In this document: piece after piece, positions 1 to 64,000 of the stretch
Numbering within the stretch: position 1 is the first letter of the stretch
How the letters are laid out: each line of letters starts with the position of its first letter
Source of the DNA: Mongoliibacter ruber
GTDB lineage: Bacteria; Bacteroidota; Bacteroidia; Cytophagales; Cyclobacteriaceae
Assembly: GCF_003003005.1 (NCBI RefSeq)
Contig: NZ_PVTR01000003.1
Coordinates: 44,704 to 108,703 of the forward strand
Direction of reading: 5' to 3'
Length of the DNA: 64,000 nucleotides
Made by a program: the position numbers and the translations under genes
The notes under the pieces: generated by a model
The model's input: the letters and a program-made list of their open reading frames with translations, nothing else
The model's database searches: none
Told to the model about the DNA's origin: nothing

Positions 1-774
1 ACCCAACTGCACTCTGCTTCCAGAGAGCAACAACATGTTTTGGCCAAACATTACTTTATTATCCATTGTCCGATACTTAGCAAGGGTTTTAAGTGGCTCC
101 TTGCCTTTTGAACCTGTATTTTGATCCACCGTAGTCATCACACAACGAGCACAGGGCTTCGTAATTTTAAATTCAGCATCCCCTATTTTTACCGTATCCC
201 ATTCATCCTCTTCAAAAGCAGTGTTTCCAGAAAAAACAAGATTAGGTCTGAATCGCTCCATTCCTACAGGATCCATCAACCTGCCGTTGAGATCATCCAG
301 AGAAGCTTGTCCTATTAACAAGTAAGGCATCCCATCTGCAAAACTGACAGACTCTCCATTGACAGCATATTTTGGTTTTAGTCTCCTTTGTGCACTTAAA
401 GGCATACGTACTAGTCTCGCCGAAACTTCTAAAAAATCAGAAAACCAGGCCCCATACTTTTTGTCAAGAAGCTCTGCCTCCACTTCATCTTCCCAAATCT
501 GAACACTAATTTTACCTTCAGCTTCGGATTCAAAAGGTATAAATAGATAACGATCAGCATTAGTTTTATCAGTGACTTTGAGACCATTTTCTCCTAAAGT
601 CACTTGAAGCAAAGCCATCTTATGCAGTGATCGCTGTGACATAAATTTACCGTGTTCATCGACCAGCATCCACCTTCTGTCATGGGTAAAGCCCCTCTCT
701 TCCAGCGTCCAACTTTCCAACCGGATTCCCCCGAGAGATTTAATGGGATATATATAAATGTCCTGTAATTTCAT
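1..774 (-). CDS. MOSC domain protein (YcbX-like), 3' end outside window
   Basis: Reading the minus strand from an ATG at 774 gives 258 uninterrupted codons to the window edge, so the C-terminus is missing. The start MKLQDIYIYPIKSLGGI is the typical N-terminal beta-barrel opening (MOSC_N), and TKPCARCVMTTVD carries the conserved Cys region of the MOSC domain, which in characterised relatives (YcbX, mARC) binds molybdenum cofactor and reduces N-hydroxylated compounds. Family membership is seen in the sequence; the substrate is unknown. It is transcribed away from dnaK, and its promoter should lie in the 775-1230 gap. Confidence 0.85.
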   Translation of the reverse strand, partial: MKLQDIYIYPIKSLGGIRLESWTLEERGFTHDRRWMLVDEHGKFMSQRSLHKMALLQVTLGENGLKVTDKTNADRYLFIPFESEAEGKISVQIWEDEVEAELLDKKYGAWFSDFLEVSARLVRMPLSAQRRLKPKYAVNGESVSFADGMPYLLIGQASLDDLNGRLMDPVGMERFRPNLVFSGNTAFEEDEWDTVKIGDAEFKITKPCARCVMTTVDQNTGSKGKEPLKTLAKYRTMDNKVMFGQNMLLLSGSRVQLG

Positions 775-999
775 AAGTGCAATATCATAAAAAAATAAGC
801 TGAAAATAAAAAATCACCTGTATATGAGAGGTTTTTTAAATTGACAGCATCATGGAGCAAATCAAGCATATAAAAAACACCAAGCCCCATTTTAATCTTT
901 CTCTCAAAAGTTCATTGTGTTGCATATCTAGAAGATACAATTCTCTCTAAAAAGGTTGCTTCAGCTATTGGCCATATTTAATCCACCATTGACAGAATT

Positions 1000-1130
1000 G
1001 TAAGAGTCGCCACTCTGATCCCGATAGCTTATACGGGAGCGGGGTCTCCTACCTTGTGGGAGATATTTCAACTCCGAAAGCCTGCCGACATGAAGTAGGC
1101 TCCTTTCAGCATGACGCGAACCATGCTGTC
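1000..1130. repeat. hairpin-rich intergenic block upstream of dnaK
   Basis: The 561-base gap 775-1335 has no credible gene. Inside it lie three consecutive inverted repeats: TCCCG/CGGGA (about 1019-1038), TCTCC/GGAGA (about 1047-1065) and CAGCATG/CATGCTG (1107-1113 and 1122-1128). The style (short GC-rich stems in an AT-rich gap, phrases such as GATCCCGATAGC) is that of dispersed intergenic repeats in this lineage. A short fragment of similar wording occurs near 10670-10700. Its function is unknown. Confidence 0.5.
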
Positions 1131-1234
1131 ATTTCCATTCAGTAAATGCCAAATTTTACAAACTCATCATGACAAACTTTTCTAGTTTCCAATGACATGA
1201 TGTGGTAAATAAGAACAAATCCATGACACAAATC

Positions 1235-1296
1235 TGTCAATCTGACACAAAACTCTTTCAACATCCTATTGGCACATCCATTGTCATAATGGATTT
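1235..1296 (+). promoter_or_regulatory. candidate sigma-54 promoter with upstream palindrome for dnaK
   Basis: TTGGCAC (1269-1275) followed by TTGT (1281-1284) places GG and GT exactly ten bases apart, the -24/-12 spacing of sigma-54 promoters (consensus GG-N10-GC; the C is T here). It is 52 bases before the dnaK ATG. The perfect palindrome TGTCA-ATC-TGACA at 1235-1247 lies about 25 bases upstream and could bind an activator or repressor. This is a motif match only. Confidence 0.45.
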
Positions 1297-1335
1297 GCAT
1301 AAGAATTAGTAACTAAAATTTGAAAATATAATATC

Positions 1336-3255
1336 ATGGGAAAAATCATAGGTATAGACTTGGGTACTACCAACTCCTGTGTTGCTGTAATGGAAGGTAA
1401 CGAGCCGGTAGTGATCCAAAATTCGGAAGGAAGAAGGACTACGCCATCTATCGTAGCATTCTTGGACAATGGTAACGGAGAAAGAAAAGTAGGTGATCCC
1501 GCTAAAAGGCAGGCAATTACCAATCCGGCCAATACCATTTCTTCTGTAAAGAGATTTATGGGCAAAAAATTCTCTGAAGTATCTGAAGAGAAAAAACATG
1601 CTTCATACAAAGTAGAACAAGGATCCAACGATACCTTGGTCATCAGAATTGGAGACAGATCCTACACCCCACAGGAATTGTCAGCCATGATTCTTCAAAA
1701 AATGAAGAGCACAGCTGAAGACTTTTTGGGTCAGGAAGTAACTGAAGCTGTCATCACAGTACCCGCATACTTCAATGATGCAGAGCGTCAGGCTACAAAA
1801 GAAGCAGGTCAGATTGCAGGTCTTGAAGTAAAAAGAATAATCAACGAACCTACTGCTGCCGCCTTGGCTTACGGCATGGATAAGAAAAACCAGGATATGA
1901 AAATCGCTGTGTATGACCTTGGTGGTGGTACATTTGACGTGTCTATCTTGGAATTAGGTGATGGTGTATTTGAAGTGAAGTCAACCAACGGTGATGTTCA
2001 CCTTGGTGGTGATGACTTTGATCAAGTAATCATCAACTGGTTGGCAGATGAATTCAAATCCGAAGAGCAAATAGACTTGAGACAAGATCCTATGGCCCTT
2101 CAGAGATTAAAAGAAGCTGCCGAGAAAGCAAAAATTGAGTTATCAAGTTCTTCTTCTACAGAAATCAACTTGCCTTATATCACCGCTACTCAGTCAGGAC
2201 CAAAGCACTTGGTTAGAAACTTGAGTAGGGCAAAATTTGAGCAACTTTCCGAAAGCTTGGTTAAAAGATCCATGGATCCTTGTATAAAGGCTTTGAAAGA
2301 TGCAGGAATGACAGCATCTGATATCGATGAAGTAATCTTGGTAGGTGGTTCTACAAGAATCCCTAAAATCCAAGAAGAGGTTGAGAAATTCTTTGGAAAG
2401 AAACCATCTAAAGGTGTAAACCCTGATGAAGTAGTAGCTATTGGAGCGGCTATCCAAGGGGGTGTGTTGACTGGAGAAGTGAAAGATGTATTGTTGCTTG
2501 ATGTGACTCCATTATCTCTAGGAATAGAAACAATGGGCGGCGTGTTCACAAAGCTTATTGAGGCAAATACTACTATTCCTTCTAAAAAATCAGAGGTGTT
2601 CTCTACGGCAGCAGACAATCAGCCGGCTGTAGATATCCATGTATTGCAAGGTGAGAGACCTTTGGCAAAAGACAACAGGTCTATTGGAAGGTTCCAATTG
2701 AGCGATATTCCACCTGCACAAAGAGGAGTTCCTCAGATCGAAGTGACTTTCGATATTGATGCCAACGGTATTCTTAATGTTTCTGCGAAAGACAAAGGAA
2801 CTGGAAAAGAACAAAAAATCAAGATTGAAGCTTCTTCAGGTCTTTCTCAGGATGATATCGAAAGAATGAAGAAAGAAGCAGAAGCAAATGCTGCAGGAGA
2901 TAAAGCTGAAAAAGAGAAGATCGAAAAACTCAACTCAGCAGATAGCTTGATTTTCTCTACAGAAAAACAATTGAAAGACTACGGAGACAAACTTTCTGAT
3001 GGCAATAAAGCCAACATCAACAGCGCTTTGGAAACTTTGAAGAAAGCCCATGAATCAAAAGACTTGGCAGGTATTGATACCGCTATGGAAGGTCTTAACA
3101 AAGCATGGGAAGCCGCTTCTCAAGAAATGTACAATGCTGCAGGCGGAGCGGAAGGTGCACAACCTGGCGCTGACGCAAATGCTGGCGGTTCGGCAGAAGC
3201 TGGTGATGGTGTTTCTGACGTAGACTACGAAGAAGTGTCTGAAGACAAAAAATAA
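1336..3255 (+). CDS. dnaK: molecular chaperone DnaK (Hsp70)
   Basis: This is a 639-residue cytosolic Hsp70 that folds client proteins by ATP-driven binding and release, working with DnaJ and GrpE (neither is in the window). [17 protein letters not shown] opens the nucleotide-binding domain, [14 protein letters not shown] is the second phosphate-binding motif and [11 protein letters not shown] the adenosine motif; [14 protein letters not shown] starts the substrate-binding domain. The tail has an Ala/Gly-rich linker and ends [12 protein letters not shown]. Length and motifs are normal. It has its own promoter region and a terminator directly downstream, so it is probably monocistronic. Confidence 0.98.
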
Positions 3256-3270
3256 TTCTTAATAAATCTC

Positions 3271-3313
3271 AAAAAGAGGGCATCTGTATTTGATATGGAT
3301 GCCTCTTTTTTTG
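3271..3313 (+). terminator. rho-independent terminator of dnaK
   Basis: A stem GAGGGCATC / GATGCCTC (one bulged G) is followed by a run of T, 16 bases after the dnaK stop codon. Confidence 0.8.
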
Positions 3314-3353
3314 GGAAGCAGGAGACAAGAGTCAACATAATTCTGATTTTTAT

Positions 3354-3555
3354 GGAATTACGATTTACGAAATACGATTTACGAGGCTTTTTTGTGTTCA
3401 TTGCAGCAAATCATTTGAAATAGCAATTCATAAAGTTTATCTGTATATGATCTTGTTTGCATGTCTTGCCTTGTTTTCTCGGTCTCAAATCTAAATTCTG
3501 AAATCTACAATCTAAAATTGTCACTCTGGCTCTCGCTTCTAATTTCTAAACGTCT
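3354..3555. repeat. heptamer-phased intergenic stretches before the GroES-like gene
   Basis: The 305-base gap holds two runs of degenerate 7-base units. On the plus strand about 3356-3384 reads ATTTACG / AAATACG / ATTTACG. On the minus strand 3484-3519 reads ATTTTAG / ATTGTAG / ATTTCAG / AATTTAG. The second run is the same unit family as the left arm of the satellite around 52-54 kb. A third run of CTCTCG / TTCTAA-like units fills 3526-3555. Confidence 0.55.
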
Positions 3556-3560
3556 AAAAC

Positions 3561-3935
3561 ATGCAATTGACTCCTGACAATAAACTGAAAAAACTGATCA
3601 TCGTGGGCGACCGTGTTTTGATCAAACTGAGAAAAGCTGATGAAAAAACCTCTTCCGGACTTTACTTGCCACCTGGAGTGCAAGAGAAGGAAAAGGTACA
3701 GCAAGGCTATATCATCAAAACGGGTCCAGGCTATCCCATACCTTCTCCTGTAGAAGATGATGAACCATGGAAAGAACGTGATGAAAGCATCAAATATATT
3801 CCTCTACAAGCCAAAGAAGGAGATTTGGCTATTTTCTTGGTAAATGGTTCATACGAAGTGATGTATGAAGGTGAAAAATACTTTATCGTTCCCCAGCATT
3901 CTATTTTGATGCTGGAAAGGGAAGAGGAGTTGTAA
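3561..3935 (+). CDS. divergent GroES-family co-chaperonin-like protein
   Basis: This 124-residue protein has the GroES fold signature: IVGDRVLIKLRKADEKTSSG (residues about 14-33), the mobile-loop region with YLPPG, and a C-terminal YEGEKYFIVPQHSILML segment. Normal GroES is about 92-97 residues; here roughly 30 extra residues (PIPSPVEDDEPWKERDES) sit in the middle. No groL gene follows, so this is probably a paralogue rather than the main co-chaperonin. It lies 300 bases after dnaK, which fits a proteostasis role, but no specific function can be read. Confidence 0.8.
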   Translation: MQLTPDNKLKKLIIVGDRVLIKLRKADEKTSSGLYLPPGVQEKEKVQQGYIIKTGPGYPIPSPVEDDEPWKERDESIKYIPLQAKEGDLAIFLVNGSYEVMYEGEKYFIVPQHSILMLEREEEL

Positions 3936-4009
3936 GAGGGAGTGAACAATAAGCAGTATGAGAATGATCTGAGATAAGAATAAAATTTATTATTTAACTT
4001 GTCTTTCCT

Positions 4010-4408
4010 TCAAATATGAAAATAGATATTAATAGAAATAAAATGAATTACAATATTCATGGGGATCAAAACCTTGTTTCTTTTGAATCGATAAATAAAG
4101 AACAGAACCAATACAAATACTATCAAAGAGGAATAGAGCATAATCAATCTATAACTATGACTTACAAACATCCCTGTTTGAAGGGAAAGCTGAACCGCAA
4201 TTCCTAAGTAAATAAGAAAATCAATGGTAGGAGAATCAGATGTATTGAAAAACCCTGCAAAAGCCTTAATTGCAAAATATAAGGAGATAATTAGAAGCCC
4301 TATAACTATTGGAAAAATAGAGATAAGCCCAACAGAGTATAAAAAAATTGCCAAAAATGACAAACCGTAGTAGCCAATTGCTACAAATTTTGGATAATTC
4401 AACTCCAT
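4010..4408 (-). CDS. small integral membrane protein, unknown function
   Basis: This is a 132-residue protein with about four hydrophobic segments (roughly residues 10-32, 34-52, 64-82 and 88-107), a short positively charged loop (YRFKRNK) and a hydrophobic C-terminus. No family is recognised. It ends just after the GroES-like gene (convergent) and is followed upstream on its own strand by another small unknown gene. Its composition is AT-rich like the surroundings. It is probably a real inner-membrane protein, but support is only the long hydrophobic frame. Confidence 0.55.
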   Translation of the reverse strand: MELNYPKFVAIGYYGLSFLAIFLYSVGLISIFPIVIGLLIISLYFAIKAFAGFFNTSDSPTIDFLIYLGIAVQLSLQTGMFVSHSYRLIMLYSSLIVFVLVLFFIYRFKRNKVLIPMNIVIHFISINIYFHI

Positions 4409-4456
4409 ATTGATTAAAATTTAGATTTTAAATTTTATTATTTTTTTCTAACGAAA

Positions 4457-4705
4457 CTAATCCTCAGTTAATGACAAATAGATACAGTTCACCCATATTG
4501 CCGCCATACCGCCAGCTGCCAAATCATATACTACAACGGTAGTTTCAAACCAGGTATCTGCATCCTCAAATTGATCATTTACCTTTTGTTCTGCACAATC
4601 TAAAACGTCACATTCAAATTTGGAATCACAGGCTATCCTTCCATTTTCCAAGTTTACCTTTTGGTGCAGGATACTGCTATACGCCTTTAAAACAGCAAGC
4701 TGCAT
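4457..4705 (-). CDS. hypothetical 82-residue protein
   Basis: The frame starts at ATG 4705 (a TTG one codon upstream is less likely) and reads MQLAVLKAYSSILHQKV onward. It has Cys residues at DSKFECDVLDCAEQK and a small Gly/Ala patch (YDLAAGGMAAIWVNC). No family is recognised. It lies 48 bases upstream of the membrane-protein gene on the same strand, so the two may be co-transcribed. Function cannot be inferred. Confidence 0.45.
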   Translation of the reverse strand: MQLAVLKAYSSILHQKVNLENGRIACDSKFECDVLDCAEQKVNDQFEDADTWFETTVVVYDLAAGGMAAIWVNCIYLSLTED

Positions 4706-4840
4706 CAAAAGATATTCTTTTTTTACATCAGTTAAGGCTTAGAACTTTGACAGGAATTTATTGACTGTAGGACACAATTTAACTTTGCATTAAATATTAT
4801 TTAAACCTTCGAATTTTACTTTTTAAATTCTTTCCATTTT

Positions 4841-5809
4841 CTATTTCCCCAACATAGCAAACTCCTTTGCAAAATAGCTCAAGATCACATTGGCTCCTGC
4901 CCTCTTAATGCTGAGCAGAGATTCCAGCATGGCCCTTTCTCCATCCAACCAACCTCTCCCAGCAGAGGCTTTAATCATAGCATATTCTCCACTGACATTG
5001 TAAGCCGCTATGGGCAGATTGGAATTGTCTTTCAAAAGACGGATAACATCCAAGTAAGCCAATGCAGGTTTGACCATTAAAAAATCAGCTCCTTCTTCTG
5101 TATCCAAATCCGCTTCAATCAAGGCCTCTTGGTAATTGGCAGAGTCCATTTGGTAAGTTTTCTTATCCCCCATTTTCGGAGCCGAATCCAAAGCGTCTCT
5201 GAAAGGACCGTAAAAAGCAGAGGCATATTTTGCTGTGTAAGACATAATTGACACATCTGTAAAGCCATTTTCATCCAAAACACTCCTTATGTAACCAACT
5301 CTTCCATCCATCATATCCGACGGTCCCAGGATATCTGCTCCTGCCTGGGCTTGAGCCAAAGACATTTTTCCCAAAATCTCCAAAGTCTCATCATTCAGGA
5401 TTTTCCCATCTTCTACCAATCCATCGTGTCCATCTGAACTGTAAGGATCCATTGCCACATCGGTCATCACTACAATTTCCGGAAAAGTAGTCTTGATTTT
5501 ATGAATGGCCTGAAGATAAAAAGTCTCAGGATTGTGACTTTCAGTTGCATACTTATCTTTTTTGGATTCGGGATATGCTGGAAAAATATCAAATGCCATG
5601 ATACCAAGATTAGCGCATTCCTCTATTTCTTTCAGCATCAGATCTAGAGAATACCTATAAATCCCAGGCATGGACGCTACTTCTATTTTTTGGTTAACGC
5701 CATCTATCAAGAACATGGGAAATATAAAGTCTTTAACAGAAAGCCTTGTTTCTTCGACCATATTTCTGATGGCCTGTGATTTTCTGTTTCTTCTTGGTCT
5801 TCTGAACAT
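4841..5809 (-). CDS. hemB: delta-aminolevulinic acid dehydratase (porphobilinogen synthase)
   Basis: HemB condenses two 5-aminolevulinate molecules to porphobilinogen in haem synthesis. The start was placed at the ATG giving MFRRPRRNRK, the usual opening; a GTG ten codons upstream is unlikely. The two active-site lysines are K194 (YTAKYASAFYG) and K247 (MVKPALAYLD, Schiff base). The metal loop reads DVAMDPYSSDGHDG, so the three Cys of zinc-dependent enzymes are A119, D121 and D129: the zinc-independent, Mg-type site. The 322-residue length is normal. It lies 29 bases downstream of the TlpA-like gene, probably in one operon. Confidence 0.97.
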   Translation of the reverse strand: MFRRPRRNRKSQAIRNMVEETRLSVKDFIFPMFLIDGVNQKIEVASMPGIYRYSLDLMLKEIEECANLGIMAFDIFPAYPESKKDKYATESHNPETFYLQAIHKIKTTFPEIVVMTDVAMDPYSSDGHDGLVEDGKILNDETLEILGKMSLAQAQAGADILGPSDMMDGRVGYIRSVLDENGFTDVSIMSYTAKYASAFYGPFRDALDSAPKMGDKKTYQMDSANYQEALIEADLDTEEGADFLMVKPALAYLDVIRLLKDNSNLPIAAYNVSGEYAMIKASAGRGWLDGERAMLESLLSIKRAGANVILSYFAKEFAMLGK

Positions 5810-5838
5810 AATTGAACGATTTTTACGCAAAGTTAACA

Positions 5839-6351
5839 CTATTCAGCTGAAGCATGTTCATTTAGAAACCGCTTAATCTTTTGAATATTTGTTGAAGATG
5901 CCCCAATAAACACATCAGCTACTTGACCTTCTTTGTCTATCAGAATATGTATAGGAATTGCTCTGCCACCATATTCTTTTTCTAAAGATTTGAGAAGTTT
6001 GATAGCGTCTTGATTGCCAAAACTGGTTTCATAATCAAATTCAAAACTTGGCCTTTTTTTCTGAAATGCCTTGAATGTACTTTCCTGTTCATCAGAAAAT
6101 GCCAAGAATCTTACATTTTGACCCTCATATTCTTTGACAATTTTGTTCATTTCAGGTATTTCCTGGATACAAGGCCCACACCAAGTCGCCCAAACATTGA
6201 TGACTGCCACTTCTCCTGGCGCTAATTCTGTCATACCTGAATTTTTCCGAAGAGTTTTATTCACTTCTTCCTTGTAATTGATCAATTCTTTTTCATTACC
6301 ATAAAAAAGAAGGAAGCATAATACCGAAAATGCTGAGATAAAAATTTTCAT
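5839..6351 (-). CDS. TlpA-like thioredoxin-fold protein, exported
   Basis: This is a 170-residue protein starting at MKIFISAFSVLCFLLF, a signal or anchor segment; the longer frame upstream begins at a non-ATG codon. VINVWATWCGPCIQEIPEM contains the CGPC redox motif of the TlpA/ResA group, and RAIPIHILIDKEGQV holds the conserved cis-Pro region (AIP). Such proteins reduce disulfides in the periplasm, often for cytochrome c maturation or stress defence. Its place directly before hemB suggests a haem link, which is inference only. Confidence 0.88.
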   Translation of the reverse strand: MKIFISAFSVLCFLLFYGNEKELINYKEEVNKTLRKNSGMTELAPGEVAVINVWATWCGPCIQEIPEMNKIVKEYEGQNVRFLAFSDEQESTFKAFQKKRPSFEFDYETSFGNQDAIKLLKSLEKEYGGRAIPIHILIDKEGQVADVFIGASSTNIQKIKRFLNEHASAE

Positions 6352-6402
6352 TGTAAATGGATTTAAGACAGTGAAATATATAATCTTTAGTTGAAAGTAC
6401 AA

Positions 6403-6433
6403 AAAAAACAGGCCCTACCAAGGCCTGCTTTTT
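6403..6433 (-). terminator. terminator of the porin gene
   Basis: The stem CAGGCC / GGCCTG with a 7-base loop is followed on the minus strand by eight T residues. It lies about 35 bases past the porin stop codon. Confidence 0.8.
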
Positions 6434-6465
6434 ACTTTTCAATAGACTAAACTTTATTTTTTTTT

Positions 6466-7680
6466 TTAGAAATTCACTTGAGCTTGCAATCTCAGCAAAC
6501 TTCCTTTTTGCCTGTTATCAGGATTGAGTGAATTTTCAAATGTCCTATCTGATATGGTATACATCGCTACCAATTCAAAATTTCTGTTTGGCTGCCATTC
6601 AATTCCAAGTTCCAATTCATTTACTCTATGGCGCGTAGCATCCAATTCGAATTTTTTCCCTCCTTTATAATAGTGATACCTGGTAAAAGGAATGAAAATA
6701 TCTTTCCCTGTTTGGATAAAATAGTTGGCCAGTACGTATCCACCTCGAAGTGGTGCATCTTTGACTTCATTGGTTTCAGGATCATACTCTGGTCCTCTTC
6801 CCCAGTTGAATTCAGCTTGAATTCCAAAGGGCTGAGGATATACTATCACACTTGGCCCGTACCTGAATTCTTCAAATTCGGTCTGATCAAAGTCAGTTTG
6901 AGGATTTCTGTTGATGACAAATTTTCCTGTATATGCTTGAAATGAAGTTTCTATAAACTGACCGGATGGCAACTCCCAAGGGTAGGAAGCGCGGCTGACA
7001 ACATGGAAGTTTTTGTTTCTTTCCGGAAGGTTGGCAGTTTGTCCATTGTAGAGTCCCAAGCCAAACACTCCGTAGTCTCCGGATCCTTTAAGTCCTGAAG
7101 ACACCAAGTAGTTGAATCTTTGTCTGATTTCAGAAGGTGCATAGTAGAAAAACACCCCTAGGTCCCTTTCATTCAAAACAGCCGAGTTTAATCCATCATG
7201 ACGATCAAGTGGAAGTCTGTTCTGACTTGATTGAAGGTTTTCGAAACCAAATGGTACTTTTGACTGACCGATTCTTAACCTGAATTCCTGCTTAGCATCT
7301 AAGCCCAAATCAAAATAAGCATCTCTTATCTGGGCAAAATTATTTCCTCCAGAAGCCAAATCTGGCTGGATATACATAAAAATACGTTCGTGAATTTGCC
7401 CGGAAAATATCATCCTGATCCTTCTGAAAAAAAATCCTCCACCATCACCACCCCAAGAGCGGTCGCACTGGGCACACTGAAGGTCTGGATTGGTTTCTAA
7501 CAAACCATTGTAACGCATCTGGGCATAGCCTCGAAGCTGAATGGTTTCATACCATGGTTTTGTCAACTTTTTGCTACTTGGCGCAGCATTGTTCAGGGAA
7601 TCTCTTTCAACGTCCCTTGCAAAAACGTTGGAAAAGGTCACGATCATGAAGATCATGGTCCCTGCGAATATTTTTCGCAT
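6466..7680 (-). CDS. OprO/OprP-like outer-membrane porin
   Basis: This is a 404-residue beta-barrel protein with signal peptide MRKIFAGTMIFMIVTFSNVFA; the start at 7680 was preferred over an upstream alternative codon because the signal peptide begins there. LRGYAQMRYNGL, GGFFFRRIRMIFSGQI and LRIGQSKVPFGFENLQSSQNRLPLDR resemble phosphate-selective porin family barrels, and it ends in the aromatic C-terminus QAQVNF. A CAQC motif lies near residue 74. In Bacteroidota, proteins of this family are annotated as porins for anions, but the substrate cannot be read here. Confidence 0.85.
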   Translation of the reverse strand: MRKIFAGTMIFMIVTFSNVFARDVERDSLNNAAPSSKKLTKPWYETIQLRGYAQMRYNGLLETNPDLQCAQCDRSWGGDGGGFFFRRIRMIFSGQIHERIFMYIQPDLASGGNNFAQIRDAYFDLGLDAKQEFRLRIGQSKVPFGFENLQSSQNRLPLDRHDGLNSAVLNERDLGVFFYYAPSEIRQRFNYLVSSGLKGSGDYGVFGLGLYNGQTANLPERNKNFHVVSRASYPWELPSGQFIETSFQAYTGKFVINRNPQTDFDQTEFEEFRYGPSVIVYPQPFGIQAEFNWGRGPEYDPETNEVKDAPLRGGYVLANYFIQTGKDIFIPFTRYHYYKGGKKFELDATRHRVNELELGIEWQPNRNFELVAMYTISDRTFENSLNPDNRQKGSLLRLQAQVNF

Positions 7681-7990
7681 CTCAAGAAATAGTTTAAGTA
7701 ATTGAATACTTATTGTACAGCGACACAAAGGTGCGACACCAATATTTCTTTATAATGATGCAGATATTATGAATTTGTTAACAGAAAAAAGGGCTTCACC
7801 TACCGTAATCAACCAATAAGACTCAAAAAAATGCTTTGAATCATAAAAAGAAGGCAATGTCTAAAATAAACCGACATTAAGGCAATGTTAACAAACTGTC
7901 AATGTTAAAAAATGCTTAAAAAATTGTTACCTAACTTTAGATAAAACTGAGCGTTTTTAAATTTTTCTCCAATAAAAAAGACTGATTGAA
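7681..7990. other. intergenic region between HAD phosphatase and porin
   Basis: This is a 310-base AT-rich gap holding the upstream region of the minus-strand porin and the 3' side of the HAD gene. No gene, strong hairpin or clear repeat is seen. Confidence 0.5.
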
Positions 7991-8647
7991 TCACGAAGAA
8001 ACTAAAGAATAAAGCTGTTTAATATTGATCTCATGGTAGTTGTTGATATACAAATCACATGGTGGCAATTCATCTTTAGCATGAGAAGAAAGTACTCCCA
8101 CGACTTTCATTCCAGCTCTGATAGCAGCAGTAACTCCTGAAAATGAGTCCTCAAACACAATACAATTCTCTGGGTGCTCCTCTAGGTTTTTGGCTGATTG
8201 GAGGTATACTTCCGGTTCGGGCTTGTGTTTGGTCACATCCTCACTTGCCAAGATGGATTCCATTTGGTTTTTGAGTCCCAGTGTCCCTACGATGAGATCA
8301 AGGTTTGCTCTGGGTGCCGAAGTTGCCACTCCTGTCAATAGACCATCTTCTTTTATTTTACCAAAAAAGTCTAAAAACCCGTCGATTGGTTTTACTATAT
8401 CTTTATAAATATCCCTAAACAGACTTTCTTTCTCATCTTCCAATTCCAATAACTCGGCTCCCTCAATTTTTCTGCCCAGAAAATGACTTAAAATGTAGGA
8501 ATTGTTTTTACCATACATGTGCAAGGCAAACTCATCTTCAGTTGGAAAAAGGTCTCTTTTGGCAAAAAACTCTTTGAAGGCAATAGAATGAAATGGATTG
8601 GTATGGCAGATCACTCCGTCCATATCGAAAATGATGGCTTTGGTCAT
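7991..8647 (-). CDS. HAD-superfamily phosphatase/phosphomutase (beta-PGM-like)
   Basis: This is a 218-residue cytosolic enzyme. IIFDMDGVICHTNPFHSIAF gives the HAD motif I (nucleophile D8, acid D10) and the cap-domain start typical of the beta-phosphoglucomutase group. GVATSAPRANLDLI is motif II, K in HKPEPEVYL motif III, and VFEDSFSGVTAAIRAGMKVV motif IV. The enzyme probably dephosphorylates or isomerises a small sugar phosphate; the exact substrate is not predictable. It appears to be a single-gene unit. Confidence 0.9.
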   Translation of the reverse strand: MTKAIIFDMDGVICHTNPFHSIAFKEFFAKRDLFPTEDEFALHMYGKNNSYILSHFLGRKIEGAELLELEDEKESLFRDIYKDIVKPIDGFLDFFGKIKEDGLLTGVATSAPRANLDLIVGTLGLKNQMESILASEDVTKHKPEPEVYLQSAKNLEEHPENCIVFEDSFSGVTAAIRAGMKVVGVLSSHAKDELPPCDLYINNYHEINIKQLYSLVSS

Positions 8648-8761
8648 GGTTTAATAGGCTCTTTGGTTTGGTAAAGCTAACAAAAAAAGAAAACAAGACT
8701 TGTATTACAGAAAACTATAGTTTTATCAATTTTTGTTACTTTAAATGTTGTGCAGCTTTTT

Positions 8762-8791
8762 AAAAAGCCCTCAATGTTTTGAGGGCTTTTC
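8762..8791 (-). terminator. terminator, probably of rocD
   Basis: A 9-bp perfect stem AGCCCTCAA / TTGAGGGCT with a 4-base loop has A and T runs on both sides. It lies on the 3' side of rocD and upstream of the HAD gene, so it most likely ends rocD transcripts. Confidence 0.7.
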
Positions 8792-8822
8792 TAAGAAATA
8801 TTTACGTTCGCTTTTAATAAAA

Positions 8823-8911
8823 TATGTATATCCGCTTTCATACCAGTAGAATCATAATAGAATTAACCTGTGATTTCGAACCAATATCCTTAAATATCTG
8901 ATATTATTATT
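8823..8911 (+). repeat. MITE-like element, copy 1 (right end missing)
   Basis: From ATGTATATCCGCTTTCATAC onward it matches the copies at 17893-18047 and 38816-38969 for about 90 bases and then decays, leaving no right end. It sits in the 304-base gap between the HAD gene and rocD. Confidence 0.75.
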
Positions 8912-8951
8912 TCAATGCATTTCTATAATATTCCAACTGTATTTGCAGAAT

Positions 8952-10226
8952 CTAACGCTCAAACTCCTTCACCACTTTCTCAATGATATCACAGCATTCA
9001 TGCAGTTGATCCTCTGTCATAACCAAAGGCGGTGCAAAGCGGATAATATTGCCATGAGTAGGCTTTGCAAGAAGCCCATTGTCCTTTAAAGCAACACACA
9101 TGTCCCATGCTGTACTGCTGTCTTGGCTGTCATTGACCACAACAGCGTTGAGCAAACCTTTACCTCTTACCAGTTTTAATATACTGTACTTGTCAACAAG
9201 TATTTGCATGCGCCCACGGAAAATATCTCCCAGTTTACGTGCATTTTGCGCTAGTTTTTCATCTCTGACTACTTCCAATGCTGTCATGGCGACTTGTGCA
9301 CCCAAAGGATTACCTCCAAAAGTCGACCCATGCTGTCCCGGCTTGATGACGTCCATGATGTGGTTATCGGCCAATACTGCTGAAACTGGATAAAATCCAC
9401 CTGAAATCGCTTTACCTAAAATCAACATATCTGGTTTGATATAAGTAGCCTGCTTTTCACAGTGACCCTCACAAGTACAGTTACCACAGACTGCCAACAG
9501 AGACCCTGTCCTGGCTATTCCAGTCTGGATTTCGTCAGCTATGAATAGCACATTATGCTTTTTACAGGTTTCTGATACCTTTCTTATATAGTCATCTGCA
9601 GGAGTATATACTCCAGCTTCACCCTGAATAGGCTCCACCAAGAAAGCCACTACATTTTTATTTTCAAGTGCTTTTTCCAAGGCCTCAATATCGTCGTATG
9701 CTATCTTTTCAAAACCCGGCGTGTATGGGCCGAAGTTTTTTCTTGCATTTTCATCATTAGAGAAAGAAATCACTGTTGTGGTTCTTCCGTGGAAATTATT
9801 TTTAGCAACAACAATCACTCCTTCATTTTCAGCGACCCCTTTTTTCTCATAGCCCCACTTACGTGCAATTTTTATGGCCGTTTCTACCCCCTCAGCACCT
9901 GTATTCATAGGCAAGACTTTTTCAAAGCCGAAGTATTCGGTTATATATTTTTCAAATGGCCCTAGCACATTATTAAAAAAAGCTCTCGAAGTCAGTGTCA
10001 AAGTACCTGCTTGCTCTATCAAGGCATCCTTTATCCTTGGATGACAGTGGCCTTGGTTGACCGCCGAATAGGCAGATAAAAAATCATAGTACTTTTTACC
10101 TTCTACATCCCAAAGAAAAACGCCCTCTCCTTTGGCCAGTACAACAGGCAGAGGATGGTAATTGTGAGCTCCATACTTGTCTTCCAATTGGATAGCCTGA
10201 TCGCTTGAGTTTATTGTTTCCATCAT
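8952..10226 (-). CDS. rocD: ornithine--oxo-acid aminotransferase
   Basis: This PLP enzyme converts ornithine and 2-oxoglutarate to glutamate semialdehyde and glutamate. [19 protein letters not shown] is the typical opening, [14 protein letters not shown] holds the PLP-contacting Asp231, and [17 protein letters not shown] holds Lys272, the Schiff-base lysine. Total length is 424 residues. Oddly, between the Asp and Lys motifs there is a Cys-rich insert (C247, C250, C252, C256; [10 protein letters not shown]) where most relatives have a short loop, which looks able to bind a metal. The product feeds PruA, encoded 4 kb away. Confidence 0.95.
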
Positions 10227-10315
10227 AAATTTGTAGTTTTACAATCTCATCAAAATTTGACAAGATTAATATTTCCAATTTAGGCAAATATAACAAATGG
10301 GCTTAGGATAAAAGA

Positions 10316-10474
10316 ATGAATTCGAAAAAGAAGGCAGCAGTACCTCAGAAGCTTGTTCCGGGTGACTATTATATAAATGAAAATGGCCTTATGGTCTTTA
10401 CCGCTCAATACCACATAAGAAGAGGCTATTGCTGTAGCAGTGGTTGTAAGCATTGTCCTTACCCACCGAAGTAG
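10316..10474 (+). CDS. DUF5522 small protein
   Basis: This is a 52-residue protein. The stretch GDYYINENGLMVFTAQYH is followed by RRGYCCSSGCKHCPYP, the short conserved protein type known as DUF5522, whose four Cys (C-C-x3-C-x2-C) probably bind a metal. It starts at ATG 10316, 90 bases from the divergent rocD start. It is a frequent small orphan in Bacteroidota and has no known function. Confidence 0.8.
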   Translation: MNSKKKAAVPQKLVPGDYYINENGLMVFTAQYHIRRGYCCSSGCKHCPYPPK

Positions 10475-10921
10475 GGATGGGATTTAGGGAATTATTGTAG
10501 AATTGATTAACTGTGCAACCGTTTAACTGTGGGCATTCCTGTTATAAGGAATGAAAGGGGCAATGTTAAAGGTTAAAAATGTTAATAGTTAAATTTGGGT
10601 TTTCCGTAAGTTGGGCCGAAACCAATTCAAAAATCTAAGATCCCTGCGGGTGATGATTTATCTTTACTTAGATCTCCCCTGCGTCGCGATGACAAGGTGA
10701 AGCTGATATTTATCTTGATGCTGGAATTGTTAACTTCAAAATGTTACCTGTTCAAGATTGCCGCTAAACCTTGCAACTTTTTCAAAACTCTCGATTCTCG
10801 TCTCTCGCTCCCTCTCCTTCATCCTTTTCCCAAACCTTCAACTTGTTCGGACCTAATTCTAAAATCTCCCTACTAATCCTCCACATTTTTAAAACTTTAC
10901 GGAATTATTTTAATGGTAGCT
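10475..10921. other. intergenic region with short repeats
   Basis: No gene is seen. Present are a hairpin CATTCCT / AGGAATG (about 10535-10554), a GTTAAAGGTTAAAAATGTTAA-like low-complexity run near 10570-10590, a fragment (AGATCTCCCCTGCGTCGCGA, 10671-10690) worded like the block at 1000-1130, and heptamer-phased CTCTCG / ATTCTCG / TCTCTCG units at about 10786-10814. Confidence 0.45.
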
Positions 10922-10952
10922 TTTGGTAATTCGGTTAAAAGTCCGATATTTG
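10922..10952 (+). promoter_or_regulatory. Bacteroidota-type promoter for rpmB operon
   Basis: TTTG at 10922-10925 (-33 element) and GATATTTG at 10945-10952 (7 of 8 matches to TAnnTTTG, -7 element) are 19 bases apart. Transcription would start near 10958, 40 bases before rpmB. Confidence 0.55.
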
Positions 10953-10996
10953 CAGACTCAATTGGAAAAACGTCTATAATAATACGATCATATATC

Positions 10997-11239
10997 ATGG
11001 CAAAAGTTTGTGACATCACCGGTAAAAGACCTCGAGTAGGTAATAATGTATCGCATGCGAACAACAAAACTAAGCGTAAGTTCTATCCGAACCTACACAA
11101 GAAAAGCTTCTACATACCTGAAGAAGATGCTTGGATCACGTTGAAAGTATGTACCAAAGCTTTGAGAACTATCAATAAAAAAGGCGTTAGCGCTGTATTG
11201 AAAGAAGCTCAGGAAAAAGGTATGATCATCATTAAGTAA
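10997..11239 (+). CDS. rpmB: 50S ribosomal protein bL28
   Basis: This is an 80-residue large-subunit protein. The start is the ATG giving MAKVCDITGKRPRVGNNVSH; an ATG 28 codons upstream is in frame but would lie on top of the promoter. The body YIPEEDAWITLKVCTKALRTI is typical. It lacks the paired CxxC motifs of the zinc-binding form (a C-minus type). It is the first gene of rpmB-rpmG-DUF4295. Confidence 0.96.
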   Translation: MAKVCDITGKRPRVGNNVSHANNKTKRKFYPNLHKKSFYIPEEDAWITLKVCTKALRTINKKGVSAVLKEAQEKGMIIIK

Positions 11240-11270
11240 TTAGGTTTACCCATTTTAAAAATACAGAGCG

Positions 11271-11453
11271 ATGGCTAAGAAAGGCAATAGAGTTCAGGTA
11301 ATAATGGAGTGTACTGAGCACAAAAACTCAGGCATGCCAGGAACTTCAAGATACATTACAACAAAAAACCGTAAAAACACTACTGAAAGATTAGAGTTGA
11401 AGAAATTCAATCCTATCTTGAAGAAAGTTACGGTTCACAAAGAAATTAAATAA
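11271..11453 (+). CDS. rpmG: 50S ribosomal protein bL33
   Basis: This is a 60-residue large-subunit protein: [20 protein letters not shown] then [19 protein letters not shown], the bL33 signature. Only one Cys remains, so it is the zinc-free C-minus form. It lies 31 bases after rpmB in the same operon. Confidence 0.96.
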
Positions 11454-11498
11454 TTTAGGAAAGCGTTACCTAACAGTAACCTCAAACCCCTTTAAGAT

Positions 11499-11651
11499 AT
11501 GGCTAAGAAAGTAGTAGCAACCCTGAAGAAAGAAGGCGGCGTCACTTATGCCAAAGTGATCAGAGCTGTAAAGTCTGAAAAGACTGGTGCATATTCATTC
11601 AAAGAAGAAATGGTTCCTTCCGCAATGGTACAGGATACATTGAAAAAATAA
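11499..11651 (+). CDS. DUF4295 protein, likely Bacteroidota-specific ribosomal protein
   Basis: This 50-residue, Lys-rich protein opens MAKKVVATLKKEGG and ends MVQDTLKK, the DUF4295 family that follows rpmG throughout Bacteroidota. From memory, structural work on a Flavobacterium ribosome found an extra large-subunit protein (called bL38) of this kind; I am not certain that it is the same family. Third gene of the rpmB-rpmG operon, followed directly by a terminator. Confidence 0.85.
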   Translation: MAKKVVATLKKEGGVTYAKVIRAVKSEKTGAYSFKEEMVPSAMVQDTLKK

Positions 11652-11673
11652 TAGAATAGCACAAAATACATCT

Positions 11674-11712
11674 AAAAGTCCCTTCGAGCGATGTCTCGGA
11701 AGGGACTTTTTC
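11674..11712 (+). terminator. terminator of rpmB-rpmG-DUF4295 operon
   Basis: A long stem AAAAGTCCCTT...AAGGGACTTTT with inner CGAG/CTCG pairing is followed by T residues, 23 bases after the DUF4295 stop and just before ftsY. Confidence 0.85.
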
Positions 11713-11741
11713 ATTATATTCGGGTTCTAAAAATCAATACT

Positions 11742-12698
11742 ATGGGAATTTTCGGTTTCTTTTCTAAAGAAAAAAAAGAAAGTCTGGACCAAGGACTTCA
11801 AAAAAGCAACGAGAATATTTTTTCTAAGCTAAGCAAAGCCGTAGTCGGAAAATCCAAAGTAGATGAAGAAGTTCTGGATGAGCTCGAAGAAATTCTGATC
11901 ACTTCGGACGTTGGAGTGGACACAACAATCAAAGTCATCAGAAGAATTGAAGAAAGAGTTGCCCAGGACAAATACCTCAATACTGCTGAACTTGATGTCA
12001 TTCTGAGAGAAGAAATTGAGAACCTTCTTAAAGAAAACAAAAGCGCAGACCTTGCAGATTTTGATCTGCCAGCTGACAAAAAACCTTATGTCATTATGGT
12101 AGTGGGAGTTAATGGCGTGGGCAAAACAACCACGATCGGCAAACTTGCATACCAGTTTAAGCAAGCTGGAAAATCAGTAGTATTGGGAGCGGCAGATACT
12201 TTTAGAGCTGCGGCAGTAGACCAATTGATACTTTGGGGCGAAAGGGTGGATGTGCCTGTTGTTTCTCACGGCATGAATACAGATCCCGCTTCAGTGGCAT
12301 TTGACGCTGTTAAAAAAGGGGTAGACACCAATGCTGATGTAGTCATCGTAGATACCGCTGGACGTCTTCATACAAAAATCAACCTGATGAATGAGCTGAC
12401 AAAAATCAAAAAGGTCATGCAAAAATTCATTGACGATGCCCCTCACGAGATTCTACTTGTGCTAGATGGCTCCACTGGACAGAATGCATTTATCCAAGCC
12501 AAAGAATTCACCAAAGCAACCGATATTACTGCATTGGCCATCACCAAATTGGATGGCACCGCTAAAGGCGGTGTGGTCATCGGCATATCCGATCAATTCA
12601 AAATCCCTGTAAAATATATCGGAGTAGGTGAAAAAATGACTGACCTCCAAGTATTCAACAGGAAAGAATTTGTGGACTCTTTGTTTAAAAAGAAATGA
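11742..12698 (+). CDS. ftsY: signal recognition particle receptor FtsY
   Basis: This is the SRP GTPase receptor that docks ribosome-nascent chain complexes at the membrane. It has 318 residues, starting at MGIFGFFSKEKKESLD; an ORF extension upstream runs through the preceding terminator and was rejected. The four-helix N domain spans about residues 20-105. The G domain shows GVNGVGKTTTIGKL (P-loop), DTFRAAAVDQL, DTAGRLH and TKLDGTAKGG. The long acidic A domain of E. coli is absent, as is usual in Bacteroidota. A hairpin terminator follows the stop. Confidence 0.97.
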   Translation: MGIFGFFSKEKKESLDQGLQKSNENIFSKLSKAVVGKSKVDEEVLDELEEILITSDVGVDTTIKVIRRIEERVAQDKYLNTAELDVILREEIENLLKENKSADLADFDLPADKKPYVIMVVGVNGVGKTTTIGKLAYQFKQAGKSVVLGAADTFRAAAVDQLILWGERVDVPVVSHGMNTDPASVAFDAVKKGVDTNADVVIVDTAGRLHTKINLMNELTKIKKVMQKFIDDAPHEILLVLDGSTGQNAFIQAKEFTKATDITALAITKLDGTAKGGVVIGISDQFKIPVKYIGVGEKMTDLQVFNRKEFVDSLFKKK

Positions 12699-12699
12699 T

Positions 12700-12734
12700 A
12701 ACCTTTGAGGTCTATTTCGGACCTCGAAGGTTTT
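12700..12734 (+). terminator. terminator of ftsY
   Basis: AACCTT-GAGGTC / GACCTC-AAGGTT pair across a 7-base loop (one internal mismatch) and are followed by TTT, two bases after the ftsY stop. Confidence 0.7.
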
Positions 12735-12754
12735 AGGATTAAACCTAGAACCAA

Positions 12755-12785
12755 GACCTTCGGGGTTTTAAAAACCCCAAAGGTC
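12755..12785 (-). repeat. 31-base hairpin repeat, copy A, overlapping a stop codon
   Basis: This is near-identical to 14150-14180 (two loop bases differ). The arms are GACCTTTGGGG / CCCCGAAGGTC on the minus strand, closing fully only if U-G pairing is allowed, which argues for a minus-strand RNA function. Here it encodes the last residues (LDLWGF) and stop of the DUF4221 gene and probably ends that transcript. Confidence 0.7.
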
Positions 12786-13883
12786 AAGACGAACCCGAAC
12801 ATATTCCTCGTAATCATCTGAAGAAGGTCCCAATAACTTGAGATAAAACCCTTCTGTTGTGAAAAATCCGAAAGGCGCTATTTTTTGATTGTCAAAAAAC
12901 ACTTCACCAAGCATCTCCAAGTCTTTGTTGTGGATGATAAAACTACTTTTGTTGACATATTTACCTTCGCCGCCTTCCTGGGTTTCTATATTCGTATAAC
13001 GTAACCACAAATCTCTGTAAGGGTCATGAAGCACCCATTTGTACCTGCTTGTTTCCATGCTTGGCAAAAACACAAGGTACTCTCCCCTTTGTTCTGTAGT
13101 ACCCTTCTGGAAAACCATTTTATCTGAACTTTTGGATTTTACCCATCTGTTACCATTGTTTTCTATCACCAACAAAGAGTCAGAAACGGGGAAACTCAGG
13201 ATATGGATTTGATCATTTATAGCGTAAGTATGTGAAAAAATCCCTAACTCTTGATCGTCAAAATGCTGTCCATATATTTCCGGATATTTAAAAGGTAAAG
13301 GCTCTGCAAGTTTATTCTCCAAATCATACATCCAGACCCAGTTTTCATATTGCATATTAGGTTCCTTCAGGACAAATGGGACATCAGCCAAGACCAACTG
13401 CTTCTTTTCTTTATCATAGCTCATCTTATTGCCGTTGACCACACTGAAGTTGACAGCAAGCCTTTCTTCTGGCACCTCTGGCAATGGGAATCTTTCCATA
13501 ACCTTGCCCTCAAAATCAGAGAGGACAATCTGCTTTTGGTCAGAAATGAAAAATATACCATCCTCTGTAATCAAGTTTCCTGAAACAAACCCTCCTATAC
13601 CATCAGGTCCTTCTTTTTCAAAATCAACTGTGTTCTCTAGCTCTCCTGAGGGATAACTGTATTGATACATTCTTCTCCCTACAACACCAATCAAAAAAGA
13701 TTTACCATTTTGATCCAAAAAGGAAAACTCTTGAGGAAGACTCTTGGTCAAGGTGTCTTTTTCCAGATATAGGGTGTCCACGATGTAATTTTTCAGATCA
13801 GCTGTAAAAAAAACAGATTCCTGCTTTGACTTATTACAGGAAACCATCAGAATCAAACAAAAGGCAAAAGCTAAATGTCGCAT
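12768..13883 (-). CDS. DUF4221-type lipoprotein
   Basis: This is a 371-residue exported lipoprotein. MRHLAFAFCLILMVSC is a lipoprotein signal peptide with the lipidated Cys at 16. The rest is a beta-rich, propeller-like sequence with repeated short segments (YQYSYPSGELENTVDFEKEG, IVLSDFEGKVMERFPLPEVP), resembling DUF4221. The convergent neighbour is ftsY. The last six codons lie inside the 31-base hairpin repeat, so repeat insertion probably defined its C-terminus. Function is unknown. Confidence 0.75.
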   Translation of the reverse strand: MRHLAFAFCLILMVSCNKSKQESVFFTADLKNYIVDTLYLEKDTLTKSLPQEFSFLDQNGKSFLIGVVGRRMYQYSYPSGELENTVDFEKEGPDGIGGFVSGNLITEDGIFFISDQKQIVLSDFEGKVMERFPLPEVPEERLAVNFSVVNGNKMSYDKEKKQLVLADVPFVLKEPNMQYENWVWMYDLENKLAEPLPFKYPEIYGQHFDDQELGIFSHTYAINDQIHILSFPVSDSLLVIENNGNRWVKSKSSDKMVFQKGTTEQRGEYLVFLPSMETSRYKWVLHDPYRDLWLRYTNIETQEGGEGKYVNKSSFIIHNKDLEMLGEVFFDNQKIAPFGFFTTEGFYLKLLGPSSDDYEEYVRVRLDLWGF

Positions 13884-13947
13884 AGAGAAAGGACGTCTAT
13901 AATTCTTTGATCTCTTTTGTAATGCTTCTTTTAATCATCCTTGCATT

Positions 13948-13966
13948 TTTAAAGTGTCACTTTAAA
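13948..13966. promoter_or_regulatory. 19-base palindrome upstream of DUF4221 gene
   Basis: TTTAAAGTG-T-CACTTTAAA has perfect 9-bp arms, 65 bases before the gene start on the minus strand, at the distance of an operator. The rest of the 333-base gap 13884-14216 holds copy B of the hairpin repeat and heptamer units (TTTCTAA / CCTCTCG / CTTCTAC) just before the pruA stop codon. Confidence 0.4.
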
Positions 13967-14149
13967 ATTACAAGAATATAAAACTAAATTGGAAACCCTT
14001 TACAGCAAAAAAAGAAACCTGAAATTTATTTTTTAATATGGACTTTTTCTGCTGGATAAAAGGAGTTGGGTTTTGAAAATTATCAAACCATAAATAGACC
14101 TCCAGATTCGATTTCTCAGAAAGCCAATGGAAATTTTTTTATAAAAAAA

Positions 14150-14180
14150 GACCTTCGGGGTTTTTGAAACCCCAAAGGTC
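14150..14180 (-). terminator. 31-base hairpin repeat, copy B; terminator of pruA
   Basis: It has the same arms as 12755-12785. On the minus strand it is followed by seven T residues, and it lies 36 bases past the pruA stop codon, so it serves as the terminator. Confidence 0.8.
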
Positions 14181-14216
14181 ATGCATAATCTCGTTTCTAA
14201 CCTCTCGCTTCTACCC

Positions 14217-15851
14217 TCAATCTTCACCCAAAAACGGATACTTGTAATCTACGGGAGACACAAAGGTTTCCTTGATCGTTCTTGGAGAAACCCAACGTAA
14301 CAAGTTGATCATAGATCCAGCCTTGTCATTGGTACCAGAAGCCCGAGCACCTCCAAATGGCTGCTGGCCTACTACCGCACCTGTCGGTTTGTCATTGATA
14401 TAGAAATTCCCAGCTGCATTTCTCAATTTCTTCGTAGCCAATTCGACAGCATATCTGTCAGTAGAAAAGATAGCTCCTGTCAAAGCATAAGGAGAAGTCT
14501 GATCTACTAATTCCAAGGCTTCTTCAAAATGTTCTGAATTGTATACATAAATGGTCAATACCGGACCAAAAATTTCTTCCTGCATCGTCGTGTACATAGG
14601 GTCAGAGACTACCAAAACAGTCGGCTCTATGAAGTAACCTTTAGACTTGTCATAATTACCGCCCGCGATAATTTCTACTCCATCAGCCTCTTTGGCATCA
14701 GCTATATACTTACTGATTTTATCGAAAGCCTTTTCGTCGATTACCGCATTGATGAAATTGGTGAAATCCTCCGTAGGACCCATTTTCATGGATGAAAGAT
14801 CTTCCAAAAGGAATTTTTTGACATCATCCCAAATATTACTTGGAATATAAGCCCTTGATGCAGCCGAACATTTTTGTCCTTGGAATTCGAATGCTCCCCT
14901 AGACAATCCTACTGCCACTGCTTTTGGGTTGGCCGATTTATGTGCCAATACAAAGTCTTTCCCTCCTGTTTCTCCTACAATTCTAGGGTAAGATTTGTAC
15001 TTATAAATATTCTCACCGATGGTTTTCCAAATATGTTGGAATACCCCTGTAGAGCCTGTGAAATGTATACCTGCGAAATCAGGATGGTTAAATACAACTT
15101 CTCCTGTAGCAGGTCCATCTACATAGATCAAATTGATCACTCCATCAGGAACACCCGCTTCTTTGAAGACTTGCATCAAGACATCAGCCGAATAAATCTG
15201 AGTATATGCGGGCTTCCATACCACTGTATTTCCCATCAGGGCTGCAGATGTAGGTAAATTGCCCGCTATTGCTGTAAAATTGAATGGAGTTAAGGCAAAT
15301 ACAAAACCTTCCAAAGGTCTTTGTTCTAGTCTGTTCCAAACACCATCACCTGAAACTGGAGGCTGCTGGGAATAGATTTCTGTCATGTATTTAACATTAA
15401 ACCTCAAGAAGTCAATGAATTCACATGCAGCATCTATTTCAGCCTGCATCGCATTTTTGGATTGGCCAAGCATGGTAGCTGCGTTGATTTTGGCTCTGTA
15501 TGGCCCTGCCAATAGATCTGCCGCTTTTAGGAATATGGCAGCCCTTTGTTCCCACTCCATTGATTCCCAAGCTTCCTTCGCCCCAAGGGCGGCATTGATG
15601 GCCTGTTCTACATGGGAGGCATCTCCTTCATGGAAATGACCCAGTAAATGCTGGTGGTCATGAGGAGGAAACATAGGCTTTTTATTACCTGTCCTCACCT
15701 CATCCGAGCCAATATACATGGGTACATCAACTTGCTGGCCCCTGAGTTCTTTGAGCTTGTTTTGAAGTTCTTTCCTTTCCGGGGATCCCGGAGCATAACT
15801 TTTTACCGGTTCGTTTTTTGGTTCCGGTACGTTAAAAAAGCCTTTAAGCAT
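14217..15851 (-). CDS. pruA: 1-pyrroline-5-carboxylate dehydrogenase
   Basis: This NAD-dependent enzyme oxidises glutamate semialdehyde (P5C) to glutamate, the last step of proline and ornithine degradation. It has 544 residues from MLKGFFNVPEPKNEPV; the frame upstream of 15851 has only weaker starts. The motifs are TPFNFTAIAGNLPTSAALMG (cofactor), FTGSTGVFQHIW, IVGETGGKDFVLAH (catalytic Glu) and FEFQGQKCSAASRAYIP (catalytic Cys). This is the single-domain form of Bacteroidota, not fused to proline dehydrogenase. It takes the RocD product. Confidence 0.95.
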   Translation of the reverse strand: MLKGFFNVPEPKNEPVKSYAPGSPERKELQNKLKELRGQQVDVPMYIGSDEVRTGNKKPMFPPHDHQHLLGHFHEGDASHVEQAINAALGAKEAWESMEWEQRAAIFLKAADLLAGPYRAKINAATMLGQSKNAMQAEIDAACEFIDFLRFNVKYMTEIYSQQPPVSGDGVWNRLEQRPLEGFVFALTPFNFTAIAGNLPTSAALMGNTVVWKPAYTQIYSADVLMQVFKEAGVPDGVINLIYVDGPATGEVVFNHPDFAGIHFTGSTGVFQHIWKTIGENIYKYKSYPRIVGETGGKDFVLAHKSANPKAVAVGLSRGAFEFQGQKCSAASRAYIPSNIWDDVKKFLLEDLSSMKMGPTEDFTNFINAVIDEKAFDKISKYIADAKEADGVEIIAGGNYDKSKGYFIEPTVLVVSDPMYTTMQEEIFGPVLTIYVYNSEHFEEALELVDQTSPYALTGAIFSTDRYAVELATKKLRNAAGNFYINDKPTGAVVGQQPFGGARASGTNDKAGSMINLLRWVSPRTIKETFVSPVDYKYPFLGED

Positions 15852-15964
15852 ATAATTTGAGTTTATAAGTTTCTGATAAAACAAATATAAGATTTACGGC
15901 TTGGAAAACCCGACCAATGATTGACTAGTGGTGAATCATGTGTTTAGAATTCACCATCATTTTA

Positions 15965-16660
15965 TCAAAGAAAACTTTCTAGCTCCTTGAGATGCTTGAT
16001 TGTATAAGTAGGGAGGTGTTCAATTCCTTTTTCATACGGATCATAATAAACGTTGTCAATATTGGAATTGATAGCTCCCAGAATATCGGAATTTGGATTG
16101 TCTCCTATCATCATCACCTGTTCTGGCTTTACAGATAGCTGTCCCATCGCATACTGAAAAATCTTAGGATCGGGCTTTTTGTGCCCAGTTGTCTCACTGG
16201 TTACCACCAAATCAAAATAAGGCGTTAACCCGGAAGCATGCATTTTTTTGGCCTGACTCTCATTGAAGCCATTGGTAATGATATGCAATTGATAATTGGG
16301 CTTCAGGTATTCAAGTATTTCGATTGAATAAGGCAATAAATTTGGTTTTGAGGAAGTCCTGTGCATAAAATCCTCTTCCAGTTCCTTCGGTATATCGCTA
16401 ACACTACCACCAGCCCTTTCAAAAATCTTTTTGAACCTGATCTCCCTGAGCTCATCCTTATTCACTTTGCCAAGGTCATACAATGCCCAAAGCTTGAAGT
16501 TCACTTCGTAGAAAGCTTTTAAGAAAGCATCAAAACTGGCGATACCTTTTTCCCCCAAAGCAAAATATTCATAAATCTCCGATAGAGATTCTTTTACATT
16601 GGTATCATAATCCCATAAAGTATGATCCAAATCAAAAAACAAGTGTTGGTATTTTTTCAA
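15965..16660 (-). CDS. YjjG-family noncanonical pyrimidine nucleotidase (HAD)
   Basis: This is a 231-residue HAD phosphatase: FFDLDHTLWDYDTNVKESL gives motif I (D10, D12), LHIITNGFNESQAKKM motif II, GHKKPDPKIFQYAM the motif III Lys and MMIGDNPNSDILGAINSNID motif IV. The YjjG group removes phosphate from noncanonical pyrimidine nucleotides (house-cleaning). It is downstream of, and 10 bases from, the ArsR-like regulator gene, so the two are probably co-transcribed. Confidence 0.88.
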   Translation of the reverse strand: MKKYQHLFFDLDHTLWDYDTNVKESLSEIYEYFALGEKGIASFDAFLKAFYEVNFKLWALYDLGKVNKDELREIRFKKIFERAGGSVSDIPKELEEDFMHRTSSKPNLLPYSIEILEYLKPNYQLHIITNGFNESQAKKMHASGLTPYFDLVVTSETTGHKKPDPKIFQYAMGQLSVKPEQVMMIGDNPNSDILGAINSNIDNVYYDPYEKGIEHLPTYTIKHLKELESFL

Positions 16661-16670
16661 AATAAGAGGT

Positions 16671-17054
16671 TTATTTTCTGTAAGGATTGTTTTGAATTTT
16701 GTTCATCGCCAGTTCCCTGTTCGAATGCAATATGTTATAAACTTCCTGGTCCTTGATAAGGTTAATGTCTTTTTGGATAAATTTGAAGATCTGCTGAATG
16801 ATTTCATAGGCTTCATCAAGAATATAATAAAAAATCCATTGGTCTACCCTCCTGCTCCCGACTAATCCTGCATTTTTTAAGTAACTCAAATGACGACTGG
16901 TTTTGGTCTGGGTAAAGTCCAGAATATGCTCCATATCTGATATAGACAGCTCTTTGTTCTGTAATAATAGGTGAAGAATTCGAACCCTGGATTCCTCTGA
17001 AAGGGCCTTAAAAATTCTCATTCCGTAATTAAGACTTATATTTTTGAGTCGCAT
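16671..17054 (-). CDS. ArsR-family winged-helix regulator
   Basis: This is a 127-residue cytosolic DNA-binding protein. FKALSEESRVRILHLLLQ, SISDMEHILDFTQTKTSRHL and LSYLKNAGLVGSRRVDQWIF form the typical ArsR/SmtB HTH and wing. No metal-binding ELCVCDL-type Cys motif is present (SISDMEH instead), so it is probably not a classical metal sensor. It is first in a two-gene unit with the YjjG-like phosphatase, and divergent from the gene at 17184. The inducer is unknown. Confidence 0.88.
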   Translation of the reverse strand: MRLKNISLNYGMRIFKALSEESRVRILHLLLQNKELSISDMEHILDFTQTKTSRHLSYLKNAGLVGSRRVDQWIFYYILDEAYEIIQQIFKFIQKDINLIKDQEVYNILHSNRELAMNKIQNNPYRK

Positions 17055-17183
17055 TTAGTAACTTTAACAACAAATTCAGCCTGAAATTAAACATTTGATG
17101 GTAAAATAGGCTAATATTAAAAGCAAATAAGCAATTGGAGGTGTACCAGACGTCCAAAAGCCAGGTTATTAAACATTACGACA

Positions 17184-17834
17184 TTGAAAATTAAGTTTAC
17201 CCATCTTGCCATTATCTTATTGGGAATTTGTTTTTTGCTTCCACAGGAAAAAGCAAATGCTCAAGACACCGAACGTAAGGTTATTCAGCTTTCAGGTATT
17301 ATACTCAATGCCGACAGCACTGATGCTGTCCCCGGGGTCAATGTTTACGTCCCAAAAAAAGGAAGGGGTACAAGTTCAGGTCGATATGGATATTTCTCCT
17401 TGCCTGTTCTTGAAGGTGATAGCGTCGTGTTCAGTTTTATCGGCATGCAGCGACAGACCTACAAAGTGCCTGCAGTCATGAACGATGATAAAATCAGTCT
17501 TATTCTCACCATGCAAACCGATGAAATTGCCTTGGCAGAAATTGAAGTAATGCCTTTCCCTTCTGAGGAGGAGTTTAAACGGCAACTTTTAGCTATGAAT
17601 TATGACGCGCCTATGGCAATGGATGGCAGGGGAAGTCTAAGCCCCGAAACTTTACTCCGCTATGCAGCTGGAATGGATGCCTCTGGAAATGAAAATTGGA
17701 GAGGGTTCCAGCAAGGTCAAATGATGCAGATACAAGACCGATACGGTCCAAGGCCTTTCACTTTGGTTGATCCTTTTGCTTGGTCCAGATTTATACAGTC
17801 CATCAAACGGGGAGACTTAAAGAAACGGGACTAA
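17184..17834 (+). CDS. exported protein with carboxypeptidase-regulatory-like domain
   Basis: This is a 216-residue protein. The only sensible start is a TTG at 17184, giving MKIKFTHLAIILLGICFLLP and a signal peptide ending near NAQ. VIQLSGIILNADSTDAVPGV through GRYGYFSLPVLEGDSVVFSF is the beta-sandwich regulatory-like domain that also begins TonB-dependent receptors. The C-terminal half has no known domain. It is probably periplasmic or surface-associated. A strong terminator follows. Confidence 0.75.
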   Translation: MKIKFTHLAIILLGICFLLPQEKANAQDTERKVIQLSGIILNADSTDAVPGVNVYVPKKGRGTSSGRYGYFSLPVLEGDSVVFSFIGMQRQTYKVPAVMNDDKISLILTMQTDEIALAEIEVMPFPSEEEFKRQLLAMNYDAPMAMDGRGSLSPETLLRYAAGMDASGNENWRGFQQGQMMQIQDRYGPRPFTLVDPFAWSRFIQSIKRGDLKKRD

Positions 17835-17846
17835 AAAAATCTTATG

Positions 17847-17888
17847 AAAAAAGCCCGAGTGTATGCATTTACGCTCGGGCTTTTTTTA
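17847..17888 (+). terminator. terminator of the 17184 gene
   Basis: The stem AAGCCCGAG / GCTCGGGCTT is followed by T8, 12 bases after the stop codon. Confidence 0.85.
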
Positions 17889-17892
17889 GTTA

Positions 17893-18047
17893 TTATGTAT
17901 ATCAGCTTTCATACCAGTAGAATCTAAATAATAGAATTAACCTGTGATTTCGAACCAATATCAATAAATATCAAATATCTATTAGTATCCGTTTGCCAAT
18001 AAACCCTCGTTTAATTGATTAGTGGCATGATTGCGGATAATCATATT
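17893..18047 (+). repeat. MITE-like element, copy 2, with fragment after it
   Basis: It runs from TTATGTATATCAGC to GCGGATAATCATA and matches copy 3 along its length. Another left end (TTATTATGTATATCCG, 18051-18066) follows immediately, so a second, truncated copy stood in tandem. It fills the gap between two convergent genes. Confidence 0.8.
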
Positions 18048-18082
18048 TTGTTATTATGTATATCCGTTTTTTGGATGACTTT

Positions 18083-19486
18083 TTATTCTTCAATTTGAAG
18101 TTTCTGAAGGATACCTTCTTCCTTCATGATCGCCTCAATATCAGCTACAGTTTTAGGCACAAAAGAACTTAGGTTTTTATTGCCATCTTCGGTAATCAGA
18201 ATGTTGTCTTCAATACGCACACCGATTTGCCACCACTTTGGATCAACATCACTCCCCTTGGGAATATAAATCCCCGGTTCTACAGTCAGCACCATTCCCG
18301 GTTCAAACTTACCATTCCCACCTCTATCATGAACATCCAATCCCAAATGATGTCCTATGCCGTGAGGAAAAAATCTATGTCTCTCGCCTTCTTTTATCAA
18401 GCCCAATTTCACCAGACCATCATCAATCACTTTTCTTGAAGCCCTATCCACAGCCTGAAAATCAGAACCTGGCTTACAGGCCGCAATACCCGCTTCCAAG
18501 GCTTCCAATACGATCTCATAAATTGCTTTTTCTTCGTCCGAAAAAACACCTTTGATAGGCACCGTCCTTGTAATATCTCCCGAATACCCCCTGTACTCAG
18601 CCCCGACATCCATCAAAATCAACCCATCCTGTAAGTCGGTTTTGTGATTTTCAACATAATGAAGAATAGTAGCATCGTTGCCGGCACCAACGATAGAACC
18701 GTATCCCACTTCCTCTGCACCCATCGCTTTGTGTACAAATTCATGAACTCCTTGGATGGCCCTTTCAGAAATACCCGGCTTAATCGATCTAAAAGCTTCC
18801 ATATGAGCTTTTCCTGAAATCACAACCGCCTTTTCCAGCACTTCCAGCTCCTCTGCAGTTTTGACAGCACGCATTTTATTCATAATGACTGCCAAGGTAT
18901 TGTTTCTTGGAAGTTCTGACTGAATATTCAACAAACTGGTTTTTTCCACCATTTCCTTAAGCACTGCATTATGTTTGCCTCCTTCAATTTCGTCCATTTC
19001 CATCGTTAAAATAGGACTGACGGCATTCCAATTGATATTTGGAGACTGCAAAAAATCTTTATTTAAGAATACTTGTTCAAAGCCAAGCTTTTCTTTAACT
19101 CCTTCAATTCCCAATCTCTCTCCATCCCATTGTTCCCTCAGCGGGTCGCGAGGCTGCACATAGACAATTTCCGTCACTTTTTTGCCATTGAAATCTTGGG
19201 CTGTCTGAAATATGATCAATGCCGCATTTGGCTCCCTAAAACCTGTCAGATAAAAAAAGTCTGAGTTAGGTCTATAGGTAAATTCCGTGTCATTGGAACG
19301 GTTTTTTACAGGATTGTTAAAAAAAAGTGCAGCACTATTTGGAGGAAGTTGTGACCGGAGTGCTTCCCTCCGTTCCTTGTGGAAATCCGGATCAAGGCCA
19401 TCTGCAAAATAAGATTGTGCATTAACAGTAGCAATTGACATCCCAAGACATAAGAATGTCAAAATGATTTTTGAAAATCTATACAT
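18083..19486 (-). CDS. secreted Xaa-Pro aminopeptidase (aminopeptidase P family, M24)
   Basis: This is a 467-residue enzyme removing an N-terminal residue before proline. The start is placed at MYRFSKIILTFLCLGMSIA, a signal peptide cut near NAQ. The N-terminal creatinase-like domain (about residues 30-180) is followed by the pita-bread domain with dinuclear metal ligands DVGAEYRGYSGDITRT (two Asp), HGIGHHLGLDVHD (His), TVEPGIYIP (Glu) and RIEDNILIT (Glu). An exported form is common in Bacteroidota and fits peptide use outside the cytosol. Confidence 0.93.
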   Translation of the reverse strand: MYRFSKIILTFLCLGMSIATVNAQSYFADGLDPDFHKERREALRSQLPPNSAALFFNNPVKNRSNDTEFTYRPNSDFFYLTGFREPNAALIIFQTAQDFNGKKVTEIVYVQPRDPLREQWDGERLGIEGVKEKLGFEQVFLNKDFLQSPNINWNAVSPILTMEMDEIEGGKHNAVLKEMVEKTSLLNIQSELPRNNTLAVIMNKMRAVKTAEELEVLEKAVVISGKAHMEAFRSIKPGISERAIQGVHEFVHKAMGAEEVGYGSIVGAGNDATILHYVENHKTDLQDGLILMDVGAEYRGYSGDITRTVPIKGVFSDEEKAIYEIVLEALEAGIAACKPGSDFQAVDRASRKVIDDGLVKLGLIKEGERHRFFPHGIGHHLGLDVHDRGGNGKFEPGMVLTVEPGIYIPKGSDVDPKWWQIGVRIEDNILITEDGNKNLSSFVPKTVADIEAIMKEEGILQKLQIEE

Positions 19487-19617
19487 GTGAATTGTTTTAA
19501 TAATTGTGAAAGATAATACAGTCAACTGATTTTACTGAACCAATTGTAAAAAAATGGATGTTATTCAAAGCTAAAAGTCCTTAACAAAAGGGTAACCTTC
19601 CAGCAAAATTGAATCCC

Positions 19618-19625
19618 TATATTTG
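19618..19625 (+). promoter_or_regulatory. -7 element of the pafA-like gene
   Basis: TATATTTG is a perfect match to the Bacteroidota TAnnTTTG element, 22 bases before the start codon. No clear TTTG -33 partner is visible. Confidence 0.4.
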
Positions 19626-19647
19626 CACCAAATTATAAATCATTGAA

Positions 19648-21279
19648 ATGAAGAATTTATTTACAATTGTATGCCTTATAACATTGGCCTTTCCTGTTTT
19701 TTCACAAAGCAACACCACTCAAAAGCCTAAACTGGTAGTGGGAATAGTAGTTGATCAAATGCGTCAGGAATATTTTTATAAATACCAAGATCGGTTCGTC
19801 GAGGGAGGTTTCAAAAGACTGATGAACGAGGGTTTTATGATGAAAAATGCGCATTACAATTATATCCCTACTTACACAGGGCCAGGTCACGCATCTGTCT
19901 ACACAGGCACTACTCCTGCCACGCATGGCATCATTGCCAACAATTGGTACGTCAGAAGTCTTGACCGCATGATTTATTGTGCAGAAGACAGCACTGTAAC
20001 CGCTGTTGGAGGCACAGAAAAAAACGGACAAATCTCACCTAGAAATATGCTGAGCACCACTATTTCTGATGAATTGAGGTTTTCTACCAACAAAAGGTCC
20101 AAAGTAGTAGGCATTGCATTGAAAGACAGAGGTGCCTCACTCCCTGCAGGACATCTTGGCGATGCCTATTGGTATGACAGCAAAACAGGTGAATTTATGA
20201 CCTCCACCTATTACCATCAGGAACTTCCTGAATGGGTAAAAAAACTAAATGATAAAAAACTGGTAGAGAAATACCTTTCTCAAAAATGGGAGACATTATT
20301 CCCTATTGAAACATATACCCAAAGCATCGAAGATGACAACCCTTTTGAGGGGCCATTTATAGGTATGGAGACTACATCATTCCCTCATGATTTACCAGCC
20401 TTGATGGAATACAACGATGACTTTGGTTTGATTTCCACTACTCCTTTTGGCAATAGTCTCACTTTAGACATGGCTTATGCAGCCTTAGAAGGTGAACAAT
20501 TAGGGAAAAGAGGAGAAACGGATCTGCTAGCTGTCAGCTTTTCATCGCCTGATTACATCGGACACAGATTTGGACCAACATCCGTGGAAGTTGAAGACAA
20601 TTACCTGAGGTTGGATCGGGAATTGGAGGAGTTTTTCAATCACTTAGATAAAGAGTATGGAAAGGATGAATACTTGGTTTTCCTCACAGCAGACCATGCA
20701 GTAGCGGACATAGTAGACTATATGCTGAGCGAGAATGTACCTGCAGGAAATTTCAATTCCCGGTCAGTGCTCACGCAGATGAGGGGATATTGCAGCATCA
20801 ATTACGGAGAAGGTAATTGGGTGCTTAATTTCACCAATGAACAGGTTTTTTTCAACCATGAATTGGCAAAAGAAAAAGGCATTGCCATCGAAAAGATACA
20901 AAGAGAGGTAGGTGAATTTATTTTAAACAGGTATGAAGGAATTAAGGAAGTCTACACCGCAGTAGATATGAGAAGATTAGAATATTTAGAAGGGCGAAAA
21001 AGCCTTTTGCAAATGGGTTATAACCACAAAGCATCAGGTGACTTATTACTTATCTTGGAGCCAGCTTGGTTGAGTAGTTCTTACAAAGGAACCACACATG
21101 GCACTGGATATACTTACGACACTCACGTACCGATAGTATTTATGGGTTGGAATGTGCCTCAAGGATCAAGTTCAAGGTATGTAACGATCACAGATATAGC
21201 TCCGACATTATCGATGATGCTTGGAACCAGGTTGCCGAATGGGGCTTCGGGACAGCCGATTTTGGAGATTTTAGATTAG
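19648..21279 (+). CDS. PafA-type alkaline phosphatase
   Basis: This is a 543-residue exported phosphatase with signal peptide MKNLFTIVCLITLAFPVFSQ. VVGIVVDQMRQEYFYKYQDR opens the alkaline-phosphatase-superfamily core; in YTGPGHASVYTGTTPATHGI the Thr is the expected nucleophile; GIALKDRGASLPAGH carries the Lys and Arg that define PafA-like monoesterases; SSPDYIGHRFGPTS and TADHAVAD supply zinc ligands. It probably releases phosphate from organic esters in the periplasm. It is divergent from aminopeptidase P. Confidence 0.9.
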   Translation: MKNLFTIVCLITLAFPVFSQSNTTQKPKLVVGIVVDQMRQEYFYKYQDRFVEGGFKRLMNEGFMMKNAHYNYIPTYTGPGHASVYTGTTPATHGIIANNWYVRSLDRMIYCAEDSTVTAVGGTEKNGQISPRNMLSTTISDELRFSTNKRSKVVGIALKDRGASLPAGHLGDAYWYDSKTGEFMTSTYYHQELPEWVKKLNDKKLVEKYLSQKWETLFPIETYTQSIEDDNPFEGPFIGMETTSFPHDLPALMEYNDDFGLISTTPFGNSLTLDMAYAALEGEQLGKRGETDLLAVSFSSPDYIGHRFGPTSVEVEDNYLRLDRELEEFFNHLDKEYGKDEYLVFLTADHAVADIVDYMLSENVPAGNFNSRSVLTQMRGYCSINYGEGNWVLNFTNEQVFFNHELAKEKGIAIEKIQREVGEFILNRYEGIKEVYTAVDMRRLEYLEGRKSLLQMGYNHKASGDLLLILEPAWLSSSYKGTTHGTGYTYDTHVPIVFMGWNVPQGSSSRYVTITDIAPTLSMMLGTRLPNGASGQPILEILD

Positions 21280-21353
21280 GAAATGTGTGAATGTAAAGAG
21301 TTAAAATTTGCAGCTTGACAGCACCTAATTTGTATTGAAAGATAGAAGGGTAT

Positions 21354-21388
21354 AAAAAAAGAAACGCCATACTTGCGTTTCTTTTTTT
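21354..21388. terminator. bidirectional terminator
   Basis: GAAACGC / GCGTTTC is flanked by seven A and seven T residues and sits between convergent genes, so it can serve both. Confidence 0.85.
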
Positions 21389-21433
21389 GTTAGGGTAAGT
21401 AATCTTACCAATAAAATTAATTAATCTGAAATT

Positions 21434-22597
21434 TTATTCCTTCCAAGACATTGGGTATGCCGGATCAACAAAATTCAGTCCTTCTGTTGTTACAAATAAT
21501 GGTTTGAAAGTATCCAACATAACAGCTAATTCCTCGGTTTCTTTTGCCCCAATTGATTTTTCCACTGTTCCAGGATGTGGCCCATGAGGCAATCCACCAG
21601 TGTGAATGGTGAATGATCCCCTGTCAATCCCTTTTCTAGACATAAACTCTCCTTCTGCATAATACAATACTTCATCAGAATCGATATTGCTATGGTTGTA
21701 TGGCGCAGGAATGGCCAAGGGATGGTAATCAAATAACCTTGGCACAAATGAACAAATCACAAAACCCCAAGCTTGAAAAGTCTGATGTACCGGTGGTGGC
21801 TGATGAATTCTTCCAGTAATGGGTTCAAAGTCATGTATTGACAGTGCATATGGATACAGATACCCGTCCCAACCTACAATATCCAAGGGACTATGTCCAT
21901 AAGTATAGGGATGTAGCATACCGCCTTTTTTGATCTTAACCAAAAACTCTCCTTTTTCCTTTTCGGTATGTAAAGCCCCTGGCGGACGTATATCTCTTTC
22001 GCAGTAAGGCGAGTGTTCCAATAGCTGGCCTACTTCATTTCTATATCTTTTTACGGTCTCAATAGGGCCATGAGATTCTATGATCAAAAGCCTCAAAGGA
22101 CCTTCTTCTTTCCATTCGAAACGATAAATGGTAGTCCTTGGTATGACAATATAGTCACCTTGTCTTACTTCCAATTTCCCGAATTGCGAGTATAGCACCC
22201 CTTCCCCATCATGCACGTAGATCAACTCATCCCCATCTGCATTTTTAAAAAAATGATCCATTTTTCTTTCCTCAGGAGCACAGATTCCCATCATGCAGTC
22301 GCTATTCATCATCAGTATTTTCCTAGCACTGAGATAATCTTTGCCTGTTGTTTGCACTCCTGCAGTCTTCAAATGAGTCTGCTTCAAGCCATATTCTTTG
22401 GCCGGCTCCCAATTATACGGAGTGGGCTCGCCTATTGAGAGCACATTGTTGGGATTATGTATATGGTATAGATTGGAGTAGATACCTGAAAAACCTTTGG
22501 AACTCACTAACTCTTCTTTATACAAACTTCCATCAGGTTGTCTAAATTGAGTATGTCTCTTTGGGGGAATATTTCCTAGTCTATGATAATATGCCAT
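21434..22597 (-). CDS. hmgA: homogentisate 1,2-dioxygenase
   Basis: This is a 387-residue iron dioxygenase opening the homogentisate ring in tyrosine and phenylalanine degradation. GNIPPKRHTQFRQPDGSLY is the typical opening. QPPPVHQTFQ, PRLFDYHPLAIPAPYNHSN, DSDEVLYYAEGEF (Glu) and IHTGGLPHGPHPG (His) give the Fe site. It is somewhat shorter than the roughly 440-residue eukaryotic enzyme. No other pathway gene is adjacent. It is probably transcribed alone. Confidence 0.93.
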   Translation of the reverse strand: MAYYHRLGNIPPKRHTQFRQPDGSLYKEELVSSKGFSGIYSNLYHIHNPNNVLSIGEPTPYNWEPAKEYGLKQTHLKTAGVQTTGKDYLSARKILMMNSDCMMGICAPEERKMDHFFKNADGDELIYVHDGEGVLYSQFGKLEVRQGDYIVIPRTTIYRFEWKEEGPLRLLIIESHGPIETVKRYRNEVGQLLEHSPYCERDIRPPGALHTEKEKGEFLVKIKKGGMLHPYTYGHSPLDIVGWDGYLYPYALSIHDFEPITGRIHQPPPVHQTFQAWGFVICSFVPRLFDYHPLAIPAPYNHSNIDSDEVLYYAEGEFMSRKGIDRGSFTIHTGGLPHGPHPGTVEKSIGAKETEELAVMLDTFKPLFVTTEGLNFVDPAYPMSWKE

Positions 22598-22996
22598 GTG
22601 AAAATTTATTTGGGTTTATATTATATATATCAAAAATAATAAAAAAATAACGCCCTTTTTGTTTAGTCAGGTATTTAGATCAAGGCAAGAACAAATACAT
22701 TTTTCTTTAGATGATCATTTTCATTGATGAAAATACCCTCCTTTGCCCAAACCAAAAACAAATACAATTATCAGATTTTTGCTTTTTTAGCCTTCGAATA
22801 AGTATTAATTTCAAAAATATATTTAATGAAAGCCTAATCCTTAAAAGTAAGTGATCTCTACCTATAATCATGAAATCGAGACTGTCTGTTTCAGGCATGA
22901 GGAAAACGTCACACACTGGGATGTTTATCTATACTGCGAAATTTCATAGCATGCCCCGACTAATCGAGGTGACTGCACAAAAACAATTTTAAACAC
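22598..22996. other. AT-rich intergenic region between divergent genes
   Basis: This 399-base gap separates the hmgA start from the GH16 start and should carry both promoters. A TATTTTTG (-7-like) lies near the hmgA side on the minus strand. No gene or repeat family is seen; frames of 47 and 69 codons here look random. Confidence 0.4.
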
Positions 22997-23788
22997 ATGA
23001 AAAACCTTATCATTCCTATTGCACTGTTTTTTCTCATCGGATGCCAATCTTTAACAGTAGATGACAACCTCATTTGGGCGGAGGAATTCGATTATGAAGG
23101 CCTTCCCGACCTCGAAAACTGGACATATGATGTGGGCGACCATGGTTGGGGTAATAACGAGTTACAGTACTACACCGAAAATAAACCTGAAAATGCCCGA
23201 GTGGAAAATGGGAAGCTTATTATTCAAGCCCATCAAGACAGTGCTTATGAAAAGGGTTACAGCTCAGCAAGGCTCCTTACCAGAGGCAAACATGCTTGGA
23301 AATACGGGTATATTGAAATCAGTGCAAAGCTCCCAAAAGGTGTAGGTACCTGGCCTGCCATTTGGATGTTGCCTGAAGAGAATAACTATGGCGGTTGGCC
23401 AAAAAGCGGTGAAATTGACATCATGGAACACGTGGGCTATGACCAAGGGGTTGTTCATGGGACAGTGCACACGGAAGCTTTTAACCACCGAAAGAATACT
23501 CAGGTAGGCAAACAGATCCAAGTCCCTGATTGTTCTGAGGCGTTTCATGTCTATGCCATAGATTGGCAGGAAGACAAAATTGATTTTTACCTGGATGGAG
23601 AAAAGTACCATACTTTCGAAAACACCAAAGGTGGCTGGGAAGAATGGCCTTTTGATCATGAGTTTCACCTGATTCTCAATATAGCCGTAGGTGGTGACTG
23701 GGGAGGATCAAAAGGGGTAGATACAGACATATGGCCCCAACAAATGGAAGTAGATTATATTCGAGTCTATAAAACCCGTCCTGAATAA
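22997..23788 (+). CDS. GH16 family beta-glucanase lipoprotein (laminarinase-like)
   Basis: This is a 263-residue lipoprotein: MKNLIIPIALFFLIGC gives a lipobox with Cys16. The GH16 catalytic motif is SGEIDIMEHVG (nucleophile Glu, assisting Asp, acid Glu). GTWPAIWMLPE, HAWKYGYIEISAKLPKG and NIAVGGDWGG are typical of bacterial beta-1,3- or 1,3-1,4-glucanases, which cut laminarin and similar polysaccharides at the cell surface. No SusC/SusD pair is adjacent, so it is not part of a local utilisation locus. Confidence 0.93.
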   Translation: MKNLIIPIALFFLIGCQSLTVDDNLIWAEEFDYEGLPDLENWTYDVGDHGWGNNELQYYTENKPENARVENGKLIIQAHQDSAYEKGYSSARLLTRGKHAWKYGYIEISAKLPKGVGTWPAIWMLPEENNYGGWPKSGEIDIMEHVGYDQGVVHGTVHTEAFNHRKNTQVGKQIQVPDCSEAFHVYAIDWQEDKIDFYLDGEKYHTFENTKGGWEEWPFDHEFHLILNIAVGGDWGGSKGVDTDIWPQQMEVDYIRVYKTRPE

Positions 23789-23871
23789 GTCCGTTTGATC
23801 AATGACATAAAAAGTTTACTGAGTATTTGATGAATCTCCAATAAAGCCTGACCTTTTTATGCTAATTTTGA

Positions 23872-24747
23872 ATGATGAATGCCACAACTACTGCGACACC
23901 CTTTTCTATCTGGAGTCTACTTAAAATCAGTAGGCCTTTAAATCTGGTGATTTTGGCATTTGCCCAATTGATGACTGCGCGATTTTTGGTCGAAACAACC
24001 CGCATGGGCCTACCAATACTTCAGGATATCAACCTTTATTTGATTATACTTTCCACGGTTATCATAGCGGCTGCCGGCTATATGATAAATGACTATTACG
24101 ATGTCAAAATTGATTATGTCAATAAACCGGAGGAGGTAATAATTGGTAGAGGGATGAAACGGAGGGTTGCAATTTTTTTCCATACCCTACTCAATTTTAT
24201 AGGAATCGGAATTGGGCTGATTGTAAGTCCTAGGGTTGCTGTGATTTGTTTTATTTCAGCCTTCTTATTGTGGCTGTATAGCAATCAATTAAAAAGAAGG
24301 CCTTTTGTAGGCAACTTCACTGTCGCTTTACTCACAGGTTCTTCTATTTGGATAGTGGGGTACTATTATCAACAATCAGAGCTTCTTGTATTGACTTATG
24401 CCATATTTGCATTCTTCCTTAACCTGATCCGGGAAATCATCAAAGATATCGAAGACCGACAAGGAGACAGAAAGCATGGGTGTAAGACATTGCCAATAGT
24501 CATAGGATTCAGGAATACAAAACGGGTGATATTTGTAATCGCTATAGCTTTTGTATGTGCGATTTTGATCGTCACCTTCAAGATCAACAATCCCCAACTT
24601 TTTTACTATTTCGGGATTTTAAGTCTTCTCTTTTTTTACTTTATGTACAAAATATATGTAGCCGACCGAAAGGTACATTTTACGCAGCTGAGCGTCCTAT
24701 CAAAAATATTGATGCTGACTGGAATTTTGAGTATGGGTTTTCTTTAG
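23872..24747 (+). CDS. UbiA-family prenyltransferase
   Basis: This is a 291-residue inner-membrane enzyme with about eight hydrophobic helices. Both Asp-rich motifs are present: MINDYYDVKIDYVNKP and DIEDRQGDRKHG, which bind prenyl diphosphate through Mg. The sequence best recalls geranylgeranylglycerol-phosphate geranylgeranyltransferase-like proteins of Bacteroidota; the acceptor (quinone, glycerol phosphate or tetrapyrrole) cannot be told. ATG at 23872 and 23875 are both possible starts. Confidence 0.85.
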   Translation: MMNATTTATPFSIWSLLKISRPLNLVILAFAQLMTARFLVETTRMGLPILQDINLYLIILSTVIIAAAGYMINDYYDVKIDYVNKPEEVIIGRGMKRRVAIFFHTLLNFIGIGIGLIVSPRVAVICFISAFLLWLYSNQLKRRPFVGNFTVALLTGSSIWIVGYYYQQSELLVLTYAIFAFFLNLIREIIKDIEDRQGDRKHGCKTLPIVIGFRNTKRVIFVIAIAFVCAILIVTFKINNPQLFYYFGILSLLFFYFMYKIYVADRKVHFTQLSVLSKILMLTGILSMGFL

Positions 24748-24964
24748 AATCATTTTTATCAGATTTCTTTAATTTTTAAAACGAATTATTTTTTTGTTGA
24801 CAAGATGAGAAAATATCAAGAGGAAGATTACCCGCATATTTGTGATTTTACCATACTCAGAATGAAACATCCCCATTGACAAAATCATTGTACTTACTGT
24901 TATGATTATTAAAATAAACTTTGCCTTAAAATTAACCCACATTACTCAGTGTGATGTTATCTAT

Positions 24965-25029
24965 ACGTAAAAAATCCCATCCAGCAATGCCGAATGGGAT
25001 TTGGTGTTCATTAAATCAAATATTATATA
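24965..25029 (-). repeat. second copy of the leuB terminator block
   Basis: About 64 bases closely match 26225-26288, including the stem ATCCCAT / ATGGGAT with a T run on the minus strand and a following ATCAAATATTATATA. No gene ends here, so it is an orphan terminator left by duplication or rearrangement. Confidence 0.75.
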
Positions 25030-25116
25030 GCAATGATAAAACCTAAAATATCATAAACAAATACCTCCTATATATTGAGTTTACGGAAAAAAAATAGAAT
25101 CAAACACAAAAAACAC

Positions 25117-25147
25117 CCGTTGCTCAAAATTATATTTTGAGCAACGG
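25117..25147 (-). terminator. perfect 14-bp hairpin, orphan terminator
   Basis: CCGTTGCTCAAAAT / ATTTTGAGCAACGG pair perfectly across a 3-base loop, followed on the minus strand by GTGTTTTTTG. It lies in the 637-base gap 24748-25384, which holds no gene. Confidence 0.6.
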
Positions 25148-25241
25148 TTCACTATCACTCATTTAGGAAATTATACATCTATAAGCTAAATAAATACCGT
25201 ATTTTTTATCGAGTACACATGCTATATCTCTTATTAGTATT

Positions 25242-25267
25242 TGCGTAATTATGCGTATAAATGCGTA
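25242..25267 (+). repeat. three TGCGTA boxes at exact 10-base spacing
   Basis: TGCGTA at 25242, 25252 and 25262 lie on one face of the helix, about 120 bases past the truA stop. This could be an operator or recombinase arm site, or chance; no adjacent gene explains it. Confidence 0.4.
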
Positions 25268-25384
25268 TCTCTTGGAAAATCGAGGTAGCTAAAACATAGC
25301 TGTATTTTTTAATAAATTCGATCCAGATTTACATCCAAGCCAGCCTTAAATCATTGAAAATTGACAAACCAGCTGCCGCCAAAA

Positions 25385-26170
25385 TCACTTTGAAGAGAAC
25401 TGAATTTTGGCCAAAACCAATCCACAGGCTGGCGCTGCAATGGCTATCGGTTTGCCTTCAGGCAAATCCAATGCTTCTTTGAATGCTGAAAAACTAAGTC
25501 TTCCCAAACCCAAATCAGCCAATGCCCCGGCCATAATACGAACCTGATACCTCAAAAAACCAGCACCTTTGACTTCAAATACTATCTTAACCTGATTCTG
25601 AAGCTCCAATCCCCCACTTGACACGAGAGAAATCTTGGTTTCCAACACTTCCCGTACATAATTATCTGTCACCTTATCGATAGCACAAAACCTTTTGAAA
25701 TCTTTTTTACCTTCAAATAAGGTCACAGCCTCCTGCATCAATTCAACATCAGGAATTCCTGCAAAAAATGCAGATGTAGGATTTAGGAGTGGGTTTGGCT
25801 TCTCCCCGAAAATAAAATTGTAGGCATAGGACTTCCAAGCAACATCCTGAATGACATTAAAGTCAAGTGACACCCGCTTAAAATCCAACAAACGAATATC
25901 TGAGGGAAGGTTGAGGTTCACTTGGCTAACTATGTCTTCCTGTACCAAATCAGCTCTTAGAAAAAGCTCAAAAGCACCATTTTCACAACTGACACCGGCA
26001 TCCGTGCGGCTAGCTCCCAAAATGGTGAAATCTTCATGGCCCAGCACATATCGGAATGCCCGCTCCAAAGTTCCCTGTATGGTCTTGACTCCTTTTTGCT
26101 TTTGCCATCCTGCGTACCTGAGGCCTAAGTATTGAATATAAAAAAGAAAGGTAAATGGCTTGTTTTGCAT
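25385..26170 (-). CDS. truA: tRNA pseudouridine(38-40) synthase
   Basis: This is a 261-residue enzyme that modifies U38-40 in tRNA anticodon arms. YLGLRYAGWQKQKGVKTIQG opens the domain; GASRTDAGVSCENGAFELFL holds the catalytic Asp; GAGFLRYQVRIMAGALADLG is the conserved C-terminal block. Length is normal. It lies between leuB's terminator and the empty gap at 24.7-25.4 kb, alone on the minus strand. Confidence 0.95.
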   Translation of the reverse strand: MQNKPFTFLFYIQYLGLRYAGWQKQKGVKTIQGTLERAFRYVLGHEDFTILGASRTDAGVSCENGAFELFLRADLVQEDIVSQVNLNLPSDIRLLDFKRVSLDFNVIQDVAWKSYAYNFIFGEKPNPLLNPTSAFFAGIPDVELMQEAVTLFEGKKDFKRFCAIDKVTDNYVREVLETKISLVSSGGLELQNQVKIVFEVKGAGFLRYQVRIMAGALADLGLGRLSFSAFKEALDLPEGKPIAIAAPACGLVLAKIQFSSK

Positions 26171-26224
26171 GTCTTAAAGCAAGGAAGTTTGTTTATTGCT
26201 TTTTCAAAAGTAAGAAAATACCCA

Positions 26225-26288
26225 AACGTAAAAAATCCCATCCAGCAATGCCGGACGGGATTAATTGTTCACTAAATCAAATATTATA
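26225..26288 (-). terminator. terminator of the branched-chain amino-acid operon
   Basis: On the minus strand ATCCCGTCC / GGATGGGAT (one G-U pair) is followed by T6, about 30 bases after the leuB stop. A near-identical block lies at 24965-25029. Confidence 0.85.
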
Positions 26289-27350
26289 TTAAATATTTGC
26301 TGCTAGCCAGTCGCCAACTTCAGAGGTTTTGTAGGACTTGCTGCCCTCAGAAATATCTTCCGTAACCACTCCTTCTGCCAATGACTTGTTGACCACATCC
26401 GAAATGGCTTGTGCTTCTTCTTTTAAATCAAAAGCATACTCAAACATCATTGCTGCCGAAAGGACTGTGGCCAATGGATTGGCTATATCTTTCCCAGCTG
26501 CCTGAGGATAGGAGCCATGAATAGGCTCAAACAATTTGTTTTCTGTTCCCAGAGAAGCAGAAGGCATCAAACCCATAGAACCTGAAATCACGGAAGCTTC
26601 ATCTGTTAATATATCTCCAAATAGATTTTCAGTGATCAAGACATCATATGCCTTTGGCCATTGAATCAAGCGCATGGCTACGGCATCCACAAATTCATAT
26701 TCTACTTTGACATCAGGGTATTCTGAAGCTAACTCCTGAACAGTTTCCCTCCACAATCTTGAAGTTGCCATCACATTCGCTTTATCCACACAGGTCAGCA
26801 ATTTTCTTCTCTTTTGAGCGGCTTCAAAACCCATCCTGGCCAACCTGATGATTTCTTCCTTCGAATATACATTGGTATCAAATGCCTTTGTGCCTTGCTC
26901 ATTCCGACCTCTTGGCTCTCCAAAATACACACCACCTGTAAGCTCTCTGAAAAAAACGAAGTCAACGCCATCTACCCTTTCCAACTTCAATGGTGATTTA
27001 TGTACCAGGGAAGGGAAGGTAAATGTCGGTCTCACATTTGCAAATAGCCCAAGTTTTTGCCTCATACGCAAAAGACCTTGTTCTGGTCTTACCTTGGCTT
27101 TGGGGTCATTATCGTACTTCGGATCACCAATGGCGCCAAAGAGCACTGCGTCTGCTCTCAGGCATACTTCATGTGTGTTGTCAGGATATGGATCTCCAGT
27201 CAAATCAATAGCGGCAGCACCTACAGGAGCCTCCTCAAAACTGATCTTGTGGCCAAACTTCTTTCCAACAGCTTTGACTACTTTTACTGCTTGGGCTATT
27301 ACTTCAGGTCCTATTCCATCACCCGGCAATAGCGCGATATTCATTTCCAT
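26289..27350 (-). CDS. leuB: 3-isopropylmalate dehydrogenase
   Basis: This 353-residue NAD enzyme makes 2-oxoisocaproate precursor from 3-isopropylmalate (and can act on methylmalate in the citramalate route). [20 protein letters not shown] and the Mg/substrate blocks [16 protein letters not shown] and [18 protein letters not shown] are typical. ATG 27350 (or 27344) was chosen over a longer frame, because the conserved N-terminus starts there; either overlaps the upstream 3' end by about 30 bases, suggesting translational coupling. It is the last gene of the nine-gene operon. Confidence 0.96.
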
Positions 27351-28944
27351 AAAAATTGGTTTTATCTTGTTCTGGGTTATTTTTTTTATTCCTTTTTTTG
27401 GGATCCACTTCATTAGCTTTACCCATTTTATCTATGATATTGAGCATTTTCTCCGTCGCTTTCAAAGCTGCGACTGTCTGATCACTATCCAGACCTTTGG
27501 TTTTGAAAATCCTTCCACTGTCCCAGGTGATGACAGTTTCCACAAAGGCATCCGTTTTGCCTCCTGGAGGAATGGTTACATGGTAATTAATCAACTTGGG
27601 CAAAGGAACATTGATGAGCTTATATATTTTTTTCAAAGCCTTCATAAATGCATCATACTGTCCATCACCAGAGGCTCCTTCCTCATAGCTTTCACCATAA
27701 ATATTCATTTTTAGCTGTACGGTAGGTTTGAGGCCTTTCGAATGGCTGAGGTTGTAACCTTCTATGAATATATCATGAGAAATAGAGTTGTTTTGCAGGA
27801 CATCAGAAATGATATATGGTAGATCTTCAGTCGTTACCCTTTCTTTTTTATCACCCAATTCAATGATTCTTTGGGTAACTTTGGTCAACTCATCCGGTTC
27901 TAGGGATATCCCTAACTCCTGCAGGTTTTTTACAATATTGGCCTTACCGGAGGTTTTGCCTAAAGCATATTTCCTCTGCCTCCCAAATCGCTCCGGAAGC
28001 AAATCGTTGAAATAAAGATTTTTTTTATTGTCGCCATCAGCATGAATACCTGCCGTTTGGGTAAACACATTCTCTCCCACTACGGGCTTATTGGCAGGAA
28101 TGTGTTGTCCTGAAAACTGCTCTACCAACTTACTTACCCGATGGATTTTATTCTCTTTGATATTGATTTTGAAGTCGGTAAAATCCTTTAATACAGCAAT
28201 CACTGATTCCAAAGGTGCATTTCCCGCTCGTTCTCCCAATCCATTGACAGTGGTGTGAATACCACTGACGCCGTTATAAATTGACTCCAGCACATTGGCA
28301 ACCGAAAGGTCGTAATCATTGTGTGCATGAAAATCAAAATGCGTATCTGGAAATTCGCTGGTTATCAACTTGATAAAATGAGAAACTTCTCGTGGATTGA
28401 GCAGTCCCAGAGTATCTGGAAGCATGATCCTTTGGACGTTGATTTGACTCAAAAACCCTATCAATTCTAAGGTGTAGTCCATGGAATTTCGCATGCCATT
28501 GGACCAATCTTCCAAGTAAACGTTGACAGCTACACCTTTACTTCTAGCATAAGTAATATTCTTTCGGATATCTTCAAAATGCTGGCCTTGGGTCTTCCTA
28601 AGCTGATGGGTGAGGTGATTGAGCGAACCTTTGGTCAGCAGGTTCATCACTTTCCCACCGGCAGCCACTATCCAATCCACAGAAGCTGGAGCATCTACAA
28701 ATCCGAGCACTTCTACCTTGTCCAAGCAACCTTTTTCGTCAGCCCATTGGGTGATTTTCTGTACTCCTTCCAATTCTCCATCCGACACCCTTGCAGATGC
28801 CACTTCTATCCTATCCACCCTCAATTCCTCCAACAAAAGCTTTGCTATCTGAAGTTTTTCTGAGGGCAAAAAAGAAACCCCTGAGGTCTGTTCTCCATCC
28901 CTCAGTGTGGTATCCATGATTTCTATTTTTCTATAATGCCCCAT
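27319..28944 (-). CDS. second LeuA-like enzyme (2-isopropylmalate/citramalate synthase family)
   Basis: This is a 541-residue DRE-TIM enzyme with [32 protein letters not shown] (metal His) and [15 protein letters not shown]. The C-terminal half has the LeuA regulatory-domain look ([20 protein letters not shown]). It is clearly different from the adjacent leuA. Enzymes of this type in leu operons are often (R)-citramalate synthases, which make 2-oxobutyrate precursor for isoleucine from pyruvate, using LeuCD and LeuB afterwards. No threonine dehydratase gene is in the window, which fits, but the assignment is inference. Confidence 0.85.
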
Positions 28945-28985
28945 TTTTGAACTACGAGTTACGATTTAAGACGCCTGAATCTTGG

Positions 28986-29576
28986 TTATCGATTCACCGC
29001 AAATTCAGTGATTTCATCTTTGATATTGAGTAGATAATCAATATCATCAAAGCCATTTTTCATGTTTTCCTTTTTGTACACATTGATATCAAAAGACTCT
29101 GATGCCCCTGTAGAAACAAGCGTGATCGTTTGCTTTTCGATATCGACTTCTACTTCTGTACTTGGATCGTTTTCTACAGCTTCAAACAATACATCTGCAA
29201 ATTCAGCACTTACTGTCACCGGTAGCACCCCGATGTTGAGGCAGTTATTTTTGAAAATATCTGCAAAAAAGGACGATACCACACAGCGAAAACCATAATC
29301 ATATAGCGCCCATACGGCATGTTCTCTACTTGACCCTGAACCGAAATTTTTCCCAGCCAAAAGGATCTTACCACTAAAAGTGGGATCATTGAGCACAAAA
29401 TCTTTTTTCGGATTTCCTTCTACGTCATACCTCCAGTCTCTGAAGAGATTATCTCCGAAGCCTTCTCTTTCTGTAGCTTTCAAAAACCTCGCAGGGATGA
29501 TTTGATCAGTATCTACATTTTCTGTAGGCAAAGGAACTACTGTACTTTTAAGTATATTAAATTTATCGTAAGCCAT
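28986..29576 (-). CDS. leuD: 3-isopropylmalate dehydratase small subunit
   Basis: This is a 196-residue partner of LeuC in isomerising 2- to 3-isopropylmalate. NVDTDQIIPARFLKATEREGF and GKNFGSGSSREHAVWALYDY are the signature swivel-domain motifs. It lies 16 bases after leuC. A 41-base spacer to the next gene contains the heptamer-like AACTACG / AGTTACG / ATTTAAG. Confidence 0.96.
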   Translation of the reverse strand: MAYDKFNILKSTVVPLPTENVDTDQIIPARFLKATEREGFGDNLFRDWRYDVEGNPKKDFVLNDPTFSGKILLAGKNFGSGSSREHAVWALYDYGFRCVVSSFFADIFKNNCLNIGVLPVTVSAEFADVLFEAVENDPSTEVEVDIEKQTITLVSTGASESFDINVYKKENMKNGFDDIDYLLNIKDEITEFAVNR

Positions 29577-29592
29577 TGTCTTCTATTTTGAA

Positions 29593-30993
29593 TTAAAATA
29601 CTTCCCTTGGATCAGAGATTTCACCAGTCACTGCTACAGCTGCCACCGTCAATGGGCTTGCCAAAAGCGTCCTGGCACCAGGCCCTTGTCTACCTTCAAA
29701 ATTTCTGTTAGACGTAGAGACTGCATACATTCCAGAAGGTATTTTGTCATCATTCATGGCCAAGCATGCAGAACACCCCGGTTGTCTTAATTTGAAACCT
29801 GCCTCTTCGAGAATCTGAACCAGTCCTTCTTCATGGGCTAGTTTTTCTACCTCTCTCGAACCTGGCACTATCCAAGCAGTGATGTTGTCAGCTTTTTTCT
29901 TGCCTTTGACAAAATTGGCTACCTCTCTGATATCTTCAATCCTGCCATTGGTACAACTGCCAACGAAGACATAATCCACCTTTTTACCCTTGATAGGTTC
30001 ACCAGGAGCAAACCCCATATAATCCAAAGATTTCAAATAGGACTTTTTATTACTGCCTTCCATTCCATCTGTGGAAGGGATATTTTCTTTGACCTTGATA
30101 CCCATACCAGGATTGGTTCCATAGGTAATCATCGGCTCTATATCAGCTGCATCAAATTGGTACTCTTTGTCAAAAACAGCTCCTTCGTCTGTCTGAAGGT
30201 TTCTCCATTCTGCAACAGCCTTTTCCCACTCTTCGCCTTTTGGCGAGTATCTTTTACCTTTCAGATAATTGAAAGTAGTCTCATCAGGAGCAATCAGACC
30301 TCCACGGGCTCCCATTTCTATGCTCATATTGCAGATGGTCATCCTTGCTTCCATACTCAATGCCCTGATGGCGGATCCTGCATATTCTACAAAATATCCA
30401 GTCGCTCCCGCAGCCGAAATCTTGGCAATGATATACAAGATGATGTCTTTTGAGCTTACTCCTTTACCCAATTCTCCATCCACGGTGATCCTCATCTTCT
30501 TTGCTTTCACCTGCATGATACATTGTGTGGCAAATACCATTTCAACCTCAGAAGTCCCTATTCCAAAAGCAATTGCTCCAAATGCTCCATGGGTAGAAGT
30601 ATGACTGTCACCACAGACAATAGTCATTCCAGGCTGGGTAATACCTAACTCAGGTCCTATCACATGTACAATGCCGTGATGCGCAGAACCGAGATCATGC
30701 AGTTCAATATTATGCCTTTCACAATTCTCCCTCAAGCGCTCCACCTGCATTCTTGACAACTTGTCCTTGATGGTTTTATCTTGGTCTATTGTAGGTACAT
30801 TGTGATCAGGTGTGGCTACTGTCCTTTCTGGATATAGGACACCTACTCCTCTTTTTTCGAGGTTGAGGAAAGCCACTGGGCTCGTTACTTCATGGATAAA
30901 ATGCTTATCTATAAAGAACACATCTGGACCGTGCGGCACTGAGCGTACCACATGGGCATCCCATATTTTATCGAATAATGTTTTCTTTTCCAT
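29593..30993 (-). CDS. leuC: 3-isopropylmalate dehydratase large subunit
   Basis: This 466-residue aconitase-family protein carries the [4Fe-4S] cluster: [17 protein letters not shown] and [16 protein letters not shown] supply the three Cys. [20 protein letters not shown] is the conserved His/Ser block. It makes a complex with LeuD. It starts two bases after the leuA stop codon. Confidence 0.97.
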
Positions 30994-30995
30994 CT

Positions 30996-32507
30996 TTACG
31001 CTACTATCACTTTGTCTTTCACTGGAATTTTATTGAGTGCGTCTACATACGCCTGGGCAGAAGCCAACACTATGTCGGAATTGGACGAAAATCCATAGTA
31101 AGGCTTATCACCTTTGATCAACCTCATGTGCACTTTGGCCACATCATCACTACCATCAGTAATCGCCTGGATCAGAAATTCTTCAAGCACAACATCTGGC
31201 TTTACTATTTTACCAATCGCTTTCAATACTGCGTCTACAGGTCCATTTCCATCAGACTGTGCTTGCAATGACAAATCACCTACTTTGAGATTAACCTCAG
31301 CATGGATACGCCCATTAGACTCATATTTTACTTTTTCCAATTCTATAAAATTGGACTCTTCCATATATTTACCTACCAGAGAAAGTAAATCCTTTGGTCC
31401 AATGTCCCTCTTAGAATCAGCAAGGATTAAAAAGTCTTCATAGACTTCTTTCAATGCTTCTCCTTCTAACTCTACGCCTAAGGAATCTAGGTGAAATTTC
31501 AAGGCTGCCCTACCGCTACGTGCTGTCAGGACAATGGATGATTCATGAACTCCAACCTCTTTTGGATCAATGATTTCATAATTTTCTCTATGCTTCAATA
31601 CCCCATCCTGATGTATCCCAGATGAATGCGCAAAGGCATTTCTACCTACAATGGCCTTGTTTGGCTGTACTGGCATATTCATGAGCTTGGAAATCAATCT
31701 GCTTGTTCCGTAGATCTTCTGAGATTGGATATTGGTATGCACCTCAAAGTCTTTGTGACACTTGATTGCCATGACGACTTCCTCCATGGAAGTATTGCCG
31801 GCCCTTTCCCCTATACCATTGATGGTCAGCTCAGCTTGTCTAGCACCATGCTGCACACCTGCGAGGGTATTGGCTGTTGCCATACCAAGGTCATTGTGGC
31901 AATGTGTGGAAATAATTGCTTTATCAATGTTGCTGACATTTTCTTTCAGGTGTCTAATAATCGCTCCGTATTGTTCAGGAAGACAATAACCTGTCGTATC
32001 AGGGATATTGACCACAGTAGCGCCCGCCTTGATTGCAGCTTCAATGATCCTTGCTAGAAAATCCAGTTCAGCTCTACCTGCATCCTCCGCATAAAACTCT
32101 ACATCTTCCACAAAACGCTTGGCAAACTTGACCGCCTTAACAGCTCTTTCTACAATGTCATCCGGATTAGACCTAAGTTTGTATTGAATATGGTAAGGAG
32201 ACACACCTATTCCGGTGTGAATCCTCCCCTTTTTGGCATATTTCAATGAATCTGCAGCTACTTCTATATCCTTTTCCACAGCTCTAGAGAGTGCGCAGAT
32301 GATAGGATTAGAAACTGCTTTCGAAATCTCCAGTACAGAATTGAAATCTCCTGGGCTGGATATCGGAAACCCTGCCTCAATGATATCAACTCCCAACTCT
32401 TCCAAAGCCTTAGCCACCACTATCTTTTCCTTGGTGTTCAATTGACACCCCGGTACCTGCTCTCCGTCACGGAGCGTGGTATCGAATATCCATAGCTTTT
32501 CACTCAT
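30996..32507 (-). CDS. leuA: 2-isopropylmalate synthase
   Basis: This 503-residue enzyme condenses acetyl-CoA with 2-oxoisovalerate, the committed leucine step. [40 protein letters not shown] and [19 protein letters not shown] give the catalytic Arg, metal His and GxGERxG loop. The C-terminal domain, ending near [12 protein letters not shown], is the leucine-binding feedback domain ([14 protein letters not shown]). It lies seven bases after ilvC. Confidence 0.97.
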
Positions 32508-32514
32508 AGTTTTA

Positions 32515-33558
32515 TCAGTTATTTTCTGGTCTTAATTTTCTTACTGTAGCACCTGCTTGCCACATTTCTGAATCTCTCAATTCCTTCAACTCAACTTCCA
32601 GTTTTTCCCTGTAATCAGCCTTGCTATTTGAATCAATGGATTTTTGAGCTTCTTTTCCGGTTTTCACAGAATCATAAAGTTCTTCAAAAACTGGTTTGGT
32701 CGCATCTCTGAAAGGCTTCCACCAGTCCAAAGCACCCCTCTGTGCAGTAGTGGAGCAATTGGCATACATCCAATCCATCCCATTCTCTGCCACCAAAGGC
32801 ATCAAGCTCTGTGTCAACTCTTCCACTGTTTCATTGAATGCTTCAGAAGGTGAATGCCCATTGGCTCTCAACACCTCATACTGAGCAGCAAAAATCCCTT
32901 GAATGGCTCCCATCAAGGTGCCCCTTTCACCGGTCAAATCTGACGTCACTTCTCTGTAAAAATCAGTTTCGAATAGATATCCAGAACCTACACCGATACC
33001 CAAAGCGACTACCCTTTCTTTGGCCCTACCAGTACCATCCTGGAAAATGGCGTAAGAAGAGTTCAACCCTCTTCCTTCGACAAACATTCTCCTCAATGAA
33101 GTGCCTGACCCTTTAGGTGCCACCAAGATTACATCTACATCAGCTGGCGGTATGATACCTGTTTTTTCTTTATAAGTGACTCCAAAACCATGAGAAAAAT
33201 ACAAGGCTTTCCCTGGAGTCAGGTGTTTTTTTACAGTAGGCCATAATGAAATCTGCCCTGCATCTGAAAGTAGAAACTGGAGAATTGTACCTTTTTCACA
33301 GGCTTCTTCCAATTCAAATAATGTTTCACCAGGTACCCAGCCATCCTGAACAGCTTTATCCCAGGTCTTAGAATTCTTCCTTTGGCCAACTATTACATTA
33401 AAGCCATTGTCTTTGAGGTTGAGGGCCTGTCCAGGTCCCTGTACACCATAACCCAACACGGCAATGGTTTCATCCTTCAATACTTCTCTTGCTTTTTCCA
33501 AAGGAAACTCTTCCCTGGTCACAACATTTTCTTCTACTGATCCGAATTTCAGTTTCAT
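32515..33558 (-). CDS. ilvC: ketol-acid reductoisomerase
   Basis: This 347-residue NADPH enzyme converts acetolactate to dihydroxyisovalerate. [19 protein letters not shown] is the dinucleotide motif, with [10 protein letters not shown] the NADPH-specific Arg/Lys/Ser loop; [36 protein letters not shown] and [19 protein letters not shown] are catalytic-domain blocks. Several phrases ([24 protein letters not shown], ending KLRPENN) are closer to fungal mitochondrial Ilv5 than to typical bacterial class I enzymes as I recall them. Confidence 0.96.
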
Positions 33559-33570
33559 AGTGTATTATAA

Positions 33571-34080
33571 TTAGGTTTGATTATTTAAAAACTCTTGTAC
33601 CGAAAATCTTGGTTTTGCAATAGCAACCCTTCCTGACCTTGAAAACTCCAAGAGGTCAAAAGGCTTCAATATTTCCAATAATGCCTGCGTATCTTCTTTG
33701 TGCCCCGTAAATTCAAGGACCACAAATTCTTTTTCAGCTGCTATAATATGCGCATTAAACTGCCTGATGACTTTTTCGAGACTTGGGTCAAGGCTTGCTA
33801 TAGGGATTTTGTAAAGCGCGATCTCCTGATAAACTACTTCATCGTCCATGAAATAGTAAGCTTTGATGACATCCACCACTTTCTCTATTTGTTTGACCAA
33901 ATGCTCAATCTGCTCTGGCGTAACAGTGACTTCAATGGTGATTTTATGAATACCATCTAATCTGCTTTCCGAGGCTGTCAGGGCGTTGATATTGATCCCC
34001 CTTCTGGTGAATATAATGGTGATCCTATTCAGGATACCGATAAAATTTTCTGTATAAACTAATATGGTGTATCTGTTCAT
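33571..34080 (-). CDS. ilvN: acetolactate synthase small (regulatory) subunit
   Basis: This 169-residue regulatory subunit binds valine through an ACT domain: RYTILVYTENFIGILNRITI and RGININALTASESRLDGIHK. A second, C-terminal domain continues to residue 169. The ATG at 34080 was chosen; a longer frame overlaps ilvB. It lies 14 bases after ilvB, its catalytic partner. Confidence 0.95.
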   Translation of the reverse strand: MNRYTILVYTENFIGILNRITIIFTRRGININALTASESRLDGIHKITIEVTVTPEQIEHLVKQIEKVVDVIKAYYFMDDEVVYQEIALYKIPIASLDPSLEKVIRQFNAHIIAAEKEFVVLEFTGHKEDTQALLEILKPFDLLEFSRSGRVAIAKPRFSVQEFLNNQT

Positions 34081-34094
34081 ATAAATATCCTGAC

Positions 34095-35777
34095 TTAGCT
34101 TAACCTTACTTCCTCCACGGAACATCCCGTGGCAATCATTGGGAATACATTATCTTCTTTTTCCACTACTACCTCCAAAAAGTAAGGTCCCTCCTGCACC
34201 AACATTTCAGCCACTGCGGCTTCCAAGTCTTCCCTTTCAGTCACCTTCCTTGCTTTAAAACTATAAGCCTCTGCTATTTTGATGAAATCAGGGTTGTCCA
34301 ACTCTGTAAATGAATACCTTTTGTCAAAGAAAAGCTGCTGCCATTGGCGCACCATACCGAGGTAGTTGTTGTTCAGCAAGACTACTTTTACAGGGGCCTT
34401 CGTCTGCATGATGGTACCCAATTCCTGAATCGTCATCTGAATCCCACCATCACCTACGACACAGATTACCTGTTTTTTATAATCATTAAGTTGCGCGCCT
34501 AATGCCGCCGGAAGGGCAAAGCCCATAGTCCCCAAACCTCCTGAAGTCACTTGCGTCCTTGTAGTCTTGAAGTCAAAGTATCTCCATGCTATCATCTGAT
34601 GTTGGCCTACATCCGTCACAAGTATGGCATCTTCTTCTTTGAACTTATTGACTAAATGAATCACCTCTCCCATGTGAAGCCCACCATGGGTCCCATGCAA
34701 GTCATTGGACACTACAGCTTCCTTTTCCTGCCCCTCTAATTCTCTAAACCTTTCCAACCAAGTCTCATGTGATTTTTGAGAAACCGCTTCAGTCAATAGA
34801 CTTAAACTTTTTTTGCAATCACCAAGAATTGGTACTGTGCACTTTACATTTTTATCAATTTCTGATGGATCTAATTCCAGATGGATGACTTTGGCCTGTT
34901 TGGCATATCGCTGCAAATCACCGGTAACCCTATCGTCAAATCTCATCCCGACTGCAATCAGCACATCACATTTATTTGTAAGAAGATTGGGTGCGTAATT
35001 GCCATGCATGCCAAGCTTACCAACATAATTGGGGTGGGATTCCGGCAATGCTCCTGAACCCAGCAAAGTACAGGCAGCAGGTATTCCCGTTTTATCCAAA
35101 AACGCCTTCAATTCATTTTCTGCATGAGCCAAAACAACTCCTTGCCCATAAAGCACATAAGGGCGCTCAGCTGTATCTATCAATGCCGCTGCTGCAGTAA
35201 CTGCATCTTGATTGATCGGCTGATAAGGTCTATAAGAACGGACATTCAGACAGGGCACGTAATTGAACTCTCCAAATTCTATCTGTGCATTTTTGGTTAT
35301 GTCCACCAATACCGGACCCGGTCTTCCGGTTTTTGCAATATGAAAAGCTTTGGCAATGGCAGGCGCAATATCCTCTACCCTCCTTACCTGGATATTCCAC
35401 TTGGTACCAGGCATAGAAAGACCTACTACATCAGTTTCCTGAAAAGCATCAGAACCTAATAGATGAGCTGCCACTTGCCCTGTGATACACACCAATGGCG
35501 TACTGTCTATCTGAGCATCTGCCAACCCTGTAATCAAATTCGTGGCGCCTGGCCCAGAGGTAGCCAGTACCACTCCGACCTTCCCAGAAACTCTGGCATA
35601 ACCTTGTGCAGCGTGAATCGCTCCTTGTTCATGCCTGGTCAGAACATGCTTGATTTTGTCACTGTAATCGTAAAGTGCATCATAAACAGGCATGATGGCT
35701 CCTCCAGGATACCCGAATATATATTCCGAATTTTCGGCAATCAGGGATTTGACTACGATATCTGCTCCTCTCACCAT
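34095..35777 (-). CDS. ilvB: acetolactate synthase large subunit
   Basis: This 560-residue ThDP enzyme makes acetolactate or acetohydroxybutyrate. IFGYPGGAIMPVYDALYD and RHEQGAIHAAQGYARVSGKV include the catalytic Glu; VVGDGGIQMTIQELGTIMQT is the ThDP/Mg motif, followed by LLNNNYLGMVRQWQQLFF. The C-terminus EVRLS is complete. It forms a holoenzyme with IlvN. Confidence 0.97.
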   Translation of the reverse strand: MVRGADIVVKSLIAENSEYIFGYPGGAIMPVYDALYDYSDKIKHVLTRHEQGAIHAAQGYARVSGKVGVVLATSGPGATNLITGLADAQIDSTPLVCITGQVAAHLLGSDAFQETDVVGLSMPGTKWNIQVRRVEDIAPAIAKAFHIAKTGRPGPVLVDITKNAQIEFGEFNYVPCLNVRSYRPYQPINQDAVTAAAALIDTAERPYVLYGQGVVLAHAENELKAFLDKTGIPAACTLLGSGALPESHPNYVGKLGMHGNYAPNLLTNKCDVLIAVGMRFDDRVTGDLQRYAKQAKVIHLELDPSEIDKNVKCTVPILGDCKKSLSLLTEAVSQKSHETWLERFRELEGQEKEAVVSNDLHGTHGGLHMGEVIHLVNKFKEEDAILVTDVGQHQMIAWRYFDFKTTRTQVTSGGLGTMGFALPAALGAQLNDYKKQVICVVGDGGIQMTIQELGTIMQTKAPVKVVLLNNNYLGMVRQWQQLFFDKRYSFTELDNPDFIKIAEAYSFKARKVTEREDLEAAVAEMLVQEGPYFLEVVVEKEDNVFPMIATGCSVEEVRLS

Positions 35778-35790
35778 AGTATTAATTTTA

Positions 35791-37467
35791 TTAGTTGTCG
35801 GTTACGCAGCCTTCTGAAGCTGAAGAAACCAATTTATTGTACTTTTTAAGTGTGCCTTGAAGGTCACTGACATCCTTATTTCTCCAAGATTTTCTACGTT
35901 CTTCCATTTCTGCCTCAGACACCTCACAGCTCAGCTCAAGAGCATCAGCATCAATGGTTATCATATCACCATCTTTCAACAAGCCAATAGGACCTCCGTT
36001 GAATGCTTCGGGGGTGACATGTCCAACCACAAATCCATGCGTACCACCGGAAAATCTTCCGTCTGTGATCAAAGCGACATCAGAACCTAAGCCCGCCCCT
36101 ATGATCATAGAAGTGGGTTTGAGCATTTCAGGCATTCCTGGACCTCCTTTAGGCCCGATAAACCTGATGACAATCACTTCTCCTTTTTGAACCAGCTTAT
36201 TTTTTATAGCTTCATTGGCTTCCAACTCCGAATCAAAAACCCTCGCAGGACCTGTAAAAGATTTGCCTTCCTTACCTGAGATTTTTGCCACAGAACCCTC
36301 TGGAGCCAAATTCCCCTTAAGGACACACAAGTGACCTGTTTCTTTTAATGGACTTTCAATAGGATGGATTACATTGACCATTGATGGAATCACAGGGTCA
36401 ATGTTCGCTAGATTTTCCGCCACAGTTTTCCCTGTTACTGTCATGCAATCCCCATGGAGCATGCCATTGTTAAGCAGATATTTCATAAAAGCAGGAAGTC
36501 CTCCTTGCTCAAACAAGTCTTCCATTAAGAACTTACCTGATGGCTTGAAATCTCCCAAAAGTGGCGTTTCATGATTGACGCGCTTAAAATCTTCTAAAGT
36601 AAAATCTACTCCAGCAGTTTTGGCTATAGCCAATAAATGCAGAACAGCATTTGTACTGCCGCCTAAAGCAACAGCAACGCGTACTGCATTTTCCAGACTT
36701 TTCTTAGTGACTATATCTTTGGGCTTGATATCTTTTTCAAGGAGAATCTTGATATAGGCAGATACTTCCTTGCATTCTTGTAATTTTTCATCAGCCGTAG
36801 CTGGAGTAGAAGAACTATAAGGAAGTGACATACCGAGAGCTTCTATCGCAGAAGACATGGTATTTGCTGTATACATCCCTCCACATGCACCCGCTCCAGG
36901 GCAAGCATTTTCAATTACACCCTGATAGTCCACATCATTCATCTCCCCTTTGACCCTCTTGCCATAAGCCTCAAAAGCAGATACGATGTTAAGCTTTTCT
37001 CCTTTATAATTACCCGAACGAATAGTTCCCCCATATACCATAATAGAAGGTCTATTGATACGAAGCATACCCATCACCGCTCCAGGCATGTTTTTGTCAC
37101 AGCCCGCTACAGCAATACAGGCATCAAAAGAATGGCCGAGTATAAACGACTCTATTGAATCAGCAATGATTTCCCGGGAAACCAAAGAATAGCGCATGCC
37201 AAGGGTTCCCATTGAAATCCCGTCAGATATCCCGATGGTATTAAAAACTAAACCGGTCAGATCATGAGCTTTGGTGGCTTCCTTGATCAGACCGGCGAAG
37301 TCATTCAGATGCATATTGCAGGGATTACTTTCGTACCCGCAACTTGCTACACCCACGAAGGGCTGATTCATTTGTTTATCAGACATCCCTGTAGCATACA
37401 ACATGGCTTTGCCTGCAGGGTGTTCTTCATTTTGACTGATTTCCCAGCTGTACTTTTTCAAATTCAT
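35791..37467 (-). CDS. ilvD: dihydroxy-acid dehydratase
   Basis: This 558-residue Fe-S enzyme makes the 2-oxo acids of valine and isoleucine. [37 protein letters not shown] and [20 protein letters not shown] supply the cluster Cys, and [20 protein letters not shown] contains the catalytic Ser. It is the first gene of the operon, directly behind the attenuator. A paralogous sugar-acid dehydratase lies at 54229. Confidence 0.97.
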
Positions 37468-37493
37468 AGTTACTTTAGGTCGGTTTGAGCGTT

Positions 37494-37523
37494 AAAAAAA
37501 AAATGCCTCAACTCCTTGAGGCA
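37494..37523 (-). terminator. attenuator hairpin before ilvD
   Basis: On the minus strand the 8-bp stem TGCCTCAA / TTGAGGCA (loop GGAG) is followed by ten T residues, 43 bases after the leader-peptide stop and 26 bases before the ilvD ATG. Placement between leader peptide and first gene marks it as a conditional terminator. Confidence 0.88.
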
Positions 37524-37566
37524 CTTTAGATTGTATGGTTGTTCGTTATAACAGTCTAGCGCCCCG

Positions 37567-37620
37567 TCATTTATTATAAATGAGAATAATAAAGCTGAGT
37601 GGATTGACTAGTTCTAACAT
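37567..37620 (-). CDS. ilv operon leader peptide (17 aa)
   Basis: ATG at 37620 reads MLELVNPLSFIILIYNK then TGA. Eight of 17 residues are Leu, Ile or Val, including a run of four (I-I-L-I) at residues 11-14, near the stop codon. This is the composition expected for a regulatory peptide: ribosome stalling when branched-chain aminoacyl-tRNA is scarce should prevent the downstream hairpin (37494-37523) from forming and allow operon expression. Alternative (antiterminator) pairing was not worked out. It is too short for ordinary gene finders. Confidence 0.85.
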   Translation of the reverse strand: MLELVNPLSFIILIYNK

Positions 37621-37653
37621 GTGGTTGTTGTTCTTTTTTGATTTTTGATTCCA

Positions 37654-37684
37654 CAATATTAAACCCCAGTTTTTTCTTAAACAA
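37654..37684 (-). promoter_or_regulatory. promoter of the branched-chain amino-acid operon
   Basis: On the minus strand TTG (37684-37682) and TAATATTG (37661-37654; 7 of 8 matches to TAnnTTTG) are separated by 20 bases, right for the Bacteroidota -33/-7 pair. The start site would be near 37647, 27 bases before the leader peptide. The rest of the gap to ispE (37700-37999) is AT-rich with no gene. Confidence 0.6.
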
Positions 37685-37999
37685 TATTTAATTTCTTTTT
37701 TTAACTCCAGAAAGGCGTAAAATAAAGCTCAAACTATTTTTTATTAAAATTTTATTTCATAAAAATTGAATTACAAGAACTAAACAGAAATAAGGTCTCG
37801 ATTTATATGGGATTTCAGAATTTTGTATTGAATTCTTGTTTCTTTAAAAAAACTGATAATTCTTTGATTTTTTTTCAAGACAGAAATTTATTATACAATG
37901 AATTCACAATCAATACCTGATTTATATGAATAAACCACAATCCATATTTTAGCAAATATTTCACATATTTACACCTTTCAAAAAAATTGGCTTTTACAC

Positions 38000-38806
38000 A
38001 TGATTAATTTCCCAAATGCTAAAATCAATCTAGGACTTTACATAACAAGTAAAAGAAAGGATGGGTACCATAATCTGGAAACTTGTATGGTGTCAGTGCC
38101 ATTGTATGATGCTTTGGAAATGATCCCTGCAAAAAAGATGATATTTGAATGTACGGGATTACCTATTCCCGGAAATAGTAAGGGTAACCTGATCCTTAAG
38201 GCATATCAACTGCTGAAAAAGGATTTCAATGACCTCCCTCCTGTACATATACACCTGCATAAAAATATACCAATGGGAGCTGGACTTGGTGGGGGTTCTG
38301 CTGATGCAGCTTTTGCCCTCAACCTGATGAATCAATTGTTTGACTTGTACCTAGAGGATTGGTTCTTGGAGGAATATGCCGCCAAACTTGGCAGTGACTG
38401 CGCTTTTTTCATTCAAAACAGGGCCAAAATAGCTACAGGAAGGGGCGAAATACTGGAACCTATTGATTTGGCTCTGAATGGCAAACACGTTTTGATCATC
38501 AACCCAAATATCCATATTGGCACAAAAGAAGCCTATGCTGGCGTGACACCTAAGGCAGCTCCGATTGATCTTAGAGAAGTCCTAGCTGATAGACAACGAT
38601 GGAAGAATGAATTAGTCAATGATTTTGAAGCAAGCATTTTCCCCAAATATCCTGAGATCGGTGATATCAAAAACCAACTTTATGATATGGGCGCTTTTTA
38701 TGCTGCCATGTCAGGGTCAGGGTCTACTGTTTTTGGGTTATTTGATAAAAAACCTGTAAAACAGGATTGGGGAAAAGAATATTTTGTCTTTGAAGGGGTG
38801 CTTTGA
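38000..38806 (+). CDS. ispE: 4-diphosphocytidyl-2-C-methyl-D-erythritol kinase
   Basis: This 268-residue GHMP kinase phosphorylates CDP-methylerythritol in the non-mevalonate isoprenoid pathway. FPNAKINLGLYITSKRKDGY is the opening motif, NIPMGAGLGGGSADAAFALN the ATP loop, and GAFYAAMSGSGSTVFGLF the third GHMP motif. Length is slightly short but typical for Bacteroidota. It is divergent from the ilv operon. Confidence 0.95.
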   Translation: MINFPNAKINLGLYITSKRKDGYHNLETCMVSVPLYDALEMIPAKKMIFECTGLPIPGNSKGNLILKAYQLLKKDFNDLPPVHIHLHKNIPMGAGLGGGSADAAFALNLMNQLFDLYLEDWFLEEYAAKLGSDCAFFIQNRAKIATGRGEILEPIDLALNGKHVLIINPNIHIGTKEAYAGVTPKAAPIDLREVLADRQRWKNELVNDFEASIFPKYPEIGDIKNQLYDMGAFYAAMSGSGSTVFGLFDKKPVKQDWGKEYFVFEGVL

Positions 38807-38815
38807 AAAATTACT

Positions 38816-38969
38816 AATATGCTTATCCGCAATCATGCCACTAATCAATTAAACGAGGATTTATTGGCAAACGGATACTAATAGAAATTGGATATTTATA
38901 GATATTGGTTCGAAATCACAGGTTAATTCTATTATTTAGATTTTACTGGTATGAAAGCGGATATACATA
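38816..38969 (-). repeat. MITE-like element, copy 3, with possible target duplication
   Basis: The ends read ATGCTTATCCGC and GCGGATATACAT, imperfect terminal inverted repeats. AATTACT stands directly before (38809-38815) and at the right edge (38969-38975), as a 7-base target-site duplication would. There is no coding capacity. It fills the gap between convergent ispE and the DMT transporter gene. Confidence 0.8.
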
Positions 38970-39082
38970 ATTACTCATCTAAGTTGTTATTATTGAATGA
39001 AGTACACCGTCTTCCCTTTTGAGGCAACTATTGCAGAATACAAGACCTTACACCGCTCCAAAATTTGAATCTAAAACCATCC

Positions 39083-40003
39083 TCAAGCCCTCAGAAGATT
39101 ATTCCCCTTGGCTTTTCTCCTTTGATAATAATTATAAACCGGATAAATCAGCACAGAAATCAGGATGATCAAAGTCCCGATGTAAAAACCTCCTGACATT
39201 TGCTCCTTATCCCCAAAAATCAATACCGCTAACACAATCCCGTACACAGGTTCCAAATTGATCGTAAGGTTGACCGCAAAGGCCGTAATCCTCCGCATCA
39301 ATTCCACAGAGACCGAAAAAGCATACACAGTACATACACCCCCCAGCAAAAACAACCAAAGCCAATCCAAACCTACCGGCATCAAATTCAAACCATTCTC
39401 CGCAAAGAAAATGGCGTAAATCGGCATCAGGATAACTGCAAATAGGCAGGCCCCCATCATCTCATACAAGGTGAGGATATATGGACTATGCCGCTTGGTC
39501 AGCCTGCCATTGATGACAGTAAATACAGCACTCAAAAAAGCTGAACCTACTGCCATGAGTAAGCCCAACCAATAATTCAATTCAAATCTGAAAATCACGT
39601 ATAGGCCAGATATCACCATCAGACCCAAAAATATTTCGAAAGGCTTTACTTTACTGCGATTGGCCAGGGGCTCTACAAATGCTGTCCATAAGGAGGTAGT
39701 AGCCATACCCGCAAGGCATACTGATGCGGTAGATACCCTAGCTGCCCAAAAAAACAAAATCCAGTGTAGGGAAATGATAAAACCTGTACCGATTATTTTG
39801 ATCAACTCTGAACGAGAAACTCTGATTGATTTTTTCTTTACTAAAAATAAAAAACCCAGTAATAATGATGCAATAAGGGTTCTATAAAACACTACCTCTA
39901 GTGAGGGAATACTGATCAAAAGGCCCAAAATAGCTGTAAAACCCCAGATCAGCACAATGAAATGCAGCAATAAATAATCCTTGACAGAGGCTTCAGTAGA
40001 CAT
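39083..40003 (-). CDS. EamA/DMT-family transporter
   Basis: This 306-residue inner-membrane protein has about ten hydrophobic helices in two similar halves, the drug/metabolite transporter layout. LHFIVLIWGFTAILGLLISI and EVVFYRTLIASLLLGF open the first half, and NLEPVYGIVLAVLIFGDKEQ is the conserved end of the second. It usually exports amino acids or other metabolites; the substrate is unknown. Its ATG overlaps the lptF stop codon (TAATG). Confidence 0.92.
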   Translation of the reverse strand: MSTEASVKDYLLLHFIVLIWGFTAILGLLISIPSLEVVFYRTLIASLLLGFLFLVKKKSIRVSRSELIKIIGTGFIISLHWILFFWAARVSTASVCLAGMATTSLWTAFVEPLANRSKVKPFEIFLGLMVISGLYVIFRFELNYWLGLLMAVGSAFLSAVFTVINGRLTKRHSPYILTLYEMMGACLFAVILMPIYAIFFAENGLNLMPVGLDWLWLFLLGGVCTVYAFSVSVELMRRITAFAVNLTINLEPVYGIVLAVLIFGDKEQMSGGFYIGTLIILISVLIYPVYNYYQRRKAKGNNLLRA

Positions 40004-41076
40004 TAACGTGGGACTGTTTTGTATAAGACTAGACCCGTAATCGCAAAAACGATATTGGGAATCCAGAGTGAAAGTATGGGATATGCCGAACCAGCCTCTG
40101 CAAAAGTCCGGGCCAGCAAGAACATGATGATGTAAACAAAGGCCAATAAAAACCCTAACGCAATCTGAAAACCTGAGCCTCCCCGGGTTTTTCTAGAGGC
40201 AACTATCACCCCAATAAAAGTCAATAGCACAGCGGCAAATGGAGACATGTAGCGGACGTACTTTTCTATTTTGTAATAGTTGACATTGTCTGCGCCTCGC
40301 TCTTCCAATATTTGTATTTGCCTGTTGAGGTCAGGTAATTTCAAGGTTTCATGGTGATTGGAAGGCAAGTCAAAATCATCCGGTGTGATAGAAAGCAGGG
40401 TATCCAAAGTCTCCCCAACCGAGTACTTTTCACCCCATTCTTCCAATTCCCGCAAACGCCAATTTCTCAATTGCCAGGAATTAATGGCCGTATCCCAAAC
40501 AATTCTGTCTGCGGAAAGCTTGGCAATCAACTGTCCATCACGGATCTGTTCCAATGTAAAACTATACCCGGTGTTACCAGAAGTATAATACCTCGAAATA
40601 TAGGCATAGACATCAGGAGCTACTTTGACATGGATATTAGTTTCTGTGTAAAACTTCTCTTCATCCAGCCAGCGGGATTTAAATTCGGTCACACCTGCCG
40701 TAGCACCTGGAAGCACCCATCCATTGAGCAAAAAAGCTGCTGCTCCTATTAAAGAAGCTCCTATAAAGAAAGGAACCAGCATCCGCATAAAACTTGTACC
40801 ACTGCTGAGTATGGCGACTATTTCGGTCCTGCCTGCCATTTTGGAAGTAATAAAAATTACCGATATAAAGACCGTAATCGGAGTGAGCAAATTATTGAGG
40901 TATAGCCCATAATTCCCCAAATAGATCATGATCTCCGTGGCAGGAACCTGATTTCTGATAAACTTGTCATTCTTTTCGGTAAAGTCTAGTACCAAAACAA
41001 TAAGGATCAGCATCAAAACCACAAAAAAGTAGGTTTTGAGGAAATCCTTAATGATCAATTTATCGAGAATCTTCAT
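40003..41076 (-). CDS. LptF/LptG-family LPS export permease
   Basis: This 357-residue protein has transmembrane segments at both ends (about 15-37, 53-75, 98-120 and 280-350) and a central periplasmic beta-jellyroll domain. LDKLIIKDFLKTYFFVVLML is the typical opening, and SKMAGRTEIVAILSSGTSFM the coupling-helix region. It extracts lipopolysaccharide from the inner membrane together with LptB, which is not in the window. It is sandwiched between tgt and the DMT gene with almost no spacing, so it is one operon. Confidence 0.92.
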   Translation of the reverse strand: MKILDKLIIKDFLKTYFFVVLMLILIVLVLDFTEKNDKFIRNQVPATEIMIYLGNYGLYLNNLLTPITVFISVIFITSKMAGRTEIVAILSSGTSFMRMLVPFFIGASLIGAAAFLLNGWVLPGATAGVTEFKSRWLDEEKFYTETNIHVKVAPDVYAYISRYYTSGNTGYSFTLEQIRDGQLIAKLSADRIVWDTAINSWQLRNWRLRELEEWGEKYSVGETLDTLLSITPDDFDLPSNHHETLKLPDLNRQIQILEERGADNVNYYKIEKYVRYMSPFAAVLLTFIGVIVASRKTRGGSGFQIALGFLLAFVYIIMFLLARTFAEAGSAYPILSLWIPNIVFAITGLVLYKTVPR

Positions 41077-41077
41077 T

Positions 41078-42208
41078 TTAAAGTCTTCTGCTTACTTTTT
41101 CTACCATCTGATTCTTCCAAACGGCAAAATCACCTGCAATGATATGTTCTCTTGCCTGCGTCACCAGCCAAAGGTAAAAACTTAGGTTATGTATACTGGC
41201 AATCTGTGCTGCCAATATTTCTTTAGAAATGACCAAGTGCCTTAAATATGCTTTGGAATAAAATGAGCTTACATAAGAATTGATGTGCGGGTCAATTGGG
41301 CTAAAATCATCTTTCCACTTTTCATTTCTCATGTTCATAATACCTTCAGAAGTGAAAAGCATGCCATTTCTGGCATTTCTTGTAGGCATTACGCAGTCAA
41401 ACATATCTACACCCAGAGCAATACCTTCCAGGATATTGGCCGGAGTACCTACCCCCATCAGATAGCGTGGCTTATCCGCTGGAAGAATATCAGTGACCAT
41501 ATCCGTCATTTCGTACATATCCTCTACTGGTTCTCCTACAGATAGACCACCAATAGCATTCCCTTCCCTATCGCATGAAGCCACGAATTCTGCAGATTGC
41601 CTTCTAAGGTCTTTGAACACACTTCCCTGAACTATTGGAAACAAGGCCTGACTGTAACCATATTTACCTTCAGTAGTATCAAACCTTTGGATACACCTCT
41701 TGAGCCAACGATGGGTTAGTTCCATTGAATTTCTGGCGTAATCGTGTGTACAAGGATATGGGGGGCACTCATCAAATGCCATGATGATATCCGCTCCAAT
41801 GATCCTTTGGATGTCCATCACTCCCTCGGGACTGAAAAGGTGTTTTGATCCATCTATATGCGATTTGAAAACAGCCCCTTCCTCAGTAAGCTTCCTGTTT
41901 TCGGCTAAAGAAAAAACCTGATATCCACCAGAGTCTGTCAAAATTGGCTTAGACCAACCGTTGAATTTATGTAAACCACCTGCCCTTTCCAGTATATCAA
42001 GTCCTGGTCTTAGGTACAAATGGTAGGTATTGCCTAATATAATCTGGGCTTTGACATCATATGTCAACTCTCTTTGATGCACGGCCTTTACAGAACCCGC
42101 TGTACCCACGGGCATAAAAATAGGGGTTGCGATATCCCCGTGATCTGTTTTGATTACACCTGCCCTTGCTTTACTCTTTGGGTCAGTAGCTTCTAAATTG
42201 AATTTCAT
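41078..42208 (-). CDS. tgt: tRNA-guanine transglycosylase (queuine/preQ1)
   Basis: This 376-residue enzyme inserts preQ1 at G34 of GUN tRNAs. LTDSGGYQVFSLAENRKLTE (base Asp92), VQGSVFKDLRRQSAEF, GGLSVGEP and GVDMFDCVMPTRNARNG (nucleophile Asp271) are present. The zinc motif CxCxxC...C of most bacterial enzymes is gone: that segment reads DPHINSYVSSFYSKAYLRHL with no Cys; the later His (ASIHNLSFY) remains. This is typical, as I recall, of Bacteroidota enzymes. Confidence 0.95.
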   Translation of the reverse strand: MKFNLEATDPKSKARAGVIKTDHGDIATPIFMPVGTAGSVKAVHQRELTYDVKAQIILGNTYHLYLRPGLDILERAGGLHKFNGWSKPILTDSGGYQVFSLAENRKLTEEGAVFKSHIDGSKHLFSPEGVMDIQRIIGADIIMAFDECPPYPCTHDYARNSMELTHRWLKRCIQRFDTTEGKYGYSQALFPIVQGSVFKDLRRQSAEFVASCDREGNAIGGLSVGEPVEDMYEMTDMVTDILPADKPRYLMGVGTPANILEGIALGVDMFDCVMPTRNARNGMLFTSEGIMNMRNEKWKDDFSPIDPHINSYVSSFYSKAYLRHLVISKEILAAQIASIHNLSFYLWLVTQAREHIIAGDFAVWKNQMVEKVSRRL

Positions 42209-42299
42209 GAACTGTTTTCTTCACAACTCCATAAATATTAGAGAGTTGTTAATTTTTTCCTTAATTGAGGGACAAAAATATAAGCTTATTCTTAAATGA

Positions 42300-43478
42300 A
42301 TGCTCAAATTGCTTATATATTTGTTTGTTAAACTGATTCAGATGTTATTAGATATTTTGTGGATTGTATTTCTACTTGCGCTGGGCGTACAACTATTTTA
42401 TATTTTAATCATTTTTGGAAGAATATCTTTTTTTTACCGAAGTAAAATTTCTTCAGGTCAAAGCAACCAAGAGGGTGTCACTGTCATAGTAGCGGCGCAT
42501 AATGAAAAAGAAAATCTAAAAAAACTCATCCCGATACTTTGTGAACAGAATTACCCGAATTATGATGTAATGATCATCAACGACAGATCCAATGATGGCA
42601 CCAAAGGTCTCTTGGAGGAAATGATGTCCAAGTACCCCAAGCTGAGGACTGTCACCATCCAATACACCCCAGATCATGTCACTGCAAAAAAATATGCACT
42701 TACCCTTGGTATCAAAGTAGCCAAAAATGACGTCCTGTTGTTGACAGACGCTGATTGCCTTCCGCAGTCAGACAAATGGATCAGTCGTATGACAGCACCG
42801 ATAAGAGTAGACAAAAAAACATTTGCACTGGGTTTCTCCCAATACAGTCAAGGTAAAGGGATTCTAAATAGCTGGATCCAATTCGAAACCCTTTGGACAG
42901 GCTTACAATACATATCCTTCGCCCTATGGAAGTCCCCATTTATGGGAGTTGGCCGTAACCTTAGTTACCGAAAAAGTTTTTTTATGGAGAAAAAGGCATT
43001 CAAGGGCTTATGGCATATAGAGTGTGGGGATGATGACCTTTTTGTCAATCAATACGCATCAGGAAACAATACCGCCGTAGTCGTGGACCCAGAAAGCATA
43101 ACCATCAGTACACCCAAAACTACTTGGAGCGCATATTTCACACAAAAAAAGAGACATTTTCACGCAGGAAAATATTACAAGTCAAGTGATAAACAGAAAA
43201 TTGGACTGTATTCATTTTCTCACCTGCTTTTTTGGACTATAGGTATTTCTTTACTGGTTATTTTGGGAATAGAGCAGAAATGGGAACATTTTGCGATAAT
43301 TTTAGGTATAATTATTGTCCGTTCTATATTGCTCACATCGGTATTTACTTCTGCAAGAAAAAAGCTCGAGGGAAAGTCAAACATGTTCTGGACAGGTTTC
43401 TTCGACCTTATGTATATCGGTTACTTTTGGATCGTAGGAGCATTTGGATACCAATCAAAGAAAGTTAGATGGAAATAA
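42300..43478 (+). CDS. membrane-anchored family 2 glycosyltransferase
   Basis: This 392-residue protein has an N-terminal membrane helix (residues about 15-43), a GT-A domain VTVIVAAHNEKENLKKLIPI with DxD-type LLTDADCLPQSDKW, and QKKRHFHAGKYYKSSDKQK as the acceptor-side motif, then about three C-terminal helices. It is similar to polysaccharide-synthesis transferases. It probably builds an envelope glycan; the sugar is not predictable. The last 10 bases overlap the next gene. Confidence 0.88.
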   Translation: MLKLLIYLFVKLIQMLLDILWIVFLLALGVQLFYILIIFGRISFFYRSKISSGQSNQEGVTVIVAAHNEKENLKKLIPILCEQNYPNYDVMIINDRSNDGTKGLLEEMMSKYPKLRTVTIQYTPDHVTAKKYALTLGIKVAKNDVLLLTDADCLPQSDKWISRMTAPIRVDKKTFALGFSQYSQGKGILNSWIQFETLWTGLQYISFALWKSPFMGVGRNLSYRKSFFMEKKAFKGLWHIECGDDDLFVNQYASGNNTAVVVDPESITISTPKTTWSAYFTQKKRHFHAGKYYKSSDKQKIGLYSFSHLLFWTIGISLLVILGIEQKWEHFAIILGIIIVRSILLTSVFTSARKKLEGKSNMFWTGFFDLMYIGYFWIVGAFGYQSKKVRWK

Positions 43479-44080
43479 ACGAACGAGGATTTTCAAAAAA
43501 GGCATTAGAAGATTTTGAATTGATTGACAAAGCTGTCATCGATCAAGACCAACAAGCCTATGCCACTTTGATGAAGCGGTATAAAAAGGCCGTATATTTT
43601 ATGATCTTAAAAATGATCAGGGATGCCGATGATGCTGATGACCTCACCATGGAAGCTTTTGCAAAGGCTTTCAAAAACCTCCATCGCTTTAAAAAAGATT
43701 ATACCTTTAGTACATGGTTGTTTAGGATAGCGACCAATAACACCATTGACTTTATCCGGAAAAAGAAACTCAAAACCATGAGTCTCAACACCACCCTAAG
43801 TGATGATGGTGGTAATGCCGTGACCATCGACGTAGAGGATGATGACAACAATCCACAGGATGAATTCATCAAGTCCCAGCGGAAGGAAATGGTGAGGATT
43901 TTTGTAGACAAATTGCCAGACAAGTATCGAAGGCTCGTCGAATTGCGCTATTTCCAGGAGTTGTCCTATGAAGAAATTGCGCAGGAACTTGAAAAACCTC
44001 TTGGAACGGTCAAAGCACAGTTGCACAGGTCACGGGAATTGCTTTCTGAAATAGCTGCGGGGAAAAAGAAACATATCTGA
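43469..44080 (+). CDS. ECF-type RNA polymerase sigma factor
   Basis: This 203-residue protein has sigma region 2 (AYATLMKRYKKAVYFMILKM, DDLTMEAFAKAFKNLHRF, FSTWLFRIATNNTIDFIRKK) and region 4 (LPDKYRRLVELRYFQELSYE, EEIAQELEKPLGTVKAQLHR). No anti-sigma gene follows. It overlaps the glycosyltransferase gene by 10 bases, so the two are co-transcribed. Its regulon is unknown. Confidence 0.92.
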   Translation: MEINERGFSKKALEDFELIDKAVIDQDQQAYATLMKRYKKAVYFMILKMIRDADDADDLTMEAFAKAFKNLHRFKKDYTFSTWLFRIATNNTIDFIRKKKLKTMSLNTTLSDDGGNAVTIDVEDDDNNPQDEFIKSQRKEMVRIFVDKLPDKYRRLVELRYFQELSYEEIAQELEKPLGTVKAQLHRSRELLSEIAAGKKKHI

Positions 44081-44131
44081 TCAATCACAATAAACTTGGA
44101 GGGCTGTAGTGCTTAAGTTCTGAAATAAATC

Positions 44132-44698
44132 TTATAAAAACAGCTTTTTATCCCTTATGTACTCCTCTACCGCTGTGGGGATTAAATATTTTACTGATTT
44201 TCCCTTCCTGATAGTTTTTCTGATAAAAGTCGCTGAAATATCCATTAGCGGGGCTTCCACAAACCTTACATTGGGATGGTTAAATTCTGGAGAAGAGCCC
44301 GGACGGGGATAGACATACAGTCCGTAATTTTCCAAAATCACTTCATGATTTTTCCATTTGTGGAAGTGAGTGAGGTTGTCAGCACCTACGATCAACTTGA
44401 ATGTATGGTCGGGATATTTTTCTGATAGGTAGGTGAGGGTATCAACTGTGTAACTTGGCCTGGGCATATGGAACTCCACGTCAGTAACCCTAAAATAAAA
44501 ATGATCGGCGATGGCGAGCTCTACCATCTTATGCCGATCAAATTCATGCAGTAAGGTTTTTTGCTTTTTGAAGGGGTTCTGAGGACTAACCACAAACCAC
44601 ACTTCGTCAAGGTCTGTCTGATCCTGCATCACATTGGCTATCACGAGATGTCCTATGTGAACAGGATTAAAAGATCCAAAAAATAAACCTATTTTCAA
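44132..44698 (-). CDS. nadD: nicotinate-nucleotide adenylyltransferase
   Basis: This 188-residue enzyme makes deamido-NAD from NaMN. LFFGSFNPVHIGHLVIANVM is the nucleotidyltransferase motif (HIGH), and DISATFIRKTIRKGKSVKYL the second one. It lies 12 bases after gmk, at the end of the sigma/anti-sigma/gmk/nadD run. Confidence 0.95.
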   Translation of the reverse strand: MKIGLFFGSFNPVHIGHLVIANVMQDQTDLDEVWFVVSPQNPFKKQKTLLHEFDRHKMVELAIADHFYFRVTDVEFHMPRPSYTVDTLTYLSEKYPDHTFKLIVGADNLTHFHKWKNHEVILENYGLYVYPRPGSSPEFNHPNVRFVEAPLMDISATFIRKTIRKGKSVKYLIPTAVEEYIRDKKLFL

Positions 44699-44710
44699 AG
44701 CGATTGTTTT

Positions 44711-45283
44711 TTATTTGGATAAGAAATCACCCACTAATTTTTCTGCAGTCTCAAAGGAATGCTGCATATTGTCATTAAGAATTGTGACATCAAATTGATC
44801 TTCGAATGTAGCTTCAAACTTAGCTTTGTACAACCTCCTGGACAAACTTTCCTCTGTTTCTGTCCCTCTATCTTTCAACCTATCATGAAGCACCTCCATG
44901 GAGGGCACTTTGACATATATCGCAAGGGCCTTGTCTCCAAAATATTTTTTAAGATTTACACCTCCTTTGACATCAACATCAAAAATCACATGCTTACCTT
45001 CATCCCAAAGTCGCTGAATTTCTTCTTTTAAGGTGCCGTAAAAATTACCTTCATAGACTTCTTCCCATTCAATGAAGGCATTTGTATCAATTTTTTGCTT
45101 AAACTCTTCTGGAGTCAAAAAATAATAATCCTTTCCATTTTCTTCAGTTCTGCCACGCTTATCACGCGTAGATGCTGAGATTGAAAACCCTAGGTTGGGG
45201 AATTTTTGAATCAAGTGCCTGACGATCGTAGTTTTTCCCGAACCAGATGGGGCTGAAAAAATAATTGCTTTTCCTGAGGACAT
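44711..45283 (-). CDS. gmk: guanylate kinase
   Basis: This 190-residue kinase converts GMP to [23 protein letters not shown] (P-loop), [20 protein letters not shown] (GMP site) and [20 protein letters not shown] are diagnostic. It lies four bases after the anti-sigma-like gene. It is housekeeping, but placed in an operon headed by an ECF sigma factor. Confidence 0.96.
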
Positions 45284-45287
45284 GTGT

Positions 45288-45560
45288 TTACTTAATTTCC
45301 TGGATTTTTTCTCTTATGTTGGCGATTAGTTCCGCTGGCGTACTCTGCTTGGTACATTTTGTTTTCAGCACTTCCCTTATGGCCTGTTCTAGGTGGTAAT
45401 GCTCAAAACATGGGGCACATTTTGCAAGCTTCTCATCCATTACCTCCTTTGAATTTGGGAGATTTTCACCGTCCAAGATACTCTCCAAAAGTTGAAAGCA
45501 TTTGCTGACATCCTGACACGTTAATTTCCTTTCTCCGGACGCTGCTGACTTATTATCCAT
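45288..45560 (-). CDS. putative anti-sigma factor (RsrA-like, degenerate zinc site)
   Basis: This 90-residue protein has Cys15 and Cys21, then [20 protein letters not shown] and a later KTKCTK. This resembles the zinc-binding anti-sigma (ZAS/RsrA) pattern H-x3-C-x2-C, but the His position is Lys (KLAKCAPC), so zinc binding may be lost or altered. It is the gene directly after the ECF sigma factor (74-base gap), as expected for its partner. The family call is by pattern only. Confidence 0.65.
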
Positions 45561-45634
45561 TTTACTTGATTAATTTACACTTGTAATTTCTCTTCATATT
45601 CGATTCTACTGATGAATCACATTCCAATGAAGTT

Positions 45635-46234
45635 TTATTCATCTTCGTCTTCATCTGTTTTGTAACCCATGTTCTGTGCATAGGAACGCAGTTTTTCTTT
45701 CAATAAGTTCCTTGCCCTGTGGAGCCTTGACCTTACAGTTCCGATAGGTATGTCAAGGATTTTAGCCATTTCTTCGTATGTAAATCCTTCCAAATCACAG
45801 AGGATGATCACTGTCCGGAAATCTACCGCCAAGCTATTGAGTGCATTTGAAATCTCATCACCCAGCATATCTTTGACAGCATCGACCCTCAAATCTGTAG
45901 TGATACCGTAATCAACATCATCGGAGTTGTAATAAGTTTCAACATCCTGATAATCAACTTTAGCAGGTTGCTTGCTCTTCTTACGGTAGTCGTTGATGAA
46001 GGAGTTTTTCAGGATTCGAAACAGCCATGCCTTGGCATTGGTTCCTTGCTCAAAGGAATTGATAAAACGGTAAGCCTTGAGGTAAGTGTCCTGTACCAGG
46101 TCCTTGGCATCATCTTCGTCAAAAGTTAATCTGTAGCCAAAGTTGTACATAGAATCTATGTGCGGCATAAATTCATTATCAAATATATTGTTCTTTTCCT
46201 GATCGGAATATTTTTTTCTTTGCACTTCAGACAT
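45635..46234 (-). CDS. ECF-type RNA polymerase sigma factor (RpoE/SigR-like)
   Basis: This 199-residue protein starts at ATG 46234 (MSEVQRKKYSDQ). Region 2 is MYNFGYRLTFDEDDAKDLVQ with AWLFRILKNSFINDYRKKSK; region 4 is TVIILCDLEGFTYEEMAKIL and IPIGTVRSRLHRARNLLKEK. The tail is acidic (YKTDEDEDE). With the following Cys-rich gene it resembles the SigR/RsrA redox-response pair, though the partner's zinc site is incomplete. Confidence 0.93.
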   Translation of the reverse strand: MSEVQRKKYSDQEKNNIFDNEFMPHIDSMYNFGYRLTFDEDDAKDLVQDTYLKAYRFINSFEQGTNAKAWLFRILKNSFINDYRKKSKQPAKVDYQDVETYYNSDDVDYGITTDLRVDAVKDMLGDEISNALNSLAVDFRTVIILCDLEGFTYEEMAKILDIPIGTVRSRLHRARNLLKEKLRSYAQNMGYKTDEDEDE

Positions 46235-46353
46235 AAGCTTCAAAAGTAATCAAAGGGTCAATTTATCACTAATTTTTTTGAATAAAGTCGAGGCTTTTGG
46301 CTTATTTTGACCTTTTATATTCCTAAGGCTACAGGCAAAAGCCAGCTTTCTTT

Positions 46354-47202
46354 ATGTTTATTTTCAAAATACTATCCTTATTCCCACTGTGGTCACTGTA
46401 TTTATTGACTGATATGGTATACCTTTTGGGGTATTTTGTAATCGGTTACAGAAAAAAAATAATCTTCAAAAACATAAGAGAGGCCTTTCCGCAAAAATCT
46501 GAAAAGGAAGTAGAGACTATTGCCAAAAAATTTTTCAGAAACTTGACTGACTCCTTTGCCGAAATCATCAAATCCTACAGTATTTCAGCCCAAGACCTGG
46601 ACAATAGAGTAAAAATCATCAATCACCATCTGGTCACTCAGGCAATTGAAGACGGACAGGTGATTATTGGCCTTCAAGGCCACTTTTTCAACTGGGAATG
46701 GCATCTATTGCAAATGACTGCCAATATTGAAAAAAGGTGTGATGTTGTCTATGCCAAGGTGAGTAACCCTTTTTTTGAGAAGCTAATGATGACCATCCGT
46801 ACCAGATTTGGGGTTGACATGGTAGAAAAAGAAGCTTTTCAGCGCGATTTCCTAAAAAAGAGAAACCTGCCAAGATTAATAGTCCTAGCAGCAGATCAAA
46901 GACCAGGTAACCGTGATATTCGGTATTGGACCAAATTTATGAACAGGGAAACGGCATTTTTTGAAGGAGCTGAAAAACTGGCAAAAAGGTTCAAACACCC
47001 CGTCATCTATGCCCATGTCCACAAACCAAAAAGGGGACACTATGTTTTTACCTATGAAATAATGGACCAGCCTCCCTATGAAGGTAATCCAGATCATAGC
47101 ATCACGGATAGGTTTATTCATTTGTTGGAAGCCAATATCAGAGAACAACCCGAAACTTACCTATGGAGTCATAATAGATGGAAATGGAAAAAGGGTGATT
47201 AG
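46354..47202 (+). CDS. lipid A biosynthesis acyltransferase (LpxL/HtrB family)
   Basis: This 282-residue inner-membrane enzyme has an N-terminal hydrophobic segment (residues 1-30). IIGLQGHFFNWEWHLLQM carries the HxxxxE catalytic motif, and AADQRPGNRDIRYWTKFM and ETAFFEGAEKLAKRFKHPVI are conserved blocks. It adds a secondary acyl chain to lipid A or a related lipid; an ornithine-lipid-type role is less likely. The following 287-base gap has no convincing gene. Confidence 0.9.
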   Translation: MFIFKILSLFPLWSLYLLTDMVYLLGYFVIGYRKKIIFKNIREAFPQKSEKEVETIAKKFFRNLTDSFAEIIKSYSISAQDLDNRVKIINHHLVTQAIEDGQVIIGLQGHFFNWEWHLLQMTANIEKRCDVVYAKVSNPFFEKLMMTIRTRFGVDMVEKEAFQRDFLKKRNLPRLIVLAADQRPGNRDIRYWTKFMNRETAFFEGAEKLAKRFKHPVIYAHVHKPKRGHYVFTYEIMDQPPYEGNPDHSITDRFIHLLEANIREQPETYLWSHNRWKWKKGD

Positions 47203-47458
47203 GCGCTGGGAATAAGGCTTAAAAATGACTACTATAGATTCTATCATCAAACTGAGTAAGCTAGCGACTATTGACAATGATCTAATCTTAGGGATATTAG
47301 GGGCTTTAAGTCAAAGGGAAATAAATCAGGTAAATGTTGGTTTAAAGTAAATTTTTGAACTGGTATAATTTTTTGCAGCAACATTTAAGAAAAATTCCAA
47401 AAAGAAAAGAACTCAATTAATTTCTTTCTCCAAACTCTCTCATCCATCTCAAAATCCC

Positions 47459-47466
47459 TAAATTTG
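47459..47466 (+). promoter_or_regulatory. -7 element of the helicase gene
   Basis: TAAATTTG is a perfect TAnnTTTG match, 23 bases before the ATG at 47490. No good -33 partner is seen. Confidence 0.4.
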
Positions 47467-47489
47467 ACTTTTGTTGGTAAATTAAGCGC

Positions 47490-49745
47490 ATGGAGTATTT
47501 AGAAGGATTAAACCCACCCCAAAGAGAAGCAGTAGAACATACGGACGGACCTGTAATGATCATCGCAGGTGCAGGTTCAGGCAAAACCCGAGTCCTCACT
47601 TTTAGAATCGCACACCTGATTCACGCCAAAGGTGTTGACCCTTTTCAAATTCTTTCTCTGACCTTTACGAATAAGGCCGCTGCAGAAATGAAGCACCGAA
47701 TTGAGAGGCTGATTGGTTTGGAAGCACGTAATACATGGATGGGAACTTTTCACTCTATTTTTGCCAAAATACTAAGGGTAGAAGCGGATAAACTGGGGTA
47801 TCCTTCCAATTTCTCAATTTATGACTCCGACGACAGCAAGTCTCTGATCAGAAGTATTGTAAAAGAAATGCGGCTTGATGACAAGGTTTACAAAGCCAAT
47901 ACCGTTCTTTCAAGAATCTCAGGCGCCAAAAACAGACTCATCGGTTGGGAAGCTTACCTCAACGACCCATACATAAAAGCTGATGATGATGCCGCTATGA
48001 AACCTAAGGTGGGTGAGATCTACAGAAACTATCAAAAGCGCCTTTTCAAGTCCGGCGCTATGGATTTTGACGATTTGCTCTTCAATACCAATGTGCTCTT
48101 TCGCGATCACGTAGACGTGCTCAATAAGTACCAACAACGCTTTAGGTATGTGATGGTGGATGAGTTTCAAGACACAAACCTATCCCAATACCTCATCACC
48201 AAAAAACTAGCAGCAGTACACCAAAACATCTGTGTGGTCGGTGATGATGCACAGAGTATTTATGCCTTTCGCGGCGCCGATATCCAGAATATTCTCAATT
48301 TTGAAAAAGACTACCCTGACTTATTTGTAGTCAAATTGGAGCAAAATTACCGCTCGACCAAAAATATCGTACAGGCTGCCAATAGCATCATAGCCAAAAA
48401 CAAGGCACAACTGAAGAAAGATGTCTGGACGCAAAACAAAGATGGAGACCTCATAGAGCTCATCAAGGCCAGTTCAGACAATGAGGAGGGCAGGATGGTA
48501 GCCACGACTATTTTTGAAGAAAAAAACAACAAAAAACTCGACAACAGCGATTTTGCGGTTCTTTACCGGACCAACTCCCAATCCAGGTCAATAGAAGAAG
48601 CCCTCCGCAAAATGAACATCACCTACAAAATTGTGGGTGGACTTTCTTTTTACCAAAGGAAAGAAATCAAAGACCTGATGGCTTACATGCGCTTTATTGT
48701 CAATCGAGACGATGAGGAAGCATTCAAAAGAATTATCAATTACCCCAAAAGGGGCATCGGGGATACTACTGTAGAAAAAATGCTCGTAGCAGCATATGAA
48801 CATGATTTACCCCTGTGGGAAGTCATGACCAATGCGGCAAGTTTTCTCCCAGGAAGAGCTGCAAATGCGGTGGAAGACTTCTCGGTGATGATCAAGAGTT
48901 TTGGGATAGAAGTAGAGCGGAAAGATGCCTTCGAAGCGGCAAATTCTATAGCCAAACAATCGGGCCTCTTGCGTGAACTCTACGAAGACAAGACTATCGA
49001 AGGGCTCAACCGATACGAAAACGTTCAGGAATTACTGAATGCCATCAAAGAGTATGTAGACAATACGGAAAATGAAGACAAAAGCCTCGGTGCTTTTCTA
49101 CAGGAAATTGCCTTGCTCACAGACAATGACAGGGATAAGGATACAAGTGATGCTGTGACATTAATGACTATTCATTCCTCTAAAGGACTTGAATTCAAAC
49201 AGGTTTTTGTCGTTGGAATGGAAGAAGACCTATTCCCTTCTCAGATGATGATGCAAAGTAGAGAGGACTTAGAAGAGGAAAGAAGGCTATTTTATGTGGC
49301 CACTACCAGGGCGATGGACAAGCTCTATATGACCTATGCATTGACGAGGTACCGCTTTGGCAGATTGCTCAATTGCGAACCAAGTAGGTTTCTGGAGGAA
49401 GTAGACCCTTCATGTATCAAAGTGAACAAAAGAATGACAACAGCTTTGTCAGGAGCGTTGAGGAACGAATCCAGTGAAGGTAGGACGGGGTTCGTCGGTT
49501 TGAAAAGGCCAAATGTCAGACCCGCAACAACAGCCAAGGTCCATACACCGAGCCCTGACTTCAAGCCATCAAACACCAACAACCTCGCTGCAGGCATGAA
49601 AGTTGAGCATCCTAAATTTGGTTTTGGATTGGTAAACAAAATCGAGGTGGAAGGAATTAACAGAAAAGCCAGCATAGCTTTTGATAATTTTGGAGAAAAG
49701 ACTTTATTACTTAGCTTTGCGAAGCTTCGGATAGTAGAAGATTAA
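47490..49745 (+). CDS. PcrA/UvrD-type ATP-dependent DNA helicase
   Basis: This 751-residue superfamily 1A 3'-5' helicase acts in repair and replication restart. LNPPQREAVEHTDG is the Q motif, IIAGAGSGKTRVLT Walker A (Lys32), VMVDEFQDTN Walker B, VVGDDAQSIYAFRGAD motif III, VTLMTIHSSKGLEFKQVFVV motif V and RRLFYVATTRAMDKLYM motif VI. The C-terminal Tudor-like segment (VEHPKFGFGLVNKIEVEGIN) is as in PcrA. Confidence 0.95.
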   Translation: MEYLEGLNPPQREAVEHTDGPVMIIAGAGSGKTRVLTFRIAHLIHAKGVDPFQILSLTFTNKAAAEMKHRIERLIGLEARNTWMGTFHSIFAKILRVEADKLGYPSNFSIYDSDDSKSLIRSIVKEMRLDDKVYKANTVLSRISGAKNRLIGWEAYLNDPYIKADDDAAMKPKVGEIYRNYQKRLFKSGAMDFDDLLFNTNVLFRDHVDVLNKYQQRFRYVMVDEFQDTNLSQYLITKKLAAVHQNICVVGDDAQSIYAFRGADIQNILNFEKDYPDLFVVKLEQNYRSTKNIVQAANSIIAKNKAQLKKDVWTQNKDGDLIELIKASSDNEEGRMVATTIFEEKNNKKLDNSDFAVLYRTNSQSRSIEEALRKMNITYKIVGGLSFYQRKEIKDLMAYMRFIVNRDDEEAFKRIINYPKRGIGDTTVEKMLVAAYEHDLPLWEVMTNAASFLPGRAANAVEDFSVMIKSFGIEVERKDAFEAANSIAKQSGLLRELYEDKTIEGLNRYENVQELLNAIKEYVDNTENEDKSLGAFLQEIALLTDNDRDKDTSDAVTLMTIHSSKGLEFKQVFVVGMEEDLFPSQMMMQSREDLEEERRLFYVATTRAMDKLYMTYALTRYRFGRLLNCEPSRFLEEVDPSCIKVNKRMTTALSGALRNESSEGRTGFVGLKRPNVRPATTAKVHTPSPDFKPSNTNNLAAGMKVEHPKFGFGLVNKIEVEGINRKASIAFDNFGEKTLLLSFAKLRIVED

Positions 49746-49800
49746 GGCCCATGCATATTTTTATTTTTAAATTTCGTCAGGCCTTACAAAAATTTATCCC

Positions 49801-50478
49801 ATGGAAAATACAGATAGCAACAAGCATTTAGTCACGTTGAAAGAATACGGAAAAAACATCCAGAGATTGGCGCTGCACATCTCTGAAATCGAAGACAGGG
49901 ATAAGCGCACTCAAAGTGTGTACACCTTGGTAGAATTGGTCAAGCAGCTCAATCCTCAGATGAAGGCAGAAAATGACCAAAAAATATGGGATGACCTGCA
50001 CATCATGTCAGGCTTCAAACTTGACGTGGATGGGCCTTATCCAAAACCTGCAGAAGACGTTCTTTTCAGGAAACCAAAAATTGTTGGTTACCCGAAAGGT
50101 GAAGTCAGGTTCAAACATTATGGCCGCAATATTGAAAAGCTGATCGAAAAAGCCATTGAAATAGAAGATGATGAAGAGCAGGAAGCTGCTATTATCTATA
50201 TCGGCCAATTGATGAGAAGTTTTCACTCCACTTGGAACAGAGACAATTTTGATGACCAGATTATCTTAGATGATATCAAAACCCTTTCCAGAGGGAAATT
50301 ACATATAGACTTGGAAAAAGTCAGGGAAATGGGACTTTTTGAAACCAATACCAGGAGAGATTTTAAACTACCTTCTGAACCTGAATCTTCTTCTAACAAC
50401 AACAGAAGAAAATACAGTAGCAACAATAACAACAACGACAGAAGAAGAAACGGGGGGCACTCCAAAAAACGCAGATAA
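49801..50478 (+). CDS. DUF4290 protein
   Basis: This 225-residue cytosolic protein contains two similar halves, each with an EYGKNIQRLALHISEIEDRD-like helix (second: HYGRNIEKLIEKAIEIEDDE). The C-terminus is low-complexity: runs of Asn and Arg/Lys (SSNNNRRKY, SNNNNNDRRR), probably nucleic-acid-facing. It is Bacteroidota-specific and sits directly before murA with no gap, as commonly seen. Function unknown. Confidence 0.88.
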   Translation: MENTDSNKHLVTLKEYGKNIQRLALHISEIEDRDKRTQSVYTLVELVKQLNPQMKAENDQKIWDDLHIMSGFKLDVDGPYPKPAEDVLFRKPKIVGYPKGEVRFKHYGRNIEKLIEKAIEIEDDEEQEAAIIYIGQLMRSFHSTWNRDNFDDQIILDDIKTLSRGKLHIDLEKVREMGLFETNTRRDFKLPSEPESSSNNNRRKYSSNNNNNDRRRNGGHSKKRR

Positions 50479-51783
50479 ATGGCATCATTTAAAGTAAAAG
50501 GAGGCTTAAAGCTCAAAGGTGAAATAATTCCCCAAGGAGCAAAAAACGAGGCCTTGCAGATTCTCTGTGCAGTATTATTGACTGCAGAAAAGGTAACCAT
50601 TAACAAAATCCCAAACATCAGGGATGTAAATAAACTGATCGAACTTTTAGGGGAGATGGGGGTCAAAGTAGAACAACTGGCACCTGAATCCTATTCTTTC
50701 CAGGCGGATAACATTAACCTGGAATACCTCGAAACCAGTGATTTTCTAACCAAGGCCTCTTCATTAAGGGGGTCAGTGATGATTTTAGGACCGCTATTGG
50801 CAAGATTTGGAACAGGCAGGTTGTCCAAGCCCGGAGGTGACAAAATCGGCCGTAGAAGAATGGATACTCACTTTACAGGTTTTCAAAAACTGGGGGCTGA
50901 GTTCCACTACGATAAGAAAAAAGAAATTTACCATATAGATGGCAAAAATCTCAAAGGCACCTACATGCTGCTCGACGAGGCATCTGTAACAGGTACAGCC
51001 AATATCTTGATGGCGGCTGTCATGGCTGAAGGTAAAACCACCATTTACAATGCTGCATGTGAACCATATTTGCAACAGCTATGTGACATGCTCAACCGAA
51101 TGGGAGCCAAAATCACTGGAGTAGGCTCTAACTTGTTGCATATCGAAGGGGTAAAAGAATTAAAAGGCACAGATCATACCCTATTGCCGGATATGATTGA
51201 AATAGGGTCTTTTATTGGTTTGGCAGCGATGACTCAATCTGAAATCACCATCAAAGATGCTCAAATACACCGTTTAGGGATCATTCCAGAGACCTTCAAA
51301 CGAATGGGTATCAAGATGGAGTTTAGAGGTGATGATATCCATATACCGGCTCAAAAACATTTCGAAATAGAGACTTTTATTGACGGCTCCATTTTGACGA
51401 TTGCTGATGCCATTTGGCCAGGATTTACCCCTGATTTGCTCAGTATCGTATTGGTCACAGCTACACAGGCAAAAGGTACCGTATTGGTTCATCAGAAAAT
51501 GTTCGAAAGTAGGTTGTTCTTTGTCGATAAACTGATTGATATGGGCGCGCAGATTATCCTTTGCGACCCACATAGAGCGACGGTAATTGGGTTGGATAGA
51601 AAATATCCACTCAGGGGAATCCGAATGACCTCACCTGATATTCGAGCAGGAGTATCATTATTGATAGCAGCCATGTCAGCCGAAGGCACTTCAGTCATTG
51701 ACAACATTGAACAGATTGATAGAGGATACCAATACATCGATGAGCGTCTTAATGCACTTGGTGCACAAATAGAGCGAATTTAA
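50479..51783 (+). CDS. murA: UDP-N-acetylglucosamine 1-carboxyvinyltransferase (Cys-to-Asp type)
   Basis: This 434-residue enzyme makes the first committed peptidoglycan precursor. GAKNEALQILCAVLLT (Lys22-Asn23) binds substrate, LRGSVMILGPLLARFG leads to the active-site loop, and PDMIEIGSFIGLAAM and FESRLFFVDKLIDMGAQ are typical. In the loop KPGGDKIGRRRMDTHF the fosfomycin-target Cys is Asp121 (codon 50839-50841), which in other organisms gives fosfomycin resistance with retained activity. It follows DUF4290 with the ATG immediately after its stop codon. Confidence 0.96.
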   Translation: MASFKVKGGLKLKGEIIPQGAKNEALQILCAVLLTAEKVTINKIPNIRDVNKLIELLGEMGVKVEQLAPESYSFQADNINLEYLETSDFLTKASSLRGSVMILGPLLARFGTGRLSKPGGDKIGRRRMDTHFTGFQKLGAEFHYDKKKEIYHIDGKNLKGTYMLLDEASVTGTANILMAAVMAEGKTTIYNAACEPYLQQLCDMLNRMGAKITGVGSNLLHIEGVKELKGTDHTLLPDMIEIGSFIGLAAMTQSEITIKDAQIHRLGIIPETFKRMGIKMEFRGDDIHIPAQKHFEIETFIDGSILTIADAIWPGFTPDLLSIVLVTATQAKGTVLVHQKMFESRLFFVDKLIDMGAQIILCDPHRATVIGLDRKYPLRGIRMTSPDIRAGVSLLIAAMSAEGTSVIDNIEQIDRGYQYIDERLNALGAQIERI

Positions 51784-51801
51784 ATATCAGACCTCATATT
51801 T

Positions 51802-51842
51802 AGACCTGTCAGTTTACCTATAACTGGCAGGTCTTTTTTTTT
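51802..51842 (+). terminator. terminator of DUF4290-murA
   Basis: The stem AGACCTGTCAGTT / ACTGGCAGGTCT (one mismatch) is followed by T9, 20 bases after murA. Confidence 0.9.
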
Positions 51843-51861
51843 GCCTTCAAGTCTGTAGTTT

Positions 51862-52185
51862 AATTGTAGATCTTAGATTGTAGATTGTAGATTTCAGATC
51901 TTAGATTTTAGATTGGGGTCAGTATTGAGTTGAAGGTTTGGTGTATCGGTCTCAGTTCATCAATTCATCAGTTCGTCAGTTCATCAATACATCAATTCAT
52001 CAGTTCATCAATTCGTCAATTAATCACTTCCCAAAACATACAATCAACCCAACCTTTAAAACAACAATTGTAGATTTTAGATTTTAGATTGGGGTCAGTA
52101 TTGAGTTGAAGGTTTGGTGTATCGGTCTCAGTTCGTCAATTCATCAATTCGTCAATTCACCAATTCATCAACACCTCAATTCTCC
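51862..52185 (+). repeat. nested satellite, upstream block (2 copies) before bestrophin
   Basis: Each copy has 7-base units (ATTGTAG, ATCTTAG, ATTTTAG), then a conserved core TGGGGTCAGTATTGAG ... GGTCTCAGTTC, then 8-base units (RTTCRTCA), then a CAATCAACCCAACCTTTAA tail. Copy 1 has seven 7-base and nine 8-base units (the latter at 51955-52026); copy 2 has three and about six. The cores begin at 51914 and 52090. This fills the 485-base murA-bestrophin gap. Confidence 0.9.
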
Positions 52186-52268
52186 TCCTAAAAATGAGTA
52201 ATTAGAAGATTTAACGGGATCATAGGGTAGGAATTTGTAATTTAATATCCTGAAAAATTTTTATAAAC

Positions 52269-53231
52269 ATGATCGTAAGAAGAAACCTCAAGCTCAAGAT
52301 GATCCTCCATTACACATGGAGACAGCTGGCCTATTACCTCTTTTTATCAACTTCTATTGTTGTCTTACACGACATATATGAAATTGTCATTTTTAACATT
52401 CCAAGCTATACGATAGCCGCCCTAGGTACAGCATTGGCAATATTTCTGGGATTTAAAAATGACCATGCTTACGACAGGTGGTGGGAAGCAAGAAAAATCT
52501 GGGGCTTGATGGTGAATTACAGCCGCGCTTGGACACGGCAAGTGACTACAATGGTGATGTCGCTGGACAGCCATGAGAATGAAGAAATCAAAGCATTCCA
52601 AAAAACCTTGGTCTACAGGCATATCGCATTTGTCAATGCCTTGAGGGTGTTTTTAAGAATAAAGAACACCTACAACAAAGACCAAAGTGAGATGTTTGAA
52701 GATGACAATACCTATGCGGATACCAAGCCGTTTTTAAGTGAAGAGGAGTATAAAATCTTTTGCTCCCAAGACAATCCTCCCAACTATTTGCTTCAACAAC
52801 AAGGTTCGGATTTAAATTTGGCTTTTAGAAAAGGCTGGCTAAGTGACTACAGGTTTGTGAAAATGGAGGAAACTTTAGTAGACTTCAATGATATCCAAGG
52901 AATGAGTGAACGCATAAAAAACACCCCACTACCAAGGCAATACACTTTTTTCTCAAGAGTTTTTGTGTTGATCCATTGCACTTTGTTGCCTATGGTTTTT
53001 GTAAGTGAATTGGGTTGGAAAACAATTCCGATTGCATTGGCCGTTTCATTCGTGTTTTTGGCGCTAGACCTGATTGGCGAACGTACAGAAGATCCTTTCG
53101 AAAATAGGCTGGAAGATACTCCAATGTCCTCATTGAGTGTAACTATAGAAACCAACCTCAAAGAACAGCTCAAGGAGAGCAAAATCAATTTCCCCAAGAA
53201 GTATGAACCTGAAAATGGAATTGTCTTTTGA
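52269..53231 (+). CDS. bestrophin-family ion channel
   Basis: This 320-residue membrane protein is of the bestrophin (RFP-TM) family, pentameric chloride or cation channels. FLSTSIVVLHDIYEIVIFNI (helix 1), SYTIAALGTALAIFLGFKND and AYDRWWEARKIWGLMVNYSR are the family signature; later segments near residues 235-275 form the remaining helices, and GERTEDPFENRLEDTPMSSL is the conserved C-terminal motif. The gene is isolated between two arrays of the same satellite, which is unusual. Confidence 0.92.
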   Translation: MIVRRNLKLKMILHYTWRQLAYYLFLSTSIVVLHDIYEIVIFNIPSYTIAALGTALAIFLGFKNDHAYDRWWEARKIWGLMVNYSRAWTRQVTTMVMSLDSHENEEIKAFQKTLVYRHIAFVNALRVFLRIKNTYNKDQSEMFEDDNTYADTKPFLSEEEYKIFCSQDNPPNYLLQQQGSDLNLAFRKGWLSDYRFVKMEETLVDFNDIQGMSERIKNTPLPRQYTFFSRVFVLIHCTLLPMVFVSELGWKTIPIALAVSFVFLALDLIGERTEDPFENRLEDTPMSSLSVTIETNLKEQLKESKINFPKKYEPENGIVF

Positions 53232-53240
53232 TTGAGGAGT

Positions 53241-54083
53241 TCACAATTGTAGATTTTAGATCTTAGATTTTTGATTTTAGATTGGGGTCAATACTGAGTT
53301 GAAGGTTTGGTGTACTGGTCTCAGTTCGTCAGTTCGTCAATTCATCAGTTCATCAAAAATTCAATCAACACAACCTTTAACCCAATAATTGTAGATCTTA
53401 GATTTTAGATTTTAGATTGGGGTCAATACTGAGTTGAAGGTTTGGTGTACTGGTCTCAGTTCGTCAGTTCGTCAATTCGTCAATTCATCAAAAATTCAAT
53501 CAACCCAACCTTTAACCCAACAATTGTAGATTGTAGATCTTAGATTTTAGACTGGGGTCAATACTGAGTTGAAGGTTTGGTGTACTGGTCTCAGTTCGTC
53601 AGTTCGTCAATTCGTCAATTCATCAAAAATTCAATCAACACAACCTTTAACCCAATAATTGTAGATCTTAGATTTTAGATTTTAGATTGGGGTCAATACT
53701 GAGTTGAAGGTTTGGTGTACTGGTCTCAGTTCGTCAGTTCGTCAATTCGTCAATTCATCAATTCCCAAAACAAACAATCAACCCAACCTTTAACTTTTTT
53801 AACATTTAACCTTTAACCCAATAATTGTAGATTTCAGATTGTAGACTGGGGTCAATACTGAGTTGAAGGTTTGGTGGATCGGTCTCAGTTCGTCAGTTCA
53901 TCAATTCGTCAATTAATCAATTCCCAAAACAAACAATCAACCCAACCTTTAACCCAACAATTGTAGATCTTAGATTTTAGATTGGGGTCAATACTGAGTT
54001 GAAGGTTTGGTGTACTGGTCTCAGTTCGTCAGTTCGTCAATTCATCAATTCATCAAAAAATACAATCAACCCCACCTTTAACA
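53241..54083 (+). repeat. nested satellite, downstream array (6 copies)
   Basis: Cores (TGGGGTCAATACTGAG) begin at 53283, 53418, 53553, 53688, 53847 and 53983: spacing 135, 135, 135, 159 and 136. Each has 3-5 heptamers at the left, four 8-base units at the right and a tail such as CAATCAACCCAACCTTTAAC. Within each core ACTGAG and CTCAGT form a 6-bp inverted repeat across 21 bases (for example 53293-53298 with 53320-53325). No ORF is supported. Confidence 0.92.
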
Positions 54084-54228
54084 TTTTTTTTCTTTTAACA
54101 TCCTTCAGTAACACAACTTGATCAGTTCTAACCTCCTCCACTCCTCACATTTTTACCTTCCTTTTCCTTTTCCTCCGAAAGATTTCCTAAATTCCTCTCC
54201 TAGTCAATACGCTCAAACCTAAGTAACT

Positions 54229-55947
54229 ATGAAAGACAAAAAACTCCGTAGCCAGGAATGGTATGGAAGAAAAGGAAAAGACGGTTTCATCTACCGTTCT
54301 TGGATGAAAAATCAAGGACTCCCCCACCATCTTTTTAATGGTGAAAAGCCTGTAATAGGCATCTGTAACACCTATTCTGAGCTCACCCCCTGCAATGCAC
54401 ACTTCCGTGATTTGGCAGAGGCTGTCAAGCGTGGGGTATGGGAAGCTGGTGGTTTCCCTTTAGAATTCCCTGTGATGTCATTGGGTGAATGTTCAATCAA
54501 ACCTACCGCCATGCTTTTCCGCAACCTGGCAAGTATGGATGTGGAAGAAAGCATACGTGCCAACCCCATGGATGGTGTCATCCTCATGTGTGGTTGTGAC
54601 AAGACTACACCATCATTGGTCATGGGGGCAGCATCTGTAAACTTGCCTAGCCTTGTGCTTTCAGGAGGCCCGATGTTGGTGGGAAGATTTAAGGGTAAAA
54701 AAATAGGCACCTCTGATGTTTGGAGATTTGCCGAAGATTTCAAAACAGGCAAATTATCCCAAGAAGAATTTATAGAAGCAGAAGCCGCCATGTCCAGGTC
54801 AATTGGTCACTGTGCCCCGATGGGTACAGCCTCCACCATGGCAGCCATGGTAGAATCACTTGGTTTGGCCCTACCTGACAATGCCACCATCCCTGCTGCT
54901 GACTCCAGAAGAAAAGTAATGGCTCACATGGCCGGAATGCGCATTGTTGACATGGTCAAAGAAGACCTTACAATGGATAAAATCCTAACAAAAAAGGCTT
55001 TTGAAAACTCCATCATGGTAAATGCAGCACTTGGTGGTTCCACCAATTTTATCCTGCACCTTACGGCCATTGCGAAAAGAATGGGAGTAGATATTGATTT
55101 GACGGATTTTGACCATTTTTCTGCCAAAATCCCGCTTATAGCTAACGTACAACCATCTGGAGAACACTGGGTCGAGGACCTTTTCTATGCAGGTGGATTA
55201 CCGGCGGTCATGAGGGAAATAGAAAAACACCTTCACCGTGATTGTATTACGGTCAATGGCAAAACCATAGGTGATAATATTTCACAGGCGGAATGCTATG
55301 ACCGAAATCTTATCGGAACATTTGAACATCCCATTAAACCTGATTCTGGAATTGCTGTACTCAAAGGCAACCTTTGCCCAAATGGAGCGGTCATCAAACC
55401 TTCCGCAGCAAGTCCACACTTATTGGTACACACAGGCAAAGCTGTTGTTTTTGAAAATATCGATGAGTACAAAGCTAAAATAGATGATCCTAATCTAGAT
55501 ATTGACGAAAACTCGGTCATGGTCATGAAAAATGTCGGTCCAAAAGGCTACCCTGGAATGCCTGAGGTAGGCAATATGGGACTTCCACAAAAGCTATTGG
55601 AAAAAGGGATCAAAGATATGATTCGAATATCGGATGGCCGCATGAGTGGAACGGGATACGGTACAGTTGTGCTTCATGTTTCTCCTGAGTCAGCAATCGG
55701 CGGGCCACTGGCTTTTGTCCAAAATGGCGATCAAATTAGTTTAGATGTGCCCAACCGAAAATTGGATCTTTTGATTTCGGATGAGGAAATGGAAAAAAGG
55801 AAAGCGGCTTTCAAACCTGAAAGCCTCCCGTACAACCGAGGTTATGTAAACCTCTTTTTGGATAAGGTCAATCAGGCACATGAAGGTGTAGACTTTGATT
55901 TCTTAGTAGGCAGTTCGGGTTCTGAAGTAAAAAGAGATTCACACTAA
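54229..55947 (+). CDS. IlvD/Edd-family sugar-acid dehydratase (L-arabinonate dehydratase-like)
   Basis: This 572-residue Fe-S dehydratase is distinct from the ilvD of this window. LRSQEWYGRKGKDGFIYRSW and NAHFRDLAEAVKRGVWEAGG are signatures of the arabinonate/xylonate/gluconate group. Cluster Cys are in CNTYSELTPCN, MCGCDKTTPSLVMG and GHCAPMGTASTMAAM; the catalytic Ser is in SDGRMSGTGYGTVVLHVSPE. It is followed by an SDR gene one base later, suggesting a non-phosphorylative sugar-acid route. The exact acid is unknown. Confidence 0.9.
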   Translation: MKDKKLRSQEWYGRKGKDGFIYRSWMKNQGLPHHLFNGEKPVIGICNTYSELTPCNAHFRDLAEAVKRGVWEAGGFPLEFPVMSLGECSIKPTAMLFRNLASMDVEESIRANPMDGVILMCGCDKTTPSLVMGAASVNLPSLVLSGGPMLVGRFKGKKIGTSDVWRFAEDFKTGKLSQEEFIEAEAAMSRSIGHCAPMGTASTMAAMVESLGLALPDNATIPAADSRRKVMAHMAGMRIVDMVKEDLTMDKILTKKAFENSIMVNAALGGSTNFILHLTAIAKRMGVDIDLTDFDHFSAKIPLIANVQPSGEHWVEDLFYAGGLPAVMREIEKHLHRDCITVNGKTIGDNISQAECYDRNLIGTFEHPIKPDSGIAVLKGNLCPNGAVIKPSAASPHLLVHTGKAVVFENIDEYKAKIDDPNLDIDENSVMVMKNVGPKGYPGMPEVGNMGLPQKLLEKGIKDMIRISDGRMSGTGYGTVVLHVSPESAIGGPLAFVQNGDQISLDVPNRKLDLLISDEEMEKRKAAFKPESLPYNRGYVNLFLDKVNQAHEGVDFDFLVGSSGSEVKRDSH

Positions 55948-55948
55948 C

Positions 55949-56713
55949 ATGCAAAAGCAAGCACCAAAAATCGCATTGATTACCGGTGCAGGTCAGGGTA
56001 TTGGACTGGAAATAGCCAAGACCCTGGCCACCAAAGGGCACCATATCATCCTCAATGACATTGAAAAAAGCTTGGTAGATGATGCAGTTCAGGAATTGCT
56101 TACTTTCCAGAAAGGTAGAATCATAGGTTTCGCAGGTGATTCCGGTGACAATTCCTGTATTGAAGAAATGGTAAGAATGTCAGAAAAAGAATTTGGTAAA
56201 TTGGACATTGCTATAGCCAATGCAGGGATTACACTGTATGGAGATTTCTGGGATTACAGCCCCCAGGATTTCCAAGAAGTGATGAGGGTCAATATGGGGG
56301 GAACATTTTTCCTTGCACAAGCTGCTTCAAACCTTATGAAAAATCAAGGTAATGGTGGTTCCCTGTTATTCACCTCTTCGGTAACAGCTCATCAGGCACA
56401 TAAAAACCTGGCCGCTTATGGCATGAGCAAGGCAGCTATCGAAATGCTAGCCAAGAATTTAGTCCTTGAACTTTCTCCCTTTCATATCAATGTCAACACC
56501 ATTGCACCTGGAGCGACATTGACAAAAAGAACCGCTCAAGATCCTGATTATGAAAATACCTGGTCAAAAATAACTCCTATGGGCAGGCCGGCTTCAGTTG
56601 CCGATATCGCCCATGCAGCAGCATTTTTGGTATCGGATGAAGCAAGGCATATAACCGGCCAAAACCTCATCATTGATGGCGGTTGGACAAGTATTAGCCC
56701 TTCACCATATTAG
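55949..56713 (+). CDS. short-chain dehydrogenase/reductase
   Basis: This 254-residue NAD(P)-dependent enzyme has ALITGAGQGIGLEIAKTLAT (cofactor TGxxxGxG), IANAGITLYG, the catalytic SSVTAHQAHKNLAAYGMSKA (Ser, Tyr-x3-Lys) and the end GQNLIIDGGWTSISPSPY. It starts one base after the dehydratase stop codon, so translational coupling and a shared pathway (a sugar oxidation feeding the dehydratase) are likely; the substrate is not known. Confidence 0.92.
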   Translation: MQKQAPKIALITGAGQGIGLEIAKTLATKGHHIILNDIEKSLVDDAVQELLTFQKGRIIGFAGDSGDNSCIEEMVRMSEKEFGKLDIAIANAGITLYGDFWDYSPQDFQEVMRVNMGGTFFLAQAASNLMKNQGNGGSLLFTSSVTAHQAHKNLAAYGMSKAAIEMLAKNLVLELSPFHINVNTIAPGATLTKRTAQDPDYENTWSKITPMGRPASVADIAHAAAFLVSDEARHITGQNLIIDGGWTSISPSPY

Positions 56714-56719
56714 AAATTT

Positions 56720-57163
56720 ATGAAAAGTTTTGTCAGGAATTTCCTAGAATACAATCATTCAAGTAATGATAAAGTGATTTCTCTTTTGGAAAAACACAAA
56801 GAGGAATTGCCCGAAAAATGCATAACACTCTTTTCCCATATCCTGAATGCACAGGAAATCTGGAATGCCAGAATACTTGGAAAGCAACCTGAATTTAAAG
56901 TCTGGGATGTCTCGAATCTAGCAGAATTTCGAAATTTTAACCAAAGATTCTTCTCGGGATCAATAGCTATTCTTGAGGAATTCAACTTGGATCAAAAGAT
57001 AGACTACCGCACTTCCAAAGGCGACCCATTCATCAGCACTGTGCAAGATATCCTTATCCATGTTGTCAATCATGGCAGCTATCATCGTGGACAGATCATG
57101 CAATTGCTTAGGGATGAGGTAAATGATGCCATTTCTACGGATTATATCTTTTACAAAAGATGA
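56720..57163 (+). CDS. DinB-family four-helix protein
   Basis: This 147-residue member of the DinB/YfiT fold is not DNA polymerase IV. The His triad is FSHILNAQEIWNARILG plus HVVNHGSYHRGQIMQLLRDE, expected to hold a divalent metal. These proteins act in thiol-dependent or unknown metabolism. It lies six bases after the SDR gene. Confidence 0.85.
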   Translation: MKSFVRNFLEYNHSSNDKVISLLEKHKEELPEKCITLFSHILNAQEIWNARILGKQPEFKVWDVSNLAEFRNFNQRFFSGSIAILEEFNLDQKIDYRTSKGDPFISTVQDILIHVVNHGSYHRGQIMQLLRDEVNDAISTDYIFYKR

Positions 57164-57828
57164 TAGGAACCCAAAAACCAGAAACGCACTACCCCCCACC
57201 TTGGCAACTTCAGGGTGAAGGAGTGATTTTATTATACAGGTTTCCAAAAAAATGGATCAATGAACATCCGCTCATCCCAACACATCTAAAAGGTCAATTT
57301 AAAGGCGGTTTTGGCTATCTGATGCTTGTCAACTATTATGATTCTCCTGTAGGGCCCTACAAGGAATTGCTACTGATTCCAGGAAAATTCAAGCCAAACA
57401 AGAAGCAAAGCATCACCCATATTGTAGTCAATTCAGAAAGAAGCACTCAGAATGGTAGATTCAATTGGGGCATACCTAAAATCACACTGCCCATCATATG
57501 GGAGTCCGAAAAAGGGCTGGATACGATTGGGATAGGTGATGAAGATGATCCTATATTTTTCTGCAAAATTAGTTATAAAGGAATGTCCTTTCCGGTGAGC
57601 ACCAAGATATTGCCCATCAAACTCTACCAACAATGGAACGGAAAGGCTTTTGAAACTGAACCGAAAGGATCAGGATGGGGGAAATTAGCCAAAATTGAAA
57701 CGCTTAAAATCAACCACAAAAGATTCCCGGATATCAGTAAGTTCAAACCTATTCTAGCAATCAAGGTAAGTCCTTTTTCAATCGATTTTCCAAAACCTTC
57801 CTCAACTTATGATGTAGTAAAAACATAA
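57160..57828 (+). CDS. acetoacetate-decarboxylase-like (ADC superfamily) protein
   Basis: This 222-residue protein: ALL of PVGPYKELLLIPGKFKPN, NSERSTQNGRFNWGIPKITL and IVVNSERST recall the ADC-like fold. I could not place the decarboxylase Schiff-base lysine confidently, so a real decarboxylase activity is not claimed. The ATG overlaps the DinB stop codon (ATGA), indicating translational coupling. Substrate unknown. Confidence 0.7.
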   Translation: MIGTQKPETHYPPPWQLQGEGVILLYRFPKKWINEHPLIPTHLKGQFKGGFGYLMLVNYYDSPVGPYKELLLIPGKFKPNKKQSITHIVVNSERSTQNGRFNWGIPKITLPIIWESEKGLDTIGIGDEDDPIFFCKISYKGMSFPVSTKILPIKLYQQWNGKAFETEPKGSGWGKLAKIETLKINHKRFPDISKFKPILAIKVSPFSIDFPKPSSTYDVVKT

Positions 57829-57909
57829 GATTTCTCACAGAAACCCAAAACGCAAGAACAATTTCCTTTTAAAAACCTTATATTCATTTATTCCAAAACT
57901 GCCTAAAAG

Positions 57910-58554
57910 ATGAAAAAACTCACCAATTCCCTATTTGTATTGACACTTTGTTGGTGTCTTGCCTGTAGCCAACCAGAAGATAAATCACTCCCTCAACAGG
58001 TTGCTGCTGCCTATGGGATTGAAAATTTTGACAAACTCAATTCCATAGCCTACACTTGGAACGTACAGGTAGGCCCTGATGTAAGGACCAGGGATTGGAA
58101 ATGGAATATCAAGGAGCGGACCGTTTATTATGCAGGTCCTGACACAAGTTATACTTACAGCCTAGACCTTCCAAAAGACGAGTTACCACAAGCAGATGCT
58201 GGATTTATCAATGACAAATATTGGTTGATGTATCCTTTCCAATTGGCATGGGATTCAGGATATGAGTATGAGGTAGAGGAAAATGTGGATGCACCGATTT
58301 CAGGAGAATCTACCACCAAACTGACAATCATATATAATGCTGAGGACGGATATACTCCCGGTGATGCCTATGATCTCTACCTTGATGGCAATAAAATGAT
58401 CAAAGAATGGGTTTTCAGAAAAGGAAACGGTGAGGCTGGAAATGCTTTTACTTGGGAATCCGAAAAGGATTTCAATGGTGTCACCTTTGCAACCGAACAT
58501 AAAAATGCCGAGGGAGTCAAGTTTATTTGGTTTACCAATATTGAGGTGAATTAA
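57910..58554 (+). CDS. hypothetical lipoprotein (LolA-like / DUF6503-type)
   Basis: This 214-residue lipoprotein: MKKLTNSLFVLTLCWCLAC is a lipoprotein signal with a Cys at residue 19. The body has alternating beta-like segments (SIAYTWNVQVGPDVRTRDWK, KYWLMYPFQLAWDSGYEYEV). I recall similar proteins as DUF6503 or LolA-like carriers, but this is a weak assignment. It follows the ADC-like gene by 80 bases and is followed by a strong hairpin. Confidence 0.65.
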   Translation: MKKLTNSLFVLTLCWCLACSQPEDKSLPQQVAAAYGIENFDKLNSIAYTWNVQVGPDVRTRDWKWNIKERTVYYAGPDTSYTYSLDLPKDELPQADAGFINDKYWLMYPFQLAWDSGYEYEVEENVDAPISGESTTKLTIIYNAEDGYTPGDAYDLYLDGNKMIKEWVFRKGNGEAGNAFTWESEKDFNGVTFATEHKNAEGVKFIWFTNIEVN

Positions 58555-58613
58555 TCATCAAATTAGCCACCAAGACACAAAGGCTAATCTGTGTTAATTG
58601 CGCCCACATGTGT

Positions 58614-58658
58614 TAAAAAAAAGACCTTTGAATCTACATTATCGGATTCAAAGGTCTA
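58614..58658. terminator. bidirectional terminator
   Basis: The perfect 13-bp stem AGACCTTTGAATC / GATTCAAAGGTCT (58622-58634 and 58645-58657) is preceded by an A run and lies between convergent genes. Confidence 0.85.
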
Positions 58659-58688
58659 AAATTTTTCAATTACTTGAGGAAATGTGAT

Positions 58689-59207
58689 TTACTTCACAAA
58701 ACTCAATTCAAGTTCAAGTTTCACCAATACAGGCAGTCCTATACCAAAGAAATCATCGCTTTCTTCTTCTTCGAAAATAATGGTAAGCCTATTATTTGTC
58801 AATTGTTCCACCTTGAAATCCGTCTCATCATCTTCAGAAGTTAGTCGAAGGATGGTGTTATTTTCAAGTAATTGATAGGTCCCCGATTCATCATTGATAC
58901 CATCAATTCTAATTTCATAGGTACCGTCTGCATCAAATTGAAGCTCAGTTCCTTCAAAATCCTCATCGCTAAAGAACTCATCTTTGATTTCTTCTGCAGC
59001 TTCTTGAGCCTCTTGCTGACTGGCTCCGATAGCTTGTAAAAACTGCACCAAAGGTTGTCCATTGATAGACATATCCAATCTGTAGCTACTATAATTCCAA
59101 ATCCCCACTATAGGAGATACTTGCGGTTCGTCTTTTTCCCCACAGGAAAAAAGTAAGACCAATAGGCTTAAAGCCATGGCCTGAAAAAATTTGATGCTTG
59201 TTTTCAT
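58689..59207 (-). CDS. lipocalin-like lipoprotein
   Basis: This 172-residue lipoprotein: MKTSIKFFQAMALSLLVLLF then SCGEKDEPQVSP gives a lipobox Cys. IVGIWNYSSYRLDMSINGQP and YEIRIDGINDESGTYQLLEN alternate like the small lipocalin-like barrels common in Bacteroidota; a very acidic segment (FEEEESDDF) lies near the end. Function unknown; it probably faces the periplasm or surface. Confidence 0.75.
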   Translation of the reverse strand: MKTSIKFFQAMALSLLVLLFSCGEKDEPQVSPIVGIWNYSSYRLDMSINGQPLVQFLQAIGASQQEAQEAAEEIKDEFFSDEDFEGTELQFDADGTYEIRIDGINDESGTYQLLENNTILRLTSEDDETDFKVEQLTNNRLTIIFEEEESDDFFGIGLPVLVKLELELSFVK

Positions 59208-59352
59208 AGTTTGTTTTTTTTTAAATCCTTTGGTAAAGAAGAAAACTAAACTAGAAATTTCAAACTACTACTTTAAAAAAAAATGAATTCAAGTGTAAAA
59301 CATAATGTTTTTGAATAACGATTGACATTACACTTAGACATTGTGAGAAAAA

Positions 59353-59397
59353 AACCTCCTGAAATGTCTTCTATGAAAAAAAGAGTTTCAGGAGGTT
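59353..59397 (-). terminator. terminator of the DUF6268 / DUF2147 gene run
   Basis: AACCTCCTGAAA / TTTCAGGAGGTT form a 12-bp perfect stem with a 21-base loop, followed on the minus strand by T7. It lies 15 bases past the DUF6268 stop codon. Confidence 0.85.
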
Positions 59398-59411
59398 CTA
59401 TTGAAAAAAAA

Positions 59412-60533
59412 CTAAAGAGTCACAAAACTGATCCCTACATTGAAATAAACAGTATTTCCAAGGTTGTTGACCATTCCGTATTCTTGGGTACCAAAGAAGC
59501 CTCTAAAAAACTCTCTGCTTCCCTCAAGTTCATCAGCATTGAATGTGTAGTCAATCCTGTATCCTGCCTGAAAATGCATCCAAAAAGGACCGGAAAGCTG
59601 CTTTTGAAGTTCTATCCTTGGCCTGAGTTCACCTCTTCTGATTTCATAACTGTTGTTTCCTACTGAAAAGTCATTGATCCTGTAACTCTGTCCTTCCAAT
59701 TCATATCCAAAGAGCAACAAAGCACTTTTGCTGAAATTATATCTACCATGAGCTCTTGCGGGAAAAAGAATTTCCGTCCCCCATTTCCTATCAGCACTGG
59801 TCACATCATACATCACAACAGGCACATAATTTAGGTTACCCACCCTGTAGGTTCTGGCTAGCCCTAAGCCCCATCTTTTTCTTTCACTGACTCTTTTGGC
59901 ATATACCGCTGCCAAACTCCATCTCACGGTATTGAAGGGCTGAAGGGAAAAACCATAATCTCCACTCATATCCAAAGAACCTTGGAATATGAAGAAATTT
60001 TCTTCCGAGATCGGCACAAAGAAAGTATTGGTCCAATTGAGGTTGTTCAATCCTCTTTCATCCAAAATCTGCGTTAAACCTGATGCATTTTGCTCGGCTT
60101 CAACACCACCTATATTGTAACCTACGCGCATGTAATTCAGTCCACTCTGCCATACCAAGTTACTTTTAGAGATGATGGGGATATTAGAATTGAATCTCAT
60201 CCCTCCGGTGAAGTTTACCCTGCCCGTTTCAGATATAGGTGCTGCCTCATCCACACCCCAACCGGAATTACCACTTGCGGGGAACCTGGCAGCTGACAAG
60301 TTCATATCATACCCTAATTGTTGGTCATAAGAAACACTTAAAAACCGGGTTGGGCTCAATCCTACTATTGTTGGTTTGGCAAATCTTTTCACATTGGATT
60401 CGTCTACCAATTCCAAGTCATCATACATGGACCAATCCTCTTCTTCCTCTTCTTCTTGAGCAAAAATAGGAGAAAAGCCTGCCAAAAACATAATAGTAAA
60501 CAGCAGGCATATTTGCTTTTTTGACATCTGCAT
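59412..60533 (-). CDS. DUF6268-type outer-membrane beta-barrel protein
   Basis: This 373-residue protein has a signal peptide (MQMSKKQICLLFTIMFLAGF..IFAQ) and a Glu-rich tract (EEEEEEDW) right after cleavage. The rest alternates polar and aromatic residues in about fourteen strands, ending VYFNVGISFVTL, an aromatic-type beta-barrel terminus. It resembles DUF6268 proteins. It is downstream of, and four bases after, the DUF2147 gene. Cargo or pore unknown. Confidence 0.78.
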   Translation of the reverse strand: MQMSKKQICLLFTIMFLAGFSPIFAQEEEEEEDWSMYDDLELVDESNVKRFAKPTIVGLSPTRFLSVSYDQQLGYDMNLSAARFPASGNSGWGVDEAAPISETGRVNFTGGMRFNSNIPIISKSNLVWQSGLNYMRVGYNIGGVEAEQNASGLTQILDERGLNNLNWTNTFFVPISEENFFIFQGSLDMSGDYGFSLQPFNTVRWSLAAVYAKRVSERKRWGLGLARTYRVGNLNYVPVVMYDVTSADRKWGTEILFPARAHGRYNFSKSALLLFGYELEGQSYRINDFSVGNNSYEIRRGELRPRIELQKQLSGPFWMHFQAGYRIDYTFNADELEGSREFFRGFFGTQEYGMVNNLGNTVYFNVGISFVTL

Positions 60534-60537
60534 ACCT

Positions 60538-60981
60538 TTATTTCACCTGCAATCTTCTCCAAGTATCTGACCTTCCGAAGGTTTTTACACCGACATATCC
60601 TCTGATATCGAGGGTGTTTTCATCCTTCATGGTAATGACACTACTGTAAGTGTTTCCAGACTCAGGATCATAAATGGTTCCTTCTTCCCAAACGCCCTTT
60701 CCTTTGTATTCAAAATCCTTCAACATCCTGTAACCTCTTAAGGGGACGTTTCTCATACTTTGATCAGGATTATTGGCATCCAATTTAGGTTTGCCGGTTT
60801 CGGGATCATTAGGTTCTTTTAGCCAAACAATCCTACCATAGTATTTTCCATCAATATTATCAATTTTAACTCTGGCTTTACCATGTCCTGGTTCCCATAC
60901 GCCTACCAAATCATCTGCTTCTTGCGCAAATGCAAAAGCACATACAAATAGAAATGTGAGTGATGCTAGTATCTTTTTCAT
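60538..60981 (-). CDS. DUF2147 exported protein
   Basis: This 147-residue protein has signal peptide MKKILASLTFLFVCAFAFAQ. The family signature is VGVWEPGHGKARVKIDNIDG, YYGRIVWLKEPNDPETGKPK and SYRMLKDF-like RGYRMLKDFEYKGKGVWEEG, with GRSDTWRRL near the end: a small periplasmic lipocalin-like fold of unknown role. It lies four bases before the DUF6268 gene; the two are one operon. Confidence 0.92.
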   Translation of the reverse strand: MKKILASLTFLFVCAFAFAQEADDLVGVWEPGHGKARVKIDNIDGKYYGRIVWLKEPNDPETGKPKLDANNPDQSMRNVPLRGYRMLKDFEYKGKGVWEEGTIYDPESGNTYSSVITMKDENTLDIRGYVGVKTFGRSDTWRRLQVK

Positions 60982-61002
60982 GTTATTTTTAGGTTTATTT
61001 TT

Positions 61003-61512
61003 TTATTTAATTCCAAGTTCGAATTTCACTTTTACTTTAAAACTGACATTCCCCCAATATTCTTCTTCCAATAAGTCAAAATCTCCCACAAAGGTCATTT
61101 TCCCATCCTGAAAAGCTGAGGCTAGGTTTTCCTGTCTACCTGCAACAGATAATTCAATCACTTCATCCGTATCCAACTCGCTTTCATATAGTCCTACCCT
61201 AGTCATTGATGTATTCTGAGAAGTAACCTCGAAAACCATTTTTTCCAAAGAGGGCAAATCTTCATCAGGCATCAACCTGATTTCGATAGCTGTTACTTTT
61301 GCCTTGGACACACTTGACCCTTCTTCACCCAAGATGTTTTGTAAGTCAAATTCCCAAGAGGCTGTAGCGGTATTGGCGCCTTCAAACAGAGGCCCCTCAG
61401 CTATCATGTCTAACTCTGGCGTCTCAATCTCAAGGGTCTTTAAATCACCCCCACAGGAAACCGCCAAGAGTATCATCAAGAATGCAATGGAAGTATAAAA
61501 GAAATTTCGCAT
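61003..61512 (-). CDS. hypothetical lipoprotein
   Basis: This 169-residue lipoprotein: MRNFFYTSIAFLMILLAVSC has a lipobox Cys at 20. No family is recognised; the body is rich in Glu/Asp with repeated short strand-like segments (IEIRLMPDEDLPSLEKMVFE, FVGDFDLLEEEYWGNVSFKV). It lies 21 bases upstream of DUF2147 on the same strand, so it probably heads the three-gene operon. Confidence 0.7.
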   Translation of the reverse strand: MRNFFYTSIAFLMILLAVSCGGDLKTLEIETPELDMIAEGPLFEGANTATASWEFDLQNILGEEGSSVSKAKVTAIEIRLMPDEDLPSLEKMVFEVTSQNTSMTRVGLYESELDTDEVIELSVAGRQENLASAFQDGKMTFVGDFDLLEEEYWGNVSFKVKVKFELGIK

Positions 61513-61695
61513 AAGTATAATGGGTTTTGTAAACTGAATTTTACTACGGCTAACAAAATAGCTTATTTTTCACCTTCTATGAAGAATTTTAACTTGATTA
61601 TCACAATAAATTTTAACTTTGAGAAGCATGTCTTGTTTCATTTTCCAGAAGAAAAAACATGCTAAAAGCTCTTGATCAGTCTAATAACTACAATT

Positions 61696-62994
61696 ATGAT
61701 GCGAAAATTATTTACTACAGCCTTTTTTATCCTATTCCTGTGTTTGAACACTTTTGCCCAAGGACTTAGCGATACGGAAAAAAAGTTGATCGATTTGATT
61801 GATAAAAATTATGAGGAAACTGTAGCCTTATTGGAAGAAACTGTCAACATCAATTCAGGAACACTCAATATTGAGGGAGTCAGAGAAGTTGGTAGGGTTT
61901 TCGAGAGGGAATTTGCCAAAATAGGCTTTCAAACCGAGTGGATTACACTCCCTGATTCGCTTCGAAGAGCGGGCCACTTTGTAGCAAGCAAAAAAGGAAA
62001 CAAGGGAAAAAAATTGTTTTTTATCGGACACTTAGATACAGTATTTGAAAAAGATATGCCTTTTTATCCATTTACAATGGTGGATGAAAATACAGCAAAA
62101 GGACAAGGCGTAAATGACATGAAAGGTGGCAATGTGATGATTTTCGCCACTCTAAAAGCACTCCATGAGATGGGTTTGTTGGATGACAGAACTGTTACGG
62201 TTTACTTCAACGGCGATGAAGAAAATGCAGGAAATCCCTCACATGTAAGTCGTGCAGATTTTATCGAGAGGGCCAAGCAGCATGATTATGCCTTGGGATA
62301 CGAAACAGCACAGGGGTTCAATATTGCTACAGTGGCCCGAAGAGGTGCCTCCACTTGGGTGTTGAAAACAGAAGGAAAACAAGTGCATTCATCAGGAGTA
62401 TTTAAGGAGCATGCTGGTTTTGGAGCCATTTACGAAGCTGCAAGAATTTTGAACAGTTTCAGAGAAGAATTACTCGGAGAGCAATACCTCACATTCAATC
62501 CTGGGCAAATCATTGGGGGATCTGATATTCAATATGATGTCAATACAGGTGAAGGTGAAGCATTGGGCAAAACCAATATAGTAGCAAGAGAAGCTTTGGT
62601 GACCGGTGACTTGAGATTCCTGGGTGAAGCACAAAAGGAAGCTGCTCGAGAAAAAATGAGTCAGATTGTTGCCCAACACCTGAACCAAACTAAAGCAACC
62701 ATTACTTTTCAAGATGGTATTCCATCAATGGAGCCTACACCTGGAAATTATGCCTTGGTAGAAAAGCTCAGTGCAACCAGTGAGGCTATGGGCTTTGGAA
62801 AAGTTGAAGCGGGTGACCCTGGTTCAAGGGGTGGTGGAGACATTTCTTATATAGGTGAGTTTTTGGATTGCATTGATGGCATAGGCGCTTCAGGTACAGG
62901 AGCCCATTCTCCGGCTGAGACGATCAACATGAAAGAGTTTCCTGATTTGATCAAAAGAAGTACTGTGTTTGTGTATCGCTTATTGCATGAGTAA
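61696..62994 (+). CDS. M20-family metallopeptidase (glutamate carboxypeptidase-like)
   Basis: This 432-residue exported peptidase starts at MMRKLFTTAFFILFLCL (upstream TTG rejected), with cleavage near TFAQG. FFIGHLDTVFEKDM, GVNDMKGGNVMIF, YFNGDEENAGNPSHV, GYETAQGFN and SGTGAHSPAETIN give the dinuclear zinc ligands and catalytic Glu-Glu of M20/CPG2-type peptidases; TEGKQVHSSGVFKEHAG is the dimerisation-domain His. It removes C-terminal residues or dipeptide caps. Its last bases overlap the next gene. Confidence 0.92.
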   Translation: MMRKLFTTAFFILFLCLNTFAQGLSDTEKKLIDLIDKNYEETVALLEETVNINSGTLNIEGVREVGRVFEREFAKIGFQTEWITLPDSLRRAGHFVASKKGNKGKKLFFIGHLDTVFEKDMPFYPFTMVDENTAKGQGVNDMKGGNVMIFATLKALHEMGLLDDRTVTVYFNGDEENAGNPSHVSRADFIERAKQHDYALGYETAQGFNIATVARRGASTWVLKTEGKQVHSSGVFKEHAGFGAIYEAARILNSFREELLGEQYLTFNPGQIIGGSDIQYDVNTGEGEALGKTNIVAREALVTGDLRFLGEAQKEAAREKMSQIVAQHLNQTKATITFQDGIPSMEPTPGNYALVEKLSATSEAMGFGKVEAGDPGSRGGGDISYIGEFLDCIDGIGASGTGAHSPAETINMKEFPDLIKRSTVFVYRLLHE

Positions 62995-63616
62995 AATGAA
63001 ACAAAAATTTGCCTTGGTCTTTTCCATTATTGTCTGGCTGGCTGTTATCATTCAATTTTTCGTGATGTTGGAAAACCGGGTGGTTTCCATAGCAGAATCA
63101 AGCATTCGGTTTTTCAGCTTTTTCACCATTTTGACCAATATTCTGGTAGCAGTGTATTTTACTTTTCAGTCGAATAAACTAAAACCAAACTCCTTTTGGA
63201 ATCGACCTGGAACTTTAACGGCCATTACCGTTTACATTTTAGTCGTAGGCTTGGTCTATCAGATCGTTTTGCGACCGATTTGGGATCCTCAGGGGCTTGC
63301 ACGATTGACAGATGAACTTTTGCACTCTGTCAATCCATTATTGGTGCTTTACTTTTGGTGGAGATATGAAAAATTTCGAGAGTTGAAATGGTCTCAACTC
63401 CCAAAATGGCTGATTTACCCTTTTCTGTATTTTATCTGGGCCATGACACACGGATTGATCACGGGGTTCTATCCTTACCCATTTGTCAATCTCCCTGAGA
63501 TTGGATTGGCACAACTGAGCATCAACTTCATTGTGCTGGTATCGGTGTTTTTGGGATTTTCTGTGTTACTGATGTGGTTGGGGGAAAAAGTGAATACCCA
63601 GCGCGATGAGCATTGA
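62987..63616 (+). CDS. Pr6Pr-like membrane protein
   Basis: This 209-residue protein has six hydrophobic helices (ALVFSIIVWLAVIIQFFVML, FFSFFTILTNILVAVYFTFQ, LTAITVYILVVGLVYQIVLR, NPLLVLYFWWRYE, WLIYPFLYFIWAMTHGLITG and a final one), matching the Pr6Pr/FAR-17a-type family. ATG 62987 overlaps the peptidase stop codon, with a second ATG at 62996. The stop codon lies inside the start of a tandem repeat. Confidence 0.82.
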   Translation: MSKMKQKFALVFSIIVWLAVIIQFFVMLENRVVSIAESSIRFFSFFTILTNILVAVYFTFQSNKLKPNSFWNRPGTLTAITVYILVVGLVYQIVLRPIWDPQGLARLTDELLHSVNPLLVLYFWWRYEKFRELKWSQLPKWLIYPFLYFIWAMTHGLITGFYPYPFVNLPEIGLAQLSINFIVLVSVFLGFSVLLMWLGEKVNTQRDEH

Positions 63617-64000
63617 GTTTTTAACTCATGTATTATCGAGCTATAAGCTCTACACTCATTGATCCGAAGGTGCAACCTTCGGATAACGCATCACCTTAAC
63701 CTTCAAATGATTTAAATAGCTTCTCAAAAAAAACAAATTTGCGCTGAAAGATGCGTTGTCACGCGGTTGTACCGCGGGACTGCTGAGTATTGAGTTTTTA
63801 ACTCTTGCATTATCGAGCTGAAAGCTCTTGACTCAAGAATCCGAAGGTGCAACCTTCGGATAACGCATCACCTCCACCTTTAAATGATTTAAATAGCTTC
63901 TCAAAAAAAAACAAATTTGCGCTGAGAGATGCGTTGTCACGCGGTTGTACCGCGGGACTGATAAGTATTGAGTTTTTAACTCTTGCATTATCGAGCTGCA
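63612..64000 (+). repeat. 178-bp hairpin-rich tandem repeat, 2 full copies and part of a third
   Basis: Units begin at 63612, 63789 and 63967 (spacing 177 and 178) and run off the window. Each holds GAGTT/AACTC, GAGCT/AGCTC, TCCGAAGGT/ACCTTCGGA, ACGCATC paired with a distant GATGCGT (63686-63692 with 63750-63756) and CGCGGT/ACCGCG. No gene is present. The stems are conserved while several loop bases change between copies. Confidence 0.9.

Follow-up and report, generated by a model that had tools for sequence, protein, structure and literature searches.

Dispersed satellites of long non-coding repeats have been described in few prokaryotes. In the part consulted here, a survey of prokaryotic reference genomes published in 2019 reports them in only two species, Leptospira interrogans and Methanocella conradii, and proposes that some unknown mechanism of transposition is at work (PMC6749651). 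The repeat family of Mongoliibacter ruber described below is a further case of these rare dispersed non-coding satellites, new in being nested and in having a candidate birthplace. As in the two earlier species, it forms intergenic tandem arrays of one long non-coding repeat at many places (PMC6749651, same part). Going by the description given there, it is distinguished by its nesting, with 7-mers and 8-mers inside the unit, by a unit of 95-159 bases as opposed to 37-69 for the families listed under those species, and by a candidate source locus common to relatives. We encountered the family in a stretch of 64,000 nucleotides of the M. ruber genome, which we call the window.

Several other intergenic repeats share individual features with it. 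Mycobacterial interspersed repetitive units (MIRU) form minisatellite arrays at many loci and vary in copy number; they belong to an unrelated organism and are not known to contain inner 7-mer and 8-mer blocks. BIME/REP elements are mosaics of intergenic modules that occur in many copies with RAYT transposases, and the cyanobacterial STRR are intergenic tandem heptamers with species-specific spread and variable unit number. Mosaic intergenic modules in many copies are found here too (background partly from the consulted section of PMC3049150); unlike BIME/REP elements with their RAYTs, however, our unit is absent near all seven RAYT loci. Tandem heptamers of the TAACTGA type (PMC4679880) and the GGGAATC type of Xanthomonas and Nostoc (PMC4692102) are also intergenic, species-specific in their spread and variable in unit number, as the consulted parts of these sources describe them. 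Among long simple repeats, heptanucleotides ranked first in abundance in most genomes of an earlier survey cited there, and slippage was proposed as the cause (PMC4679880, same part). In contrast to such tandem heptamer repeats, the heptamers here are two to seven units of a longer composite that also has a core, octamers and a tail, with a period of 95-159 bases. Pneumococcal BOX resembles our family as a composite interspersed repeat with variable inner tandem modules, for which unequal crossover was proposed; it differs in its terminal inverted repeats, for which a fit to an insertion sequence was proposed and which were not recognised here, in its predicted RNA fold, which has no RNA support in our family, and in that whole units are tandem here (PMC3049150, consulted section). 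Among the papers listed by searches of open-licence literature, none had a title or displayed abstract on the present repeat or on nested satellites in Cyclobacteriaceae.

The window contains two arrays on either side of a bestrophin gene (52269..53231, + strand; PF25539, E 2.4e-65), which is context and lies outside the repeat. The first, C3a (51863..52182, + strand), comprises two units between a murA-like gene ending at 51783 and the bestrophin gene, and the second, C3b (53246..54083, + strand), comprises six units between the bestrophin gene and ilvD; both were delimited by TRF, unit counts and a core scan. The scan used a 35-base core with up to three mismatches and returned eight + strand matches, compared with none in each of 100 dinucleotide-preserving shuffles. 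Cores 1 (51924..51958) and 2 (52100..52134) in C3a and core 7 (53857..53891) in C3b match with three mismatches, and cores 3 (53293..53327), 4 (53428..53462), 5 (53563..53597), 6 (53698..53732) and 8 (53993..54027) are exact. This agrees with the initial annotation, which had proposed eight composite copies, two upstream and six downstream of bestrophin. Directly after the murA-like gene, a terminator-like hairpin is followed by a T run (51802-51843), and by reading the same arrangement is present in a genome of the same genus.

Each unit proceeds from heptamers of the ATTTTAG / ATTGTAG / ATCTTAG type through a linker resembling ATTGGGGTCAAT to the 35-base core, then to octamers of the RTCARTTC type and a tail. 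Copy 4 (53388-53522) serves as an example, with four heptamers (53388..53415, by sequence reading and unit counts), core 4, three octamers (53463..53486, by unit counts) and a tail read from the sequence (53487..53522), all on the + strand. TRF detects a 135-base period across 53253-54082 (6.0 copies, score 1090), and the four cores from 53293 to 53698 are spaced by exactly 135 bases, as had been noted, with subsequent steps of 159 and then 136. Under a fixed scoring rule, copy 1 has seven heptamers (51863..51911) and nine octamers (51959..52030), copy 2 has three heptamers (52067..52087) and six octamers (52135..52182), all on the + strand, and the six downstream copies have three to five heptamers and, after the core, three or four octamers. 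TRF also recovers both blocks of copy 1 and the octamers of copy 2, and together these results bear out the 7- and 8-base unit counts first given for the locus. Both upstream cores have ATTGAG instead of ACTGAG facing CTCAGT, so that their stem pairs through G-U, again as first described.

The family extends well beyond these two arrays. A core model (R1), built from the sequences of 22 chosen rows without any structural component, found 39 full cores, grouped into 13 arrays that lie on contigs C2, C3, C4, C11 and C17, and the 31 cores that lie outside the window answer the initial suggestion that further copies be sought across the genome. Scanning the window together with 20 fetched stretches directly gave the same number of full cores; one truncated core was found by the model additionally at C4:299304. 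Alignment A1 covers 38 of the 39, with the contig-edge core at L011:35 left out, and alignment A2, like R1, covers the 22 chosen rows. The core is the best conserved block, with a mean identity of 89% in its 50-column alignment compared with 76% for whole units. At most of the other arrays the long period is 95-159 bases, with 244 reported at C4c, and C11c and C17b are single-unit arrays. C11z and C17a both run off contig ends in compatible orientation and belong to the same subfamily; they may therefore be one array.

We found no called ORF across the cores of any array in the M. ruber genome, and the heptamers, read from the window sequence, contain stops. Two short ORFs open within octamers (L012:13449-13721 and L014:9016-9441), which we read as chance, and at the alr site the convergent gene terminates inside the octamers. 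With a non-coding unit of more than 30 bases at several separate genomic places, the family is a dispersed non-coding satellite; non-coding is the best reading, and we claim no positive function for it. A viral-contig or plasmid source was rejected, since the array downstream of bestrophin had no match in the plasmid collection and the core had none, by exact pattern only, among viral contigs. The original interpretation as a nested satellite is thus upheld, with no Rfam family, no plasmid or exact-pattern viral match, and more copies elsewhere in the genome.

Taking the array as +, the neighbouring genes are oriented ++ at C3a, C3b, C11a, C11b and C11c, -- at C4a, C4b, C4c and, if joined, C11z/C17a, and +- at C11d, C17b and C2. 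Arrays with co-directional neighbours are therefore sense at five places and antisense at four. None of the 12 places lies between divergent genes, suggesting that some placement rule or selection may act. Neighbour calls skip small ORFs under about 100 aa, which makes some contexts less sure, as are those at L010:797-1405, L016:3610-4272 and L012:12140-12622, where the neighbours had no Pfam match. Array C4a adjoins a gene for a 23S rRNA intervening-sequence protein (PF05635, L009:18220-18609) situated among sugar-nucleotide genes.

Variation among the units points to how the arrays may have grown. Across the 13 arrays, the fixed scoring rule counts 2-7 heptamers and 2-15 octamers per unit. 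Segments of 90 bases are 91.7% alike within arrays and 86.5% alike between them (C2 left out), a difference reached by none of 2000 label permutations. Greater likeness within arrays and variable counts would be the expected outcome of slippage, unequal exchange and local homogenisation. By eye, the left ends of arrays fall at heptamers, and the right ends vary between octamers and tail; most units of the 12 non-alr arrays carry an extra tail. Our preferred reading, to which we assign a probability of roughly 0.6, is that the nested satellite grows by slippage and unequal exchange and spreads by recombination between repeat-filled spacers, probably from the copy beside alr. Slippage would alter the 7-mer and 8-mer counts, and unequal crossing-over would multiply the 95-159-base unit and keep each array uniform. 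The alr-side copy would be the source of the other arrays, with units landing in spacers that already contain matching short-word tracts. The carrier would be ordinary homologous recombination or gene conversion, acting without a dedicated transposase.

The place of alr in this proposal derives from relatives. In two overlapping samples that each include the M. ruber genome, one of 196 genomes from the family and one of 390 from the order, the core model found three matching genomes apiece, figures that may miss weak copies because search filters were stricter above 40 genomes. The matching relatives are G001, of the same genus, with two core matches (one full, one of positions 11-50), and G352, of another genus, with one (positions 14-46). 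In M. ruber, in G001 and, as a partial match, in G352, a core lies directly 3' of alr (identified by PF01168/PF00842), and L140 aligns with L017 on either side of the alr array. The expectation that the core would recur across species was thus borne out in two relatives, and there only at a single locus, beside alr. Because no other place had a core in two or more genomes, the likely birthplace of the core is the alr site; its copy is likely the old source, and the 12 other arrays would represent later spread. Heptamer-type words follow the alr stop at 4 of the 17 alr loci read in the direction of the gene (G001, G002, G352 and G396), and likewise in M. ruber. A blastn search with the 135-base unit gave matches in 4 of 59 genomes, M. 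ruber included, and the longest listed match outside it spans 57 of the 135 bases.

Bestrophin shows no such association. Judged by this protein, the closest named relatives are Mongoliibacter sp. LCM1.Bin19 (L029, 89%) and Pararhodonellum marinum (L030, 88%). Arrays are absent from all 80 bestrophin loci compared in other genomes; two weak core-like matches near such loci (L029:355 and L106:2596) are isolated and lack heptamers and octamers. A bestrophin-linked function was rejected on these grounds, and the position of the gene beside the arrays looks incidental.

Sister sites in G001 offer a view of the spacers that our proposal treats as landing sites. The unaligned spacer between murA and bestrophin lacks a core and measures 20 bases, compared with 424 in M. 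ruber, and that between bestrophin and ilvD, also without a core, measures 246 compared with 881; arrays may be missing from G001 because it is a draft MAG of 290 contigs. The bestrophin-ilvD spacer of G001 keeps an octamer pair, one of seven octamer-pattern places in that genome, together with a tail-like tract. Octamer-pattern places number 158 in M. ruber, 7 in G001 and 5 in G352, with none in each for the reversed control. Heptamer-pattern places number 67, 20 and 28, respectively, with a control that is not independent because the pattern reads the same backwards; GATNNTA heptamers, in which the reversed pattern is identical and hence provides no control, occur in 24 of 295 class genomes. 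Nine G001 loci, selected by heptamer or octamer matches, were compared with the fetched M. ruber stretches, and three of them (L110, L122 and L138) lie in spacers orthologous to word-array spacers of M. ruber (P 0.005 to 0.015, from the share of the genome compared). The words within orthologous spacers often differ. Another spacer, downstream (3') of a short-chain dehydrogenase, holds the satellite in M. ruber and other short-word tracts in G001 and G352. Instead of landing sites, the partial words seen at sister sites may be remnants of arrays that have decayed.

Other repeats also occupy spacers. In M. ruber, a second nested satellite is found near contig ends on C20, C16 and C18 (L020, L018, L019 and L021); its core is different, and it also contains octamers and a TTTAAC tract. 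Its period is about 159 bases at C20 and C18, and several contigs end inside it. A third satellite, on C5 (L162:3121-4256), has a period of 120 bases and 9.3 copies, and includes a ACTGAGTTCTGGAAGGTTTGA stretch and a CGCAGAT-type block. On C17, pdxA and a 3-keto-disaccharide hydrolase gene are separated by 2 kb of spacer (L014:7166-9229), a mosaic of modules, many of which recur in related genomes. Further short-word tracts, with AAGAGGC-, GAATCAA-, TTTACGA- and GGATGAA-like heptamers among them, lie in spacers at L012:16558-16727, L112, L116, L138, L205 and L214.

It is conceivable, if unlikely, that spacers in this bacterial group are written and rewritten from a shared stock of short words, and that a dedicated process copies satellites among them, as a prokaryotic parallel to the higher-order satellites of eukaryotes. 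Words would be swapped, fused into composites and multiplied to give nested satellites, and the process would carry them to further spacers. Consistent with this, the 159-base and 120-base families combine related blocks with different cores, although the frequency of such blocks is overstated because stretches were fetched for matching the repeat, and word-filled spacers keep their position while their words differ. When a 3.1-kb query from C17, comprising about 2 kb of spacer and its coding flanks, was searched against G001, G352 and G002, these genomes yielded 49, 54 and 57 matches, respectively. A general 7- or 8-base periodicity of spacers was rejected: the window's other 7,780 spacer bases have none, with few runs at lags 11, 14, 16, 17, 19 and 24, so that this periodicity belongs to certain spacers.

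Slightly less likely again, in our estimation, is a non-autonomous, MITE-like mobile element, moved in trans by a transposase and then multiplied in tandem at each landing site. Many arrays start near the same point (...AAATTGTAG or ...CAACAATTGTAG), C11c and C17b each consist of one unit, and the core contains an inverted repeat, as might be expected of such an element. This inverted repeat is internal to the unit rather than terminal, however, and by eye no terminal inverted repeats were found at array ends. Right ends vary between tail and octamers, and no target-site duplication was recognised, the sister spacers being too different for a clean empty site. The genes flanking C17b were not found side by side in relatives. 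Five arrays (C4a, C4b, C11b, C11c and C17b) share a common left end and the module before it, and this, together with the want of a clean empty site, is why we leave the mobile-element reading open at a low probability.

A RAYT/REP origin was rejected. No unit match occurs in roughly 3.3 kb around any of the seven Y1/RAYT genes, and blast searches with the unit, the left module and the tail gave no match at the seven Y1_Tnp loci and a match at both control array loci. One of these genes, just past the window, adjoins a palindromic 177-base repeat (AATCCGAAGGTGCAACCTTCGGATAACGC...) at C3:109323-109529, which is also present at 63605-63998 in the window; at the other six Y1 loci, inspection by eye showed either different repeated palindromes or no obvious one.

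We consider it improbable that the arrays are protein-binding sites kept by selection, for instance in chromosome organisation, with the core as the putative site. The stronger conservation of the core (89%, versus 76% for the whole unit) and its persistence at alr in two genera would fit such a role, but recent spread likewise conserves sequence, and 39 full cores in one genome against two and one in the sole matching relatives is unlike the distribution of an essential site.

Hardly credible, finally, is selection on the stem as part of a transcribed structured RNA or attenuator, an idea that the initial annotation had drawn from the G-U pairing. Over 19 distinct cores the six-pair ACTGAG/CTCAGT stem is 93% paired, compared with 17-46% when the partner is slid by one to three columns, an excess that is expected because the structure was drawn from the consensus. 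Three of its pairs vary to G-U only. In the covariation test, however, none of the six pairs changed on both sides, so that no compensatory change supports selection on the stem, and every measure equalled the shuffled control. Pairing is lost at one position in 6 of the 19 rows and at two others in a single row each. The four strands folded gave z-scores of -1.76, 0.28 (minus strand), -0.66 and -1.70, with 8 and 11 of 200 shuffles folding equally well on two of them. In the longer structure proposed by RNAalifold, double changes affect two pairs, either of them in 2 of the 38 rows, and the covariation term contributes -0.57 of -8.2 kcal/mol. Rfam returned nothing at gathering score and one chance-level match (E 0.53). 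TAnnTTTG, the consensus of the Bacteroidota promoter motif, is absent from both C3a and C3b, and the occurrence of arrays both sense and antisense to their neighbours is a poor fit to a fixed element of neighbouring mRNAs. An RNA element was accordingly rejected, on the lack of an Rfam family and of stem covariation, the folding z-scores and the weak RNAalifold covariation.

Contigs C11, C16, C17, C18 and C20 end inside arrays, and such families may therefore be under-counted in draft genomes. Under our preferred reading of growth within arrays and spread from the alr-side copy, the candidate birthplace can be followed in relatives, which makes the route from a single copy to a family spread across the genome testable.
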